Shown: positions 1 through 55,763 of the stretch, piece after piece
Numbering within the stretch: position 1 is the first letter of the stretch
How the letters are laid out: every line of letters begins with the position of its first letter
Source: Armatimonadota bacterium
GTDB taxonomy: Bacteria > Bacteroidota > Ignavibacteria > OLB7
Direction: 5' to 3'
Length of the DNA stretch: 55,763 nucleotides
NCBI GenBank assembly: GCA_020850315.1
Contig: JADZEY010000119.1
Span: forward strand, 1 to 55,763
The notes under the pieces: generated by a model
Told to the model about the DNA's origin: nothing
Database searches by the model: none
What the model saw: the letters and a program-made list of their open reading frames with translations, nothing else
Position numbers and translations under genes: made by a program

Positions 1-95
1 ACATTGAGGTCTTTTACAACCAACGGCGGCGGCATTCAACGCTTGGCTACGAAACACCAGCCGAGTTCGAACGCCGCCACGCCTCACCCTCCTAA
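1..95 (+). pseudogene. IS3-family transposase (OrfB), C-terminal end only
   Basis: Frame 3 encodes 30 residues and then TAA at 93-95. It begins IEVFYNQRRRHSTLGY and continues TPAEFERRH, the signature C-terminus of IS3-family OrfB (DDE integrase core), where Y-N-x-R-R-R-H-S-x-L-G-Y is nearly invariant. The catalytic DDE residues lie upstream, outside the window, so it cannot be told whether the element is intact. An inverted-repeat end follows 5 bp after the stop, as expected for the right end of such an element. Typed as pseudogene only because the gene is cut by the window edge. Confidence 0.88.
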
Positions 96-100
96 CTCCC

Positions 101-125
101 TATCCACTTTTTCGGGGGAATATCA
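101..125 (+). mobile_element. IS3-family right terminal inverted repeat
   Basis: The sequence tatccactttttcggggg (101-118) continues gaatatca to 125. Its reverse complement starts TGATATTCCCCCGAAAAAG, the usual look of IS3-group ends that begin TG and finish CA. It sits directly after the transposase stop. Position 126 onward should be host DNA or the target-site duplication; the left end is outside the window. Confidence 0.72.
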
Positions 126-306
126 GTATGCAAATTAGATGGATAATGAGTGAATCAAAAAACTTTTCTTTCCAAGAGAGTTCAATGATTCTGGTGCAGC
201 AAGAACCTACACACACACACACAACTTTTCCAAATTAATTTTTTGTCATTATTGCTATTTATCGCTTTTACTTACTCACCTTACGCAGCATTTGGATAGT
301 AAACAG

Positions 307-377
307 TTGGCCGTTCAGTGGCTCCACTCATACTTCGACGGGGCTCAGCATGAGCGGAGGGTGTTGTCAGGTGGAAC
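307..377 (+). repeat. Dispersed repeat copy A (ggctcagcatgagcgg family)
   Basis: This segment (ccgttcagtggctccactc ... ggggctcagcatgagcgg ... ggtggaac) matches 4480-4573 almost base for base. The second copy carries about 25 extra bases around cttcgacaggctcagg. The internal gctcagcatgagc is an imperfect palindrome. Degraded relatives in the opposite orientation occur near 33855 and 50800. Confidence 0.7.
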
Positions 378-513
378 ACCCAGATACTGCAATCAACAAG
401 CTCCAGCATGATTCCGCGGAAGGTGAGTTACTTATGCTCAAATGCATTGAGACTACAAAACCCTACATGGGCGGACGTGCCCACTTTGCCTCAAAGGATT
501 GGGCGACGCTTTT

Positions 514-2643
514 TTACTCCCTCCCCCGCTGCCAACTCACTGTCAATCTCACCATTCGGCTCAGCATTCTTCCTTCGGGAAGGGTGTCGTTGTAGGGGTG
601 TTCGGAGGGGAGGTGGCCAACCGAGGCAATGACGGCGGGGCGGGCCGCGCTGCCACGCAGGATCATCCCGTTCAACGCGTCGCGGACGTTATCGGCGCGT
701 TGGGTTGCCAAACGGCTGTTGCGGTCTGGGTCGCCAATCAGGTCGGTGTAGCCGTCAATCTGGATTTGTGCCCCTGCAGCAATCTGGCGCGCAATCTCCT
801 GCAACTGCAAGTAATGTCGCGGAAGCAATTCGGCTTGGTTAAAACTGAACCCCACAATGTTGAATTCCCTCACCTCAGTTTCCCCTTCTTCCTTGCTTTT
901 TTTCCGCTCGGTAACGCGGAACTCTCCTTCGGCTTCGGCCACCTGCCCGGTTACGTCGCGCGCCGAAAGGTGATAGATGATCGGGGTGAAATCGCGGGTA
1001 AGCCGAAGGTCCGAAAGCGACCACAGCTTCCGTTGCTGCATCATCCCTGTTGCGGTGTCGCCATCGAACCGCAGCAACACCTTGCTCCCTTGCCGAACGG
1101 TGACGATCCATTCGGCAATGGCACTATCGCTGACAAATTCAGGATAGAAAAAGACAGCGGGCGGAGTGGCAACCCGTGCCATGCGGCGGATCACCACCGG
1201 GGCATTTAAAGATTCATCGCTGAAGACAAGCTCGGCACGGCGATTTTCCTGACGGCCTGCGGCTGTTTCTTCGCTGGATGGGGATGCAGGAATCGGGGCA
1301 GCGGTGTAGGCAATCCGCGCCGAATCAATCCCCCACACGCTTGTCAGATACCGCCGGACAGCAAGCGCGCGCTGGCGGCCAAGCTGTTCAGGGTTGGCCG
1401 TTTCGTCAGCCGAGCGGGTCCCGACCACCGAAAGGTTCACACCCGGGCTCTGCTGCAACCGCTGGCCAATCACGTTCAGCAACTGCTGGTGAAGGCTCAG
1501 TGCCGTCACCCCAATCAGCGAATCAGCCGAAAACGCTGCGGCGGCGTTCCGATCCCCCACCATCTGGTATCGCTCAGGAATGACTGCCGACCCGCTATCG
1601 AAAAAGACGTAGGGGAGAATCGGGATGCTTTCGGACCAACGCGCCTCCTCCACCTCAATAATTGGGTTGTCGTACTCCTTCCCTTCGGCATCGGTGCCGC
1701 GTGCGGTGATGGTGGCGCGAAGGTAGGGGGCATCGCCAGTGGCAACTGGTGACTGTGGGGGTTGCGGCGGCTGTGGTAGCCTGGGGTCAATCGTGGGGGG
1801 GAATGATGGGGGAATTGCCCGCTTCACCAACAGCTCGTAGGTGATGCCGATGGAGGCAGATAGGGCGATGCTGCTCCAGGGGATGTCACGGCTGAAGGAG
1901 ACCAACGGGAACGTGACCCCAAACTCCGGCTGCAACGCCAAACGCTCCCCAATCGGAAGCCGCACGCTTCCCCAAACGGAGAAATCAAACTGGAACGGGT
2001 TCACATCCACCCTGTTCCCATCCACCGGACGGGCGTTGCCGTTGGTTTCGGAGAAGACGTATCCAAGCGGCTCCACGATATGCTCGGTTTGCTGCTGTCG
2101 GCTGCTGCTTAACCATGCAATGGCGGGTGCCGCCCCCAGACGCCAGTTTGGGAAGGCTTCCCACAACAAGCCAATCCGCGCACCAACGCTGAGCAATCCC
2201 AGCTCCATCCGGTCTTGCTTCACCACCTGGGTCTCCCCTCCCCCCGGCTTCCGAACTGGATAGGCAACGGGGGTTGCGCTCATGGTGGCCGAAAGGTCAC
2301 GGACAATCAGGGAGGAAGTGAGCCAGAATTGCTCCAGTGAATCGGCGGGGGTTTCCAGATAGAGGCGGCCAAACGGGCGAACACCATCGCCAACAAAGGT
2401 TCCGCAGCCATCGCCGGTGCGGTACACATCCAACGGGTCGAACAGCAAAAACTGAGGGCCGGCGGCAACACCAAAACGAAATCGCCGGAGGGAGGAATCC
2501 CCCACCGACGATTGAGGTATATCTGGATCAGCGGGCTGCGCCGCAGCGTTCAGCGCCCCACACAACAGCAGCAATGCTAACGGGAACAGCCTATTCCAGC
2601 GGCGGCATTGCCGACCAAGCCGGAACGCCTGCGGCTGGGTCAT
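514..2643 (-). CDS. Outer-membrane/envelope protein with two OmpA-like domains
   Basis: The 709-residue protein starts with a long signal peptide (hydrophobic 20-33, AAA-Q cleavage near 35). A beta-strand-rich region (about 53-275) resembles a small outer-membrane barrel; its last strands (PEFGVTFPLV...SIGITYEL) resemble the barrel protein at 37933-38778. A Pro-rich linker follows (277-300). A first OmpA-like domain (about 345-475) ends in ENRRAEL; a second (about 595-705) has GYTDLIGD with the peptidoglycan-contacting pair D634 and R649. Domain 1 lacks the canonical T-D, so only the C-terminal domain is likely to grip peptidoglycan. The start codon overlaps the upstream anti-sigma stop (ATGA at 2640-2643), so the two are translationally coupled. 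A role in anchoring the outer membrane and reporting envelope state is inference. Confidence 0.85.
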   Translation of the reverse strand: MTQPQAFRLGRQCRRWNRLFPLALLLLCGALNAAAQPADPDIPQSSVGDSSLRRFRFGVAAGPQFLLFDPLDVYRTGDGCGTFVGDGVRPFGRLYLETPADSLEQFWLTSSLIVRDLSATMSATPVAYPVRKPGGGETQVVKQDRMELGLLSVGARIGLLWEAFPNWRLGAAPAIAWLSSSRQQQTEHIVEPLGYVFSETNGNARPVDGNRVDVNPFQFDFSVWGSVRLPIGERLALQPEFGVTFPLVSFSRDIPWSSIALSASIGITYELLVKRAIPPSFPPTIDPRLPQPPQPPQSPVATGDAPYLRATITARGTDAEGKEYDNPIIEVEEARWSESIPILPYVFFDSGSAVIPERYQMVGDRNAAAAFSADSLIGVTALSLHQQLLNVIGQRLQQSPGVNLSVVGTRSADETANPEQLGRQRALAVRRYLTSVWGIDSARIAYTAAPIPASPSSEETAAGRQENRRAELVFSDESLNAPVVIRRMARVATPPAVFFYPEFVSDSAIAEWIVTVRQGSKVLLRFDGDTATGMMQQRKLWSLSDLRLTRDFTPIIYHLSARDVTGQVAEAEGEFRVTERKKSKEEGETEVREFNIVGFSFNQAELLPRHYLQLQEIARQIAAGAQIQIDGYTDLIGDPDRNSRLATQRADNVRDALNGMILRGSAARPAVIASVGHLPSEHPYNDTLPEGRMLSRMVRLTVSWQRGRE

Positions 2644-3512
2644 GGCGTTGTGGTTGATCCTTGAGATTTCTGGTTGTTGGAATCGCGGTTCGGTTTGGAG
2701 TGTTTGACCTGTACTTGCGCCGAAGGGATTGGGTTGGATGCCCCATTGAAGTTCATCACCGACGACTGGTTGTTGATTGAGTCGGTTGTTGCCGCAGCAG
2801 CGGATTGCAGCAGATCTTCGCCCTGGCGTAGTGCGGGCAGTTCGGGTAACTGTGCTGGGGTTGTTAGCGATGGAGTGGCCACCGAAGTAGAAGCAGCATC
2901 ACTTGCTGGCGTAGCCGCTGCGGCAGAATGGCGCGCCACCGAGCGCACATGCGAACGACGCGCTGCGGTGCGTTCGGATGCGATGCTTGGTGATTCGTCC
3001 GTGACAGAGGCTAAGGAGGGTGAGGTTGTTGAAGAAGGAACCGGAACAGCATCGGATTGATCCCGCAGAGTGATGGGGACTGGAACGATTGACTGAACCG
3101 GTGAAGAAGCTACCGACGGGTCGGCAAGTTGGGAATGGGTGGCATACCCCAACCCAAACCCAGCAAGTGCCACAGCCACCCCCCCCGCCGCTACCTTTGC
3201 CGAGAACGCCGCACGCACCCCCTGCCACCATGCTCCCCCACCACTACTTCCCTTCCCCCCGAGTGCGCTTGCTCCGCTGCCGGCAGTGTTGTTGGCAAGC
3301 ACAGATTCAGCTTCGGCAAAAATGGTGTTGCGAACCGAGTCGGAAATATGAAGATCGCTGGCGCTGTCGGCCAGGATTTTATCAAGCATCACGTGGGACT
3401 TCAGCCCCAGCCGCATGGAGTCGCTTGCGGCAACCGAAAGCAGGAACTGGCGTTCTTGCTCGGGGGAAAGCTCGTTATTGAAAAACGATGTGATAATGTC
3501 AGCCGTGTTCAT
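2640..3512 (-). CDS. Putative anti-sigma factor, single-pass membrane protein
   Basis: The protein has 290 residues. Its cytoplasmic N-terminus (1-75) includes FFNNELSPEQERQFL, which resembles the short helical N-termini of ECF anti-sigma factors in this phylum. A Gly/Ser linker leads to one hydrophobic segment (about 106-123, VAVALAGFGLGYA). Residues 130-290 are Ser/Thr/Pro/Ala-rich and should face the periplasm. The zinc motif HxxxCxxC of ZAS anti-sigma factors is absent. It lies 36 bp after an ECF sigma gene and overlaps the OmpA-domain gene by 4 bp. The assignment rests mainly on this order and the one-TM topology; sequence similarity alone is weak. Confidence 0.62.
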   Translation of the reverse strand: MNTADIITSFFNNELSPEQERQFLLSVAASDSMRLGLKSHVMLDKILADSASDLHISDSVRNTIFAEAESVLANNTAGSGASALGGKGSSGGGAWWQGVRAAFSAKVAAGGVAVALAGFGLGYATHSQLADPSVASSPVQSIVPVPITLRDQSDAVPVPSSTTSPSLASVTDESPSIASERTAARRSHVRSVARHSAAAATPASDAASTSVATPSLTTPAQLPELPALRQGEDLLQSAAAATTDSINNQSSVMNFNGASNPIPSAQVQVKHSKPNRDSNNQKSQGSTTTP

Positions 3513-3548
3513 CGTAGCCGTTAATGTAGATATTCGGGGTTAGGAGTA

Positions 3549-4199
3549 TCAGGGCGTTCTGTTTTCTTCAAGTTCGGAATCGCTAGTTTCTGGCTCATCT
3601 TCCGACAGTGCCAACCAGCTTGAAAGAAGTTTGCGAAGATACGCACGGGCACGGAACGCACGAGTTTTGGCTCCGGTCATGGTGCAGTTTTGCATTTCGG
3701 CAATTTCTTGGAAGGTATAGCCCATCATCGAATGCAGAACGAAGGCTTCACGTTGCACCACCGGCAACTTGCTTAATGCCCGCGTCACAAGCTCATCAAG
3801 CTCGCTATACACTTCCCCCGTCCCCGCCAGCCGCTCCCCTTCAGGGTCGAAAATGCTGAGCGGAATATGCTGGTTTTGATTTTTCCGCCGCCCCAGATGC
3901 TTCAGTGCTGTGTTGCGGGCAATCGTCAGCAGCAAGGCGCGGAAATGCTCCACGGTCTCCCCTTTTCTTGAAACGTTCACCACACGCAACCACGTCTCCT
4001 GAAAGACTTCTTCGGCATCACTCGCATCCCCCAACAAGTATTGGCAATAGAGCAGAAGCTGGCGCTCGTATCGGGAGTACAGCTCCCGAAACGCCACTTG
4101 ATCTCCGCCGCAAAAACGAGCGAACAATGCTTGGTCGTGAATGTCACGACGTGACTGTGTCCCCTCTCCGTGGTCTGGTTCCATCGGAGGTCTAGCCAT
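3549..4199 (-). CDS. RNA polymerase sigma factor, ECF subfamily
   Basis: The 216-residue protein has sigma-70 region 2 at about 25-95 (FRELYSRYERQLLLYCQYLL, then DAEEVFQETWLRV) and region 4 at about 135-192 (LPVVQREAFVLHSMMGYTFQ, EIAEM, then a recognition helix ending KTRAFRARAYLRKLL). That is the normal ECF size. The C-terminal 20 residues are acidic and variable. It is the first gene of the sigma, anti-sigma, OmpA-protein operon, so it probably controls an envelope-stress regulon and its own operon; no promoter dyad was identified upstream. The start at 4199 has no visible Shine-Dalgarno; M6 is an alternative. Confidence 0.93.
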   Translation of the reverse strand: MARPPMEPDHGEGTQSRRDIHDQALFARFCGGDQVAFRELYSRYERQLLLYCQYLLGDASDAEEVFQETWLRVVNVSRKGETVEHFRALLLTIARNTALKHLGRRKNQNQHIPLSIFDPEGERLAGTGEVYSELDELVTRALSKLPVVQREAFVLHSMMGYTFQEIAEMQNCTMTGAKTRAFRARAYLRKLLSSWLALSEDEPETSDSELEENRTP

Positions 4200-4479
4200 T
4201 GATTGGTTGAATTGGCAATGCAGCGCGTCGGCGCGCTATCCGCCGTACTGCAATTGGTTGGGGGGGCTGGCTGATGAACAGACCGGAGCGTGATGCAAAG
4301 GGAACCGTGACGTTGCAACCGCTGCCAAACGAACATCAACCGGCAATACCACGGCTACCAACATTCAGCGCACAACGCTGGTAGCATATCTGTGTTGTGT
4401 ATTGCAGGCCGAAGATAAAGACTCTATCACGCTGGAAGTGTTACAAGCTCACTGTCCACACAGGTTGAAGAGTAAAGGC

Positions 4480-4573
4480 TTGCCCGTTCGGTGGCTCCAC
4501 TCATACCCTTCGACAGGCTCAGGACAGGCTTCGGCGGGGCTCAGCATGAGCGGCGAGCTTGTTCCGGTGGAAC
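4480..4573 (+). repeat. Dispersed repeat copy B
   Basis: Second copy of the element at 307-377, same orientation: gcccgttcggtggctccact, then a segment with cttcgacaggctcaggacag that copy A lacks, then cggggctcagcatgagcgg and a final ccggtggaac. The outer parts are conserved while the middle is gained or lost, suggesting recombination at the internal ctcagc motifs. Confidence 0.72.
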
Positions 4574-4859
4574 AAAAAAAGCCACCATAGCAGTAGGGAA
4601 AACACAATCCCCATCGCTATGATGGCTAACTACAAAGTGAGTTGGTGTGGTGTTTGGGTGTTACTCACTTGGTTGCTGGCTGCTACGCCGCCTGCGGGTT
4701 GTGCTGGCTGCTGGGAAAAACGAGCCCAACAGCGCGCCAAAATTTGGATTACAACCGCCACAAACCACAGAACGGTGACGCCATTCGGGGCGGCAATGGC
4801 CATCGTCTTTTAGTGAGGGTAATGGCTGCCGTCTCACATCATGGCTGCTGCTGGCCTCG

Positions 4860-5283
4860 GTCTCTCTCTCTCTCTCTCTGGCTATCCAACAACAGCACGG
4901 TTTGCACACTCAAGTTCCAGCCGGGGACGATTGTACTGCGGAGCCTTTCCCCATGTAAGGCCACATCATGTTGCCATGAACCGCTATCGGGCAGCCCAAA
5001 CGCTGCCATGCCGTCAGTTATGAGAATGGAAGGAAAATTGCTATTGCTGTTGTGTGCTGCCAGATAGATCAGCGCGGCACGCAGCAAACAAGTTCTGGGC
5101 GCAATGTGGACACCGAAGCAGTGGCAGAAAGGGAACGCGGGGAAATCAATCGAAGCAGTTGACAGGGGACGGGATTGCCACAAATAGCCCACAGTGAGCT
5201 AACAACAATACCGACAGATGAACGCGAGAATGCCAGCACTTTGACCGCTGCAATCCATCCTCTCTTGCTCTCTCTCTCTCTCT
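4860..5283. repeat. Two (TC)n dinucleotide tracts
   Basis: Runs of TC occur at about 4860-4878 and 5267-5283. Such tracts can slip during replication. Neither lies in a recognised gene or at a clear promoter spacing, so a switching role is not supported. Confidence 0.7.
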
Positions 5284-5475
5284 GCAAAAAAAATGGTGGA
5301 TAGCGCAGCGGACAACCTTGCGTGCATCACACAGGTTCGTCAGTCTTGGGCAGATTATGGAATCCCGCCCCCTTGATTGTCAACGTGTCATGAACAACCA
5401 ACACAGTAGCATAAACATCAGGATCGAAGCCATGGGGCATCATTCATCGGTGCGTTTACCAGTTGCTTGCCAACG

Positions 5476-5922
5476 TTACAGTAGCCGTGTGCGGCGCATG
5501 GCATCGCAGCACAACAACGCAGTGTTGGCAATTGCCGGAGCCGAAAGGAAACGGGGGTTCAGGTTGTGGTGCATTGTTATGCTTCCCGAACCGGCATCAA
5601 GGCTCCATGTTCCAACGCGAGAACTGAAATTCACTTGTGACATCAGGGCCAGTGTCTGCACTGCCGATGCAGCGTTGTGGATATTCCCCACTTCGCCAAC
5701 CACCTTTACGCATTGCGGCGAGACCTGCTGAAGTGAGACGATCTGCTTGCCGTTGTCGCGGTCGCGCAGCACCACTTGTTCCCCCTTCATCTCCACAGCA
5801 TACGTGGTTTGCTTCCGAAGCTGATCGTACACGCCGCTAATGGCGTTTGGCCCGGTAACTTGGGCGTGGGCTGTGGCCGCAAGGAATACGATCGCTGCGG
5901 CGATTGCTACGATGTTCTTCAT
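5476..5922 (-). CDS. Small secreted protein of unknown function
   Basis: The 148-residue protein has a clean signal peptide (MKNIVAIAAAIVFLAATAHA, cleavage after residue 20). The mature part has no recognised domain; it contains a short strand-rich core (YAVEMKGEQVVLRDRDNGKQ) and two adjacent Cys near the C-terminus (LLCCDAMRR). A periplasmic or exported location is the only prediction I can support. It stands alone: 294 bp separate it from rlmB upstream. Confidence 0.6.
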   Translation of the reverse strand: MKNIVAIAAAIVFLAATAHAQVTGPNAISGVYDQLRKQTTYAVEMKGEQVVLRDRDNGKQIVSLQQVSPQCVKVVGEVGNIHNAASAVQTLALMSQVNFSSRVGTWSLDAGSGSITMHHNLNPRFLSAPAIANTALLCCDAMRRTRLL

Positions 5923-6216
5923 CTGAGTTCTCTCTCCTGTTTGATTTGTTGAACGATGACCAAATAGCTTGGCATTGCAAGAAGTAGAACTGGATGAAGG
6001 CGATACGCGGCTCCCAGATTTTCAATGAAAGTTTCGTCACTTCCATCAAAAGTCTCCAAGACCGTGCCAGAAGGGTTACGGCGGAAATTGTGGCGGAAAT
6101 AGGGGGTTGTGTGAAGAGGCTTCACACAACGTGAAGGAAACACCGTGACGGGTGAACACCGCAACAGCGCGATCCCAGATGCAGATAAAGTAATACCGAA
6201 GAAGCCCGGAGCGTGA

Positions 6217-6963
6217 TTACTTCTTTGCTTGCCGCTGGCGCTGGGCTTCAAAGAACACCACACCAGCCGCTACGGAAGCATTCAGCGAGGTCACTTTCCC
6301 CTGCATCGGGATGGAGATCAAGGCATCGCAAAGATTTTTTGTGCGGGCGTGCATTCCCTCCCCTTCGCTTCCCACAACAATCACTGTTGGGGTGGTGAAA
6401 TCATACTGGGTGTAGGTGGTTGTGGCTTCGCCGTCCAATCCAACCACTGCGATTCCGGTTTTCTTCAGCCGCAACAACATATCCCCCAAGTTCGCCACCC
6501 TGTCCAGCGGGATGTGGTTGGCCGCCCCGGCACTGGTTTTCATCACCACGTCGTTGATAATGGCGGAGTTCCGCCTGGCGAAGAAAACCGCATCAATCCC
6601 GGCACACTCTGCCGAGCGGATAATTGCCCCCATGTTACGCGGGTCGGTGATGCCATCCAGGGCAACCACCAGCGGGGCGCGTCCATCAATCCAAGCGTTC
6701 TCCACCACTGCTTCGATATCCTCGTACTCAATCTCCCGAAGCTGTGCAATCACCCCTTGCGAGCGTGTGCCCAAGCCAGCTTCCTTTTCCATCTGCAGAA
6801 ACTTCCCACGGTCGGCTACAATGCAGGCTATGCCAAGCCGTTTGGCTTCGGCGCGAATCTGGTTCACAGGCTCACCCTCCGAGCCGAACATGATGAAAAT
6901 TTTCTCCAGCCCTTTCTCGGATCGAAGAGCCTCCAGAACTGCGTTGCGTCCGTTGATAAACAA
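6217..6963 (-). CDS. rlmB: 23S rRNA 2'-O-ribose methyltransferase, TrmH/RlmB type (SPOUT)
   Basis: The 248-residue protein has the RlmB layout: an N-terminal RNA-binding domain (about 3-75) opening with the typical FINGRNAVLEALRS, and a C-terminal knotted SPOUT domain. Motif 1 is ALDGITDPRNMGAIIRSAEC (101-120), motif 2 is VGSEGEGM (197-204) and motif 3 is IPMQGKVTSLNASVA (218-232); these form the SAM pocket and trefoil knot. Family members methylate G2251 in the peptidyl-transferase loop of 23S rRNA with SAM as donor. Paralogues act on other rRNA or tRNA sites, so the target is inferred from the full RlmB-like N-domain. No operon partner is adjacent. Confidence 0.9.
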   Translation of the reverse strand: MFINGRNAVLEALRSEKGLEKIFIMFGSEGEPVNQIRAEAKRLGIACIVADRGKFLQMEKEAGLGTRSQGVIAQLREIEYEDIEAVVENAWIDGRAPLVVALDGITDPRNMGAIIRSAECAGIDAVFFARRNSAIINDVVMKTSAGAANHIPLDRVANLGDMLLRLKKTGIAVVGLDGEATTTYTQYDFTTPTVIVVGSEGEGMHARTKNLCDALISIPMQGKVTSLNASVAAGVVFFEAQRQRQAKK

Positions 6964-7198
6964 GGTAGTGCGTTGGTTAGTTGTTAGCCAGTGGATAGGA
7001 TGTTCCGATTAGCGTCGGATCCGCCACGGATCGGATAAGTCGCTCGTTGGAGTTCACTTCCTCCATCATTGTGAGGAGCCTTCGACGAAGCCAATCTCGC
7101 AGGACTTCTCGGAAAACATCACTCTCACTGCCACCCGCCAGTTTGCTTCGTCGCTGTCGCTCCTCGCAATCACCTAAAGAGGAGCAAGCCTCACCACG

Positions 7199-7873
7199 CT
7201 ACTCAAACTCCAATTTTTCTTGCATCACTTTTCCCAAAAACGTCAGCCGATGGAGGTTGGTGGGGCCATGCTGCTGGATTGCTTGGCGATGCTGGGCTGT
7301 GCCGTAGCCTTTGTGCCGATCGAACCCAAATTGTGGATGCTGTTGGTGTGCTGCACGCATCACCCGGTCGCGCGTGACCTTGGCGACGATGCTTGCTGCG
7401 GCAATCGAGACGGACAAACGGTCGCCACCAACAACAGCGCGGCAGGGAATGCCGGCATCAATCGTGTCGCGGCCATCAACCAGCAAGGCGTGGGGAGGCG
7501 TGGCCAGAGCCCGCACCGCTTGGCGCATTGCCGCAACCGTGGCGCGAAGAATGTTGATGCGGTCAATTTCATGTTGGCCAACAATCCCCACCGCCCACGC
7601 CACTGCGTGCTGCATCACCACATCATACAACCGCTCCCGTTCCTGTTCTGGTATCAGCTTGGAGTCGCGAACACCATCGGGCAAGCATCCAGCCGGAAGC
7701 ACCACGGCTGCGGCAACCACTGGGCCAGCCAACGCACCACGCCCGGCTTCGTCCACCCCGGCAACGGCTGTGCAATTGTGCTGCTGGCGCAGTTGCTGCT
7801 CAAAAATATCGGTGGGGGGAGTTGGCATGATTGGGCTGAATAGTGAAAGGCAAGAAGAGGTTCCACCAAACAT
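7199..7873 (-). CDS. rnhB: Ribonuclease HII
   Basis: This enzyme nicks RNA in RNA-DNA hybrids and removes misincorporated ribonucleotides. The 224-residue frame contains AGVDEAGRGALAGPVVAAAV (catalytic D41, E42), LVDGRD (D133) and GGDRLSVSIAAASIVAKVTR (D151), the four acidic residues of the family. The conserved core begins near residue 35. The start at 7873 overlaps the folE stop by one base (TGATG), which favours coupled translation and the longer form. Starting at M16 (7828) would give a more usual length, and neither start has a Shine-Dalgarno. It is the last gene of the QueD/PTPS, folE, rnhB run. Confidence 0.92.
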   Translation of the reverse strand: MFGGTSSCLSLFSPIMPTPPTDIFEQQLRQQHNCTAVAGVDEAGRGALAGPVVAAAVVLPAGCLPDGVRDSKLIPEQERERLYDVVMQHAVAWAVGIVGQHEIDRINILRATVAAMRQAVRALATPPHALLVDGRDTIDAGIPCRAVVGGDRLSVSIAAASIVAKVTRDRVMRAAHQQHPQFGFDRHKGYGTAQHRQAIQQHGPTNLHRLTFLGKVMQEKLEFE

Positions 7874-8529
7874 CAGTGAAGCCGCGCAGCAATCAGGTTC
7901 ATAAACTCACTTCTGGTTTCCACCTGATTTTTGAACACGCCAAGCATTGCGCTGGCGGTGGTTGCGCTGTTCTGCTTCTGCACGCCACGCATCATCATGC
8001 ACATGTGCGATGCCTCGGTGACAACGGCCACACCAAGCGGCTGAAGGTACTTCTGGATAGTCTCAGCAATCTGCTGCGTCATCCGTTCCTGCACTTGCAG
8101 CCGCCGGGAAAAAACATCAACAATGCGGGGAAGTTTGGAAAGGCCAACAATTTTTCCGTTGGGGATGTAGGCCACGTGCGCCTTCCCAAAAAATGGGAGC
8201 ATGTGATGCTCGCACAGGCTGAAGAAATCAATATCCTTCACCACCACCATCTCATCGTAGCGTTCTTCAAAAATGGCATTGTTCAGCACCCGCTCAATAT
8301 CCATCTGGTAGCCGCTGGTCAAGAACTCCCATGCTTTTGCAACACGGTGCGGGGTTCGTAGCAATCCTTCGCGGCTTGGGTCTTCGCCAACTAAATGGAG
8401 TGTTTCATGAACGATTTCCTCCAACCGTTCCCGCACCGCAAGGTTGGCAGTGGCAGAATCGGATAGGCCATTTTCATCGTGAAGAACAGTGGCGTGGCTG
8501 CGGCGGCTTGTGGTACCATTATCGCTCAT
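7873..8529 (-). CDS. folE: GTP cyclohydrolase I
   Basis: Converts GTP to 7,8-dihydroneopterin triphosphate, the entry to folate, biopterin and 7-deazaguanine pathways. The 218-residue protein has the zinc ligands C106 and H109 in [19 protein letters not shown] and C177 in HMCMMMRGV, plus [15 protein letters not shown]; these match the E. coli C110/H113/C181 set. The variable N-terminus (1-30) is typical. Its start overlaps the stop of the upstream PTPS/QueD gene (ATGA at 8526-8529) and its stop touches rnhB, so three genes are tightly coupled. The downstream pterin enzyme next to it suggests the product is channelled to a tetrahydropterin or to queuosine. Confidence 0.97.
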
Positions 8530-8981
8530 GCGTGTGCCTCCTGAAGCTGAGTGTTGAACCGTGGCACGGCCACTGGCAAGCCAAGATATTCCACAAAATT
8601 ATTGTCCGACTCGAACACCTTGATGGAGTGAAGCGTCCCGGAATCAATCTTTGGCTCAAGGATGTTCCAGAAGACGATTGCAAGATTTTCGGCGGTGGGG
8701 ATGATCCCTTGCAAGAAGTCAACATCAACGTTCAGATGCTTGTGATCCACCTTGTCAAGGATTTCCCGTTCCATCAGTTTGGCCAAGCGTTTCAGGTCAA
8801 TCACGTATCCGGTTTCTGGGTCAGGAATCCCCTTCACCGTCACCTCGATAACGTAGTTGTGGCCGTGTCCGCTTGGGTTGTTGCATTTGTCGAAAATCGC
8901 CTCGTTCTGCTGGTGGCTAAACGTGGGATTGAACAACCGGTGCGCAGCGGAAAAATGCGCTTTGCGTGTGACGAAAACCAT
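8526..8981 (-). CDS. 6-pyruvoyl-tetrahydropterin synthase / 6-carboxytetrahydropterin synthase (QueD) family
   Basis: Acts on dihydroneopterin triphosphate from GTP cyclohydrolase I. The 151-residue protein has zinc ligands H14, H39 and H41, catalytic C33 in [12 protein letters not shown], the [10 protein letters not shown] stretch (78-87) and E124 in VFESDNN. From memory these segments resemble animal and Chlorobium-type PTPS (CNNPNGHGHNY, LDHKNLDMDV, ETDNN) at least as well as E. coli QueD. The enzyme could therefore make 6-pyruvoyl-tetrahydropterin for a biopterin cofactor or 6-carboxytetrahydropterin for queuosine; sequence alone does not settle it, so no symbol is given. It is the first of three overlapping genes with folE and rnhB. 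Confidence 0.88.
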
Positions 8982-9171
8982 GGGCAGCTATGGTTGAAAT
9001 GATGTGAGTATGCGTTGGGGACGTTTTGGATTGTGTGGCAAGGATCGCCCATGCCACCAACCCCGCCAACGCTGTTTGCCGGAACGATGACGCACAGGGA
9101 TCATCCGAAAGTCTATCTATTCCAGCTCGTTCGGAAGGCCGAGCAGACGATTGGCGATCACAGGGGTGGAT

Positions 9172-9963
9172 TCACCGTTCCACTGAATCCGCCGCCCCGC
9201 TTGCGCCGCGCTGGATTGCTTGCAAGATCGTCAGCGCAGCCAGGCCGGCACCGAAACCGTTGTCAATGTTCACCACGGTGATCCCCCCGGCACAGCTTGT
9301 CAGCATTGCCATCAGCGGGGTGAATCCGCCAAGCGCGGCCCCGTAGCCAACGCTAACCGGAACGGCAATCAGCGGCTGCGGGAACATCCCCCCCACCACG
9401 CTTGGCAACGCACCTTCCATTCCGGCCACCACAATCAGTACCGTGGCTTCGGCAATCCGCTGTTGCTGGCCCAACAATCGGTGCAGTCCGGCAACGCCAA
9501 CGTCGTAGATGCGATCCACCGCCGCGCCAAATGTTTCCAGAGTGATGCAGGCTTCCTCGGCCACGGGGCGGTCGCTGGTTCCGGCAGCAACCACCGCAAC
9601 CCGCCCGGGAAACCAGATCGGCATCGGCTGGCCAATCCGAATCGTTCGCGCAATCGGGTGATACTCACCCGGCAATGCGGCAAGCACCACCGCAGCTGCT
9701 TCCGGGGAGCAGCGGGTCCCAAGCGCCAGCCCGTGATGCTGGAACAACGCGCGTGCAATCGCCAAAATTTCTTCCGGGGTTTTCCACTGGCAGAGCATCG
9801 CTTCCGGGAAACCGCGCCGCCGCACACGGTCGGTGTCCACCTTGCCAAACTCCTCAACGTCAACCGCAGGCTCCATCCCCTGAAGTTGCTGGGCCGCCGC
9901 GTCAATCGGCATCATACCGCTGCGAACGGCTTCTAACATCTGCAGCAATTGCTCCTGGGTCAT
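9172..9963 (-). CDS. larB: Nickel-pincer cofactor biosynthesis protein LarB (pyridinium-3,5-biscarboxylic acid mononucleotide synthase)
   Basis: LarB carboxylates nicotinic acid adenine dinucleotide and hydrolyses the phosphoanhydride, the first step to the nickel-pincer nucleotide. The 263-residue protein has a helical N-terminus (1-55) and a PurE-like domain with VVAAGTSDRPVAEEA (124-138), VAGMEGALPSVVGGM (179-193), PVSVGYGA and LTSCAGGITVVNIDNGFGAG (221-240). C224 corresponds to the cysteine implicated in the L. plantarum enzyme. Its start overlaps the larE stop by 4 bp, so larE-larB are one coupled unit. No larC lies in the window, and 190 bp separate it from the folate-type genes downstream. 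Confidence 0.93.
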   Translation of the reverse strand: MTQEQLLQMLEAVRSGMMPIDAAAQQLQGMEPAVDVEEFGKVDTDRVRRRGFPEAMLCQWKTPEEILAIARALFQHHGLALGTRCSPEAAAVVLAALPGEYHPIARTIRIGQPMPIWFPGRVAVVAAGTSDRPVAEEACITLETFGAAVDRIYDVGVAGLHRLLGQQQRIAEATVLIVVAGMEGALPSVVGGMFPQPLIAVPVSVGYGAALGGFTPLMAMLTSCAGGITVVNIDNGFGAGLAALTILQAIQRGASGAADSVER

Positions 9964-10793
9964 CGCGAAGGGAGTTGGATGTGAGTAAGGGTCTCGTTCA
10001 ATGCCCCCGACCGGAAGCCGCGCAAGTCCAGCGAAACATAGGCGTAGCCCACCGCACGCAGGGCATCATCAATTTGGGAGGAAAGCTGCAATGCACGTTG
10101 GAAATCCTTTGGTGGAAGCTCAATCCGCGCCACCTGGTCGTGGTGGCGCACCCGCAGCTCGCGGAAACCAAGCGTGCGCAGCGAAGACTCAGCTTGGGCG
10201 ATCTTCTCCAAAACCTCGCGGGTGATGCGGGTTCCGTATGGCACGCGGGAAGAAAGGCACGGAGCCGACGGCTTATCGTGGTTTGGCAGGCCGTACAGCG
10301 TGGCCAGCTGGCGGACCTCAGCTTTGGTGATGCCAAGCTCCATCAGTGGCGATTTCACCCCCTGCTCGGCTGCGGCTTGGCGGCCCGGGCGGTAGTCGCC
10401 TGCGTCGTCGGCATTGCTTCCATCCAGCACGGCGGCGTATCCGGCTTCCTGGGCCACGCCGCGCAACCGGACGTAGAGCGCGTCCTTGCAGAAGTAGCAG
10501 CGATTGGTTGGATTATCGGCATAGCTGGGGATGTCAAGCTCGTTGTAATAAAGCCATTGATGGGCAATCCCCAACTGCTCGGCAACCTCTGCTGCAAGCA
10601 AAAGGTCATCGTTGGTGATTGTCTCGGTGACGGCTGTCACCGCCAATGCCTTTTCGGGAAGGGCGGCATGGGCAGCCGCAGCCACCACGCTGGAATCAAC
10701 CCCAGCCGAATAGCCAACCACTGCCGAGCCGTAGCTGGCAATCAGCGATTCAAGTTGGGAGCGAAGGTCGGTAGAAGTAGAGCGGTTCATCAT
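9960..10793 (-). CDS. larE: Nickel-pincer cofactor sulfur transferase LarE (PP-loop)
   Basis: LarE adenylates the LarB product and converts its two carboxylates to thiocarboxylates. The 277-residue protein carries the PP-loop SAGVDSS (29-35), a CYFC pair (C99, C102) in NRCYFCKDALY, DGSNADD (124-130), and C179 in KPSAPCLSSRVPYGTRIT. In L. plantarum only the last cysteine is present and is sacrificed; enzymes with three cysteines, as here, belong to the group reported to bind a [4Fe-4S] cluster that supplies sulfur catalytically. It overlaps larB (ATGA) and is divergent from lgt. M1 or M2 could be the start; no Shine-Dalgarno is visible. Confidence 0.93.
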   Translation of the reverse strand: MMNRSTSTDLRSQLESLIASYGSAVVGYSAGVDSSVVAAAAHAALPEKALAVTAVTETITNDDLLLAAEVAEQLGIAHQWLYYNELDIPSYADNPTNRCYFCKDALYVRLRGVAQEAGYAAVLDGSNADDAGDYRPGRQAAAEQGVKSPLMELGITKAEVRQLATLYGLPNHDKPSAPCLSSRVPYGTRITREVLEKIAQAESSLRTLGFRELRVRHHDQVARIELPPKDFQRALQLSSQIDDALRAVGYAYVSLDLRGFRSGALNETLTHIQLPSR

Positions 10794-10942
10794 GGATTGT
10801 TCATTGTGGGCAAACTACATAACCCCAAAAGCAGGAAACGCAACATTCCGTAGGGACGCACAGCGCATTGGTGGCTGTCAGTATTGGTATTCTTTACATT
10901 TTCCGCATTCGCCGCTATCCTTCAAACTTCCCCATTTCCCCG

Positions 10943-10950
10943 TATGTTTG
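10943..10950 (+). promoter_or_regulatory. Possible -7 element for lgt
   Basis: TATGTTTG fits the Bacteroidota -7 consensus TAnnTTTG, 33 bp before the chosen lgt start. No TTTG lies at the expected 19-20 bp upstream, so support is moderate at best. Confidence 0.35.
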
Positions 10951-10983
10951 GCGGCAAACTCCAAGAACAACAGAACATCAGGC

Positions 10984-11841
10984 ATGTACCCAGAGCTTTT
11001 TTCGATTGGCCCCATCACCGTTCACAGTTTCGGGTTGATGATGGGGGTTGCGTTCATTGTTGCCAACTACTTTTTTGCAAAGGAGATTGCGCGCCGTGGG
11101 CTTCCGGAAGAATTAGCGGGCAATATCACCCTGCTTGCCTTAGTGGCTGGGGTTGTTGGGGCCAAGCTGTTCAGTGTGTTCGAGAATTTCGGGGCGTTTC
11201 TGGACGACCCGATGGGAGAGCTTTTTTCTTCGGCTGGGTTGACGTTTTACGGCGGGTTGTTGTTGGCAATCCTGAGCATTTGGGTGTATGTGCGCCGGAA
11301 AAAAATTCCGTTTATCCGGGTTGCCGATGCGGCGGCTCCTTCGTTGATTTTGGCCTACGGCATTGGGCGGATTGGCTGCCAGCTTGCCGGCGATGGCGAC
11401 TACGGCATCCCCACCGATGTTTCCTGGGCCATGACCTATCCGGAAGGAACCGTCAGCACGCTAAGCGCAAGGAACCCACAATTAGCGGAGTTGTACCAAA
11501 CGATCTTCCCTGGCCAGCCTGTTCCGGTAGATATTCCCGTCCACCCTGCGCCGGTGTACGAAACACTGGCAGCGTTCGCGATATTTGCATTCCTTTGGCG
11601 CATCCGCAAGCAACCAATGGCGGTTGGGCAGATGTTCGCAATCTATCTGATACTTGCCGGAATTGAGCGGCTGCTGGTTGAGTTCATCAGGCTGAACGAC
11701 TTGTACGCCGGATTATCGCAAGCGCAGTGGATTTCTGTTGGGATGATTGCTGTTGGATCGCTAATGATCTACCGCAACCGAACAGCACCGAAGGAGGAAT
11801 TTGTGCTGAAGCCAACGGCGAAACAAACGCGCAGAAAATAA
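10984..11841 (+). CDS. lgt: Prolipoprotein diacylglyceryl transferase
   Basis: Lgt attaches diacylglycerol from phosphatidylglycerol to the lipobox cysteine of prolipoproteins, in the inner membrane. The 285-residue form starting MYPELFSIGPITVHSFGLMM matches the family start, although the frame is open upstream to 10792. About seven hydrophobic segments are visible. The signature IGRIGCQLAGDGDYG (about residues 120-134) and the C-terminal RLLVEFIRLND with its essential Arg are present; the HGG motif reads YGG, a variant I recall in this phylum. It is divergent from larE and followed 55 bp later by a gene for a lipoprotein, a class of Lgt substrate. Confidence 0.95.
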   Translation: MYPELFSIGPITVHSFGLMMGVAFIVANYFFAKEIARRGLPEELAGNITLLALVAGVVGAKLFSVFENFGAFLDDPMGELFSSAGLTFYGGLLLAILSIWVYVRRKKIPFIRVADAAAPSLILAYGIGRIGCQLAGDGDYGIPTDVSWAMTYPEGTVSTLSARNPQLAELYQTIFPGQPVPVDIPVHPAPVYETLAAFAIFAFLWRIRKQPMAVGQMFAIYLILAGIERLLVEFIRLNDLYAGLSQAQWISVGMIAVGSLMIYRNRTAPKEEFVLKPTAKQTRRK

Positions 11842-11896
11842 GCTGCGGGAATTTTTTGCGATCTCAACTGATTATCAACCAACAATTATTCATACC

Positions 11897-12889
11897 ATGA
11901 ACATCGCCATCCTATCCGCCTTTATTGCAATGATGATTCTTGCTGGATGTTCCAGCGAATCATCCGATAAACAAGGCAAACCGGAAAAGAAAATACCAAC
12001 CATCGGCTACATCCAGGTATTTGAAGACCAGACGTTGGATGCGGCGCGGAAGGGGTTTATGGATGCGTTGAAAGAGAACGGATTTAGCGAGGATTCCGGC
12101 ACGGTGAAAATCGTTTTCCGCAGTGCGCAAAATGACCAAGCAAATATCCCGCAAATTCTGGATTACTTCATCGGCGAAAAGGTTGATGCGATTGCTACTA
12201 ATCCAACAGTAGCAATGATTGCAGCTGTTGGGAAAACAAAAACCATCCCCATTTTTATGATGGTTGGCCCAAGCCCAGAAATTGCAGGCGTTGCAAAACC
12301 AGATTCATCGGGAAAAACGGTGGCTCCGGCAAATTTATCGGGAGCCTATGAGACGTTAGAGTACATTGATACCAGCGTTGCATTAATCCGCCAAACGCTG
12401 CCGAACGCAAAAAAAGTTGGGACGATTTTCAACAGCTCCGAGCCAAATTCGGTGAATGCAATGAATCGCCTGCGGGCAATGTGCCAGAAACTTGGGTTGG
12501 AGCTTGCCGAGGCCTCCGTAACCAACTCCAACGAAACTCAGCAAGTAATGGCATCGCTGATTGATAAAAACATTAATGTGTTTTTTGCGCTCCCCGATAA
12601 CATCATTTTTTCCAGCTTCGAGGTGGTGAACAAAATGGCTACTGAGAAGAAAATTCCGGTGGTGACATCGGAAGCGGGGTTGGTGGCGCGTGGCGCGTTT
12701 ATTGCTTACGGCGCAGATTTTTATCAGTGGGGACATCAGGCTGGGGTGCTGGCGGCGAAATATCTAAAATCAGGGGATTTGAAGTCTGCTCCGTTAGAAC
12801 TGGTGGTGGTTCGCAAGCGAGTGTTTAATCCAAAAGCAGCAGCCGCGCTGGGGATTGCCCCACCAGCTGGATTTGTTGAATTAAAGTAG
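11897..12889 (+). CDS. ABC-type substrate-binding lipoprotein (TrpX/PF04392-like)
   Basis: The 330-residue protein has a lipoprotein signal: hydrophobic 3-14, lipobox LAGC with C18. The mature part has the two-lobe periplasmic-binding fold typical of the PF04392 family (IPTIGYIQVFEDQTLDAARK near 34-53; DAIATNPTVAMIAAV; KKVGTIFNSSEPNSVNAM). Relatives bind tryptophan, tyrosine or other small ligands for an ABC importer. No permease or ATPase gene is adjacent, so it is an orphan here; the next gene is convergent. It looks more AT-rich than its neighbours. A strong terminator follows. Confidence 0.82.
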   Translation: MNIAILSAFIAMMILAGCSSESSDKQGKPEKKIPTIGYIQVFEDQTLDAARKGFMDALKENGFSEDSGTVKIVFRSAQNDQANIPQILDYFIGEKVDAIATNPTVAMIAAVGKTKTIPIFMMVGPSPEIAGVAKPDSSGKTVAPANLSGAYETLEYIDTSVALIRQTLPNAKKVGTIFNSSEPNSVNAMNRLRAMCQKLGLELAEASVTNSNETQQVMASLIDKNINVFFALPDNIIFSSFEVVNKMATEKKIPVVTSEAGLVARGAFIAYGADFYQWGHQAGVLAAKYLKSGDLKSAPLELVVVRKRVFNPKAAAALGIAPPAGFVELK

Positions 12890-12909
12890 AGTAACTGGAC
12901 TACGTTGCA

Positions 12910-12946
12910 GGGGCGTGGCATGAGGTGCCATGCCCCTGCTTTTTTT
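12910..12946 (+). terminator. Rho-independent terminator
   Basis: Stem ggggcgtggca (12910-12920) pairs with tgccatgcccc (12926-12936, one G-T pair) around the 5-nt loop tgagg, followed by eight T residues (12939-12946). It ends the lipoprotein gene and abuts the convergent gene, whose stop codon lies in its T-tail. Confidence 0.9.
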
Positions 12947-13848
12947 TACACATCCACCCAAGTATATCCACTCTCTGTTTTTTTCAGAGGTATGTTTTCG
13001 GCCACAGCATCAAGGTTGATTGGGCCGTAGATGTGCGGGAAACGGTCGTTATCGGCAGGCTCGTACAGCAGGCGGTGCGCCAGCCGCGAAGGATCAATCC
13101 GCAGCACCAAAACCTCTGGAATTTCGCCATAAAATTTATTTAGCGAACGCTGAAGTTGGCGCGATAGCGAGCAGTGGATAAATCCCTCACTCTGGAGCGA
13201 TGGCGCGGTATATTCGCCGTTGGCCAATGCCATTTTCCATGCTTCCGGGGTGGTGATGTGATACAGCCGCACCGATTGTTCTTCTTCCGTAACCATTGTT
13301 GATTTCATTCCAAGGTCTTCCGGTATCAGCGAAAATATGTGGAGGTTGCGCGAGCGTCCATGAAGCCAAATTCGGTTGCGCAGAATCCCTTCCAGCGTTG
13401 CCCCAGATTTTTGGGCAACCCGATAGCTTGCGTTGTTGCCATCAACCATCACAATATCCACCCGATTTAATCCTTCGGCAAACGCCAACCGTGCCATCAG
13501 CAAGGTTGCGGCGGTGGCAATGCCTTGCCGGGTTGCGGATGTGCGTACCCAATATCCCAGATTGGCAAAACGATTCGCCCGATGAATTTGGTTGATCCCT
13601 ACCCCACCTAAATAGCGGCCTGTGGCAGCGTCTTCAATCAAAAAATTGAACTCGGTTCCGGCATCCCATGCTTCGTGGCAATGGGCAATCCAGGATTGGC
13701 TATCCTGCAAAGCATATTGCGGGTGACACCACGGCATCCAAGGCCAGATTTCGGCAATGGATTCCGTTGCTGCCTGAAATAATGCTTCGGCATCATCGCT
13801 GCGGTAGCGGCGGATGGTGATGGTTCCGTCGGTTGCTTCTGGCTGCAT
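12946..13848 (-). CDS. Fusion: GNAT N-acetyltransferase (RimJ/RimL type) + DUF952
   Basis: The 300-residue protein joins two families in one uninterrupted frame. Residues 1-180 are a GNAT domain: ITIRRYRSDDAEALF at the start, the acetyl-CoA loop RQGIATAATLLM (107-118), and NNASYRVAQKSGATLEGILR (138-157), a RimJ/RimL signature. Residues 194-288 are DUF952: RLYHITTPEAWKMAL, GEYTAPSLQSEGFIHCS (211-227) and RFPHIYGPINLDAV (269-282). A Met at 182 could allow separate translation of the second half, but I see no stop or ribosome site. DUF952 has no established biochemical role that I know of. The substrate of either half is unknown. Confidence 0.86.
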   Translation of the reverse strand: MQPEATDGTITIRRYRSDDAEALFQAATESIAEIWPWMPWCHPQYALQDSQSWIAHCHEAWDAGTEFNFLIEDAATGRYLGGVGINQIHRANRFANLGYWVRTSATRQGIATAATLLMARLAFAEGLNRVDIVMVDGNNASYRVAQKSGATLEGILRNRIWLHGRSRNLHIFSLIPEDLGMKSTMVTEEEQSVRLYHITTPEAWKMALANGEYTAPSLQSEGFIHCSLSRQLQRSLNKFYGEIPEVLVLRIDPSRLAHRLLYEPADNDRFPHIYGPINLDAVAENIPLKKTESGYTWVDV

Positions 13849-13899
13849 GATTATTGGGATTGTGAACCGTTGTTTTTTTTCAGCGTGCGCGCCACGTTC

Positions 13900-15735
13900 T
13901 TAACTCCCCCCCCGCAACGCCCTGATTTTTGCGCGAGCCTGCACCACCCAGCGCGAGCGGGGATAATCGTTGAGCAATCGGGTGTACAGTTCGGCTGCTT
14001 TTTGGGGATCGCGCAGGGCTTGCTCGGTTAGCTGGGCGGCGCGGAACAATGCGCGGTCGGCCAACGCGCCATCGGGGTAGCGGGCAACCAGTTGCAGCAG
14101 CGTTTGCAGCGCGCCGGTGCTGTCGCCAAGCGATTCCTGCGACCGTGAGCGGATCAGCAACGCATCGTCGGCAATGGTGCTTTGGGGTGCTTTTGCCACC
14201 ACAGCGTCCATCGCCGTAATGGCTTGCGGATAGTGTTTCTGCAGCACTGCGTAGCTCCCCTCGGCGAACAACTTCAATGCCTCGTCGTTCTTCTCGAAAT
14301 TTTCCTGAAGGATCAGCAGGTAGTCCAGCGCGTCGTTGGTTGCGTCGCTTTTGGTGTTTTGGGTCAGCTGGGTGAACGCTTCCACAGCGGGCTGGAACTG
14401 GCCGGAATAGAACAGCGACTCGGCATAGCGCAAGGCGTGAAGGTCGCGCAATCGCTCGGCATCGCGGCCAACGCTACCTGCGTCGCGGCCCTGCAGAAAG
14501 ACATCTTGCGCTTCTTTCAATTTTCCGGTTTGCATCAGCAACTCACCCTCCAGCAACAGCCCTTCGGCTTTTGCAGAAGTATTCCGCGTGGCCAGTAATT
14601 CTTTCAGCGTGGCAAGCGCGGCTTCCGGTTGGCCCAGGTCGTTGGATTGCAGCCGCGCAATCTGCAGCAACGCCTCCCCCACCAACGGCCCGTTCGGAGT
14701 CTCGGCCACGATTGTGCGATACCGCCCCACTAACTCGGCAGCTTGCTTCGGATCCCCTGCTCCAACTTCGTGGTAACGCGCATCCAAGGCGCGAGCGTAG
14801 GTATAAAGGGCACTTAGGTAGAGCGGATTGCTCCGGTTGAACTGCGCAAGAAAATACTCCAACGCTCGGATGGCCGTTTGATACCGCGAAGTACGGAACG
14901 CACGGTCGGCAAAGGAATAGATGTTGGAGCCATTGGCGTGGCGGGCTTCGTCCAACTGTTTGGCAACCTCGAAGGCTCCATCATCATCGCCGGCCTCGGT
15001 GTAGAGCCAGGAAAGAAGCTCCATGTAGGGAACGTAGTCCGGGCGGGAATCGGCGTAGCGTTTGGCAACGGTAATCGCACCGCGCACTCCTTCGGGGGTG
15101 GAGGTGATGGTGGAAAGCCCCCCCATCACCATACTTAGCCGTGCGGGGTTTTCGGCAAGCAGTTGCAGGTATTCTTGGGCGGCATCTTCAAACCGTCCGG
15201 TGATCCCAAAAAGCTCGGCAAGCTGATCGGCAAAGGTGCTTGTTCCGCCAATGGCTTCCCGCCCCTGCTTGTAGGTGGCCACTGCCAGCGCGAACTCCCG
15301 AACATCAGTTTGGCTTTGGCCAACAACAAGGTAGGTCATCGGGTCTTGCGGGCGAAGGTCAAGAGTTTTTGCCCACTCAATCCGTGCTTGGTCGCGTTGG
15401 CCGGTGCGGTGCAGAAGCTGGGCATGAAGGGCGCGGATGTCAATATCGTTTGGGTGAGACTCCGTCCGTTGGGCCACAATCGGCAGCAGTTCTTTGAACT
15501 GAAGCATCGCCATCAACGTCCGCCGGACACCTTCAAAGTAGATGTTGGATTGCGGGTCGGCTTCGTGAAGCTCCAGATAGACTCGCGCAGCGTTTTTCCA
15601 ATCGCCACTTTCCTCGTACCCCTGCGCCAACTTGTAGCGGCGGTCTTCCTCGCTGGGCTGGGCACGCAATGGAGCCGTGGCCACTGAAAGCATTGCGGCC
15701 ACGACAAGCAAGGGATATGTGGATTTAGGGGTCAT
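13900..15735 (-). CDS. Secreted TPR-repeat protein
   Basis: The 611-residue protein has an N-terminal signal peptide (hydrophobic 9-22, PLRAQ cleavage near 26). The rest is built from tetratricopeptide-type helix pairs: KLAQGYEESGDWKNAARVYL (35-54), further units around 95-240 and 270-340, and a clear C-terminal series ending DPQKAAELYTRLLNDYPRSR. It is therefore a periplasmic or surface scaffold without a visible enzyme domain. TolA-associated YbgF/CpoB proteins have similar C-terminal repeats but are shorter. The gene starts 8 bp before a 7-bp tandem repeat array, which separates it from the upstream M24 peptidase gene. Confidence 0.82.
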   Translation of the reverse strand: MTPKSTYPLLVVAAMLSVATAPLRAQPSEEDRRYKLAQGYEESGDWKNAARVYLELHEADPQSNIYFEGVRRTLMAMLQFKELLPIVAQRTESHPNDIDIRALHAQLLHRTGQRDQARIEWAKTLDLRPQDPMTYLVVGQSQTDVREFALAVATYKQGREAIGGTSTFADQLAELFGITGRFEDAAQEYLQLLAENPARLSMVMGGLSTITSTPEGVRGAITVAKRYADSRPDYVPYMELLSWLYTEAGDDDGAFEVAKQLDEARHANGSNIYSFADRAFRTSRYQTAIRALEYFLAQFNRSNPLYLSALYTYARALDARYHEVGAGDPKQAAELVGRYRTIVAETPNGPLVGEALLQIARLQSNDLGQPEAALATLKELLATRNTSAKAEGLLLEGELLMQTGKLKEAQDVFLQGRDAGSVGRDAERLRDLHALRYAESLFYSGQFQPAVEAFTQLTQNTKSDATNDALDYLLILQENFEKNDEALKLFAEGSYAVLQKHYPQAITAMDAVVAKAPQSTIADDALLIRSRSQESLGDSTGALQTLLQLVARYPDGALADRALFRAAQLTEQALRDPQKAAELYTRLLNDYPRSRWVVQARAKIRALRGGS

Positions 15736-15742
15736 GGGGATT

Positions 15743-15897
15743 GGTCAGTGGTCAGTAGTCAGTGGTCAGTGGTGAAGAGGCCATTCACCATGCACCATTC
15801 CCCATTCTCTTTGATTCGACATTCGACATTCGACATTCGACATTCTCAATTCCCCATTCTCTTTGATTTGACATTCGACACTCAACATTCGACATTC
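15743..15897. repeat. Heptamer tandem repeat arrays
   Basis: Unit GGTCAGT/AGTCAGT repeats four times at 15743-15772. Unit TTCGACA repeats at 15815-15845 and, with variants, at 15867-15897. The 14-nt word attccccattctct occurs at 15797 and again 52 bp later at 15849. The period is exactly 7 bp, like the short tandemly repeated repetitive (STRR) sequences described in cyanobacteria. The last array overlaps the 3' end of the M24 peptidase gene. Confidence 0.85.
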
Positions 15898-17093
15898 CCA
15901 AGGTTCATAATCTTCACCACTTCCATCTGCCGTGGTTCGCTGGTGGCGATTGCTTGGCCGTCGTGGGTGATGATAACGTCTATCTCGCTACGGATTCCGA
16001 ATTGCCCCGGCAGGTAGATTCCTGGCTCGATGGAGAAGGAGGTTCCGGGAAGAATCGTGCGTGTGTCGTTGGTCTCGTAGTTATCCAAGTTTGCGCCGGC
16101 CCCGTGAAGCTCGGTGGTGATGCTGTGGCCGGTGCGGTGGATAAAATGCTCGCTATATCCGGCCTTGTTTATCACCAAGCGGGCTGCATCGTCCAGGGTT
16201 GCTCCGTCAATGGTTTCTGCGGCGGCGAAGGCCCCCGCGACGGCATCGAAGGCGGCATCGCGTGCGGCGCGCACAACCTCAAACACCTGCGCAAACTCCT
16301 CTGGGACTTCCTCCCCCACATACCCCACCCACGTGATGTCACCGTAGATTCCATCGTCGGTTCGCTCGCGCGCCCAAAGGTCAATCAGCACAAAGTCGCC
16401 ACGGTTGATGGTTGCTGTTGATTCGGCGGTTGGTTGGTAGTGCGGGTTGGCACTGTTGGACCCAACACTGCAATTTGGTGAGTGGTCGGTGACAAGCCCA
16501 CGGATTGCAAACTGGCGGAGTATCCACTCCTGCACGTCGAACTCGGTGATAGGCTGGCCGCTGGCAACCGACTGGCCAATCAGATTGAACGCCCCCATCA
16601 TCACCTGGCGGCAGCTTGCCCCGGCGCGGGCTGCCGAATCTATCTGGTCTTGCGTCAGCACCGCCTCCACGCTGGCAATCAGGTCGCCCGATGGAACAAC
16701 TTCGATCCCGAAGGAGCGGATAAGCTCCACGGTTCCGGCATCAACTTTTGCGATAACCGGAACACCGTTGTTTGGCGAGTACTCCATTGCCACAACCTTG
16801 CAGCCAGCAAGGATTTTTTGCAGCCCTTCGATAAACTCCGTTTGGCTAGAGTATTCGGCAACGTGCCCCGGCATCAGCTTGCCGATGTGTGGCTCGATGC
16901 GGTGTACCAGCCCAACCGGTTGGCCGGTGGCGGGGATCATCAGCGCCCAGCGGCGCGATTGGTGAACATCGGGAGTAAGCCCCAGAATGCGTGCGGCAAT
17001 CGGGTTCGATTCGCGGAAGGAGCAGAGCAGCCAGGCAGGGATACCCAATTGCCGGAGGTTCGTTTGGATGCGTTCAAGTTGGTGTTGTTCCAT
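15882..17093 (-). CDS. M24 family metallopeptidase (Xaa-Pro aminopeptidase/creatinase fold)
   Basis: The 403-residue protein has an N-terminal creatinase-type domain (1-140) and a C-terminal pita-bread domain. The five metal ligands are D238 (FVLIDLWA), D252 (YGDITW), H323 (HRTGHSITTELHG), E356 (SIEPGIY) and E370 (IRSEIDV). It should hydrolyse X-Pro bonds in the cytoplasm; no signal peptide is visible. The last three codons and the stop fall inside the TTCGACA heptamer array, so the C-terminus (VEC) is repeat-derived and the original stop may have been replaced. It is divergent from the universal stress gene. Confidence 0.92.
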   Translation of the reverse strand: MEQHQLERIQTNLRQLGIPAWLLCSFRESNPIAARILGLTPDVHQSRRWALMIPATGQPVGLVHRIEPHIGKLMPGHVAEYSSQTEFIEGLQKILAGCKVVAMEYSPNNGVPVIAKVDAGTVELIRSFGIEVVPSGDLIASVEAVLTQDQIDSAARAGASCRQVMMGAFNLIGQSVASGQPITEFDVQEWILRQFAIRGLVTDHSPNCSVGSNSANPHYQPTAESTATINRGDFVLIDLWARERTDDGIYGDITWVGYVGEEVPEEFAQVFEVVRAARDAAFDAVAGAFAAAETIDGATLDDAARLVINKAGYSEHFIHRTGHSITTELHGAGANLDNYETNDTRTILPGTSFSIEPGIYLPGQFGIRSEIDVIITHDGQAIATSEPRQMEVVKIMNLGNVEC

Positions 17094-17403
17094 GCGCTGA
17101 AAATAGGTGATGGAAGGGGTTGAAGCAATGGGGTTTTCGCGAAATCAAGGCTTCTGTTGATTTTGTGACAAGGCCGGAACAATGCTTGGGCCACACGGAA
17201 GCTGCGTTGAACCCGTTCGGGACTACGAGCAAGGGTTCCAACAATACTGTGATGCTGGGTTCATGCAATGAATTGGTATCGGTTCCTGTGAGCATAGCTT
17301 CCGAAAACGCCTACGATTAGCGTTTCCTTCGTTGCCACATTTCCCACCATTCGCTATGTTGGCAGCCCGATTCTTGGAACACTTCATCGAACTCACTTGA
17401 ACC
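17094..17403. other. Divergent intergenic region, M24 peptidase / universal stress protein
   Basis: This 310-bp stretch separates divergent genes and should hold both promoters. On the plus strand TATGTTGG (17355-17362) lies 20 bp after a TTG (17332-17334) and resembles the elements before katG and the hydratase gene. I see no gene or RNA structure. Confidence 0.45.
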
Positions 17404-17865
17404 ATGCAGCTTGTCAACATCCATAAGATTCTTGCGCCAACCGACTTCTCGCATCATAGCCACAAAGCTCTGGGTTATGCCCGCACCCTTGCCGAGCAAT
17501 GGGGTGCTGAACTCCACCTGCTGAATGTGGTCGAACCAACGGTCTTCCCTACCGAAGGGGGACTTGCCCCGATGGGCCTGATGAACCTTGACACCGAGCT
17601 TACCGACGCATCGCAGCACTCCATCGAGGAGTTAGCCAAACACCCAGAGCTTGCTGGTGTGAAAATTGTGACGGCAACGGTGCATGGCCGCGCCAGCAAC
17701 GCAATCATTGACTACGCCGCCGAACATGAAATTGACCTTGTGGTGATTGCCACCCACGGACGCACCGGGCTGGAACATCTGATCTTTGGCTCCACTGCCG
17801 AGCGTGTCATCCGCGAATGCCCCTGCCCAGTGCTGACAATCCGCGACCCGGATAAGAAGAAATGA
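17404..17865 (+). CDS. Universal stress protein, UspA family
   Basis: The 153-residue single-domain protein has the UspA fold: ILAPTDFSHHSHKALGYART at 9-28, LVVIATHGRTGLEHLIFGST at 112-131 and VIRECPCPVLTIR (135-147). The loop HGRTGLEHLIFGST contains the glycine-rich ATP-binding pattern of the ATP-binding subclass. Such proteins respond to starvation and oxidative or respiratory stress. The gene is monocistronic: heptamer repeats follow directly, then fbp begins 290 bp later. M1 at 17404 gives the standard length. Confidence 0.94.
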   Translation: MQLVNIHKILAPTDFSHHSHKALGYARTLAEQWGAELHLLNVVEPTVFPTEGGLAPMGLMNLDTELTDASQHSIEELAKHPELAGVKIVTATVHGRASNAIIDYAAEHEIDLVVIATHGRTGLEHLIFGSTAERVIRECPCPVLTIRDPDKKK

Positions 17866-18155
17866 CGGGGAAGTGGTCAGTGGTCAGTACTCAGTGGTCA
17901 GTGGCAAAGAGAGAGAGGGCACTGGTTATTGGTCATTAGTCATTAGTCCATAGTCATTAGTGGGGAAGAGGCTTTGCGAATGGAATTGCAAAGTTCCAGC
18001 ATAACGACGCATACGGTGAGTAGGCAGCGGGTAGAAGTATTCTTCTTGCTGGCCACCAAGTACCTTCGCTCAACCGATTCCCGATAACCATCCCCGATAG
18101 CCAATTCCCGGCAACCGATTTCCAGCAACTAACTCTCGCCAACCATTTCCTAACC
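17866..18155. repeat. Heptamer arrays and short degenerate repeats before fbp
   Basis: Four GGTCAGT-type heptamers lie at about 17873-17903, a short AG run at 17907-17917, and TAGTCAT/TAGTCCA heptamers at about 17930-17961. Near 18077 the word accgattcccgataacc recurs in reverse orientation near 22398-22415 (before the inactive M16 gene). No coding potential is seen; the fbp promoter must lie between or within these repeats. Confidence 0.7.
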
Positions 18156-19196
18156 ATGCCAACATCAAAACTTATCACGATTGAGCGGCACATTGCCGAA
18201 CAGGAGCATCTTCACCCTGAAGCCAGCGGCGAGTTCAGCCGGTTGCTGCGGGACTTGACGTTGGCCGTTCGGGTGATCCAACGCGAGGTGCGGCGGGCGG
18301 GGTTGGGGGATATTCTGGGATTGGCCGGCGAGGAGAACGTGCATGGCGAAGCGGTGAAGAAATTGGACGCGCTCAGCAACGAGACGATCATCCGCGCGAT
18401 GCGCTACGGTGGCCACCTCTGCGCGATGGCCTCGGAGGAATCCGAAGGGTTAATCCAGATTCCGGATCGTGCCGAAAAAGGGGCCTACGTGCTGCTGTTC
18501 GACCCGTTGGATGGGTCATCGAACATTGATGTGAACGTCACCATCGGGACCATTTTCTCGGTGCTGCACCGCGTCACCCCAAGCGATGGGACGGTGGGAA
18601 CAATGGAGGACCTACTGCAACCCGGATACCGCCAAGTTGCCGCCGGATACGCGCTGTACGGGTCCAGCACAATGCTGGTTTACACCACTGGCGATGGCGT
18701 TGATGCCTTCACCTACGACCACACGTTGGGGGATTTTTTCCTAAGCTCCAGCGGCTTGCGGATGCCGGATCGCGGCAAGTACTACTCCATCAACGAAGGG
18801 AACTCCATCAACTGGTTTGGCGGAACACGGCAATACATTGACTACCTGAAGCAGGAAGATAGCGCGACCGGGCGGCCATACAGCCTGCGGTACATCGGCA
18901 CCGCCGTTGCCGACATCCACCGCACGCTGCTGTACGGCGGCGTGTTCCTCTATCCTGCCGACAAGAAATCACCGAACGGGAAGCTGCGGCTGATGTACGA
19001 AGTAAACCCGCTGGCAATGCTGATTGAGCAAGCCGGAGGAATGGCAGTAGATGGATGGAACCGGGTGATGGATACCCAGCCAACCAGCCTTCACCAACGG
19101 GTCCCGCTAATCTGCGGAAGCCGTTTGGATGTTGAAGATGCCATGCGATTTATGGTCCAAGACCACGCCGAACGTGACGCACTGCTCCCCCAATGA
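18156..19196 (+). CDS. fbp: Fructose-1,6-bisphosphatase, class I
   Basis: Hydrolyses fructose-1,6-bisphosphate in gluconeogenesis or pentose-phosphate cycling. The 346-residue protein carries the metal-binding EE pair (E94, E95 in MASEESEG) and the class I signature DPLDGSSNIDVNVTIGTIFS (116-135), then GKLRLMYEVNPLAMLIEQAG near the substrate site. Length is normal for bacterial class I enzymes. Its stop overlaps the pdxA start (ATGA, 19193-19196). Together with pfkA at 32788 it gives the cell both directions of the fructose phosphate step. Confidence 0.97.
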   Translation: MPTSKLITIERHIAEQEHLHPEASGEFSRLLRDLTLAVRVIQREVRRAGLGDILGLAGEENVHGEAVKKLDALSNETIIRAMRYGGHLCAMASEESEGLIQIPDRAEKGAYVLLFDPLDGSSNIDVNVTIGTIFSVLHRVTPSDGTVGTMEDLLQPGYRQVAAGYALYGSSTMLVYTTGDGVDAFTYDHTLGDFFLSSSGLRMPDRGKYYSINEGNSINWFGGTRQYIDYLKQEDSATGRPYSLRYIGTAVADIHRTLLYGGVFLYPADKKSPNGKLRLMYEVNPLAMLIEQAGGMAVDGWNRVMDTQPTSLHQRVPLICGSRLDVEDAMRFMVQDHAERDALLPQ

Positions 19197-20164
19197 AGCC
19201 CCGCATCGGTATCACACTTGGTGATGTGAACGGTATCGGGCCGGAGGTGATGCTGAAAGCATTGCAACGGCCAGAGGTGTGGGATGCCTGCCAGCCACTG
19301 ATTATCGCCCCAGAAGCGTTGGCCCAACGCCTGCGGGATACGCTCGCGCCCGGGCTTCAGCTTCCCCCCGTTCTTTCCGGTGATTTCTCCGCTGTGAACC
19401 TCTCCCCCGGCATCCCCAACGCTCCCGATGCAGGAAGGCTATCGGGGGAGATGATTGAGCATGGAGTTGGCTGCATCCAGCGGGGGATCATTGATGCAAT
19501 CGTCACGATGCCGATCAGCAAGGTTGGGCTGAATGCAGGGGGATACCCTTTCCCCGGACACACGGAAATGCTGGCCGCGCTGACCGCCGGAACACCGCTG
19601 ATGATCCTTGCCACCACGGGGTTGCGGGTTGCGCTGGCCACCATCCACGAACCACTTTCCCGCGTGCCAAGGCTGCTGACCCACGATCGGATTATCCAAC
19701 ACGCCACCATCTTTTCCGAAAGCCTGCGGAATGATTTTGGAATCGCATCCCCACGCATTGCTCTGCTGGGATTGAACCCCCACGCCGGCGAGGAAGGAAC
19801 GATTGGGATCGAGGAGGCGGTGGTAATTATCCCGGCACTGGCCACGATTCAATCGTTGGGCATTGCCGCAAGCGGCCCCTTCCCTGCCGATGGTTTTTTT
19901 GCCCGCTACCGCCCGGGCGATTACGATGGAGTGCTGGCGATGTACCACGACCAGGGATTGATCCCGCTGAAAATGATGGCGCACGGCGGCGGAGTAAACA
20001 TCACCGCTGGGCTGCCGATTGTCCGAACCTCACCCGACCACGGAACCGCCTACTCCATTGCCGGAACAAATCAAGCTGATGAGCGGAGCAGTATCGAAGC
20101 AATCACGACAGCCGCCGCAATCGTTGGAGCGCGAAGGGGAAGAAGCGGGAACGGACTGGCGTAA
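19193..20164 (+). CDS. pdxA: 4-hydroxythreonine-4-phosphate dehydrogenase
   Basis: NAD-dependent enzyme of the DXP-dependent pyridoxal-phosphate pathway, acting just before PdxJ. The 323-residue protein shows GITLGDVNGIGPEV (6-19), PFPGHTEMLA (119-128) and the three metal-binding His: H152 (ATIHEPLSRVP), H197 (LNPHAGE) and H252 (YHDQGLIPLK). The tail GGGVNITAGLPIVRTSPDHG is intact. Translation is coupled to fbp by a 4-bp overlap. A perfect hairpin terminator follows 5 bp after the stop. PdxJ is not in the window. Confidence 0.97.
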   Translation: MKPRIGITLGDVNGIGPEVMLKALQRPEVWDACQPLIIAPEALAQRLRDTLAPGLQLPPVLSGDFSAVNLSPGIPNAPDAGRLSGEMIEHGVGCIQRGIIDAIVTMPISKVGLNAGGYPFPGHTEMLAALTAGTPLMILATTGLRVALATIHEPLSRVPRLLTHDRIIQHATIFSESLRNDFGIASPRIALLGLNPHAGEEGTIGIEEAVVIIPALATIQSLGIAASGPFPADGFFARYRPGDYDGVLAMYHDQGLIPLKMMAHGGGVNITAGLPIVRTSPDHGTAYSIAGTNQADERSSIEAITTAAAIVGARRGRSGNGLA

Positions 20165-20169
20165 CAGCA

Positions 20170-20218
20170 AAAACGAGCGCAGCCCATCCGACAGTATCGG
20201 ATGGGCTGCGCTCGTTTT
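20170..20218. terminator. Bidirectional terminator between pdxA and the M16 gene
   Basis: A perfect 22-bp stem (20170-20191 with 20197-20218) encloses the 5-nt loop cagta. The arms begin aaaa and end tttt, so each strand has a U-tract. It sits between convergent stops at 20164 and 20261 and can stop transcription from both sides. Confidence 0.93.
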
Positions 20219-20260
20219 GCAGACGGCACGCCAGCAATGGCTGACTATCAATCAAGCGGC

Positions 20261-22369
20261 TTACTGGATTTTGGTGAACACCGCTGGCGAGATTGGGTCG
20301 TTCAGTTTGTACTGAATATCCTTCAGGTGCATCTCCTGCCCTGGCATGGGGATCAGGGTGATGGCGTAGGGGAACATCACTCCATCCACACTTTTCCAAT
20401 CGCTAAGGATTGAAGGCATTCCCATGGCCGGATCAATCCGAACAGGCAGAAACGTTTTTGCGTCAATGGAGTAGGTCCCTTCGCCAGATTTTGGATAGGC
20501 CACAGCAATCTGGATGCACTCCACACCGTTCACCGTTTTCTTCCCTTTCACCCGCAACGTTGCTCCCAAATCCTTGATGTAGGCTTCCGGCATGATGTGG
20601 GTTGATTCGTAGTATTTCTCGGCAGATTCCCCTTCGATTTTCTGGGTTTGTGGGGCACCGCCGCCGCGGCTAATCAGCATTGCCACGCTTGTGCCGCTGC
20701 TGTACTGCTCGGTTTTGGCAATGCCCATGTCCATCATCTGGTAGTTTTTGTTGGGGGCTTCCTCGATCATTTCAAACTTCCCTTTCAGCACCGAGCCGCC
20801 AGCATCGGCAACAATCTCGGCCTGCATTTTCCGTGAGGTCACGCTCCGCATTTTTGCTTCCCCCCCCATTGCTCCCAGCATCTTATCCCAAACTTGCTGT
20901 GCGGTCATCCCAAGCTCTGCGCTGGCATCGGTGCCACCGGCTGGGTTCAGGTCGGCATCCCACACCTCCACGGTTCCGAACTGCTTCAGTTTATCGGCAA
21001 TCTCGCTTGCTTTGCCAACAATCACAATCGCCAGCTGGTCGGCTGCCAGATACTTCTTTGCCAAGCGCTGCACATCGGCAGCGGTGGTGGAGCTGTAGAT
21101 GGTTGGCAGCTTGGCGAAGTAGTCCTTCGGCAGCTTAAAAAAGTCAATGGATTGCACGCGTGAAGCAGTGACAGCCGGGTCCGACACCGACATCAGAAAG
21201 GAGCCGATGGAGGATTGGATGTTGCGATTGAGCTCATCCCCGGGAACCGCCTGATCCCGCATCCGGCCTATCTCATACAGCATCTCCTTCACCGCCGAAT
21301 CGGTGACAGAGTTGCGGACATCCGCAGTGGCAATGAACATTGGGCGGAAGGGGTTGGGGTCGAAGTAGCTGTACGGGGTGTAGGTGTAGGAATGGGTTTC
21401 GCGCAGATTCATCGTCAGGCGATTCCCCAGGCCGGTTCCCCCACCCAACACGTTGTTCAGGATTGAGGTTTTTGGGCGGTCGGGGTCGGTCATCGTTGGG
21501 CCGGAGCCGATCACGCGGATGGTGCTTTGCACTGCCGCTGGGCGATCCACCACAATCAACCGGTGGCCTTTGTATTCGGGAAGTTTCAGCGCGGCAACGG
21601 TTGGTTGTTTCCCCCCTTTCCAGTTGGCAAACGCGCTTTCCAATCGGGTCATCAGGTCCGCTTTGGTGATGTTCCCCACCACGGCCAGCGTTGCGTTGCT
21701 TGGCACAAACCACGTGTGGTGGAAGTCAGAAACTTTCTGGCGGGTGATGTGCCGCATATCCTCTTCGTTTGGCATCCTTCCAAGCGGCGAGGTGCCAAAC
21801 ATCAATTTGCGTGTTGCGTAATCGGCAAGGAATTCGGATCGGGCCTTTGCCGATGCCAGCCCGGTGATCTGATCTTGGATGTACTTGTCCAATTCCTCCT
21901 GCGAGTACGCAGGGTTCATAATGGCATCGGAGTAGAGGTTGAGTATCACCTCCATGTGTTTCTTCAGGCCACGTGCCGAGACGCTGATAAGCTCATCGGA
22001 GCTGCTGGCGTTGATTGATCCGCCAACAAAATCTATCCGCTCGGCAAACTCCTTCGCGCTGACGGTAGTGGTCCCTTTGTTCAGCAGATCGGCGGCAACA
22101 TCGGCAATGTAGGTCTGGCCTCCTTCGGCACTTTTGCCGCCACGGATCAGCATTCGGAACGTAACGATAGGCTTATCGTTCTTCACCAAAAACACCTTCA
22201 GCCCGTTCTTCAGCTTGAAGGTTTCGTATGGCGGGAAGGCCGCTTTTGGTGGCGGTTCGGGGTCAGGCTGTTTGGCACGATTGACCTGGGCCGGCAATGG
22301 TTGGGTCATGCTTGCAAGTATCAGAAGGCAGGCTGAAAAAGCGGCTGCCATGGTTTTGAGTATTGACAT
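20261..22369 (-). CDS. M16 peptidase-like protein without zinc site, fused to a lipoprotein-carrier-like C-domain
   Basis: The 702-residue protein has a signal peptide (1-28) and two M16 half-domains (about 47-480). At the HxxEH position the aligned segment is ADVAADLLNKGT (89-100), so the three key residues are D90, A93 and D94: the zinc site is gone. The second half keeps M16-type contacts (GSGPTMTDPDRPKTSILNNV). Residues about 490-702 form an extra beta-rich domain (VWDKMLGAMGGEAKMRSVTS ... YSIDAKTFLPVRID) resembling outer-membrane lipoprotein-sorting domains. It follows the active M16 gene by 87 bp, so the two probably form a periplasmic heterodimer in which this is the non-catalytic subunit. 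Confidence 0.88.
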   Translation of the reverse strand: MSILKTMAAAFSACLLILASMTQPLPAQVNRAKQPDPEPPPKAAFPPYETFKLKNGLKVFLVKNDKPIVTFRMLIRGGKSAEGGQTYIADVAADLLNKGTTTVSAKEFAERIDFVGGSINASSSDELISVSARGLKKHMEVILNLYSDAIMNPAYSQEELDKYIQDQITGLASAKARSEFLADYATRKLMFGTSPLGRMPNEEDMRHITRQKVSDFHHTWFVPSNATLAVVGNITKADLMTRLESAFANWKGGKQPTVAALKLPEYKGHRLIVVDRPAAVQSTIRVIGSGPTMTDPDRPKTSILNNVLGGGTGLGNRLTMNLRETHSYTYTPYSYFDPNPFRPMFIATADVRNSVTDSAVKEMLYEIGRMRDQAVPGDELNRNIQSSIGSFLMSVSDPAVTASRVQSIDFFKLPKDYFAKLPTIYSSTTAADVQRLAKKYLAADQLAIVIVGKASEIADKLKQFGTVEVWDADLNPAGGTDASAELGMTAQQVWDKMLGAMGGEAKMRSVTSRKMQAEIVADAGGSVLKGKFEMIEEAPNKNYQMMDMGIAKTEQYSSGTSVAMLISRGGGAPQTQKIEGESAEKYYESTHIMPEAYIKDLGATLRVKGKKTVNGVECIQIAVAYPKSGEGTYSIDAKTFLPVRIDPAMGMPSILSDWKSVDGVMFPYAITLIPMPGQEMHLKDIQYKLNDPISPAVFTKIQ

Positions 22370-22456
22370 TGTATCGAAGATCAGTTGACGGTTGTCGGGA
22401 ATCGGTTATCGCAAAAGTCGGTTGTGCGGAATCAGGGCAAATCGGCTGCTTCGCGG

Positions 22457-23821
22457 CTACCCCCCCTGCGCCCCCGGATAGTATTGGATGATGACCCGAT
22501 TCTCTTTTGCAAGGTACTTGCGCGCCACGCGCTGAAGGTCCTCGCGGGTGACGGCCATATACTTGTCAATCTCGGTGTTCACCAGCTCGGGATTGTTGAA
22601 ATAGGTCTCGTAGCTGGCAAGCGCCATCGCCTTATCCAACGGCTCGTTGAATCGGCCAGCGAACTGGGTTTCAATCTGGTTCCGTGCTTTCTGGAACTCT
22701 TTTTCCGTTACCCCTTGCTCCTTCACCAACTCAATTTGGCGGTCGAACTCTGCCCCCAAAGCATCCATGGTGGTGGTGGGATGTGCAACGGCAAAAAAGC
22801 CGATTACCCCCGCGCTCTCCATATCGAACGTTAGCGATTGCGCCCCAACGGCAAGCCGCTTTTCATCCACCATATCCTTGTACAACCGCGAGCTTTCCCC
22901 GGAAGCCAGCACCGTGGAAAGTATCTCGAGCGCGTAGGCATCTGCATCCCCTTTTTTGGCACCTGGGTAGCCATACACCAACGCAGGCAACGGCGTGTGT
23001 GGCTCGCGGACTTCCACGGTGCGCTCTCCCTGGCCAGTTTGCAAGGTCACTTGTGGGCGTTCAATGTCGGCACCGCGTGGGATGCCGGTGAAGTACTCCA
23101 TCACCCACTGCTTGGTTTTGGCAAGGTCAATGTCGCCAACAATTGCCAGCACGGCATTGTTGGGGACGTAGTATTTCTTGTAGAAGTCGCGGAATTCCTG
23201 GATGTCGGCTTGGTCAATGTACTGCGCCTCGCCGATTGGAGTCCATTCGTATGGTGTCCCTTTGGCAACGTTGGCAAAGATGTTCGCCAGCAGCGAGCCG
23301 TAGGGGGTGTTGTCGTAGCGATTTTTGCGCTCTTCCTTCACCACGCCACGCTGTGTTTCCACCCCAATGTCTTCCACCCGTGCGTGCATCATCCGCTCCG
23401 ACTCAATCCACAACGCCAGCTTCAGTTGGTTGGATGGCAGATTGATCTGGTAGCCGGTTTCATCGTTGCTGGTGAAAGCGTTCAGATTCCCCCCGGCCGA
23501 CTGAACGATTTTATCGAGCGAGTGGCGTTGGATATTCTCGGTGCCTTCAAACATCAGGTGTTCAAAGAAGTGCGCAAAGCCTGTGCGGTCTGGGCGTTCG
23601 TTCTTGGAACCAACGTGATAATGGACGAAGGTGGAGACCACCGGCGCACTTTTATCCACCGATAGGATCACCCGCAAGCCGTTTGGCAAGGTGAATTTCT
23701 CGTAGGTCAGCTTGGGCAGATCCCCCGCTGCAGTGCCAGTGTTCACGGCCAGTACTGTGGCCGCAAGCGACACGCCAGCAAGCGCGGCGCACCGTTTTCC
23801 GATGTGATGAAGCATAGACAT
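22457..23821 (-). CDS. M16 family zinc peptidase, catalytic subunit
   Basis: The chosen start gives 454 residues with a signal peptide (MSMLHHIGKRCAALAGVSLA onward, cleavage near 33); the frame is open to 23881. The inverted zinc motif is HFFEH (H84, E87, H88), with the third ligand E163 in VVKEER 76 residues after E87. Two M16 halves are present, as in pitrilysin/MPP-type enzymes. It degrades or processes peptides in the periplasm. Its partner encoded 87 bp downstream lacks the motif, the arrangement known for other two-gene M16 systems. Starting at M3 (23815) is equally possible. Confidence 0.9.
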   Translation of the reverse strand: MSMLHHIGKRCAALAGVSLAATVLAVNTGTAAGDLPKLTYEKFTLPNGLRVILSVDKSAPVVSTFVHYHVGSKNERPDRTGFAHFFEHLMFEGTENIQRHSLDKIVQSAGGNLNAFTSNDETGYQINLPSNQLKLALWIESERMMHARVEDIGVETQRGVVKEERKNRYDNTPYGSLLANIFANVAKGTPYEWTPIGEAQYIDQADIQEFRDFYKKYYVPNNAVLAIVGDIDLAKTKQWVMEYFTGIPRGADIERPQVTLQTGQGERTVEVREPHTPLPALVYGYPGAKKGDADAYALEILSTVLASGESSRLYKDMVDEKRLAVGAQSLTFDMESAGVIGFFAVAHPTTTMDALGAEFDRQIELVKEQGVTEKEFQKARNQIETQFAGRFNEPLDKAMALASYETYFNNPELVNTEIDKYMAVTREDLQRVARKYLAKENRVIIQYYPGAQGG

Positions 23822-24016
23822 GTGTATGATTGATGACTGCTGTGTAACTGCGGACATCGCGCCGTTGGTCTTCTGGCGCATTTTTTTCAGGATGGAATGG
23901 CTATGGGTCCTTTCAAAATAGAACCCTGTTCGGTAATGATGGGATGGCCGGGAAGAATTTGCAACTTACACGGAAGCACCCACTTATGGTTACGCTGTAA
24001 TTTCCCCCATCGCCCC

Positions 24017-24024
24017 TACTTTTG
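24017..24024 (+). promoter_or_regulatory. -7 element, possible leaderless start for the pseudouridine synthase gene
   Basis: TACTTTTG matches TAnnTTTG exactly and ends 7 bp before the ATG at 24032. Transcription starting the usual 5-8 bp downstream would begin at or next to the ATG, giving a leaderless mRNA. No TTTG is found at the -33 distance. Confidence 0.4.
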
Positions 24025-24031
24025 CTGCAAT

Positions 24032-24706
24032 ATGAAACGGTACACCGGACGGCATCGCTCGCCATCACCCCATACAAGGGGGCTGCAATCGCCCCGGCAA
24101 TTCCTTCCCCAAGCTGATAAAACCTACATTGCCTTCAACAAGCCGTTCAACGTTGTAAGCCAGTTTACGCCGCCACACGAAGGCGCGCGCACCTTAGCCG
24201 AATTTGGCTTCCCGCCAGAGGTCTATCCGGTGGGGCGGCTGGATCAGGACAGCGAAGGATTGCTGTTGCTGACCGATGACGCAACGCTGAACCACACATT
24301 GCTTCACCCAGCGCGCCGCCACACAAAATCATATCTGGCACTGGTGGAAGGCATCCCCAGCGATGACGCACTGCGGCAGCTATCGGCTGGGGTGATGGTG
24401 CAAGGGAAGCGCACACTTCCGGCACTGGCCCAACGGATCCAGCCGCCCGAGCTTGAGCCTCGGGCAGTCCGCTATCGCGCCGCAATCCCAACAAGCTGGC
24501 TGCGCCTTATTATCACCGAAGGGCGCAACCGCCAAGTGCGCCGGATGACCGCTGCGGTTGGCCACCCAACGCTCCGGCTGTTCCGCGAAGCAATCGGCAG
24601 CCTTAGCATTGGGATGCTTGGGCTGCAACCGGGCCAGTGGCGAACATTGCAGCATCCAGAACTTCAGCAGCTTTTTCTTCCCGATGCTGCAACATCGCTT
24701 GGCTAA
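24032..24706 (+). CDS. 23S rRNA pseudouridine synthase, RluE/RsuA family
   Basis: The 224-residue protein begins with a basic tail (MKRYTGRHRSPSPHTRG) and then the RsuA-family catalytic domain: YIAFNKPFNVVSQFT (32-46), the catalytic motif VGRLDQDSEGLLLLTDD with its Asp, ARRHTKSYLALVEG, and EGRNRQVRRMTAAVGHPTLR. It lacks an S4 domain, as RluE does, so an RluE-like target (U2457 of 23S rRNA) is likely but not certain. The frame is open upstream to 23897, but the promoter-like TACTTTTG just before 24032 and family length favour this start. Confidence 0.9.
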   Translation: MKRYTGRHRSPSPHTRGLQSPRQFLPQADKTYIAFNKPFNVVSQFTPPHEGARTLAEFGFPPEVYPVGRLDQDSEGLLLLTDDATLNHTLLHPARRHTKSYLALVEGIPSDDALRQLSAGVMVQGKRTLPALAQRIQPPELEPRAVRYRAAIPTSWLRLIITEGRNRQVRRMTAAVGHPTLRLFREAIGSLSIGMLGLQPGQWRTLQHPELQQLFLPDAATSLG

Positions 24707-24766
24707 CAAGGTAATCGGGCAACAATTCATTCACGCTGCATACTCACACTCACTGAAGCCAATCCA

Positions 24767-25705
24767 ATGGCCAACACTGCAATCCAGATCAACGGCCTCG
24801 AAAAAATCTACAAAGGATCGGGGCGAAAAAGCCAACCAATCCACGCGCTGAAGCCGTTGGAGTTAGATATCCCCCAAGGCCAAATTTTTGGCTTGCTGGG
24901 CCCCAACGGAGCCGGAAAAACCACACTGGTGAAACTGCTGTTGGGGATAGTCTTCCCCACCAACGGAACCGCAACAATCCAGGGACGCGCCGCCGGAACC
25001 ACTGCCGCCAAACAGATCATCGGCTACCTGCCGGAAAACCACCGCTACCCCTCCTATCTCACCGGGTTCGGGGTGCTTCGCTACTTCGGTCAGCTTAGCG
25101 GTTTGGATACCCCAACCATCCAACGCCGCAGTGCCGAATTATTGGAAATCGTGCAGATGAGCCAATGGGCCAACACCCGCATCCGCCAATACTCCAAAGG
25201 AATGATGCAGCGAATCGGCCTTGCGCAAGCAATGCTCAATAATCCCGACGTAATTTTTCTTGATGAACCCACTGATGGCGTTGACCCCGTGGGAAGGCGG
25301 GAAATTCGGGAGGTAATTGCCGAATTAAAAGAACAGGGAAAAACTGTTTTTCTGAACAGCCACCTGCTGTCGGAAGTGGAATTAATTTGCGACCGCGTGG
25401 CAATTATGAATAAAGGAGAATTAGTGCGAATGGGAACCGTGAAGGAGCTAACCGCCACGCAGAAATTATGGCGAATTGAAGTTGAGCAATCGCACCAACA
25501 ACAACTTAGCCTGCTGTCGCCACGCATCCCCACCGCCACCGTAACCAATAACGTCATGCTTCTGACCGCCGAAACATTAAGCGATGTGAACCACGCCATT
25601 GACACTATCCGTTCGGCAGAAATTCTTGTTTCGGCTGTGCGCCCCGAACGGCAAAGTTTGGAAGACCTATTTATTGACATTATCACCGAAGGGGGTGCAA
25701 AATGA
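24767..25705 (+). CDS. ABC transporter ATP-binding protein (ABC-2 exporter type)
   Basis: The 312-residue protein has Walker A GPNGAGKTT (45-53), a Q-loop equivalent in GYLPENHRYPS (86-96), signature YSKGMMQRIGLAQAM (142-156), Walker B VIFLDEPTDGVDP (162-174) and an H-loop in NSHLLSEVE. The C-terminal 75 residues form the variable domain seen in CcmA/NatA-type subunits. Substrate is unknown; the architecture is that of exporters or of membrane-protein maturation systems such as NosF/GldA. Its stop overlaps the permease start by 4 bp. Confidence 0.94.
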   Translation: MANTAIQINGLEKIYKGSGRKSQPIHALKPLELDIPQGQIFGLLGPNGAGKTTLVKLLLGIVFPTNGTATIQGRAAGTTAAKQIIGYLPENHRYPSYLTGFGVLRYFGQLSGLDTPTIQRRSAELLEIVQMSQWANTRIRQYSKGMMQRIGLAQAMLNNPDVIFLDEPTDGVDPVGRREIREVIAELKEQGKTVFLNSHLLSEVELICDRVAIMNKGELVRMGTVKELTATQKLWRIEVEQSHQQQLSLLSPRIPTATVTNNVMLLTAETLSDVNHAIDTIRSAEILVSAVRPERQSLEDLFIDIITEGGAK

Positions 25706-26700
25706 AAGTACGTGCATTAATCGCCGACACCTTTCGCGAGATTTACGCCAAGAAAGTAATTCTAGGCATTGTGGTAATTGAGGTTCTGACGCTGGTCGTC
25801 ACCGGCTTAGTTGTGGGAATGCTTTCCGACAGCTACGACAATGCCCGCACCACAACGTCCTCATCGTTTATCACCACTGTTGAATATGACTCCACCGAAG
25901 CACACGACACAACCGCCGATCGGCTGCTGAGTATCGCCGAAGACTCGGCAGCAATTACTGCGACCCCAGCCGACACCACCACGCCAAGCAAAATTCTGGA
26001 AATAACGCCAGCCGACAGCGTTCAGCTACGCTCAGCCAGCAACCAAGAAAGTTTGGTGACTGAGATGGTGCGGGGCCAGCTTGCGGCGTACAGCACGCTG
26101 GTTGGGGTGGCGGTGTTTTTGCTGGCAATTTTTGCCACCGCCGGAATTGTCCCCTCCATGATGGAAAAAGGGACAATTGATGTGCTAATATCCAAACCCG
26201 TTGACCGCGCCATGCTGCTGTTTGGCCGGACGTTGGGGGGAATTATTGCCGTTGGCGCAAACCTGCTGCTGTTCGTTTTGGGAATTTTTGCGATTTATGG
26301 ATTTTTTTCCGGCATATGGCTCACTTCCTTTGTGGTCTGGACGTTCCTCATCTCTTTTTTCGGCTTTCTGGTTTTTTACAGCTTCGTTGTCTGCATGAAT
26401 ATCCTTTCGGAAAGTTGGGTGCTTCCGATGAGCCTTTCCTATATCCATATTTTTCTTTTCTCATCATTTCTCAGCAACCGCGAGGATACCCTCTATCTAT
26501 TTATCACCAGCCCCATCCTCCAAACAATTATTGATGGGTTGTACTGGATACTGCCACAGCCATTCGATTTAGTGGAAGCAAACCGTTCGTTAATTTTTTC
26601 CGGAATGATTACCAGCTATGCCCCATTTATTCAAGGAGCAATATTCATCCTTGTAATGTCAGCCGTTGCAGTGTGGAGATTTAGGAGGAAGGATTTTTGA
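25702..26700 (+). CDS. ABC-2 type transporter permease
   Basis: The 332-residue membrane protein starts with a helix (about 18-40, VILGIVVIEVLTLVVTGLVV), then a large hydrophilic extracytoplasmic loop (41-120) rich in Thr/Asp/Ser, then five or so further helices from 128 to 322, ending in a basic tail (WRFRRKDF). This first-helix-plus-loop layout is typical of ABC-2 permeases of the NosY kind. The gene overlaps the ATPase gene (ATGA at 25702-25705) and is followed 27 bp later by a small membrane protein, so all three may be co-transcribed. Confidence 0.88.
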   Translation: MKVRALIADTFREIYAKKVILGIVVIEVLTLVVTGLVVGMLSDSYDNARTTTSSSFITTVEYDSTEAHDTTADRLLSIAEDSAAITATPADTTTPSKILEITPADSVQLRSASNQESLVTEMVRGQLAAYSTLVGVAVFLLAIFATAGIVPSMMEKGTIDVLISKPVDRAMLLFGRTLGGIIAVGANLLLFVLGIFAIYGFFSGIWLTSFVVWTFLISFFGFLVFYSFVVCMNILSESWVLPMSLSYIHIFLFSSFLSNREDTLYLFITSPILQTIIDGLYWILPQPFDLVEANRSLIFSGMITSYAPFIQGAIFILVMSAVAVWRFRRKDF

Positions 26701-26727
26701 GAGAAAAATTATCAATCAAATCAAGCA

Positions 26728-27120
26728 ATGCGTAAAGTTGCGGTTCCGATTGGAACTTACACCAGCCTGATGTTGGCCTACTTATGGCAGAGTGATGCCC
26801 CGTTCTCGGTACACATTCTCTCGCTCACCATTTTTGCAGTAGCGTTTCTTCTTCCTGCTCTGTGGGCTGCACGGGTCGCCAACGATCGCAACCGTTTGGT
26901 GATCTGCGGTGGTTGCGCTCTATCTGCCATGGTGGCTTGGGATGCAACGGCGCATCTTGTGATTGCTAAAGCAGAGTTTTTCTCCACTTTTCTAAACACA
27001 ACTTTGGCGTATCTGGTGAATGGCACATTGCTTGCCATGCTAAGTTTCTTCGTAGCATGGTTAGCATCACCGCTCAAGCCCTCTTTCAAAGCCACCCAAG
27101 AGACCCACAGCGCAGAATAG
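26728..27120 (+). CDS. Small four-helix membrane protein, unknown function
   Basis: The 130-residue protein has four hydrophobic stretches (about 5-22, 27-48, 57-77 and 90-112) and a short polar C-terminus. No family is recognised. It lies 27 bp after the ABC-2 permease and could be an accessory subunit, or a separate gene; the spacing favours co-transcription. A promoter-like site for katG begins 56 bp after its stop. Confidence 0.6.
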   Translation: MRKVAVPIGTYTSLMLAYLWQSDAPFSVHILSLTIFAVAFLLPALWAARVANDRNRLVICGGCALSAMVAWDATAHLVIAKAEFFSTFLNTTLAYLVNGTLLAMLSFFVAWLASPLKPSFKATQETHSAE

Positions 27121-27175
27121 CTGCACGAAAATCACACCCTGAAACTATCATTGCCGCCCCTGAGCCTCCATTTTT

Positions 27176-29512
<2,337 letters not shown>

Positions 29513-29678
29513 CCGGCAAGCGTATCGCCGCAGCCAACAATCAGCAACCCCGGGCGGCCGCACTTCCGACGGATGGAGGTACGTTGCCCGGGGTATGAAT
29601 GGAGGAGTAGGTATCTGGCGCCCACTGATCCGAACAGATCGGCGCGCTTCACTCTATTGATAGACTGGCAAGGACACC

Positions 29679-30165
29679 GTGAGCGACCAATTCTTCGAAA
29701 AGCCCATTCTCAATTCGCCGTACAACTACCCGGCGCGCCACTGGGAACTGGACCCCAGCGGCCAGCCCACCCAGAACATCATCCAAAACCGACGGCGTGC
29801 CGAATTTATCACGCCGATTCCCAAACCGAAGAAGCGAAAAAGCAGCAATCAAGATGCGCTGATTTTCGACGAAGGAAAGGGCCTTTCTACCGCCGAACAG
29901 CAGTACCAACACACGGACATCATCCAAGCATTGCGCCACGAAGTTGACCGCTGGCGCGAGCTTCCCAACCCGAACGATTGGAAAGTGACCCCCGAGACGG
30001 CACGCCTGCTTCAGCATTGGCGCCACCACCCTTTTGCCGGTGTCCGCCCGTTTTTCTGCCAGATCGAAGCGGTCGAGACGGCGATCTGGCTGACGGAGGT
30101 CGCGCCGCAACTTCGCGCAGGGGAGCGATTCATCCAGCATCTGAAAGCCGCCAGCGCCGAGACAT
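29679..30165 (+). pseudogene. 5' fragment of a type III restriction enzyme (Res/helicase) gene
   Basis: Starting at GTG 29679 with AAGGA 5 bp upstream, about 160 residues match from memory the N-terminus of type III restriction subunits of the BPTD_3080 kind: DQFFEKPILNSPYNYPARHW, RRRAEFITPIPKPKKRK, KGLSTAEQQYQHTDII, VDRWRELPNPNDWKVTPETA, FFCQIEAVETAIWLTEVAPQ. The similarity stops at about 30160 (after HLKAASAE). The ATP-binding and nuclease domains that should follow are absent; the frame continues out of register into FkbM-like sequence and stops at 30311. No modification (Mod) gene is present. It is a non-functional relic. Confidence 0.82.
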
Positions 30166-30658
30166 CGGCTATTTCTCCTTCTTCACCCCTCCCCATCTCC
30201 ATCTGCGAAAGCGCGTTTCCAACGGGGGCGGCACGCTGGATATTCGGCTTGCTGAGATTATCGAACGCCACTGCCCGGCCCCGGACGGAACCATGCACGA
30301 CGTGGTGCTGAAAATGGATATCGAGGGGAGCGAGTACGAGGTGGTTGCCGACATCATCCGCCACCAAAGCCGGATCAGCTGCATCACCGGCGAGTTCCAT
30401 GATCTTGATTCGCGGACCGAGGAGTTCAACCGGATGATGGTGGCGCTGCTGGAGCATTTTCGGGTGATCCATATTCACGGGAATAATTGCGGGGCCTACG
30501 ACCACACAAACAACTTCCCCACCATCGTTGAAATCACCTTCATCAACGCCGCCCTGCTCGATGGCGATGCCCCACATTCGGCACGCCGCTATCCCCGCCC
30601 GGACTTGGATGCCCCGAACGAGCCGACGATTCCGGAGTATGAGCTTCGGTTTGAGTGA
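30160..30658 (+). pseudogene. 3' fragment of an FkbM-family methyltransferase gene
   Basis: In a different frame from the restriction fragment, about 165 residues read DIGYFSFFTPPHLHLRKRVS, VVLKMDIEGSEYEVVADIIR, ITGEFHDLDSRTEEFNRMMV and VIHIHGNNCGAYD to a normal stop. LKMDIEGSEYEV and the E-FH and HIHGNNCG elements are hallmarks of the C-terminal half of FkbM-type SAM methyltransferases (sugar or polyketide O-methylation). The SAM-binding N-terminal half is missing. An ATG at 29978 keeps the frame open across the junction, but its first 60 residues are out-of-frame restriction-gene sequence. A translated chimera is possible but unlikely to work. Confidence 0.78.
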
Positions 30659-30673
30659 GGGATTGGATGGCGG

Positions 30674-30935
30674 AACTCCCTGCCCCGTTGGCCCTCACCC
30701 CTCACCCTCTCCCAGACTGCTATCGCTGCTGCTTCGGCTGCATTGGGTGAGCGGGAGAGGGAGCCGGAAAAAAGATTGAAAAAACGAGAGAGGCGTGGAT
30801 CATGGAGAATTTCACGGCGCAACTCCCTGCCCCGTTGGCCCTCACCCCTCACCCTCTCCCAGACTGCTATCGCTGCTGCTTCGGCTGCATTGGCTGAGCG
30901 GGAGAGGGGGCCGGACAAAAAACATTGAAAAAACG
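30674..30935. repeat. 147-bp tandem duplication containing two hairpin repeats (R1, R2)
   Basis: aactccctgccccgttggc at 30674 recurs at 30821. Each copy contains ccctcacccctcaccctctc, a core with gactgctatcgctgctgctt cggctgcattgg, and ends gcgggagagggagccgg (30692-30767 and 30839-30914). The CCCTCTCCC and GGGAGAGGG arms can pair. Copies differ at only a few positions, so the duplication is recent. Three other loci here hold diverged relatives (50678-50767, 52141-52319, 54501-54590). It fills the gap between the FkbM relic and the convergent ubiD gene. Confidence 0.88.
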
Positions 30936-30982
30936 TTGGATGAGCAGGGACGCCCGGGGCAGCCTGTCCCCCGCCGCCGCCC

Positions 30983-32554
30983 TCACCCCCCAATCTGCGC
31001 GCCGCCGCTTTCAATCGTTCCGATTTTTCCGCCGCCGCTGTTGGCTTGCGATTCCAACAGAACGCCGCGCCGCGCCATTGTTGGCTCCCCTTTCAACTCC
31101 ATTGGCAACCCATATTCTTTCCACCGTTCGGAAACTTTATCAATGGTTTCGGGGGTCATCTCCAACTCCTTTGGCCACTGGCGCGGGAATCCTTCGCTTT
31201 TCCATTTTCGGGTTGCGTCAATTCCCATTTTTCCACCCCAACCGCTCATGTCGCTTGCGTGATCCAGCACGTCAATCGGGCCGCGCACAATTTGGATGTC
31301 CCGTTGCGGATCAACATTCGCCCCAACATGGAACATCACCGTGTCGGTGTTCTGCACATCAATGTCGGAATCCACCACCACAATGTATTTGCTTAACGAC
31401 ATCTGCCCCAGCCCCCACAACGCGTACATCACCTTGCGTGCGTGGTGCGGATATTCCTTGCGGATGGAGACAAAACAGAAATTGTGGAACACCCCAAAAA
31501 TCGGCAGGTTCATATCCACAATTTCCGGGACAGTTTTTTTCAGGATGCTCAGGAAAATTCGCTCGGTGGCCTTCCCCAGGAAATAATCTTCCTTCGGCGG
31601 CTGGCCAACAATAGTAGTCCAATACATCGGTTTTTTCCGCGTGGTGATGGTGGTGATGTGGAACGTTGGATACTCATCCTTCAGCGTGTAGAATCCGGTG
31701 TGGTCGCCAAACGGCCCTTCGGTCCGGAAATCTTCCAGATCAATGTAGCCCTCCAGCACAATGTCCGATTCGGCTGGGACCTTCAGGTCGTGTTCCAGCG
31801 TCTTCACCATCTCCACCGGTTCATCGCGCAGGAACCCGGCAAGCAGCCACTCGTCAAGCTCGGGGGGCATGGGCGCGGTGGCGGCGTAGGTGGCAACCGA
31901 TGGCCCGCCAATCGCCACAGCGCAAGGGACTTTGGTGATTCCACGCTCGCGGTACATCCGCAGATGCCCTGCGGTTCCGTGGTGCGTTTGTGCGTGCAGG
32001 AACGTGGTGTTCCGGTCAATCACCTGCAATCGGTACATCCCAACGTTGGGCGCGCCACTTTCCGGATTGCGCGTGATGACCTGCGGAAGCGTGATAAACT
32101 TCCCCCCATCTTCGGGCCAGCATTTGATGATTGGGAACATCCCCAAATCAACCTGATCCCCGCGATAGACAACCTCCTGACAGGCAGCTTTTTTCACCGT
32201 GCGTGGCGGGAAGTTCCGCACCTGCGCAACGTGCGGCAGCAGCTTCAGCGATTCTTTGAACGACGTTGGCGGCTTGATCTCGATCAGCGAAGTAATCCGC
32301 TCGGCAATCTCATCCAACGACTCCACCCCCAACGCCATGCACATCCTGCGATTGCTCCCGTAAGCGTTAATCAGCAAGGGAATTTTGGACCCTCGGACAT
32401 TCTCGAACAGCAACGCAGGGCCATACTTCCGCATCACCCGGCAAGCGATTTCGCTCACCTCCAGCTCGGAATCTACCTCAGTTTTAATGCGGATAAGCTC
32501 GCCGGCTTTCTCCAGCGCTTGGATAAACTCGGCAGTAGTGTTGTAGCCACGCAT
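30983..32554 (-). CDS. UbiD-family decarboxylase (prenylated-FMN dependent)
   Basis: The 523-residue form starting MRGYNTTAEFIQALEKAGEL matches UbiD N-termini; the frame is open to 32680, but a Bacteroidota-type -7 box at 32600-32608 lies inside that extension, so the shorter start is preferred. Visible elements include the NVGMYRLQV Arg region, HHGTAGHLRMYRERG, and RTEGPFGDHTGFYTLKDEYP, which holds the catalytic Glu/Asp and Gly loop binding prFMN. The C-terminal tail (ARRGVLLESQANSGGGKIG) is longer and Gly-rich. UbiD proteins decarboxylate 4-hydroxybenzoate-type acids in quinone synthesis or aromatic catabolism; the substrate here is unknown, and no UbiX gene is adjacent. Confidence 0.88.
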   Translation of the reverse strand: MRGYNTTAEFIQALEKAGELIRIKTEVDSELEVSEIACRVMRKYGPALLFENVRGSKIPLLINAYGSNRRMCMALGVESLDEIAERITSLIEIKPPTSFKESLKLLPHVAQVRNFPPRTVKKAACQEVVYRGDQVDLGMFPIIKCWPEDGGKFITLPQVITRNPESGAPNVGMYRLQVIDRNTTFLHAQTHHGTAGHLRMYRERGITKVPCAVAIGGPSVATYAATAPMPPELDEWLLAGFLRDEPVEMVKTLEHDLKVPAESDIVLEGYIDLEDFRTEGPFGDHTGFYTLKDEYPTFHITTITTRKKPMYWTTIVGQPPKEDYFLGKATERIFLSILKKTVPEIVDMNLPIFGVFHNFCFVSIRKEYPHHARKVMYALWGLGQMSLSKYIVVVDSDIDVQNTDTVMFHVGANVDPQRDIQIVRGPIDVLDHASDMSGWGGKMGIDATRKWKSEGFPRQWPKELEMTPETIDKVSERWKEYGLPMELKGEPTMARRGVLLESQANSGGGKIGTIESGGAQIGG

Positions 32555-32599
32555 GGTGCTGTTGTTTTGATAATGGAGTTCGCGAATAGTTCGGTTGCG

Positions 32600-32608
32600 G
32601 CAAAGATA
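32600..32608 (-). promoter_or_regulatory. -7 promoter element for the ubiD-family gene
   Basis: On the minus strand TATCTTTGC matches the extended Bacteroidota -7 consensus TAnnTTTGY exactly, 45 bp before the start at 32554. No TTTG at -33 is seen. It supports the shorter start codon. Confidence 0.5.
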
Positions 32609-32787
32609 ATCGGGGAAGCTGGGCCACGGCTGTAATCGGCTGCATCCTGAACATTTCGCAACTTGCGGAAGGGGGTGCAAGGGAGCGATTTTTCATCATC
32701 TTCATCTTCGGCGGCGGGTGTTCGGGATCATCTCTGCCGGAAAATTTTCCGCACAACAAGAAGCAACGCACAACATCAGCAGCATCT

Positions 32788-33747
32788 ATGAAACGAATCG
32801 GCATTTTTACCAGCGGGGGCGATGCCCCGGGAATGAACGCTTGCATCCGCGCCGCGGTCCGCTACGGGATAGCAACGGGGGTGGAAATGTTTGGAATACA
32901 GCATGGCTACAAAGGGATGATTGATGACGCAATTATCCCGATGGATCGCGCCAGCGTAAGCGGAATTATCGGGCGTGGCGGGACGATTCTGGGAACCGAC
33001 CGCTGCCCGGAATTCACCACCACCGAAGGGCGGAAACAGGCGTTGAAAAACCTGCAAAAACATGGGATTGAAGGCTTGGTGGCGTGCGGCGGAAATGGCA
33101 CATTCTGCGGAGCAACCATTTTTTTTGAGGAGCATGGATTGCCAGTGATTGGAACCCCAGGAACGATTGACAACGACCTGTACGGAACCGATTTCACCAT
33201 TGGCTACGACACCGCCGTGAACATCGCCATGGAAGCCGTGGATCGAATTCGCGACACCGCCGAAAGCCACGGCCGCACTTTTTTTGTGGAGGTGATGGGC
33301 CGCCATGCTGGATTTATTGCGTTGGACGTTGGAACAGCCGTCGGCGCGGAATACGTTGCCGTCCCAGAAATCGCCACCAACTTTGAAGAATTATGCCAGT
33401 ATCTGGAAAAAGTGGATCAAGATAAACGGCACATTTTTATCATCAGCGAAGGGGATGACTACGGCGGGGCATTCACATTTGCCGAGGATTTCAAGAAACG
33501 ATTTGATGTTGAGGCACGGGTGGCAATTCTTGGGCATATCCAACGCGGCGGCGCGCCCACCGCGCGCGACCGTATCCTTGCCACACGGCTTGGCGCGGCA
33601 GCTGTCCAGGCATTATTGGATGGCGAAAGCTGCATGATGGCAGGGGAAATTAACGGGGAAATCAGCTTGACACCAATGCGGGAAACATGGGAGAAAAAGG
33701 CTGAGATTGATAGAGGTTTGTTGGATCTGATAGAAATTATCCGGTAA
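32788..33747 (+). CDS. pfkA: 6-phosphofructokinase
   Basis: Phosphorylates fructose-6-phosphate in glycolysis. The 319-residue protein has SGGDAPGMNACIRA (9-22), PGTIDNDLYGTD (124-135, catalytic D128), VEVMGRHAGFIAL (167-179) and LGHIQRGGAPTARDR (248-262), all matching group A PfkA. The nucleotide loop reads ACGGNGTFCG: G104 fits ATP use, but N103 replaces the Mg-binding Asp of E. coli PfkA (GGDG). GGNG variants exist in other PFK subgroups, so activity is still expected, though cofactor preference (ATP or pyrophosphate) is less certain. It is monocistronic and divergent from ubiD. Confidence 0.94.
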   Translation: MKRIGIFTSGGDAPGMNACIRAAVRYGIATGVEMFGIQHGYKGMIDDAIIPMDRASVSGIIGRGGTILGTDRCPEFTTTEGRKQALKNLQKHGIEGLVACGGNGTFCGATIFFEEHGLPVIGTPGTIDNDLYGTDFTIGYDTAVNIAMEAVDRIRDTAESHGRTFFVEVMGRHAGFIALDVGTAVGAEYVAVPEIATNFEELCQYLEKVDQDKRHIFIISEGDDYGGAFTFAEDFKKRFDVEARVAILGHIQRGGAPTARDRILATRLGAAAVQALLDGESCMMAGEINGEISLTPMRETWEKKAEIDRGLLDLIEIIR

Positions 33748-34003
33748 GCCCAGCAAGGTTTTAATGCACGAATTCTCAGAGTCAATGAACGCACTGCGCG
33801 AAAATCCATGCTGGCGCTTCGTCGAGATGTCGCTCATTGGCTTGCCCCCCCCCCTCCGCTTATGCTGAGCATGGCGAATCATCAGCGCACCGCTCATATC
33901 CTTGCTTGCATCATTCCTTGCAGCAATCCTTGCTTTGCTATCTTGCAGCGCACGTTGCACACCGAACATTTCACATTGAACTGAACGACCGACAATCATA
34001 ACC
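33748..34003. other. Intergenic region before the enoyl-CoA hydratase gene
   Basis: A degraded relative of the dispersed repeat (cgcttatgctgagcatgg, 33858-33875) follows a run of about ten C. CCTTG (33916-33920), 18 bp, then TATCTTGC (33939-33946) is a promoter candidate about 58 bp before the ATG. No gene is seen. Confidence 0.45.
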
Positions 34004-34792
34004 ATGCAGAACTACGAAACCTTGCTCATCGAGCGGAAGCATGAAGGCTATGCAATCATCACGCTGAACCGCCCGGATAAATTGAACGCCTTAAACATCA
34101 AATTGCTGGGTGAGCTGCACAACGCTCTTGCCGAGCTTACCCGCGACGAACCGATGCGCGGCATTATCATCACCGGGTCCGGCGCGAAAGCCTTTGCTGC
34201 CGGGGCCGACATCGCCGAGCTGAACCAGTTGGATGGATACACCGGCCAGGAATACAGCCAGCGTGGGCAGAAAGTGTTCAACATTATCGAGCGGATGGAT
34301 CGCCCGGTGATTGCGGCGGTGAACGGGTTTGCGCTGGGTGGTGGCTGCGAGCTTGCAATGGCTTGCCACATCCGCCTTGCAAGCGAAAAAGCAAAGTTCG
34401 GGCAGCCGGAAGTGAACTTGGGAATTATCCCCGGCTTTGGCGGAACGCAGCGGCTGGCGCGGCTGGTTGGCCCAGCGCGCGCCATCGAGTACAACCTGAC
34501 GGGGGATATGATTGATGCCGCCACCGCCGAAAAAATTGGACTGGTCAACCATGTCTATTCTGCCGAGGAACTACTGCCCAAAACCGAAGAGATGATGCTG
34601 AAAATCCTCTCGAAAGGTCCGCAAGCGGTGCAGTGCACCCTTGAAGCCACACGCCGTGCAACCGACCTCACCATTGACGAAGGCCTTGCATTGGAGGCCA
34701 AACTGTTCGGCGAATGTTGCGACACTGGCGATTTTAAGGAAGGAACTGGCGCGTTTCTGGAAAAACGGCCAGCGAAATTTATGGGGCATTGA
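34004..34792 (+). CDS. Enoyl-CoA hydratase/isomerase (crotonase) family protein
   Basis: The 262-residue protein has the crotonase fold with ITLNRPDKLNAL (19-30), KAFAAGADIAEL (62-73, oxyanion-hole segment), NGFALGGGCELAMACHIRLA (107-126) and FGQPEVNLGIIPGFGGTQRL (132-151). Both catalytic glutamates of hydratases are present (E116 and E136), so addition of water to trans-2-enoyl-CoA (beta-oxidation or a related acyl-CoA route) is the likeliest reaction. No thiolase or acyl-CoA dehydrogenase gene is nearby. The ATG at 34004 has no Shine-Dalgarno, like most genes in the window. Confidence 0.94.
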   Translation: MQNYETLLIERKHEGYAIITLNRPDKLNALNIKLLGELHNALAELTRDEPMRGIIITGSGAKAFAAGADIAELNQLDGYTGQEYSQRGQKVFNIIERMDRPVIAAVNGFALGGGCELAMACHIRLASEKAKFGQPEVNLGIIPGFGGTQRLARLVGPARAIEYNLTGDMIDAATAEKIGLVNHVYSAEELLPKTEEMMLKILSKGPQAVQCTLEATRRATDLTIDEGLALEAKLFGECCDTGDFKEGTGAFLEKRPAKFMGH

Positions 34793-34896
34793 AACAGGAT
34801 TCCAAGCCCCCCGGTCACAACATAACTGCAACAACAGAAGTGCTTTCGGGTTAGGGTAATGCGGGTACACAATCAACCAATAGGAACTCAACAGCT

Positions 34897-36330
34897 ATGC
34901 GGCACGCCATTCTTTCTTCCCTTCTTGCAATGCTCGGCACGGCTTGCGCACAAGGGCAAAGCTACGAACCGATAAAAGCATTCCCAGCACTCTATTTCCA
35001 GAACCCTGTTGAAATTGTTCATGCTGGTGATGAATCGAACAGGCTGTTTGTTCTTGAGCAATCGGGCCTTATTCGGGTATTTCCCAATAATGCCAGCGTG
35101 GCAAAAGCTGACACGTTTATGAATATCAAAAGCAAAGTTCTTTCGGGCGGTGAACTTGGCCTGCTGGGCATTGCATTTCATCCCGATTACAAAAACAATG
35201 GCTATTTCTATTTGGATTATACCGCCGACAACCCACGCAGAACAATTATTGCCCGCTACCAAGTTGACCCCAACAACGCCAACAAAGGGGATGCTGCCAG
35301 CGAACAAATTTTGCTGGAAATAAATCAGCCATACACCAACCACAACGGCGGTAAAATTGCCTTTGGGCCCGACGGATACCTGTACATTTCAATGGGTGAT
35401 GGAGGCAGCGGCGGCGACCCAGAAAATCGTGCACAAAACCGTAGCTCCCTGCTTGGAAAAATGCTCCGTATTGATGTGAATAACAGGGCTAACGGAAAAA
35501 ACTATGCTATCCCCCCCAACAACCCATTTGTTGGCAATCAGAATGGATATTCAGAAGAAATCTGGGCGTGGGGGTTACGGAACGTTTGGAAATTCAGCTT
35601 CGATCCAGAAACAGGTTGGCTTTGGGCCGCCGATGTTGGGCAAGGAAAGTGGGAAGAAATCAGCTTGTTAGAAAACGGAAAAAATTATGGCTGGAGAATT
35701 ATGGAAGGGAAACACTGCTACAACCCATCCACAAACTGCGACACGGCTGGATTAGTGCAACCAATTTGGGAGTATTCGCACAGCCAGGGAGTATCAGTCA
35801 CTGGTGGGTATGTTTATCGTGGCACAGCATTGCCGGAATTAGCAGGAAAATATATTTATGGGGATTATGGTAGCGGGCGGATATGGGCATTGGAATATGA
35901 TGCCGAATCCGCTCCAATCAACACACAAATTTTGCAGAATCAACCCTCCGTTAGTTCCTTTGGGGTTGACCAGAATAATGAGATAATGTTCAGCAGCTTC
36001 AATGGCAACATCTACCGAATCCGCCAAGTTGGCGGCAGCAATGCCGATAATTCTTCCGGTGATGCAGCGTTCGCACTCCATTCCCCCAAACCAAATCCTG
36101 CAAGCGGCCGCGTTGTTCTCCCCTTCTCTTTGGGGAACACCGCTTCCATCTCCATCGCGCTGTTCGACGCTGCCGGGCGGGAAGTGCAACGAATTTTTGA
36201 CGGAACCCGCGAAGCCGGGAACCATGAAATTGCTTTCGATTCCAGCACGCTTCCCGCCGGAACATATTTCTGCCGATTAACCAGCGGAACAATGTCGGCA
36301 ACACAAGATTTGATACTTCTTCATCGGTAA
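34897..36330 (+). CDS. Secreted PQQ-type glucose/sorbosone dehydrogenase with T9SS sorting domain (copy 1)
   Basis: The 477-residue protein has a signal peptide (1-21) and a six-bladed quinoprotein propeller (about 25-380): GLLGIAFHPDYKNNGYFYLD, TNHNGGKIAFGPDGYLYISM with catalytic H149, GDGGSGGDPENRAQN, the EEIWAWGLRNVWKFSFDP Arg region (R228), and GGYVYRGTALPELAGKYIYG. Residues about 393-477 are a Por/T9SS sorting domain (SPKPNPASGRVVLPFSLGN ... LPAGTYFCRL). It is predicted to be exported and surface-anchored or released, oxidising an aldose with PQQ or a related function. It looks less GC-rich than its flanks. A close paralogue follows 75 bp downstream. Confidence 0.9.
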   Translation: MRHAILSSLLAMLGTACAQGQSYEPIKAFPALYFQNPVEIVHAGDESNRLFVLEQSGLIRVFPNNASVAKADTFMNIKSKVLSGGELGLLGIAFHPDYKNNGYFYLDYTADNPRRTIIARYQVDPNNANKGDAASEQILLEINQPYTNHNGGKIAFGPDGYLYISMGDGGSGGDPENRAQNRSSLLGKMLRIDVNNRANGKNYAIPPNNPFVGNQNGYSEEIWAWGLRNVWKFSFDPETGWLWAADVGQGKWEEISLLENGKNYGWRIMEGKHCYNPSTNCDTAGLVQPIWEYSHSQGVSVTGGYVYRGTALPELAGKYIYGDYGSGRIWALEYDAESAPINTQILQNQPSVSSFGVDQNNEIMFSSFNGNIYRIRQVGGSNADNSSGDAAFALHSPKPNPASGRVVLPFSLGNTASISIALFDAAGREVQRIFDGTREAGNHEIAFDSSTLPAGTYFCRLTSGTMSATQDLILLHR

Positions 36331-36356
36331 CATTTCCCAGTGTGCATCCCTCTTGT

Positions 36357-36392
36357 TGTGGTAAGGCGTGGTAGGTTCCATGCCTTACCACA
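36357..36392 (+). terminator. Terminator-like hairpin between the paralogous dehydrogenase genes
   Basis: gtggtaaggcgtgg (36358-36371) pairs with ccatgccttaccac (36378-36391) around the loop taggtt, then cattttcg. The U-tract is short, so it may attenuate rather than fully stop transcription into copy 2, which starts 14 bp later. Confidence 0.7.
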
Positions 36393-36405
36393 TTTTCGTT
36401 GTAGC

Positions 36406-37851
36406 ATGAAACCGAAGCATCCCTTACTGCCGATACTCCTTGTTCTTGTTCTGTTTATCGCCGCCGCCAAGCTGAACGCGCAATATCAGTACGAAGCTGC
36501 CCCTGCATTCTCCGACAGCTTAGTGTTCCAAACCCCAGTTGACATAGTTAGCGCGCGCGACGGTAGCAATCGGTTGTTTGTGGTTGAGCAAGGGGGCATT
36601 ATTCGGGCTGTTCAAAATGATCCAAACGCAGCCGTTGCCGACACGTTTTTGAATATCAAACGGAAGGTGAGTGTTGGAAGCGAGACCGGACTGCTTGGGC
36701 TGGCATTTCACCCTAAGTACCAGCAGAACGGATACCTTTATGTGAACTACACAGCTGCTAACCCATTGCGAACCATTGTCGCCCGCTATCATGTTGACCC
36801 TAACAATCCCAAACAGTGCGACACCGCAAGCGAAGTTATTCTGCTGGAAATTCCGCAGCCGTATAAAAACAACAAAGCAGGTAAAATTGCTTTTGGCCCT
36901 GATGGCACTTTTTTTATAGCCGTCGGCGATGGCGGCGGCACAGGCGACCCCGAGCGTCGCGCCCAAAATTTAACACTGCTTCTTGGCAAAGTTCTCCGCA
37001 TTGATGTGAACCGCACTTCTAACGGGAAGAATTATGCAATCCCTGCCGACAATCCATTTTTTGGCAACTCGAACGGTTATGCCGAAGAAATTTGGGCCTG
37101 GGGTTTTCGGAATCCGTGGCGATTTAGTTTTGACCCCATCACGTACCAGCTATGGCTGGGCGATGTTGGGCTTTATTCTTGGGAAGAAATCAACATTGTG
37201 GAAGGGGGGAAAAATTATGGTTGGAATATCATGGAAGGGACTCGATGTTTTAATTCTATTCCCTGTGATACTTCCAATCTTACTAAACCAGTTTGGACAT
37301 ACCCGCGCGACGTAGGGCGCACAGTTATTGGCGGATATGTGTACCGTGGCACAGCAATGCCAGAATTGCAGGGGAACTATATTTATGGAGATTTCACCAG
37401 CGGCAGTTTTTGGGCTTTGAATCCATCCTACGCCATGACCGGCAAGCAATTATTCCAACAGCGCACGCTCTCCCTCTCCTCGTTTGGGGTGGATGACAAC
37501 CATGAATTGCTGCTGACTTCATACAATGGCCGTGTGTACCGCCTTCGTCAATCACCGTTCAGCAATGCCGGCAATTCCGCTGGCAATGCAGTTTTTGGGC
37601 TTCAACACCCCAGGCCAAATCCTGCGGCCAACGGGCAAATTCTTATTCCTTTTTCGCTGGGGAGCCCAGCATTTATCTCCATCGCGCTGTTCGATGGCAT
37701 TGGGCGCGAAGTAGCCCGAATCTTTGACGGAACCCGCGAAGCCGGACATCACGAAATTGCGTTCGATACCAGCATCCTTCCCGTCGGAATGTATTTCTGC
37801 AGATTGAGCAGTGGCGCACACACCGACATCCAAACGGTAATGGTGCAGTAA
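36406..37851 (+). CDS. Secreted PQQ-dehydrogenase-like protein with T9SS sorting domain (copy 2, catalytic His lost)
   Basis: The 481-residue protein has a signal peptide (1-25) and the same layout as copy 1: propeller about 30-395, Por sorting domain from about 397 (HPRPNPAANGQILIPFSLGS ... LPVGMYFCRLSSG). The segment aligned with TNHNGG of copy 1 reads KNNKAGK: N156 replaces the catalytic base His and an Ala replaces one Gly. GDGGGTGDPERRAQN and EEIWAWGFRNPWRFSFDP are kept, so the fold and much of the cofactor pocket remain. It may be a binding protein or pseudoenzyme. The frame is open upstream to 36340, but that part lies in the hairpin. Confidence 0.88.
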   Translation: MKPKHPLLPILLVLVLFIAAAKLNAQYQYEAAPAFSDSLVFQTPVDIVSARDGSNRLFVVEQGGIIRAVQNDPNAAVADTFLNIKRKVSVGSETGLLGLAFHPKYQQNGYLYVNYTAANPLRTIVARYHVDPNNPKQCDTASEVILLEIPQPYKNNKAGKIAFGPDGTFFIAVGDGGGTGDPERRAQNLTLLLGKVLRIDVNRTSNGKNYAIPADNPFFGNSNGYAEEIWAWGFRNPWRFSFDPITYQLWLGDVGLYSWEEINIVEGGKNYGWNIMEGTRCFNSIPCDTSNLTKPVWTYPRDVGRTVIGGYVYRGTAMPELQGNYIYGDFTSGSFWALNPSYAMTGKQLFQQRTLSLSSFGVDDNHELLLTSYNGRVYRLRQSPFSNAGNSAGNAVFGLQHPRPNPAANGQILIPFSLGSPAFISIALFDGIGREVARIFDGTREAGHHEIAFDTSILPVGMYFCRLSSGAHTDIQTVMVQ

Positions 37852-37869
37852 AAAAATAGAAACGGGGGA

Positions 37870-37914
37870 AAACAGCAGAAGAGCGAGAATCAACTTCTCG
37901 CTCTTCTGCTGTTT
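37870..37914. terminator. Bidirectional terminator
   Basis: A 19-bp perfect stem (37870-37888 with 37896-37914, arms aaacagcagaagagcgaga and complement) has a 7-nt loop. It lies between the convergent stops at 37851 and 37933. Confidence 0.9.
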
Positions 37915-37932
37915 GGTGTGCATTCTTTTGAG

Positions 37933-38778
37933 TTATTCGCCCAGCGGAGAACTGCGGGGCGCATCCAGAGTAAATATCAGGGCGATGCCAGCGTGAAGCT
38001 CCGTTTGGCTCCAATCAGTATCGGCCACGGGGGAGGTAAAACCGAGCATTGTTCCAACTTCTGGGCGTAGCGCGAAATTCGGGGAGAGGTTAAAATCGAA
38101 CCCAATTGCAGCTTTTAGCCCAGCTTGAAATCCGCTGGTTTCCTGAAGGTCGCCGCTGCTGTTGTTCCGTTCGGTTGATCCATCGCCGTAGCGCGCGCCA
38201 GTTGGCGCAGCAACCTCTTCGTGATGAGTGAATGTTTTCCCCATCAAAAATCCAAGCCGCGCCCCCACGGCAAACACAAGCGGCGTGGAACGGCTAACCT
38301 GATAGGTGGCCATTGGCTCCACACGAAGCTCCGAAAGGCTTGTCTCAACCACGTATTTGCTGGTGACAGGCAGCACCATCCCCATGGGGTTCATTGCTGG
38401 GCCGATGACTTCGGTGGCTTCGAACGTGGTGCTAACCGAAGCAATCCCAACCCGGGCTTGCCACCCAATGTTGGCACTGAAATCGCTGTTTCCCATCGCT
38501 GGGCGCATTCCCACAATCGCGCTTGCGGCAAAACCGTTGCCGGAACCACCATCGAACAAGGCGGTATCCCCCTTGCAGTTGTTGATGCCCGGAAGCGTAG
38601 CAAACGAGCCAGACGCGTTCCCTATGATTACCCCACCGTATCCGCCAAACTGCAACAAGGGAACCGGAAGAACTTCGCGCGCGCCTTGCGGCTGGGCAAC
38701 CAGAACAACAGTGGAAAGCAGCAGCAGTGAAAGCAGCTTGCCACACTGCGCTGTAAATGTGATGTAACGTTCGTGCAT
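37933..38778 (-). CDS. Outer-membrane beta-barrel protein (porin-like)
   Basis: The 281-residue form starts MHERYITFTAQCGKLLSLLL, giving a signal peptide (hydrophobic 14-26, VAQP cleavage near 28); the frame is open to 38868. The mature protein alternates short amphipathic strands and Gly/Asn-rich loops and ends in strands ALRPEVGTMLGFTSPVADTD and LHAGIALIFTL, like small eight- to ten-strand barrels of this phylum. A single Cys occurs in a loop (NNCKGD). The last strands resemble the barrel part of the double OmpA protein at 514-2643. It lies just downstream of the giant secreted protein gene on the same strand (159 bp gap) and may be co-expressed. Confidence 0.75.
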   Translation of the reverse strand: MHERYITFTAQCGKLLSLLLLSTVVLVAQPQGAREVLPVPLLQFGGYGGVIIGNASGSFATLPGINNCKGDTALFDGGSGNGFAASAIVGMRPAMGNSDFSANIGWQARVGIASVSTTFEATEVIGPAMNPMGMVLPVTSKYVVETSLSELRVEPMATYQVSRSTPLVFAVGARLGFLMGKTFTHHEEVAAPTGARYGDGSTERNNSSGDLQETSGFQAGLKAAIGFDFNLSPNFALRPEVGTMLGFTSPVADTDWSQTELHAGIALIFTLDAPRSSPLGE

Positions 38779-38937
38779 ATTGCTGAAAGAAGTCGGAAGG
38801 ACTTTGTAGAATTTCTGTGTTGGGTTATCGAAAGGCTTGATGCTCAGAAGGCTTCCAGAACAAAGCAAGGGAGAGTGCCGAAGGAGCAGGAGAAGATGCA
38901 GCCGATGCGCACCTTCTCCCCCCTTTTGCGTTCATTA

Positions 38938-41900
38938 TTACTTGACCAGCACCAGCGGCTGGCGAAGCGTTGTTTGGCCGTAGTGAAGCTCGCAGAAATA
39001 GAGGCCGGCCGGAAGATTGTTGGCATCGAAGAAGACGGAGTAGCCACCAACCGGAAGCTGGCTATTCACCAACGTCCGGACTGGAACGCCACGCAGATCG
39101 GTGACAACAAGCTGGATGTTGCCTGGTTGATCCAAGCTGAACTCAATGGTCGCGCTTCCGCTGAACGGATTTGGATAGAGTGCTTTCAGTGCTGCCCCTT
39201 CATCCAGCAGGACAAAGCGATCGCCATCCACACGGCAAATGCCATCGGTCAGGAAGCTGCCGTTCTGCCGATTGACCGTTACCTGGCGGTTTGGCGGCGT
39301 TGTCACGGTTGCCGAGTCAATCGTGATAATGGTGGAAAGGGTGTCGCCAAGCAGTGCCAAGCACTCCAACCGTGCAATCTCACCGGTGGCCGGGAAGGTT
39401 CCGCCGTTTAGGTCAATAACCATCACCCTGTCGTTTCCAACAATGCGGCTATCGGCAATGGTAGCGGTCATTCCGGGAAGCTGCGACAGCGCACGCAACG
39501 GGGCCAACAGTGTGTAGCGGTAGCGCAGATAGATCCGCATGGTGCTGATTCCGGCGGCCGTCAAATTGTCCGATCCGGTAATCAGCAGCGGTATCTGCAC
39601 GTTTTGGTTCACTCTTCCAATCACGTTGTTTTGCGCCCCAACGGTCAGCTGTGCAATCACGATATCCTCGCCAATCGCTTCGCCGGCAATGGCAAAGGTA
39701 AGCTGCTGGCCACAGGGCCCATCCACGGTGATTGTTCCGGTTCCCGCCAGCTTCCCTTTTGCTTGCGGCGCGTATTCAACCTCAATTTCCAGCTCGCCAC
39801 CCGGCGGGATTGTTGCTGGGAATTGTGTTGGCTTGGTGATGGTCACATCACCCAAGCCGCCTAAGTCAAGCGATTTCACCGTTCTCTCCACCGTTCCGGT
39901 GTTCCGCAGGCGGATTGTTCCGGTTCCGTTGGTCTTGATGTTCACCTGCCCAAAATCTACCCCGGTTGCGCTAAGCTGTGCCGAGGGCTGCACCCCTTGC
40001 CCCATAACCTGCACTGTTGTGGTTCGGCCACATGGACCCCATTCGATATTTAACTCACCGTTGAACGTCCCCTGGGCCGATGGTGTGAAGGTCATCGTGA
40101 AGGTTCGGCTTGCGCCTGGCTCCAGCACAATCGGGTAATTCTCCTGCATGAAGAAGGCAGGGTTGCCGGTAAAGAAAGCGCGGTTGATAGTGTCGGCAAC
40201 TTGGCCGTCGTTGGTGATTGTCACCTGGGCGGTTGTGTCGCCATCGCACAGATAGACTGTGCCGAAATTGACTGTTGGTGCCGAGGCCGCCAGCGAGGGC
40301 GAAATCCGTTCGCCGGTAAGCCCCACCGTTGCGCGAAGGTTGCACGGCGCGCCCACCGCAGCCAGCGTTGCGGGGAAGCTGCCATCGGTGGATGGAGCAA
40401 ACCGAACAGTGATTGTTTTGGGAATGCCTGGGTAAATGATGATCGGCAGTTGGTCATCAATTCCGTAGGCGGTTGCTGTGCCAAAATCAATGGAGGTGAT
40501 CGTGTCGGGGACGCTGCCGTCGTTGCTGAACGTGACCGGCAGACGGACGGTGTCGTCGCAGGCCAGAACCCGTGGGAACGGAAGCGACGCAACCGATGGA
40601 GTAAGGGTTGTGGTGTCCTTGCGGGCGCGAAGGTCAATGGCCACTGTTGGCGCGTTGACGGCGGTTGTGGTCAGATCCACTTGGGCCACCCGTGCGCCAT
40701 TCCCTTGCGGGGTGAAGCGAACCGTGAAGGAAAGGCTTCCCCCTGGCGGAATAGTCTGCCCGGCTGGGGAAGCACCAGTGATTGCGTAATCGCCAGCATG
40801 GGTTCCGCTAATTCCGGCGGTCTTAATTTGCACTGGTTCATCCCCCACACTTTTCAGCACAATCACCGAATCCACATAGGCTGGCGCGTTGCAGAGGTAG
40901 CTGGAATACTCCAGCGAGCGGCTAAGGCTAAGCGAAGCCCCCGCCCCTTTGAACGCCCGAATAGTGATATCAATCGGGGTAAGGCATGGGCTACCAACAA
41001 TCCGCATGGTGCGTTCGGTAAGGCCGTCGTTGCTTGGGGTGAACCGGACGCAGATGGTGTCGGCTTTGCCTGGCTGGATTGCCACCGGGAACTGTGCTGG
41101 GTCAATCACCTGGAATCCGGGCCCGTTGAAGGTGACGGCACTGATCGTCAGCGGGCGTATCCCGTCGTTCTGCACAATCACGCAAGTGTCACGGGTGGAT
41201 TCGGTGGATTTCAGCACCCCCAGATCCAACGTGGTTCCCGGCACACGCAGCTTCGCGCTGTCGCGGATTGCCGTCACCGGAATTTCCCACACCTTTTTGT
41301 TGTTGGCATCGGTGTAGATGATGAGCTTCCCGGTATAAACCCCTGGCGTGGGTGTTTTCACCACAAGCACAACCTGGTTGTTCAGCCCTGGCAAATAGTT
41401 GAAGGGCATTTTGTTCGGCTTCAACACCTCAATGCCAAATCCGGTGGCCTTGATGCTATCAATCAGGAAGGCATTGTTCCCAAGATTCTCCACGGAAATT
41501 GCCGTGTCGGTCTCGTTATCACAGCTGATGATGTTCAGTGTGTCAACCCCAAATTTTGCGCGCGAGCGAAGTGCCTCGCCAGCGTTATGGCCGTAGGCAT
41601 CATCCCACTCGAACCCGTAAGCAATCACGCTTAGTGGTTCTTCGGCTTCTATCACGTGCTGCCGGGGAATCAGCTTCAGAATTCCGGAGACATACTGCCC
41701 GTCGCTGCTTGGTTTATTGAAGATTGCTGGGTGAATTTTGTTCCCATCCAACAGCACCGAATCTTTCACCCCAACCGGAACCGTGACCAGCGCGTAGTGT
41801 TCCCAAACATGATTACCAGGGGGATGAACTATTGGTAGCGATGGCCGATTAGCCGGATCGGGGGTGATCCACTGCACAGCGCGGGCAAACCGGTTTACCG

Positions 41901-43110
41901 GAAGAAGCTGCGTCATCATCGGCGCGCCGTAGGGGATGTCGGAAGTATCGGGGTTTGGTAGGTTGGCATCACTGTAGATCGTGTCGTTCTTGCAGGCACC
42001 GCCACTGTACCCAAACTGCGTGGCAATCACCGGCAGCGACGATTCGATTTTCATCGGTTGCCGCATCCGCAAATCCACCCACGCACCACGATTCAGGATG
42101 GTATCAGCGCTTCCGTCAGGTTTCTTCAGTCGTACGCCGTTCGTGTCAATGGTGGTTCCGTTTTTGGTGGCAACAATCCGCACCAGCGATGTATCCTGGC
42201 GTGCAAACGGAGCCGAGTAAAACAGGCTTCCGGCTTGGTTATCGCTAAGCTGGGCTTCCATTATTGGCTTCCCGTACCACGTCAGTTCGGGGAACGGAAT
42301 CATTGGCGGTGGAGCCGGCGGCGGCGGTGGCTCTGGGGCAATTGGACGTGCCGACGGAGTGTTGGTGCGCCCGTAGCCGATAACACCGATTGGTTTGTTG
42401 GACTGGATAGTGGAGCCGGTCTGGTCCGAAAGATATCCTTCCTGGTTCGACTGCGTGCGGAAGCTGATGGCCTGATACTTGTTCAGCGTGAAGGTGTAGG
42501 GAACACCCGCCGGGTGGTTGGGCCCGGCAAGATCGATCCGCCAGGTGTCCACCCGTGGGACGACAGTAACAACGGTGTTATCCTGCGAAGCAACCACCGT
42601 GAAGCCACCGCGGTCGGCATACTGGCTGTAGCCAGCGTAGGTGCTGACGGTGAAGAGGGTATCGTAGGCCACAACCGGCATCACCCCATACGTCTCCATT
42701 CTGTTCAGCGTGTCGAACCGCAGCTGCACCGTGATCGGTTGGTCGCTGGTGATAACCAACACCCGAGCGTTCACCGAGTCGTTGAACAGTTGGTTGGTTG
42801 GCTGCATGAACGCCGACAACGAAGGGAGCGGATAGTTCGGCTTAAATACCTGCCGGTCACCTGCATTTACCTCCAAACCATTTGGAAAGTAGTTGGTGGT
42901 CCCCCAGCGCACATTCAGCTTGGTTTTGCGGGAGCACATCACCTCCACACTGTAGGAAGCAATGTTCTTTTGGGCTTCGGTGTAATGGATAAACGGCGGA
43001 AGCACCACTAGATATTCCTTCCCCGTTGGCGTTTGTGCGTTGCTGCCAATCGGAATCATTGCCACCAGAGCAAAAAGCCAGAGTGAAGCAAGAAGGCGAA
43101 GTCGAGTCAT
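38938..43110 (-). CDS. Giant secreted protein: IgGFc-binding-like, six ASH repeats, cohesin-like domain, T9SS sorting domain (copy 1)
   Basis: The chosen start (MTRLRLLASLWLFALVAMIP, signal peptide 1-26) gives 1390 residues; the frame is open to 43218, but a TAnnTTTGY box lies inside that extension. Domains in order: an IgGFc-binding-like region (about 30-400) with YLVVLPPFIHY, GGFTVVASQDNTVVTVVP and IQSNKPIGVIGYGRTN; a linker; six ASH (choice-of-anchor D) repeats of about 105 residues (about 515-1140); a cohesin-like domain (about 1140-1290, IPLLITGSDNLTAAGISTMR); and a Por sorting domain (last 85 residues, ALYPNPFSGSATIEFSL). Several ASH repeats carry one Cys early (YLCDGD) and one later (WGPCGR). 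It should be displayed on or released from the surface; the ligand is unknown. Confidence 0.87.
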   Translation of the reverse strand: MTRLRLLASLWLFALVAMIPIGSNAQTPTGKEYLVVLPPFIHYTEAQKNIASYSVEVMCSRKTKLNVRWGTTNYFPNGLEVNAGDRQVFKPNYPLPSLSAFMQPTNQLFNDSVNARVLVITSDQPITVQLRFDTLNRMETYGVMPVVAYDTLFTVSTYAGYSQYADRGGFTVVASQDNTVVTVVPRVDTWRIDLAGPNHPAGVPYTFTLNKYQAISFRTQSNQEGYLSDQTGSTIQSNKPIGVIGYGRTNTPSARPIAPEPPPPPAPPPMIPFPELTWYGKPIMEAQLSDNQAGSLFYSAPFARQDTSLVRIVATKNGTTIDTNGVRLKKPDGSADTILNRGAWVDLRMRQPMKIESSLPVIATQFGYSGGACKNDTIYSDANLPNPDTSDIPYGAPMMTQLLPVNRFARAVQWITPDPANRPSLPIVHPPGNHVWEHYALVTVPVGVKDSVLLDGNKIHPAIFNKPSSDGQYVSGILKLIPRQHVIEAEEPLSVIAYGFEWDDAYGHNAGEALRSRAKFGVDTLNIISCDNETDTAISVENLGNNAFLIDSIKATGFGIEVLKPNKMPFNYLPGLNNQVVLVVKTPTPGVYTGKLIIYTDANNKKVWEIPVTAIRDSAKLRVPGTTLDLGVLKSTESTRDTCVIVQNDGIRPLTISAVTFNGPGFQVIDPAQFPVAIQPGKADTICVRFTPSNDGLTERTMRIVGSPCLTPIDITIRAFKGAGASLSLSRSLEYSSYLCNAPAYVDSVIVLKSVGDEPVQIKTAGISGTHAGDYAITGASPAGQTIPPGGSLSFTVRFTPQGNGARVAQVDLTTTAVNAPTVAIDLRARKDTTTLTPSVASLPFPRVLACDDTVRLPVTFSNDGSVPDTITSIDFGTATAYGIDDQLPIIIYPGIPKTITVRFAPSTDGSFPATLAAVGAPCNLRATVGLTGERISPSLAASAPTVNFGTVYLCDGDTTAQVTITNDGQVADTINRAFFTGNPAFFMQENYPIVLEPGASRTFTMTFTPSAQGTFNGELNIEWGPCGRTTTVQVMGQGVQPSAQLSATGVDFGQVNIKTNGTGTIRLRNTGTVERTVKSLDLGGLGDVTITKPTQFPATIPPGGELEIEVEYAPQAKGKLAGTGTITVDGPCGQQLTFAIAGEAIGEDIVIAQLTVGAQNNVIGRVNQNVQIPLLITGSDNLTAAGISTMRIYLRYRYTLLAPLRALSQLPGMTATIADSRIVGNDRVMVIDLNGGTFPATGEIARLECLALLGDTLSTIITIDSATVTTPPNRQVTVNRQNGSFLTDGICRVDGDRFVLLDEGAALKALYPNPFSGSATIEFSLDQPGNIQLVVTDLRGVPVRTLVNSQLPVGGYSVFFDANNLPAGLYFCELHYGQTTLRQPLVLVK

Positions 43111-43145
43111 TGTTGACCTTACGTTGATATTGCTACAGTTTTGTC

Positions 43146-43154
43146 GCAAAGATA
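43146..43154 (-). promoter_or_regulatory. -7 promoter element for giant secreted protein copy 1
   Basis: TATCTTTGC on the minus strand matches TAnnTTTGY exactly and lies 35 bp before the start at 43110, inside the open extension of the frame. It supports the downstream start that follows with a good signal peptide. Confidence 0.5.
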
Positions 43155-43271
43155 TACCCTGCGGAAGGATTAGGAAGGGGGAAAACTGACTATTGAAGAT
43201 AGAGGCCAGAACCACCAAACCGCCAGAAGGTTACAGCCCGCCGGTTGCTTTGGGAGATTCCGGACATTGAA

Positions 43272-46200
43272 TTAACGAACAATCACCAACCGGGCAATTC
43301 GCTCTTCCCCGCCGAAGCGCACCCGCAGGTAGTAGGTTCCGGTTGCAATCCCCTGGATTGGAAGCGGCAGTTGCTGCGCCCCCGCCGGAAGATCGCTATC
43401 GAAGGGGCGAGCAATCTCATCCGTTACTGGGTTCAGCACCGATACCACCACACGCCCTGGGCTTGGAAGCTCAAGCCCCAGAGTGACTTCGTGATTGGCC
43501 GGGTTTGGAGTAAGGCTGGCGATACGGAACAGCGGGGAAAACTCCAACAAGCGATTGCCAATAGGTCCACAGAAGTCTATGATTTTCAGCGACCCATTGG
43601 TTACTGTGACCTCCCCATCAACACTATCAAGCGGGCTTACAATTCGCGCTGTGGCAACCGGGTTGGCAATCCGCAGCGGGGTCTGCTCCACACCGCCCAA
43701 CATCACCCGCCCCGCAAGGCTACCCAACACCCCCGACTTCGATAACGCCCCAGAATAGCGAAACATCACCACCCGCTCCCCCCCGCTTACCGAGTCGAAC
43801 CGTGCAGTTAGCACCCCAGGAAGCTGCGTGGTGAAGGATTCAGGAAAAAACAACCCTGCATCCCACCGCAGCTCTCCTTCCACCGTCACCACTGCGTCGG
43901 AAGGGGTGTTGACGGAATACCGAAGCGGCAATATTCCCCAATCCCCCACCTGCGCGGTTGTATCTGGGAAGGTGAGGCGCAGCTGCAGCCAAAGGTCACG
44001 CCGCCATTCGCCACGAACGGTAAACGTATCCACAGCAACGCATGGTGAGTCGGCAACGGCAACTCCGTTTGTTGTAAAACTTGCGGCGGCGGAGGATAGA
44101 TACTCCACCTGAATAGGAATCTGTTGACCAGCATCAACCTTGATAGGGAACTGCGGCGACACCACACGCAACCCGGGAATCGAGGGGTAGAAGGAAATGG
44201 AGCGAACCACCACCGGGACCCCGCCGCTGTTGCTAAGCAACGCCCCACCCACCGATAGCGAATCGTTCCGAACGCGCCCAAGATCAATATCACTATCCAC
44301 CGCAATGGATTGCGGAAGCATTGCCCCGCGCAGATGGAGCGTTTGCACCAGGCCGCATGGCTCGGCACGCAACTCAATGTTCCCGGCAAACTCCCCAATC
44401 CCGCTTGGCTGGAAGGTGACGGTGATTGGCGCGCTTTGCTCACCCGGCCCCAACGTCAACCGCGTTGGCACGGCTCCAACAGCAAACAAACCGCTGGTAA
44501 TCGTTAGGCTGGTGATGGTGTCACGAACCGCTCCGGTGTTGACGATGCGGAAGGTTTTGGTAAATGGAGCCTGGCACTGGGCGATTGCCCCGAACTCTAG
44601 AGTGTCGGTGCTGAAACCGATTCCCGCGCTGCGCTGCTCGCCCCACAACGGGATTGTTTTCACAAGGCCGCATGGCTCTGCGTACAGCCGAAGCGTGTCG
44701 GAATGGATGCCCGGCCCCGTTGGCTGGAAGGTCACGGTCACCGTTGCTGATTCCCCAACGCCAATGCTTGGCGCACTAAACCCCGACAGCATAAAGCTGC
44801 TGCCGGAAACCGTGGCCGAATCGAACTGGATGGGAAGAGTTCCAGTGCAAAAGATGCGGAGCGTCCGGGCTGTTGGCGGGTCGCAACCGCTTAGTGTCCC
44901 CAGGTTTAGCCATGGATCGGAAAGGCTTATGCCAACCGAATCCTTCCGTCCCGACAGCAGGACATCAACCACAGCACTGCCCGCAGCACTACTGTACACC
45001 TGTGCCGTTGCCATACGGTTTCCAACCCCTGTGGGAACAAACCGCATTGGCACAAGCAGTGTGGAGTCAGGGAGAATAGTTGTGGGATTGAACACCGCAT
45101 CAAAGATGAAATCGCTAGCATACGCCCCTTGCACCCGAACACTATCCACCCGCAATACCCCCTGCCCGGTGTTGCGGATGCTAACCATAAACGGCTGCGA
45201 TGATGGCGTTGAGCACGATAGCGGAGGAATATCTTGGGCATACGCCTCGATACGCGCCCCCCGCAACCGCTCGCCACGCAACGTAAGGGGAATCGGCGCA
45301 AGGCAAGGACCGATGGTAAACGTTCCAACCCCATTGTAGATGCCTGAGCTTCCCGGTGCAAAACGGATGGTTAGCCGCAACGTGTCGCCGGGCTGCACCG
45401 TTGCCGGAAGCGCGGGATCGGCAAGGGTGAAGGCTCCGGTGAACTCTGCTTTTGTCAAGGTCGCCGGGCCGGTTCCGGTGTTGACCAACATCACCTGCTC
45501 CGTTTTTGGCGTTCCCCCAGCATCCACCGTTGGGAAGGCCAGCGATGGTAGTGATAGCTGCACCCCCATGCTGTCGCGGTCAATGTGAATCGGGATTTGC
45601 AGCGGGCGGCCTGCGCTGGTTTTGGTGGTCAGCGTCAGCGTGCCATCGTAGGCCCCGTAGCGGGGAAGCGGAATCCGCAAACGCATCCAGCGGTTGGCAA
45701 ACTTTGCCATGAAGAAGGGGTAGCTTCCGGGCGTTACTACCTCGCCATTTATTCCACTGAACTCTCCGCTTATCACCTCCAACTCCCGCCCGCCAATGTT
45801 TTGCAGTTGGATAATGGTATCCAGATAATCATTGCAGGTGCGGGCCGTCAGATCATCGCTCCGGAGCGCGTCACGCACCAGAGTTCCTGCTGGGCTAGAG
45901 TAGGCATCGTAATGGCTGTAGCCAAAGGCTTGGGCGTTCACCGGAACGGACGATGTGATCTGGTGAACCCCGGCAAGGATGCTCACAATGGCGGTGACAT
46001 ACTTGCCATCGCCATGCGGAAGCCCGTAGCTGTCGAAGTCAATCGGCTTTCCATCCAGCCGGACGCTGGTGCGCCCAACTTTTGGGGCAGTCACCATCAG
46101 GTAGTGAGTGAATGGAACGAAGGCGGTATCGGGTTCGGGCCCCCCCTTGGGGTTGGAACGCAAGAAATAGCGGGGGAGCAGATATGGGGTCATCCACTGG

Positions 46201-47231
46201 TAGTTGGTGCTGAACAGGTCAATCGGGTTCAGCAACATCATGGAAGGATCGCTGTTGGGGCGGGCGGAATCGGCAATAAAATGGGTGGTGAACTGCGCTG
46301 CCATAATCGGCAAACTCCCCTCGATAATCACCGGCTCCTCGAACATAAACGTGTGTGCCTCACCCGATTTCAGCGTGGCAATCGGCAGGCCGTTGCGGCG
46401 CACCACGGTTCCGTTCTGCGAAGCCACCACTTTGTAGAATCCACGCGATTGCCCGGGCAACGGGCGTGCATAAAATCGGCGGCCCCAATCCACCACTGGG
46501 ATCATCTGCTCCATCATGGCGTTTTGCGCCCCGCCAACCCCTTCCGGCAAAAACGCGCCAGCGTGCCCGGAATAGACCACCACAGGTTTATCGCTGGTCA
46601 CTCGCGAGCCAGTGATATCAGTTTCCTCCAGCACTTTCGGTGTCACCTGATAGACCTCACCACGGTTCAGCGTTACGGCGTAGGTGAACGATGGAAGATT
46701 CCCGTTGGCAGTCACCACCGAAGGGGTGATGCGGACTTGGGTGTTATCCTCGGTAGCAACCACCGCAAACACACCGCCCAAGTTTGTTGCGCTTGGTGCC
46801 GATAGGGTGTAGTATTCATGGCCATAATCATAAATGGGGAATGCCATAAAATTATCGGTGACAAAATCGCCATCGCTGGTAAGGTTCACCGTCACCAAGC
46901 CACTGCTGGTGATCTGCAACGACCGTTTTGACTTCCCCTCCCCCGGCAACAGCATGATTCTGGTGCGGGAAATCAGGTAATCCCAGACTTCCCCCGGCAT
47001 CAGCGTCCGCGTTTCCGATTGGCCATTCTCGGTTTGCAGCACCGTCACGGTGCATTGCCCAACCGCCACAATGCTTGCCCGCAGGTAGTGGTTGCTGGCA
47101 GGGTAGGTTGCTGGCAGCGTCACAAAAAAGCGGCTGCCGCTGCTGGCGGTGTTGGTGGTTTGGGCGGTCCCCAGGAAAAGCGTGGCAAACAGAAGGGCAA
47201 TGCAAACGGGCAACAGCCGAATCACGTGCAT
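43272..47231 (-). CDS. Giant secreted protein: IgGFc-binding-like, ASH repeats, cohesin-like domain, T9SS sorting domain (copy 2)
   Basis: Starting at MHVIRLLPVCIALLFATLFL (signal peptide 1-24) gives 1319 residues; the frame is open to 47570 without meaningful sequence. The layout repeats that of copy 1: IgGFc-like region (about 25-400: FFVTLPATYPASNHYLRASI, GGVFAVVATEDNTQVRITPS, VTSDKPVVVYSGHAGAF); about six ASH repeats, many with paired Cys (PLSCST, IGPCLA, SGCDPP, AEPCGL twice, IAQCQA); a cohesin-like segment (DAVVTVEGELRWDAGLFFPE ... VVMFRYSGALSKSGVLGSLA); and a Por-type tail (SLTPNPANHEVTLGLELPSP to VIVR). It lies 161 bp upstream of copy 1, same strand. Overall identity between copies looks low, so the duplication is old. 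Confidence 0.87.
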   Translation of the reverse strand: MHVIRLLPVCIALLFATLFLGTAQTTNTASSGSRFFVTLPATYPASNHYLRASIVAVGQCTVTVLQTENGQSETRTLMPGEVWDYLISRTRIMLLPGEGKSKRSLQITSSGLVTVNLTSDGDFVTDNFMAFPIYDYGHEYYTLSAPSATNLGGVFAVVATEDNTQVRITPSVVTANGNLPSFTYAVTLNRGEVYQVTPKVLEETDITGSRVTSDKPVVVYSGHAGAFLPEGVGGAQNAMMEQMIPVVDWGRRFYARPLPGQSRGFYKVVASQNGTVVRRNGLPIATLKSGEAHTFMFEEPVIIEGSLPIMAAQFTTHFIADSARPNSDPSMMLLNPIDLFSTNYQWMTPYLLPRYFLRSNPKGGPEPDTAFVPFTHYLMVTAPKVGRTSVRLDGKPIDFDSYGLPHGDGKYVTAIVSILAGVHQITSSVPVNAQAFGYSHYDAYSSPAGTLVRDALRSDDLTARTCNDYLDTIIQLQNIGGRELEVISGEFSGINGEVVTPGSYPFFMAKFANRWMRLRIPLPRYGAYDGTLTLTTKTSAGRPLQIPIHIDRDSMGVQLSLPSLAFPTVDAGGTPKTEQVMLVNTGTGPATLTKAEFTGAFTLADPALPATVQPGDTLRLTIRFAPGSSGIYNGVGTFTIGPCLAPIPLTLRGERLRGARIEAYAQDIPPLSCSTPSSQPFMVSIRNTGQGVLRVDSVRVQGAYASDFIFDAVFNPTTILPDSTLLVPMRFVPTGVGNRMATAQVYSSAAGSAVVDVLLSGRKDSVGISLSDPWLNLGTLSGCDPPTARTLRIFCTGTLPIQFDSATVSGSSFMLSGFSAPSIGVGESATVTVTFQPTGPGIHSDTLRLYAEPCGLVKTIPLWGEQRSAGIGFSTDTLEFGAIAQCQAPFTKTFRIVNTGAVRDTITSLTITSGLFAVGAVPTRLTLGPGEQSAPITVTFQPSGIGEFAGNIELRAEPCGLVQTLHLRGAMLPQSIAVDSDIDLGRVRNDSLSVGGALLSNSGGVPVVVRSISFYPSIPGLRVVSPQFPIKVDAGQQIPIQVEYLSSAAASFTTNGVAVADSPCVAVDTFTVRGEWRRDLWLQLRLTFPDTTAQVGDWGILPLRYSVNTPSDAVVTVEGELRWDAGLFFPESFTTQLPGVLTARFDSVSGGERVVMFRYSGALSKSGVLGSLAGRVMLGGVEQTPLRIANPVATARIVSPLDSVDGEVTVTNGSLKIIDFCGPIGNRLLEFSPLFRIASLTPNPANHEVTLGLELPSPGRVVVSVLNPVTDEIARPFDSDLPAGAQQLPLPIQGIATGTYYLRVRFGGEERIARLVIVR

Positions 47232-47670
47232 GGAAGTCCGCACCGCGCCGTGGCGTGGTGTGCGACCGCTTGTTCCCGCTACGTGAAGGATTTCCTCGTT
47301 TGGCTTCGGGCTATCACCTGCGTGGCCCGCTTCACGCGCCACTTCCCCGGCCTTTGTGGAAAGGCCGCAGCGGTGCACGCAATGGAGCAAATGATTGGAG
47401 CCAACAGGCATGAAGATTCTGCGAAGTTGAGTAGTTGCAGCACTGGGGAGCGGGAACCTAACATTTTTCAGCATCGCGGCGCAACGGAAGGGGGGTGATT
47501 CGGGGAGTTGAGATGAAAAAAATCTGAGCAATGGAACATGCGATAGCCGATTGGGTTGTTGTTGTGGCACACTGGTTGCAGCACAATTTCAAACAATGAC
47601 CGTTGAAGCACCGGAAGTGTTACTACGGGCTTCTGGGAATTTTCACTTTTTTTCGGGAGGGGAGACGGGT
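47232..47670. other. Divergent intergenic region before the beta-barrel gene
   Basis: This 439-bp stretch lies between divergent genes. The leftward frame is open through most of it but gives no family resemblance. On the plus strand a run of T then cgggaggggagacgggt leads into the next gene. No repeat or RNA fold was identified; promoters for both directions should be here. Confidence 0.45.
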
Positions 47671-48306
47671 ATGAATCGTTTGTTCTTGCTTGCACTGCTC
47701 ACGCTCTTATTCTTCTGCATCAACACGCCCACAACATCGGCACAGGAGGCGGAGGAGAGCGAATGGTACGCTTCGGTTGGCGGCGGCACGGTGATCCCGA
47801 TTGCACCGCTAAAATTTGATGGCTTCCACATCACCGGATTTTCCTTGAATGGCTCACTGTTCGGTGGGGTGAACAAGTGGCTTTCGGCAGGGTTGTTTGT
47901 TGGCTACATGCAATTCCCCCACACTGGCAAAGCGTTGTCGTTCAAGGATCGTCTAGTACGCTGCATTGATGGCGGCACAAAATCGTTCTTCTCCTTCGGC
48001 ATGACCTTGCGTGGCGAACTCTACCAGCTGGCCCACTACCGTCTGTATGCTTCGGTGGATGCTGGGCTGACGGAGATGTCGCGCAGCAAAGCAACCTACA
48101 GCATGAACGGCATGGCCGAAGGAATGGCAATGTATGCCCCGGCAGCATCGGTGACAAATGAGTATGTGGCAGGGGTTATTGGGATTGAGTACCGGATGGA
48201 CTACCAGATGAGCGCAGTAATTGAAGCGGGCTACGGGCTGGGTTCCGATGGAGTCATCAGCAACCAGTTTGTGCCGGTGCGGGTGTTGGGGAAAGTGCGG
48301 TTGTAG
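47671..48306 (+). CDS. Outer-membrane beta-barrel protein, small
   Basis: The 211-residue protein has a signal peptide (MNRLFLLALLTLLFFCINTP to SAQ, cleavage near 25). The remainder shows alternating strands: WYASVGGGTVIPIAP, FSLNGSLFGGVNKWLSAGLF, KSFFSFGMTLRGELYQLAHY, AGVIGIEYRMDY, SAVIEAGYGLG and a final VRVLGKVRL. This fits an eight-stranded outer-membrane barrel. The start at 47671 has GGAGG and GGAG upstream, one of the few visible Shine-Dalgarno sites here. It is divergent from the giant secreted protein genes and ends at a bidirectional terminator. Confidence 0.75.
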   Translation: MNRLFLLALLTLLFFCINTPTTSAQEAEESEWYASVGGGTVIPIAPLKFDGFHITGFSLNGSLFGGVNKWLSAGLFVGYMQFPHTGKALSFKDRLVRCIDGGTKSFFSFGMTLRGELYQLAHYRLYASVDAGLTEMSRSKATYSMNGMAEGMAMYAPAASVTNEYVAGVIGIEYRMDYQMSAVIEAGYGLGSDGVISNQFVPVRVLGKVRL

Positions 48307-48326
48307 AACTACAGAGCTATGCAACA

Positions 48327-48358
48327 ACAAGGGGGTGCACCGAAGCGCACCCCCTTGT
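48327..48358. terminator. Bidirectional terminator
   Basis: acaagggggtgc (48327-48338) pairs perfectly with gcacccccttgt (48347-48358) around the 8-nt loop accgaagc, followed by gtttt. It lies between convergent stops at 48306 and 48363. Confidence 0.88.
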
Positions 48359-48362
48359 GTTT

Positions 48363-49112
48363 TCACCCTTGCTTGCCATGCCCGCGGGCTTGTTCCAGAA
48401 AGGCTTCGGCGGCCTGGCTGTACGGACTTTTGAAGGTTGTTGGCCAGTTCCCTTTGTCGCTCCAAAGCTTGTTCAAATTTTCCCGGATTCCGGGATCCCC
48501 TCCGGTGAACCCTCCAATCAACTCCTCCTGCCGCTGAATCAACTGCTGCGCTTCCTTGCTTGCGGGGTCCACCCCGTTGGCTGCGGCTTGCTCAATGTCG
48601 GCGATAAGTTGGCTCCACGCGTTCTGCCCCTCGGCAATGGTTTCTGGGGTGGCGCGTTCGGCAAGGGTTTGTAGCTGTTCTTGGGTGTAGTAGCTGTTCA
48701 CCCATTCGTTGTTTGTTGCCATGTTGATTACCTCAATGATCTTGGTGATTGTTTCCGAATCGGGTTCTGTTCCGGCCAGGGCAAGGTTTTCTGCCTGCCG
48801 AATTGCTTGGATTGCTTGCTCGATGTTCCGCTGTTGTTCTTCCAGCATCATCCGCTGCATCCTAAGCAATCCAGCAAGATCCACGGCTTGGCCATCTATC
48901 AGTTCCCGAATCTGTTGCAACGGAACGCCAATGAACTTCAGCGTGATGATCTGCTGCAACCGCACAAGGTCCAAATCGCCGTACAGGCGGTAGCCCGATT
49001 CGGTGTGGGCGCGTGGTTTCAGCAGCCCCAAGTGGTCGTAGTGGTGAAGCGTCCGGACGGTCACCCCTGCCAACTTGGCAAACTGGCGTACGCGATACGT
49101 GCGTTGGTTCAT
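48363..49112 (-). CDS. MerR-family regulator with TipAS effector domain
   Basis: The 249-residue protein has an N-terminal MerR winged helix (5-75: RVRQFAKLAGVTVRTLHHYD, HLGLLKP, GYRLY, LQQIITLKFIGVPLQQI), a coiled-coil dimer helix (about 78-112) and a C-terminal TipAS domain (about 130-245: YYTQEQLQTLAERATPE, WSQLIADIEQ, IRENLNKLWSD, YSQAAEAFLEQA). TipA-type regulators bind bulky ligands such as thiopeptide or other antibiotics and activate promoters with a 19-bp spacer. Exactly such a promoter with a dyad in the spacer lies upstream, so autoregulation is predicted. The divergent kmo gene could be a second target. Confidence 0.93.
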   Translation of the reverse strand: MNQRTYRVRQFAKLAGVTVRTLHHYDHLGLLKPRAHTESGYRLYGDLDLVRLQQIITLKFIGVPLQQIRELIDGQAVDLAGLLRMQRMMLEEQQRNIEQAIQAIRQAENLALAGTEPDSETITKIIEVINMATNNEWVNSYYTQEQLQTLAERATPETIAEGQNAWSQLIADIEQAAANGVDPASKEAQQLIQRQEELIGGFTGGDPGIRENLNKLWSDKGNWPTTFKSPYSQAAEAFLEQARGHGKQG

Positions 49113-49143
49113 CGGTAGTGTTCAATGGCGTTGTTGTGCGAAC

Positions 49144-49174
49144 AAGATACAGGCTAACGTCGCGTAAGGGTCAA
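49144..49174 (-). promoter_or_regulatory. MerR-type promoter and operator of the TipAS regulator
   Basis: On the minus strand TTGACC (49169-49174) and TATCTT (49144-49149) are separated by 19 bp, the stretched spacer typical of MerR-controlled promoters. The spacer holds the dyad ctaacg-tcg-cgtaag (49154-49168), symmetric except for one position in each half, similar to known TipA/Mta operators. The box is 31 bp before the ATG. Confidence 0.72.
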
Positions 49175-49304
49175 GGCTTGCGAATCAGGAATTTTGTGAG
49201 TGGATGTAGTTGCCCCCGTTCAAGTGTTGGGCGTTTCCACGAACTACCCCCATATTCGCCTTGCAAGTCCGTTGGTTCTTCCTTCCCTAATCCAAATCTC
49301 ACAG

Positions 49305-50639
49305 ATGTCCAATCACATTTCACTTCTTGGCGCGGGCTTAACCGGGCCGTTGCTTGCGGTCTGTCTGGCACGCCGTGGCTACACCGTAGATCTGTACGAA
49401 CGCCGCCCCGATATGCGTACCCAGGATGTTGGCGGTGGGCGCTCCATCAACCTTGCGCTCTCCACTCGCGGGCTTCGGGCGTTGGCGGCGGTGGGATTGC
49501 AGGATGAAGTGCTGGCCGATGCTATCCGAATGCCGGGCCGGATGATCCACGCCCTTGATGGAAGCCTTGATTTCCAACCCTACGGCAAAGAAGGGGAAGC
49601 AATTAACTCCATCTCGCGCGCGGGGCTGAACATCACCCTGCTGAACGCTGCCGAACGCGCAGGGGTTCGCATCCACTTCAACGCACGCTGCGAATCTGTC
49701 AGCCTGAAAGAACGGACGGCAACGCTGGTGAACGACCAAACCGGCCAACGAACAACCATTGCCCCCGAACGGCTGATTGCTGCCGATGGAGCAAACTCTT
49801 CGCTCCGCACAGCAATGGAGTCCGAGCTTCCCGGGTTCGATTCGCAGATTGAATGGCTGGAGCATGGATACAAGGAATTGGAGATTCCCCCGACCCCAGA
49901 TGGAGGCTTCTTGATGGAGCCAAACGCACTCCATATCTGGCCCCGGCATGAGTTCATGATGATCGCGCTGCCGAACCCGAACGGGACATTCACCTGCACG
50001 GTGTTTGCGGCGTTCGATGGCAACGATGGCTTCGATACCGTGCTGACTAACGATGACATCATGGGCTACTTCCAGCGGCATTTCCCCGATGCCATCCCAC
50101 TGATGCCGACGCTTCTGGAGGACTGGCAACGCAACCCGACCTCGCGGCTTGGAACGGTCTTCTGCGGCCCGTGGCACGTTGACGATTGGGGCCTGCTGAT
50201 TGGCGACGCAGCCCACGCCATTGTCCCCTTCTACGGGCAAGGGATGAACTGCTGTTTTGAAGATTGCTTTGTGATGGATACGCTGCTTGCCGAAAGCAAC
50301 GATTGGGGGAACATCATGCCGCAGTTCTACGCGCTGCGGAAACCAAACGCCGATGCGATTGCACGGCTTGCCGTGGCAAATTTCTTTGAGATGCGCTCGC
50401 GCGTGGTGGACCCAAACTACCTCCGCAAAAAATCTATCGAGACCCGTCTGCACAGCCTGTTCCCCGACCGCTGGATGCCGCTGTACAGCATGGTGACGTT
50501 CAGCACCATCGGCTATGCCGAAGCACTGCAACGCGCCAAGCAGCAGGACGCGTTGCTGGAGCGTGTGGGGTTCGATGCCGTTGAAGCAGCCTTGCAGGAA
50601 GGGAAGGAAGCAGCAGAAAAAACATTGTGGGAAGAATAG
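49305..50639 (+). CDS. kmo: Kynurenine 3-monooxygenase
   Basis: FAD- and NADPH-dependent hydroxylation of L-kynurenine in tryptophan breakdown and NAD synthesis. The 444-residue protein begins with ISLLGAGLTGPLLAVCLARR (GxGxxG at G9, G11, G14), the Kmo-specific GRSINLALSTRGLRAL (45-60), LIAADGANSSLR, and the second FAD motif LLIGDAAHAIVPFYGQGMNC, with CFEDC. The C-terminal part matches membrane-associating Kmo C-termini. The frame is open to 49200, but M at 49305 fits the FAD motif start. No other kynurenine-pathway gene is in the window. It is divergent from the MerR/TipAS gene across 192 bp. Confidence 0.95.
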   Translation: MSNHISLLGAGLTGPLLAVCLARRGYTVDLYERRPDMRTQDVGGGRSINLALSTRGLRALAAVGLQDEVLADAIRMPGRMIHALDGSLDFQPYGKEGEAINSISRAGLNITLLNAAERAGVRIHFNARCESVSLKERTATLVNDQTGQRTTIAPERLIAADGANSSLRTAMESELPGFDSQIEWLEHGYKELEIPPTPDGGFLMEPNALHIWPRHEFMMIALPNPNGTFTCTVFAAFDGNDGFDTVLTNDDIMGYFQRHFPDAIPLMPTLLEDWQRNPTSRLGTVFCGPWHVDDWGLLIGDAAHAIVPFYGQGMNCCFEDCFVMDTLLAESNDWGNIMPQFYALRKPNADAIARLAVANFFEMRSRVVDPNYLRKKSIETRLHSLFPDRWMPLYSMVTFSTIGYAEALQRAKQQDALLERVGFDAVEAALQEGKEAAEKTLWEE

Positions 50640-50954
50640 GCGCAGCTTTCAGTCTGCGCGTTGCGGCCACATCACCGCCCTCACCCCCACCCTCTCCCAA
50701 TCGGGTGATACTACCGTTTCCACAACATTCGTTCGCTAACATTCGTTCGCTGGGAGAGGGAGCCGAAGCCAAAATGATGGAGTGAAAGACTGGCGGGTGA
50801 GTAAGCTCACCCGCTTATGCCGAGCCTGCTCACCCGCTCATACTGAGCCTGTCGCAGCATTCTTGCAAGTGATTTCACTTCTCCCACTCCTCCCACTGGT
50901 AGAGTGAGCCAAAGCCGAAGAGTAAAAAGAACACATCGCTTCTTTGTTCATTTC
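50640..50954. repeat. Intergenic repeats (hairpin copy R3 and dispersed-repeat remnants)
   Basis: R3 (50678-50767) has the conserved arms ccctcacccccaccctctcc and tgggagagggagccgaagcc with an unrelated loop in which acattcgttcgct is repeated twice. At about 50790-50865 cacccgcttatgccgagcct and cacccgctcatactgagcct are tandem remnants, inverted relative to the repeat at 4480. No gene is seen. Confidence 0.75.
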
Positions 50955-52052
50955 TCACTTCCACCCCACGCGAAGCACCACCGCAAAATGATCGCTGGTT
51001 CCGCCGATGAAGAAATCCTCTCTGTAGGTGCGGAATGGCGGGCCGAACTCGGCATTGGTTTTCCCCTTTCGGTCGCGGAGGAAGCTGGGCGCAAAGACGG
51101 TTTCGGCGGTTTCGTACAGCACCAGACCGCTGTCGTCCAGCACCCCGGGCGAAAGAAGAATCTGGTCAATCACCTCCCAATCTTTTTTGTAGAAATAACT
51201 GCCAATCGCTCCTTCCTCCTGCACCGGTGCGGCGGTGTTCACCATCCGGTGTCCGAACGTTCCGCTGCCGCTGTAGGCGCGTGCGTCCAGCACATCGTGG
51301 ATGGAACGGTTGTTCGGTTCGTCGTTGAAATCCCCCATCATCACGATGTCGGCGTTGGGGTCAATCGCCCGTAGCGAGTCAATGATCCGCACGGCGGTTT
51401 CGGCGGCGGCAACCCGGCGCGGCTCCGATTCCTCTTCCCCCCCCAACCGCGACGGCCAGTGGTTCACCAGCACCGTAAAAGTTTTCCCCTGCCGCTGGAA
51501 TGTGGCCTCCATGATGTCGCGTGTGGGGCGGCCTGTTCCCAAATCAACGGTGTGCATGGTGGTTCGTACGTGCTTCAGTTCGGCAGCGCGGTACAGGATT
51601 CCAACATCTATTCCCCGCGTGTCCGGCGACTCGGCATGAACAATGGAGTATGTCCCCTTCGGAAGATATTCCTGGGTGAGTATCTCCAACACCCGCCGAT
51701 TTTCAATCTCGCACACACCAAGCAGATCGGGCCCCCGATACTCGTTCATGGCACGTATGGCGCGGGCAAGGTTTGCCATTTTCCGCTCCAGCCGTTCTTC
51801 GGTGAAGTTGTTCGTTCCGTTCGGGGTGAACTCATCATCTCCGGAATTTGTCGGGTCGTCTTCCGTGTCGAACAGATTCTCCAGATTGTAGAATGCGAAC
51901 GCCAGGTAGTTCTCCGGCGGGTTCGGAATAATGGATGAGCGTTGCTGCGCCTCCCCCTCCCCATTCGGCAGATGTTCCTGTGCGCGCGAATGGGTCTCCT
52001 GTCCGCTGCAAGCAGCAAGAGCGATAAGCAGAAGCGAAAAAAATGACGGCAT
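50955..52052 (-). CDS. Endonuclease/exonuclease/phosphatase (EEP) family lipoprotein
   Basis: Beginning at MPSFFSLLLIALAACSGQ the protein has 365 residues with lipobox LAAC (C15), so it should be a periplasm- or surface-facing lipoprotein; a start at 52073 adds 7 residues. The EEP core shows FYNLENLFDTEDD, CEIENRR (metal-binding Glu), RGIDVGILYR, NHWPSR, VMMGDFNDEPNN and a final TSDHFAVVL (catalytic Asp-His). Relatives hydrolyse nucleic acids, phospholipids or phosphoesters; the DNase I-like arrangement with NLENLFD is common in secreted nucleases of this phylum. Specificity is unknown. The gene is divergent from the TPR-LuxR gene across a repeat-filled region. Confidence 0.88.
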   Translation of the reverse strand: MPSFFSLLLIALAACSGQETHSRAQEHLPNGEGEAQQRSSIIPNPPENYLAFAFYNLENLFDTEDDPTNSGDDEFTPNGTNNFTEERLERKMANLARAIRAMNEYRGPDLLGVCEIENRRVLEILTQEYLPKGTYSIVHAESPDTRGIDVGILYRAAELKHVRTTMHTVDLGTGRPTRDIMEATFQRQGKTFTVLVNHWPSRLGGEEESEPRRVAAAETAVRIIDSLRAIDPNADIVMMGDFNDEPNNRSIHDVLDARAYSGSGTFGHRMVNTAAPVQEEGAIGSYFYKKDWEVIDQILLSPGVLDDSGLVLYETAETVFAPSFLRDRKGKTNAEFGPPFRTYREDFFIGGTSDHFAVVLRVGWK

Positions 52053-52140
52053 AGAGCAGATGGTCAAGTTCATGGCGTTTGTGTTGGCCGCAAGCTAACG
52101 GATAGGATGGAAAGGGTGAAGGATAAAGTGTGATGCTGGC

Positions 52141-52319
52141 CCTCACCCCAACCCTCTCCCAAGTTTGTGACGGTGCTGCTTCGGCTTGTTTGGTCGGTGG
52201 GAGAGGGAGCCGGAGGGGAAGAGTAGTGCTTTCGCTGCTGGCCCTCACCCAAGTTTGTGGCGGTGCTGCTTCGGCTTGTTTGGTCGGTGGAAGAGGGGGC
52301 CGGAGGGGAAGGAAAGGGG
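52141..52319. repeat. Tandem hairpin repeats R4 and R5
   Basis: R4 (52141-52219): ccctcaccccaaccctctcc, loop with acggtgctgcttcggcttgt, then tgggagagggagccggaggg. R5 (52243-52319) repeats the same core 90 bp later but has lost the ccaaccctctc part of its left arm. The loop differs from those of R1/R2 and R3 yet shares the word gtgctgcttcggct with minor changes. Confidence 0.85.
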
Positions 52320-52430
52320 AAACGGAGGGAGGAGTGCCGGGGGCGGAGTGCTTCAATCGCAACAACGAAATTTCCGGATACTATACTCGGGTGAAATGAA
52401 ATTGCGAACATTGGGCGTTGCCCTCATCTT

Positions 52431-52664
52431 CCGCCCTGAAGGGGCAGCATACGCCAGCCCAGGGCAGTGCCCTGGGGCACAATCCCCGCAACGACATCAA
52501 CGCCCTGAAGGGGCAATTCAACACGCCGTCGTATCCCATGTTCATCACATGGAAGTGTTGGTGATATTTTTGTGCCGCCCTTTCAGGGCTTGGAGTATTG
52601 TCGGTTTGCTCTGCTACCCAGGGTGTTGCCCTGGGCTATGGTAGCCTGCCCCCCGTTGGGGCGT
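52431..52664. repeat. Large palindromic repeat (GCCCTGAAGGGGC / CCCAGGGCA..TGCCCTGGG type)
   Basis: Left side: ccgccctgaaggggcagcat, agcccagggcagtgccctgg, and a second cgccctgaaggggcaat (52500-52516). Right side: ccgccctttcagggcttgg, tacccagggtgttgccctgg gctatgg and ccccccgttggggcg. Right-side modules are inverted relative to the left, so about 230 bp can fold into a compound hairpin. Repeats with these words are scattered through many bacterial genomes. It lies in the 724-bp gap between divergent genes and is not coding. Confidence 0.82.
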
Positions 52665-52797
52665 GAAGAGCGGTGGTGTTGCCATCGGTGTTCCGATTCT
52701 GTCGGGGCCAAGCGCGTCCATCAGATGCCACTCAATAGAGCATCTCGCAATCTTAATGCACCCGAGTATATCACTGTTCCACATCGTTCATTCTAAC

Positions 52798-54462
52798 ATG
52801 AGTACATCTCCTGAAGAATTACAAACCCAACTTGCAGCAACCACCGACAGCCGCGAACGGGCAATCATTCTGGTGAAATTGGGAATGGCTCTTTCCAGAA
52901 TTGAGCCGACGGAGGGGCTGGCCTATGCCGAAGAAGCACAGAAGGCCGCACGCCAGCTGCGCGATGACATCACGCGCGCCCACGCCCTGCATGCAATCGC
53001 TTGCTGCCACGAGACGCTTGCCCAGTATCAGCCGGCACTTGCAGCCGCACAGAAGGCGCGGTGGCTGTTCCAGAAACGTGGCGACCAGATTGGCGAAGGA
53101 ACCTGCCTGAACGCGATTGCCGTAATCGCCCACGGCATGGGGGATTATCCAACAGGGCTGAGCGCGCTGGCGGAGGCTCGCGAAATTTTTACCGCACAGG
53201 AGGATCAGCCAGGGCTGGCTTCGGCATTCAACAACACCGGGATGATGTACCAAGAATTAGGCAACTACCCGGAAGCACTGAACGCCTACTTGCAAGCGTT
53301 GCAGATCAACGAAGGGCTTGGGAACGAACAGCTTGTTGGGGTGAACATCGGGAACGTCAGCAATATCTATTTCTACTTGGGCGATAACGAACGCTCGTTC
53401 CAGTACGACCTTCGCGCACTTGAGATTGCCCGCCGGCTGAACGACCAGTACGGGATTGGCCACACGCTGGACAATATCTCCTCGCACCACAAAACCCGTG
53501 GCGATTACCAAGCCGCGCTGGATGCGCTTACCGAGTCGTTGGAAATCTTCCGGCAGATGCAAGCCAAGCGGTATGAATCCGCAATCCTGATAAAGCTGGG
53601 GGCATTGCACGAACAGCAGCAGCAACCAGAGGCAGCACTGGAGCAATACCACGCAGCAACCACCATTGCCGAAGCGATCGGCGATGCGAACACACTTGCC
53701 AATGCACAAGCCCACATCGGCATGATGCATCACAAACAGGGCAACTACCTGCTGGCAATTCCGGTGCTGAACGACGCGATTACCACAGCCGAAGCATCGG
53801 CCAACCCAAGGATTGTCTGCGAGACCAAGCGGCTGATAGCCGAATCGCTGGCGGCAACCGGAGACCACACCGCAGCGTTCGCGCAGTTGCAGGAACACCT
53901 TGTGCTTCTGACGGAACTCTCCAGCGAGCAACAGCGCAAATCCGTTGCCGAAGCCCAAGCCCGGTTCGATGTTGAACGCACCGAACGGGAGCGCGAAGTG
54001 CTGCGGTTGCGGAACCAACATCTGGAGGAGACCATGGAGCTGCGGAACAAGGAGCTAACCACGCTGGCCATGAACCTTGTCCAGAAGAACACCTTCCTGC
54101 AGAAACTTCGCAAACAGACCGAGCAGCTTGCCGAGGAACATCCAACAGCAAAACTTGCGATGAAAGCCTTGATGCGTGAAATTGCGGAGAACCTTCGGGG
54201 GGATGATGATTGGGAGCGATTCCAGCAGGAGTTCCAGCACGTCCACCATGATTTTATCCGCCGCATCGCCAGCGACCACCCGAAGCTAACCCCCACCGAA
54301 CTGAAGGTCTGTGCCCTGCTGAAGGTGAACTTGTCGAACAAAGAGATCGCTAACCTTCTCTCCATCTCCCTGCGTAGCATCGAAAGCCACCGCTACTCCA
54401 TCCGCAAGAAGATGGGGCTTGCGGGCGAGATCAGCCTTGCGGCATATTTGGCGGCGGTGTAG
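52798..54462 (+). CDS. TPR-repeat transcriptional regulator with LuxR-type HTH
   Basis: The 554-residue form starts MSTSPEELQTQLAATTDSRE; the frame is open to 52663, but that part is repeat-derived. Seven or so TPR units span about 20-390 (for example ASAFNNTGMMYQELGNYPEA and GIGHTLDNISSHHKTRGDYQ). A coiled coil follows (about 400-465, AQARFDVERTEREREVLRLR), then a C-terminal GerE/LuxR HTH (497-541: LTPTELKVCALLKVNLSNKE, IANLLSISLRSIESHRYSIR). No membrane segment or kinase domain is present, so it is a cytoplasmic regulator of the kind common in Bacteroidota, probably sensing through TPR-bound ligands. No target site is visible. Confidence 0.9.
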   Translation: MSTSPEELQTQLAATTDSRERAIILVKLGMALSRIEPTEGLAYAEEAQKAARQLRDDITRAHALHAIACCHETLAQYQPALAAAQKARWLFQKRGDQIGEGTCLNAIAVIAHGMGDYPTGLSALAEAREIFTAQEDQPGLASAFNNTGMMYQELGNYPEALNAYLQALQINEGLGNEQLVGVNIGNVSNIYFYLGDNERSFQYDLRALEIARRLNDQYGIGHTLDNISSHHKTRGDYQAALDALTESLEIFRQMQAKRYESAILIKLGALHEQQQQPEAALEQYHAATTIAEAIGDANTLANAQAHIGMMHHKQGNYLLAIPVLNDAITTAEASANPRIVCETKRLIAESLAATGDHTAAFAQLQEHLVLLTELSSEQQRKSVAEAQARFDVERTEREREVLRLRNQHLEETMELRNKELTTLAMNLVQKNTFLQKLRKQTEQLAEEHPTAKLAMKALMREIAENLRGDDDWERFQQEFQHVHHDFIRRIASDHPKLTPTELKVCALLKVNLSNKEIANLLSISLRSIESHRYSIRKKMGLAGEISLAAYLAAV

Positions 54463-54500
54463 GGCTGTGGGATAAGGGGGAGAGTGAGATTCGGAGAACT

Positions 54501-54590
54501 CCCCTCACCCTTTCTTAGCCCCCTCTCCCACCGAAGGCCGCCGCCGAAACAGTAGCGACACCAGTCTGGGAGAGGGCGGAGGTGAGGGAG
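54501..54590 (-). repeat. Hairpin repeat R6 (inverted copy)
   Basis: Read on the minus strand it runs ccctcacctccgccctctcc, loop gactggtgtcgctactgttt cggcggcggc, then gtgggagagggggctaag. The loop start gactg-tcgct-ctg-ttcggc matches R1/R2 with scattered changes. It separates the LuxR-type gene from the gene relic that follows. Confidence 0.8.
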
Positions 54591-54639
54591 CAACGGGGGC
54601 GATGACGGAGGGCGACGGGGTACCGCGCAGCAGCGGCGA

Positions 54640-54869
54640 TAGCTTTCCCAACGGAAGAAGAGATTGGCATATTCACGGTAAGCGGGCGGAAGATTGCCAC
54701 AATCCCCGTGGATCTCACCACGCTGAAGGCCGGCTTCAACAAAGTGGAGTGGGACGGCCTTGATGCCGATGGCGACCGCCTTGCTAACGGGGTCTCTTAC
54801 TACCGCCTCCGCATCAGCGATGGCACAGCAACACAGGAGATTATTGAGAAATTGGTGGTGATGCGGTGA
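54640..54869 (+). pseudogene. 3' relic of a secreted protein gene with FlgD-Ig-like C-terminus
   Basis: The frame ending TGA at 54867-54869 encodes about 75 residues: EEEIGIFTVSGRKIATIPVD, LTTLKAGFNKVEWDGLDADG, LANGVSYYRLRISDGTATQE, IIEKLVVMR. This is the C-terminal FlgD-Ig/Por-like module (v-W-D-G-x-D-x-x-G-x-x-x-x-N-G-x-Y-Y) found at the end of many T9SS-type proteins, including C25 peptidases. An in-frame stop at 54603 and the R6 repeat directly upstream cut it off from any gene body, and no start codon is suitable. It is the end of a deleted gene. Confidence 0.75.
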
Positions 54870-54884
54870 GCAATAAAGGCTGAT

Positions 54885-55763
54885 TTAATGAAGAATATCA
54901 ATCGTGGTTGAAAATCGTTTTGAGTGAGCAATAACCTCGGCAATATATTTTCCAGATGGTAGAGTGTGGCAAGGGATGACCACTTCATGGATAGATTGAT
55001 CTGCGGAAACAATTGAACTCCAAATCTGTTGGCCGAATAAATCATATATCCGTAGTTGAGCAGCCGTGATTATGAATGATTGGGGAAATCGAATAATTGC
55101 GGTATTCATTACAGGGTTAGGGACTACTGTTATTGGCATATCATGGTTGCCATTATCTTCGATGTCACTTGAGATAGGAGTCGTATAAAGCAGTATTGGC
55201 CCAGCAGCAGCCATGCCATAATCTCCTGCAAAATCTATGTCATTAACGAAACCCTGCGGATAGTCTATCGGAAAGACTGAGTCTTCAACCACCCATGATA
55301 CCCCTCCATCGGTTGTTCTACGCAATCGGTGGTCGCCAGCAAGGATATTTAGAGCGTCAAACGGGTAAGCGTTACCGATACCAAGATAAAATCCATTTTC
55401 ATCTAGAATGTATGGAATGATCTTCCATGTAGCACCGCTATCGGTAGTCATAAGTATGGTGCTATTTGTTCCGCTTACTGTCCCAATACCAGTTGGGCCG
55501 AACTCACAACCCCACCAATCTCTTGCATTGTTCTGATAAACTTTGCTCCATGTATTTCCTGCATCAGTTGTTCGTAAAATATGCCCAGAATAAGTACAGG
55601 CAATCCCTACTGTATCAGAAACGAATGCTATTTCGTTAATAAGTGGTGTAGAATCTGGGATTGAAGCAACTATCCATGTTGTTCCTCCATCGGTAGTTTT
55701 TATTATTCCGCTGCTATCATGGTTAATTCTACCGCTAATAACGGCGTGGTTTTTCTTCAATAT
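54885..55763 (-). CDS. Secreted BNR/YCF48-like repeat protein with T9SS sorting domain (partial, 5' end outside window)
   Basis: The frame is open through the right edge, so the start and any signal peptide are missing. At least 292 residues are present: sialidase-type/YCF48 propeller repeats with the TTDGGTTW motif (IIKTTDGGTTWIVAS, ILRTTDAGNTWSKVY, ILMTTDSGATWKII, RRTTDGGVSWVVED), then a Por sorting domain from about residue 207 (ITVVPNPVMNTAIIRFPQ ... LPSGKYIAEVIAHSKRF). The repeats form a beta-propeller; the protein should be exported and surface-attached. It is visibly more AT-rich than most of the window, which hints at separate origin. Confidence 0.85.
   Translation of the reverse strand: MLKKNHAVISGRINHDSSGIIKTTDGGTTWIVASIPDSTPLINEIAFVSDTVGIACTYSGHILRTTDAGNTWSKVYQNNARDWWGCEFGPTGIGTVSGTNSTILMTTDSGATWKIIPYILDENGFYLGIGNAYPFDALNILAGDHRLRRTTDGGVSWVVEDSVFPIDYPQGFVNDIDFAGDYGMAAAGPILLYTTPISSDIEDNGNHDMPITVVPNPVMNTAIIRFPQSFIITAAQLRIYDLFGQQIWSSIVSADQSIHEVVIPCHTLPSGKYIAEVIAHSKRFSTTIDILH

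What the first reader, a model, noticed from the sequence alone, without database searches (positions are those of the whole stretch)
12946..13848. GNAT acetyltransferase fused to DUF952
DUF952 has no known function that I can name. Its covalent link to a RimJ/RimL-type acetyltransferase offers a functional clue: it may recognise the acetyl acceptor or reverse/modify the product. The fusion is continuous and both halves keep their family motifs.
Basis: partly seen in the sequence, partly recalled or inferred. Interest (0 to 1): 0.55.

Follow-up and report, generated by a model that had tools for sequence, protein, structure and literature searches.

The report
Acetyltransferase fused to ADP-ribosyltransferase-fold domain
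A gene in an uncultured Chlorobiota-like bacterium makes one protein that joins an acetyl-transferring enzyme to a small domain of unknown function whose fold is that of ADP-ribosyltransferases; the join is real and kept in a sister species, and it hints that this orphan domain works beside enzymes that modify amino groups.

Summary
Window 12946-13848 (-) is one uninterrupted 300-aa frame with Pfam Acetyltransf_3 (10-150, E 1.4e-23) and DUF952 (198-284, E 3.7e-24). It is not an indel artefact: a separate assembly of a sister species has the same fusion, 83% identical and gap-free, with dN/dS near 0.12 in the GNAT half, 0.11 in DUF952 and 0.30 in the linker. The fusion is narrow: 2 of the 5 genomes held of its family have it, 2 have stand-alone DUF952, 1 has none. 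The model of this copy matches CC0527 (Z 16.2), then the NAD+ lobe of tRNA 2'-phosphotransferase Tpt1 (Z 9.7). A second fusion of DUF952 to a GNAT-fold enzyme, an arginyl-tRNA-protein transferase (ATE), lies on a Bernardetia plasmid. In ten loci of one Bacteroidota family DUF952 follows RimK and aspartoacylase genes. Stand-alone DUF952 genes are not generally next to RimL-type GNAT genes. Best reading: a bifunctional enzyme, an amine acetyltransferase plus an ART-type domain acting on NAD+ or another adenosine ligand. NAD+ use and substrate are untested. A new architecture of two known families.

The parts
12946..13848 (-). whole fused gene, 300 aa, ATG start, TAA stop
   Evidence: same length and gap-free in the sister species
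13318..13848 (-). GNAT half, residues 1-177 (Acetyltransf_3 at 10-150)
   Evidence: Pfam 1.4e-23; 2fck phmmer 6.7e-17; dN 0.067, dS 0.56 against the sister
13267..13317 (-). linker, residues 178-194; Met181 kept in both species, perhaps the former start of a separate DUF952 gene (inference)
   Evidence: 8 of 17 residues identical, dN 0.27, dS 0.89
12949..13266 (-). DUF952 / ART-fold half, residues 195-300; family-invariant F223, H225, Q231, E263, H272 and the H197-I-T199 motif all present
   Evidence: Pfam 3.7e-24; 23-row alignment; model pLDDT 83, CC0527 Z 16.2 and Tpt1 Z 9.7
13900..15735 (-). TPR-repeat protein directly upstream on the same strand (about 50 bp gap); order M24 peptidase - TPR - fusion also found in the sister
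12907..12939 (+). 15-pair terminator-like hairpin with T run between the convergent substrate-binding-protein gene and the fusion gene
   Evidence: consensus scan only

Best explanation
A genuine bifunctional protein. The N-terminal GNAT domain transfers an acetyl group from acetyl-CoA to an amino group of a protein or small molecule. The C-terminal DUF952 domain is a minimal ART-superfamily module, similar in size and fold to the C-terminal NAD+ lobe of Tpt1; it most likely binds NAD+ or another adenosine-containing ligand through its H-x-T strand and does chemistry with its invariant His, Gln, Glu and His, on the GNAT's substrate or on the next compound of the same pathway. SHOWN: the single frame; conservation and purifying selection of both halves; the ART fold of the DUF952 half (model and homology); presence of all family invariants; a second GNAT-fold partner (ATE) elsewhere. 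INFERRED: NAD+/adenosine binding, catalysis by DUF952, a shared substrate.
For: Both domains over curated cut-offs in one frame. Sister species: no gaps, 249/300 identical, dN/dS about 0.12, 0.11 and 0.30 for GNAT, DUF952 and linker. Gene order M24 - TPR - fusion kept. DUF952 invariants F, H, Q, E, H in 23 of 23 aligned rows, this copy included; most of the other rows are stand-alone proteins of about 100-120 aa, as expected of an enzyme rather than a bare tether. Fold: CC0527 Z 16.2, then Tpt1 Z 9.7 (rmsd 2.8, 91 aligned); the later listed rows are also ART-type proteins. SCOP places CC0527-like in d.166.1.7 beside Tpt1/KptA (passage, PMC3000352); Pfam ART clan (passage, PMC7955679). Tpt1 and diphtheria toxin hold the adenosine 2'-OH with the H and T of HGT (PMC6333775); this copy has H-I-T at the first strand. 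Separate ATE_C-DUF952 fusion in Bernardetia; ATE1 contains a GNAT fold (PMC10115844). RimK - AstE/AspA - DUF952 gene order in ten loci.
Against: No NAD+ binding or activity is shown for any DUF952 protein in the papers seen. Profile-profile comparison with Tpt1 is not significant (probability 1.2, E 0.044). The Tpt1 arginine of the RQHVHLS strand is not matched (E221 lies there in that weak alignment). The first-strand His is not universal (19 of 23 rows; Lys in CC0527 itself and in two alphaproteobacterial rows). The GNAT half was modelled poorly (mean pLDDT 48 for the whole), so no domain interface or shared site can be argued. RimL-type GNAT genes were absent from the 105 flanking ORFs of 31 stand-alone DUF952 loci. 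The fusion was found in one genus only.
Confidence: 0.4

Rival explanations
1. DUF952 is a ligand-sensing regulatory domain (NAD+, ADP-ribose or a nucleotide) that switches the acetyltransferase on or off, as ACT domains do in ACT-GNAT enzymes.
For: Precedent of amino-acid-regulated ACT-GNAT fusions in actinobacteria (start of abstract of PMC5861322 seen in the listing); ART fold with an H-x-T first strand.
Against: Strictly invariant polar residues (23 of 23 rows) in a family that is mostly stand-alone small proteins suggest catalysis.
Confidence: 0.25
2. Near-neutral tethering: two neighbouring genes merged by loss of the GNAT stop; each half keeps its old, unrelated job.
For: Confined to one genus; the variable linker begins near a conserved Met181 that could be the old DUF952 start; stand-alone homologues of both halves exist without linkage.
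Against: The fusion has outlasted a dS of about 0.7 with both halves constrained, and a second GNAT-fold partner (ATE) was joined to the same side of DUF952 elsewhere.
Confidence: 0.22
3. One reading: DUF952 recognises the acetyl acceptor, or reverses or modifies the acetylated product.
For: Position at the C terminus of two GNAT-fold transferases would suit a substrate-recognition add-on.
Against: The ART fold has no deacylase chemistry that I know of (recalled); stand-alone DUF952 is common without a RimL-type GNAT nearby.
Confidence: 0.1
4. Artefact: a sequencing or assembly error joined two genes.
For: None found.
Against: Same gap-free fusion in a separate assembly at 83% identity.
Confidence: 0.01

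Closest known systems
DUF952 (PF06108), Caulobacter CC0527 (2O0P, 2O0Q, 2JQN)
   Same: same family and fold; 84.9 bits; model Z 16.2
   Different: CC0527 is a stand-alone protein of about 115 aa with Lys in place of the first-strand His; here the domain is C-terminal to a GNAT
Tpt1/KptA tRNA 2'-phosphotransferase, C-terminal NAD+ lobe
   Same: fold (Z 9.7, rmsd 2.8, 91 residues); H-x-T first strand; [VI]-H-x-S second strand
   Different: no winged-helix RNA lobe; the Arg-His-Arg-Arg tetrad is not apparent; sequence profiles do not match significantly
RimL/YdaF-type N-acetyltransferases (2FCK, 1NSL)
   Same: GNAT family, 44.5-65 bits in phmmer; family names other than GNAT recalled
   Different: far below the RimL equivalog cut-off (41 against 184 bits); carries a C-terminal ART-fold domain
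ATE-like arginyl-tRNA-protein transferase fused to DUF952 (Bernardetia sp. Wsw4-3y2, WP_338791038.1)
   Same: GNAT-fold transferase followed by DUF952 in one chain
   Different: different GNAT-fold family, aminoacyl-tRNA donor instead of acetyl-CoA; one record only
ACT-GNAT regulated acetyltransferases of actinobacteria
   Same: GNAT with a fused ligand-binding domain (start of abstract only, PMC5861322)
   Different: ACT domain and amino acids, not an ART-fold domain

Membership tests
GNAT (Acetyltransf_3, PF13302) | profile score over the curated cut-off | tested here: met
   84.5 bits against 25.4
GNAT (Acetyltransf_3, PF13302) | acetyl-CoA loop Q/R-x-x-G-x-G/A (recalled motif) | tested here: inconclusive
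   T106-R-Q-G-I-A111: G and A present, first position is Thr; the close stand-alone homologues likewise
GNAT (Acetyltransf_3, PF13302) | acetyl transfer activity | not testable with these tools
   needs an enzyme assay
RimL equivalog (NF007539) | score over the equivalog cut-off | tested here: not met
   41 bits against 184; not filed as RimL
DUF952 (PF06108) | profile score over the curated cut-off | tested here: met
   84.9 bits against 23.7
DUF952 (PF06108) | residues invariant in 23 aligned members (F, H, Q, E, H) | tested here: met
   F223, H225, Q231, E263, H272; this copy is one of the 23 rows
ADP-ribosyltransferase superfamily | ART fold | tested here: met
   model pLDDT 83; CC0527 Z 16.2, Tpt1 Z 9.7, other ART-type proteins below
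ADP-ribosyltransferase superfamily | H-G-T-like adenosine-binding first strand | tested here: inconclusive
   H197-I-T199 here; His in 19 of 23 and Thr in 10 of 23 family rows
ADP-ribosyltransferase superfamily | NAD+-dependent transfer | not testable with these tools
   needs an assay
Tpt1/KptA (PF01885) | Arg-His-Arg-Arg tetrad and RNA lobe | tested here: inconclusive
   a GNAT domain stands where Tpt1 has its RNA lobe; the tetrad Arg of the NAD+ lobe lies opposite E221 in a weak alignment; PF01885 is not among the protein's Pfam hits at E 0.01

The most novel reading that the evidence does not exclude
DUF952 is a free-standing NAD+-lobe-type ART module that repeatedly teams with enzymes that build or cut amide bonds on amino groups (RimL-like GNAT here, ATE in Bernardetia, RimK plus aspartoacylase in one Bacteroidota family). 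In the fusion, acetylation and ADP-ribosyl transfer act on one target, giving a dual acetyl/ADP-ribosyl modifying enzyme and a function for an orphan family.
Probability: 0.13. Interest if true: 0.75.

Novelty: new variant of a known kind. Interest (0 to 1): 0.4.

Why it matters
DUF952 occurs in several bacterial phyla and has a solved structure but, in the papers seen, no known function. A conserved covalent partner gives a concrete, testable lead: assay the fused and split halves with acetyl-CoA and NAD+. The two GNAT-fold fusions and the RimK/aspartoacylase gene order point the same way, to modification of amino groups on peptides or proteins, and would turn an orphan ART family into part of that chemistry.

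Tried and rejected
Rejected: sequencing artefact (sister genome). Rejected: filing the GNAT half as RimL. Rejected as a general rule: 'DUF952 genes neighbour GNAT genes' (31 loci with about 1.5 kb on each side, 105 ORFs; an HMM of RimL-type GNATs found none at E up to 10; the Pfam scan lists only 25 of 55 families, none of them an acetyltransferase, so GNATs of other types in single ORFs are not excluded).

Led nowhere: defence-system models (0 hits for three proteins); viral contigs searched with the fusion, with two DUF952 alignments and with a GNAT alignment (no relatives), and with a third DUF952 alignment, which gave one DUF952 in a viral contig, not next to an obvious GNAT (ORF reading only); a 23-row DUF952 tree (14 of 20 inner branches open), so the origin of the fused copy is unresolved, although its nearest rows by path after the sister copy are the stand-alone copies of the same family; profile comparison with Tpt1 (not significant); full-length model (GNAT half too poor for an interface). 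In the structure comparison of the whole model the listed rows were CC0527 entries and GNATs. A chance estimate for two GNAT-fold partners among the DUF952 fusions found was not made: the sample is small and not random. Other phyla could not be sampled by whole genome (handles exist only around the window's genome), and the single scan of named genomes was made with the whole fusion protein, which finds close relatives only, so wider absence of the fusion is not shown.

Full report
OBSERVATION. The window has one open frame of 300 aa at 12946-13848 on the minus strand. hmmscan places Acetyltransf_3 at residues 10-150 (E 1.4e-23) and DUF952 at 198-284 (E 3.7e-24), both well over Pfam's cut-offs. 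By sequence the halves also match solved structures: RimL-like 2fck (E 6.7e-17) and CC0527 2o0q (E 6.4e-7).

REAL OR ARTEFACT. A separate assembly, the Chlorobiota MAG contig JAEUSP010000078.1 (locus L051; the contig has the same length as the one in genome G001, so I take these as one genome), encodes the same 300-aa fusion without a gap, 249 of 300 residues identical. Nei-Gojobori dN and dS are 0.067 and 0.56 (GNAT), 0.117 and 1.08 (DUF952), 0.27 and 0.89 (17-residue linker). Both halves are therefore constrained and the linker is loose; no confidence limits were computed. The order M24 peptidase - TPR protein - fusion gene is kept; the TPR-to-fusion gap is about 50 bp in the window and 480 bp in L051. 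Met181 is kept in both species and may be the start of a former separate DUF952 gene (inference).

HOW FAR IT SPREADS. Of the 5 genomes held of the window's family, 2 (one genus) have the fusion, 2 have a stand-alone DUF952 (53-55% identical to the fused domain) and 1 has none. In a draw of 395 genomes of the phylum, 59 have DUF952 at E up to 0.001, and only the window's genome shows a frame longer than 169 aa at that place (the sister genome was not in that draw). In 391 genomes of the class, no listed match other than the two of this genus covers both halves; the listing was cut before the end. The closest GNAT relatives (44-49% identical) are stand-alone; three of their loci were read and none has DUF952 within the DNA held. 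In 72,556 plasmid records no place covers 80% of the fusion.

WHAT DUF952 IS. The family is already classified as an ADP-ribosyltransferase fold: SCOP d.166.1.7 'CC0527-like', listed beside d.166.1.5 Tpt1/KptA (passage of PMC3000352), and Pfam's ART clan (passage of PMC7955679). I tested this on the window's own copy: the domain modelled from three sequences reached pLDDT 83 and pTM 0.80, and aligned to CC0527 at Z 16.2 (rmsd 2.0, 108 residues), then to Aeropyrum Tpt1 at Z 9.7 (rmsd 2.8, 91 residues, Tpt1 residues 92-185, its NAD+ lobe); the other rows shown are further Tpt1 entries, enterotoxin and cholera A subunits, DarT and Rhs toxins of the Tre type (that the last are ART-type is recalled). 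Z values below about 8 alone would be weak; the consistency of the list is the argument. Tpt1 and diphtheria toxin bind the adenosine 2'-OH with the His and Thr of an HGT motif (PMC6333775, section 8 and passages); this copy reads H197-I-T199. Against a close kinship with Tpt1: profile-profile comparison is not significant, and the tetrad arginine of the NAD+ lobe is not matched in that weak alignment. In 23 aligned DUF952 rows F223, H225, Q231, E263 and H272 (window numbering) are invariant, and the window has all five; the first-strand His is present in 19 of 23.

OTHER PARTNERS. Of 16 plasmid records with a DUF952 match I opened 11, and also the one matching phage-collection record. Two of the 11 carry DUF952 as the C-terminal part of a longer protein: Bernardetia sp. 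Wsw4-3y2, ATE_C (E 4.9e-18) followed by DUF952 (E 2.8e-17) in 353 aa, and Catenovulum adriaticum, about 100 aa without a Pfam family over its cut-off followed by DUF952. Long upstream open frames in three loci (L098, L099 and the phage-collection locus L059) look like chance extensions in GC-rich DNA, judged by eye. ATE1 contains a GNAT fold (passages of PMC10115844), so two different fusions put DUF952 behind a GNAT-fold transferase. ATE-like relatives found in 395 genomes of the phylum lack DUF952: no listed match spans both parts, and in the nine loci whose frames I read I saw none.

NEIGHBOURS. I took 105 ORFs of at least 300 bp around 31 stand-alone DUF952 loci (about 1.5 kb each side). 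An HMM of 21 RimL-type GNATs found none. The Pfam scan (25 of 55 families shown) found AstE/AspA in 10 and RimK in 9; domain scans of three such loci (L026, L043, L049) and one RimK ORF (L037) agree with the order RimK - AstE/AspA - DUF952, followed by an M28-like or a diacylglycerol-kinase-like ORF. By the coordinates and the families these are ten loci of one family (f37). Elsewhere DUF952 lies just upstream of pyrD in Sinorhizobium (annotated) and, by my reading of the ORF, in Methylobacterium, and divergently from an Acetyltransf_CG gene on a faecal scaffold. A published survey reports operons that link RimK-like R2K ATP-grasp ligases with GNATs, and others that hold an ADP-ribosylglycohydrolase (passages of PMC4431377); that is a loose parallel, not evidence about DUF952.

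MECHANISM. The best-supported reading is a bifunctional protein: an amine acetyltransferase plus an ART-type domain that binds NAD+ or another adenosine ligand. I prefer catalysis over pure regulation because the invariant polar residues are kept in a family of mostly stand-alone small proteins. A regulatory role and simple tethering remain open. NAD+ use, substrate and any coupling of the sites are not shown; the full-length model was too poor in the GNAT half to judge.

LITERATURE. DUF952 occurs in 4 papers of the library searched; I saw passages in three of them and only the listing of the fourth; none of the three passages gives it a function or mentions a GNAT fusion. A search for CC0527, PF06108 and COG3502 added one relevant paper (PMC3000352). 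Most subscription journals, and preprints, are not covered, so absence from print is not claimed beyond these searches.

VERDICT. Confirmed observation; interpretation improved by placing DUF952 among ART-fold domains; a new architecture of two known families, of moderate interest.

Noticed in passing
L023-L027, L031, L033, L037, L043, L049 (unnamed Bacteroidota-phylum genomes, family f37): DUF952 directly downstream of AstE/AspA and RimK genes in ten loci, followed by an M28-like or diacylglycerol-kinase-like ORF.
   Followed up: partly
L053:3278-4339 (Bernardetia sp. Wsw4-3y2 plasmid NZ_CP147018.1): Arginyl-tRNA-protein transferase (ATE) domain fused to DUF952, annotated only as DUF952 protein.
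   Followed up: partly
L054:3704-4315 (Catenovulum adriaticum NZ_CP109967.1): About 100 aa without a Pfam family over its cut-off fused in front of DUF952.
   Followed up: no
L057:3989-5421 and L058:3995-5454: DUF952 gene overlaps the start of pyrD by a few bases in Sinorhizobium and Methylobacterium, suggesting an operon with dihydroorotate dehydrogenase (the second by ORF reading).
   Followed up: no
L059:3632-4351 (MT835822.1, faecal scaffold): DUF952 gene divergent from an Acetyltransf_CG GNAT gene.
   Followed up: partly
window 9172-10793 (-): AIR-carboxylase-like and ATP-pyrophosphatase-like genes overlap; recalled as the LarB-LarE pair of nickel-pincer cofactor synthesis, not tested.
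   Followed up: no
L079, L080: RimL-type GNAT matches in open frames of 383 and 287 aa, possibly other GNAT fusions.
   Followed up: no

Follow-up and report, generated by a model that had tools for sequence, protein, structure and literature searches.

Giant T9SS proteins and a neighbouring outer-membrane barrel as a candidate two-gene surface unit

Do two adjacent giant genes of one and the same plan, with a small outer-membrane barrel gene on either side, constitute a single surface system, and does the cohesin-like module of the giants serve for docking to other proteins? Both possibilities were raised in the original prediction for the window considered here, that is, the whole stretch of 55,763 nt of contig JADZEY010000119.1.

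Composition of the two giant proteins

Copy 1 (38938..43110, 1390 aa) and copy 2 (43272..47231, 1319 aa) are both encoded on the minus strand, as are all their parts listed below, in frames open from ATG to stop; the exact starts are unproven, as longer frames with TTG or GTG starts exist. In copy 1, a signal peptide is followed by a PF17517 (IgGFc_binding) region, six ASH (choice-of-anchor D) modules, a cohesin-like module, and a type A T9SS tail. Copy 2 is its tandem paralogue with the identical plan. The two proteins are 27% identical over the full length (E 2e-104), and in a tree of 30 relatives copy 2 is sister to the copy 1 clade (support 95/84).

This plan, predicted by eye, is borne out by profile searches and, for the tail of copy 2, by alignment with copy 1. 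PF17517 is found at residues 142–499 of copy 1 (41614..42687, E 5.6e-36) and residues 126–437 of copy 2 (45921..46856, E 5.5e-58). The ASH arrays are recognized by NF012200 (E 1.2e-51 and 1e-34 for copies 1 and 2, respectively), and a profile cut from the copy 1 repeats yields six modules in each copy, at residues 520–1144 of copy 1 (39679..41553) and 464–1075 of copy 2 (44007..45842). The sorting domain of copy 1 (38941..39180) scores above both curated cut-offs (PF18962, 28.9 bits; TIGR04183, 29 bits). The tail of copy 2 (43275..43508) is under the curated cut-offs (PF18962, 13.9 bits, E 0.067); it can be aligned with the tail of copy 1, the PNP motif being invariant. The genome encodes SprA (SprA_N, PF14349, E 7.3e-48), indicating that the T9SS translocon is present, and at least 150 T9SS tails. 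The assignment of both copies to the predicted T9SS cargo is supported by these data.

The pair is not special in its genome, as it represents two of 19 PF17517 genes, many of which are clustered; the paralogues examined have a common general plan with variable middle parts. Among 41 sampled genomes, PF17517 is present in 17, with 1 to 23 genes per genome. A sequence search of PDB with the PF17517 region retrieved no solved relative; its AlphaFold2 model is poor (pLDDT 64.8) and produced no confident Foldseek match, hence no fold is claimed. The name IgGFc_binding, which derives from a human mucus protein, is uninformative about antibody binding here, and nothing leads one to expect such binding.

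The cohesin-like module of copy 1 (residues about 1148–1300, 39211..39669) ends with a Cys..(Gly)Gly.Arg linker. The module of copy 2 (residues about 1079–1229, 43545..43997) was delineated by alignments and is matched in the genome at E 1.8e-29 by a profile that includes copy 2 itself. When searched alone, neither copy matches the Pfam cohesin family (PF00963), and equivalent modules of paralogues match it weakly (6 of 30 family modules, best E 1.8e-6). With the profile of 30 modules, solved cohesins are the best PDB matches, headed by 1g1k (3.9e-6). The same structure is at the top for a profile of the copy 1/copy 2 clade alone (E 0.041), and this clade profile could be aligned with that of 21 further modules (E 1.9e-9). 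The AlphaFold2 model of residues 1143–1390 of copy 1 (pLDDT 87.6, pTM 0.80) has a cohesin-like fold, and Foldseek places cohesins first (1g1k, 1.2e-7; 2xdh, 2.2e-7), with TM by target length of 0.59–0.71 among the cohesins listed, the top value belonging to 6kgc. Thus, the fold originally judged by eye is confirmed at the level of profiles and structural models, and the refuting outcome named in the original prediction, a model lacking this fold, did not occur.

The conserved pair of giant and barrel

Both flanking barrels are real. The companion of copy 1 (37933..38778, minus strand, 281 aa) matches PF13568 (E 2.3e-8), and the second small barrel (47671..48306, plus strand, 211 aa) matches PF13505 (E 7.6e-8), both over the cut-offs. 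The symmetrical arrangement suggested by their positions does not hold, however. The genes for copy 2, copy 1, and the companion barrel at 37933 run in one direction, with gaps of 161 and 159 nt, the barrel being downstream of copy 1; the 47671 barrel is transcribed divergently from copy 2, has no relation to the 37933 barrel by phmmer, and is present in two of 61 genomes (G000 and G001), both of this genus. A frame of two barrels was rejected as a unit because of this restriction to the genus.

Orthologues of copy 1 are 38–91% identical across three genera. In a genome of the same genus (G001, JAEUSP010000078.1, “Chlorobiota bacterium”) the entire neighbourhood is retained. In two other genera, copy 1 still adjoins a 37933-type barrel (G002, JAFDZV010000008.1, locus L054; G003, JAGWAZ010000059.1, locus L053), both proteins being at 36–40% identity, and no further gene in the examined flanks of these two loci has a counterpart in the window. 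The adjacency is therefore seen in all four genomes G000 to G003, and the barrels next to copy 1 in these four are the best matches of the 37933 type. The fifth best barrel (G004) is only 194 nt away from where its contig ends, and copy 1 of that genome is itself truncated by a contig end. An orthologue of copy 2 with matching neighbours is found in the same genus only. With copy 2 and the 47671 barrel confined to the genus, the conserved core is copy 1 with the downstream 37933 barrel, a pair retained in three genera.

The four barrel orthologues, combined into a profile, detect relatives of the 37933 barrel in 25 of 61 genomes of this class. Most of these relatives make up the N-terminal part of open frames of 650–790 aa; four complete examples of these long frames carry OmpA domains. 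The genomes are assemblies, many of them metagenome-assembled, and gene calls are simple ORF choices. We inspected the upstream side of 40 further barrels, taken in the order of score and excluding those already seen. A T9SS-tailed ORF is located directly upstream on the same strand, with a gap of –19 to 289 nt, in 30 cases, the rough expectation from the tail density of one genome being about 1–1.5% per barrel. These ORFs are mostly 1000–1800 aa long; a cohesin-like module is present in 21 of the 30, and ASH modules in most. At two loci (L078 and L104) a giant ORF without a recognized tail is upstream of the barrel. Of 31 giant ends scanned with an independent model, 28 match the type A tail, and no type B sorting domain is among the matches listed.

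The pairs also tend to persist. Over 34 pairs, the distance matrix of the giant ends correlates with that of the barrels (r 0.71), the mean for partners shuffled within genomes, which keeps species history, being 0.31 (none of 2000 shuffles reaches the observed value). With the copy 1 lineage removed, the Spearman coefficient is 0.43 vs. 0.19 for shuffled pairs (0 of 1000). Such co-divergence is not proof of binding, as linkage with joint duplication could suffice. In most sampled genomes, another PF17517 orthogroup (C136 and relatives) is likewise followed by a barrel of its own. Fusions of an IgGFc region with a 37933-type barrel in a single open frame are found in three genomes (G013, G031, and G040), a further link between the two; as a point against the reading preferred below, the IgGFc part of these fusions precedes the barrel and might remain periplasmic.

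Judging by gene order and homology, the 37933 barrel and the T9SS giant form a candidate two-gene unit that is widespread and apparently undescribed. Our literature search on IgGFc combined with T9SS or choice-of-anchor D found no paper, and we found no functional description of the PF17517/choice-of-anchor D/T9SS type A combination or of its barrel partner; the domains themselves are named in databases, on single proteins.

In this genome, the presence of the barrel differs between subtypes of the cohesin-like module. A barrel is directly downstream for 5 of 15 modules with the Cys..Gly-Gly.Arg linker and for none of 13 with the CysGlyLeu..Arg linker (one-sided Fisher test about 0.03, computed by hand, with three ambiguous cases left out and some training overlap). 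This difference hints, and is only suggestive, that the base of the giant, not the head, is recognized by the barrel. One barrel per giant was rejected as a rule, given the same 5 of 15. For at least eight giants of the barrel-linked subtype in this genome no barrel follows directly, so that not every giant needs an adjacent barrel of its own.

Possible roles of the barrel

Known T9SS systems provide a precedent. In SprB-SprF of Flavobacterium johnsoniae and PorE-PorP-PG1035 of Porphyromonas gingivalis, a T9SS surface protein is encoded together or complexed with a dedicated outer-membrane barrel, in some cases with an OmpA-type peptidoglycan-binding partner (PMC9143113). The locus is similar in that it combines a T9SS surface protein with a barrel, the barrel gene adjoining that of the giant as in PorP/SprF pairs with their substrates. 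Furthermore, at locus L043 a protein combining a PD40 propeller with OmpA is encoded ahead of a giant of the C136 group and its barrel; this combination is the make-up given for PorE (PMC9143113). The differences are that the tails here are of type A, not type B, that the barrel and OmpA domains are often parts of one protein, and that the barrel is not recognized as PorP/SprF. Matches of the 37933-type barrel are confined to the generic PF13568/PF13505, with none among the NCBIfam models; a whole-genome search with PF11751 produced no match, its controls being silent as well. Membership in the PorP/SprF group with a type B substrate was rejected on the basis of these models and tails.

The reading that we prefer, and hold to be fairly probable given the domains, the cohesin fold, the conserved pairing, the co-divergence, and the OmpA fusions, is that the cluster makes surface giants exported by T9SS together with a dedicated barrel acting as their outer-membrane anchor or shuttle, in the manner of SprB-SprF or PorE-PorP. 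The giants would pass Sec by the signal peptide and then T9SS by the type A tail. Outside the cell, six ASH modules may form a rigid stalk keeping the PF17517 head, a putative outward binding part with an adhesive role, away from the membrane, while the cohesin-like module and the tail would be at the base, beside the membrane. There the companion barrel could hold the giant or pass it on during export, and OmpA domains, present on the barrel in many relatives, would link the complex with the cell wall. In this scheme we infer the binding of giant and barrel, the anchoring or shuttling, the contact site in the cohesin-like module with the tail, and the adhesive head.

Alternatively, the barrel may be a structural porin of the ordinary kind, co-transcribed with giants that are anchored by the type A route alone (PorV/PorU and linkage to LPS); the pairing would then reflect shared regulation. 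Type A tails are reported to be usually handled by PorV and covalently attached to A-LPS (PMC12618676, PMC9143113), and many giants of the barrel-linked subtype have no adjacent barrel in this genome. On the other hand, 30 of the 40 barrels inspected, spread over many families, come directly after a T9SS giant, and barrels and giant ends co-diverge, which is more than would be predicted by loose co-regulation; we consider this explanation somewhat unlikely. Anchoring and co-regulation are not separable from adjacency alone, and the type A route via PorV and A-LPS makes a dedicated barrel not obviously needed (PMC12618676, PMC9143113).

An unlikely variant is a barrel that is a dedicated shuttle replacing PorV in the export of its partner, with no permanent anchoring. 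It would agree with the tendency of giants to keep their own barrel, seen as co-divergence, and with data on F. johnsoniae, where cognate PorP/SprF-like barrels are required to secrete their partners (PMC12618676). However, the fused OmpA domains suggest a fixed link to the cell wall, which better fits an anchor, and the PorP/SprF profile is not matched by the barrel.

Returning to a dedicated anchor or shuttle, a tentative extension, which we see as possible, covers the whole class: small barrels, often fused to OmpA, might serve as dedicated shuttles or anchors of type A giants and recognize the cohesin-like module with the tail, so that this “cohesin” would dock to a barrel instead of a dockerin. 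If so, type A cargo would no longer depend on the general PorV shuttle alone, as the rule has it; a conserved barrel partner of type A giants, tied to them by gene order and co-divergence in many families, points to an additional, specific route or anchor beside PorV. The analysis also provides named giant–barrel pairs for testing and a likely role for barrel-OmpA genes annotated merely as generic outer-membrane proteins.

The cohesin-like module and dockerins

Docking via the cohesin-like module to dockerins, a reading of the original prediction that found no support, would make the giants scaffoldins of a surface complex with partners carried via dockerins; the cohesin fold and cohesin-like sequence of the module speak for it, as does one relative (G028), where the protein with the sole dockerin of the genome is encoded some 2 kb away from an IgGFc-cohesin gene, and it is nevertheless highly improbable, as no dockerin over the cut-off is found in this genome and four other genomes of the family, dockerins are not enriched in genomes with PF17517 (4 of 17, vs. 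9 of 24 without it; search of this genome and 40 relatives), and each giant has one module beside the tail, unlike a scaffoldin. Dockerin partners as a general explanation are out on the same counts.

The module profile identifies 31 cohesin-like modules in this genome, and 17 of them directly adjoin a recognized T9SS tail at a distance of 16–64 nt, the inclusion of the linker in the profile favouring tail-adjoining copies. In the linker between module and tail, Cys is invariant and Arg near-invariant. Hence the cohesin-like module is a common pre-tail unit in this group, found there without dockerins, and its fold is no evidence for a dockerin system. It resembles known cohesins (CipC 1g1k, CipA, Archaeoglobus 2xdh, and NagJ X82) in fold and, weakly, in sequence, and differs from them in that a single module adjoins a T9SS tail via a linker with Cys and Arg in a genome with no dockerin over the cut-off. 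The module probably does not bind dockerin.

A parallel for its position is the IgSF domain of gingipain RgpB, a beta-sandwich that likewise directly precedes the T9SS tail and has been proposed to be a spacer or insulator (PMC4804311), with the difference that the module here is cohesin-like and not an IgSF Ig fold. By analogy, the cohesin-like module may perhaps be a spacer of this kind, or else a part of a barrel-binding base.

Pre-tail linker and PF17517 proteins

The linker preceding the T9SS tail has an invariant Cys and a near-invariant Arg in 30 aligned pre-tail modules, corresponding to Cys1292 and Arg1298 of copy 1 (the 1390-aa giant). A second Cys is present in many of these modules and could pair with the invariant one; it is absent from copy 1 and its tandem paralogue, copy 2.

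The best-conserved PF17517 gene (L009:3109–5595 on contig C22 of the window's own genome, G000, with orthologues of 815–841 aa in other genomes) lacks a T9SS tail. The C-terminal end of these proteins looks like an outer-membrane barrel, and matches the profile of the companion barrel of copy 1 in the genomes G013, G031, and G040. Four further PF17517 genes lie in tandem at L011 (G000:C114:17.6–28.6 kb), one of them encoding 574 aa without the middle repeats.

Genes near other giants

At L015 (G000:C136:328–3199), three related outer-membrane barrel genes follow one another directly downstream of a PF17517–cohesin–T9SS giant. Proteins of approximately 830–870 aa are encoded upstream of a giant with the PF17517 (IgGFc) region and its barrel at L043:513–2999, and also at L034, L035, L047, and L050. 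A PD40 propeller and OmpA were identified in the L043 protein, the one tested, while the other four were assessed from their C-terminal ends only; this protein, placed before the giant and barrel, resembles PorE of Porphyromonas gingivalis.

The sole dockerin of the 2.2 Mb genome G028 is found in a 463-aa protein (L038:692–2083; G028:C1, about 321 kb), which also seems to have a cohesin-like region; an IgGFc–cohesin giant lies approximately 2 kb away.

Other genes of the window

The region 514–4199 (minus strand) encodes a 709-aa barrel and OmpA protein, weakly related to the copy 1 barrel. Its neighbors there are the gene of a putative membrane regulator and one resembling a sigma factor; no T9SS giant adjoins it. 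Two tandem genes (34897–37851), convergent with the copy 1 barrel gene, encode sugar-dehydrogenase-like (beta-propeller) proteins, both with a T9SS type A tail.
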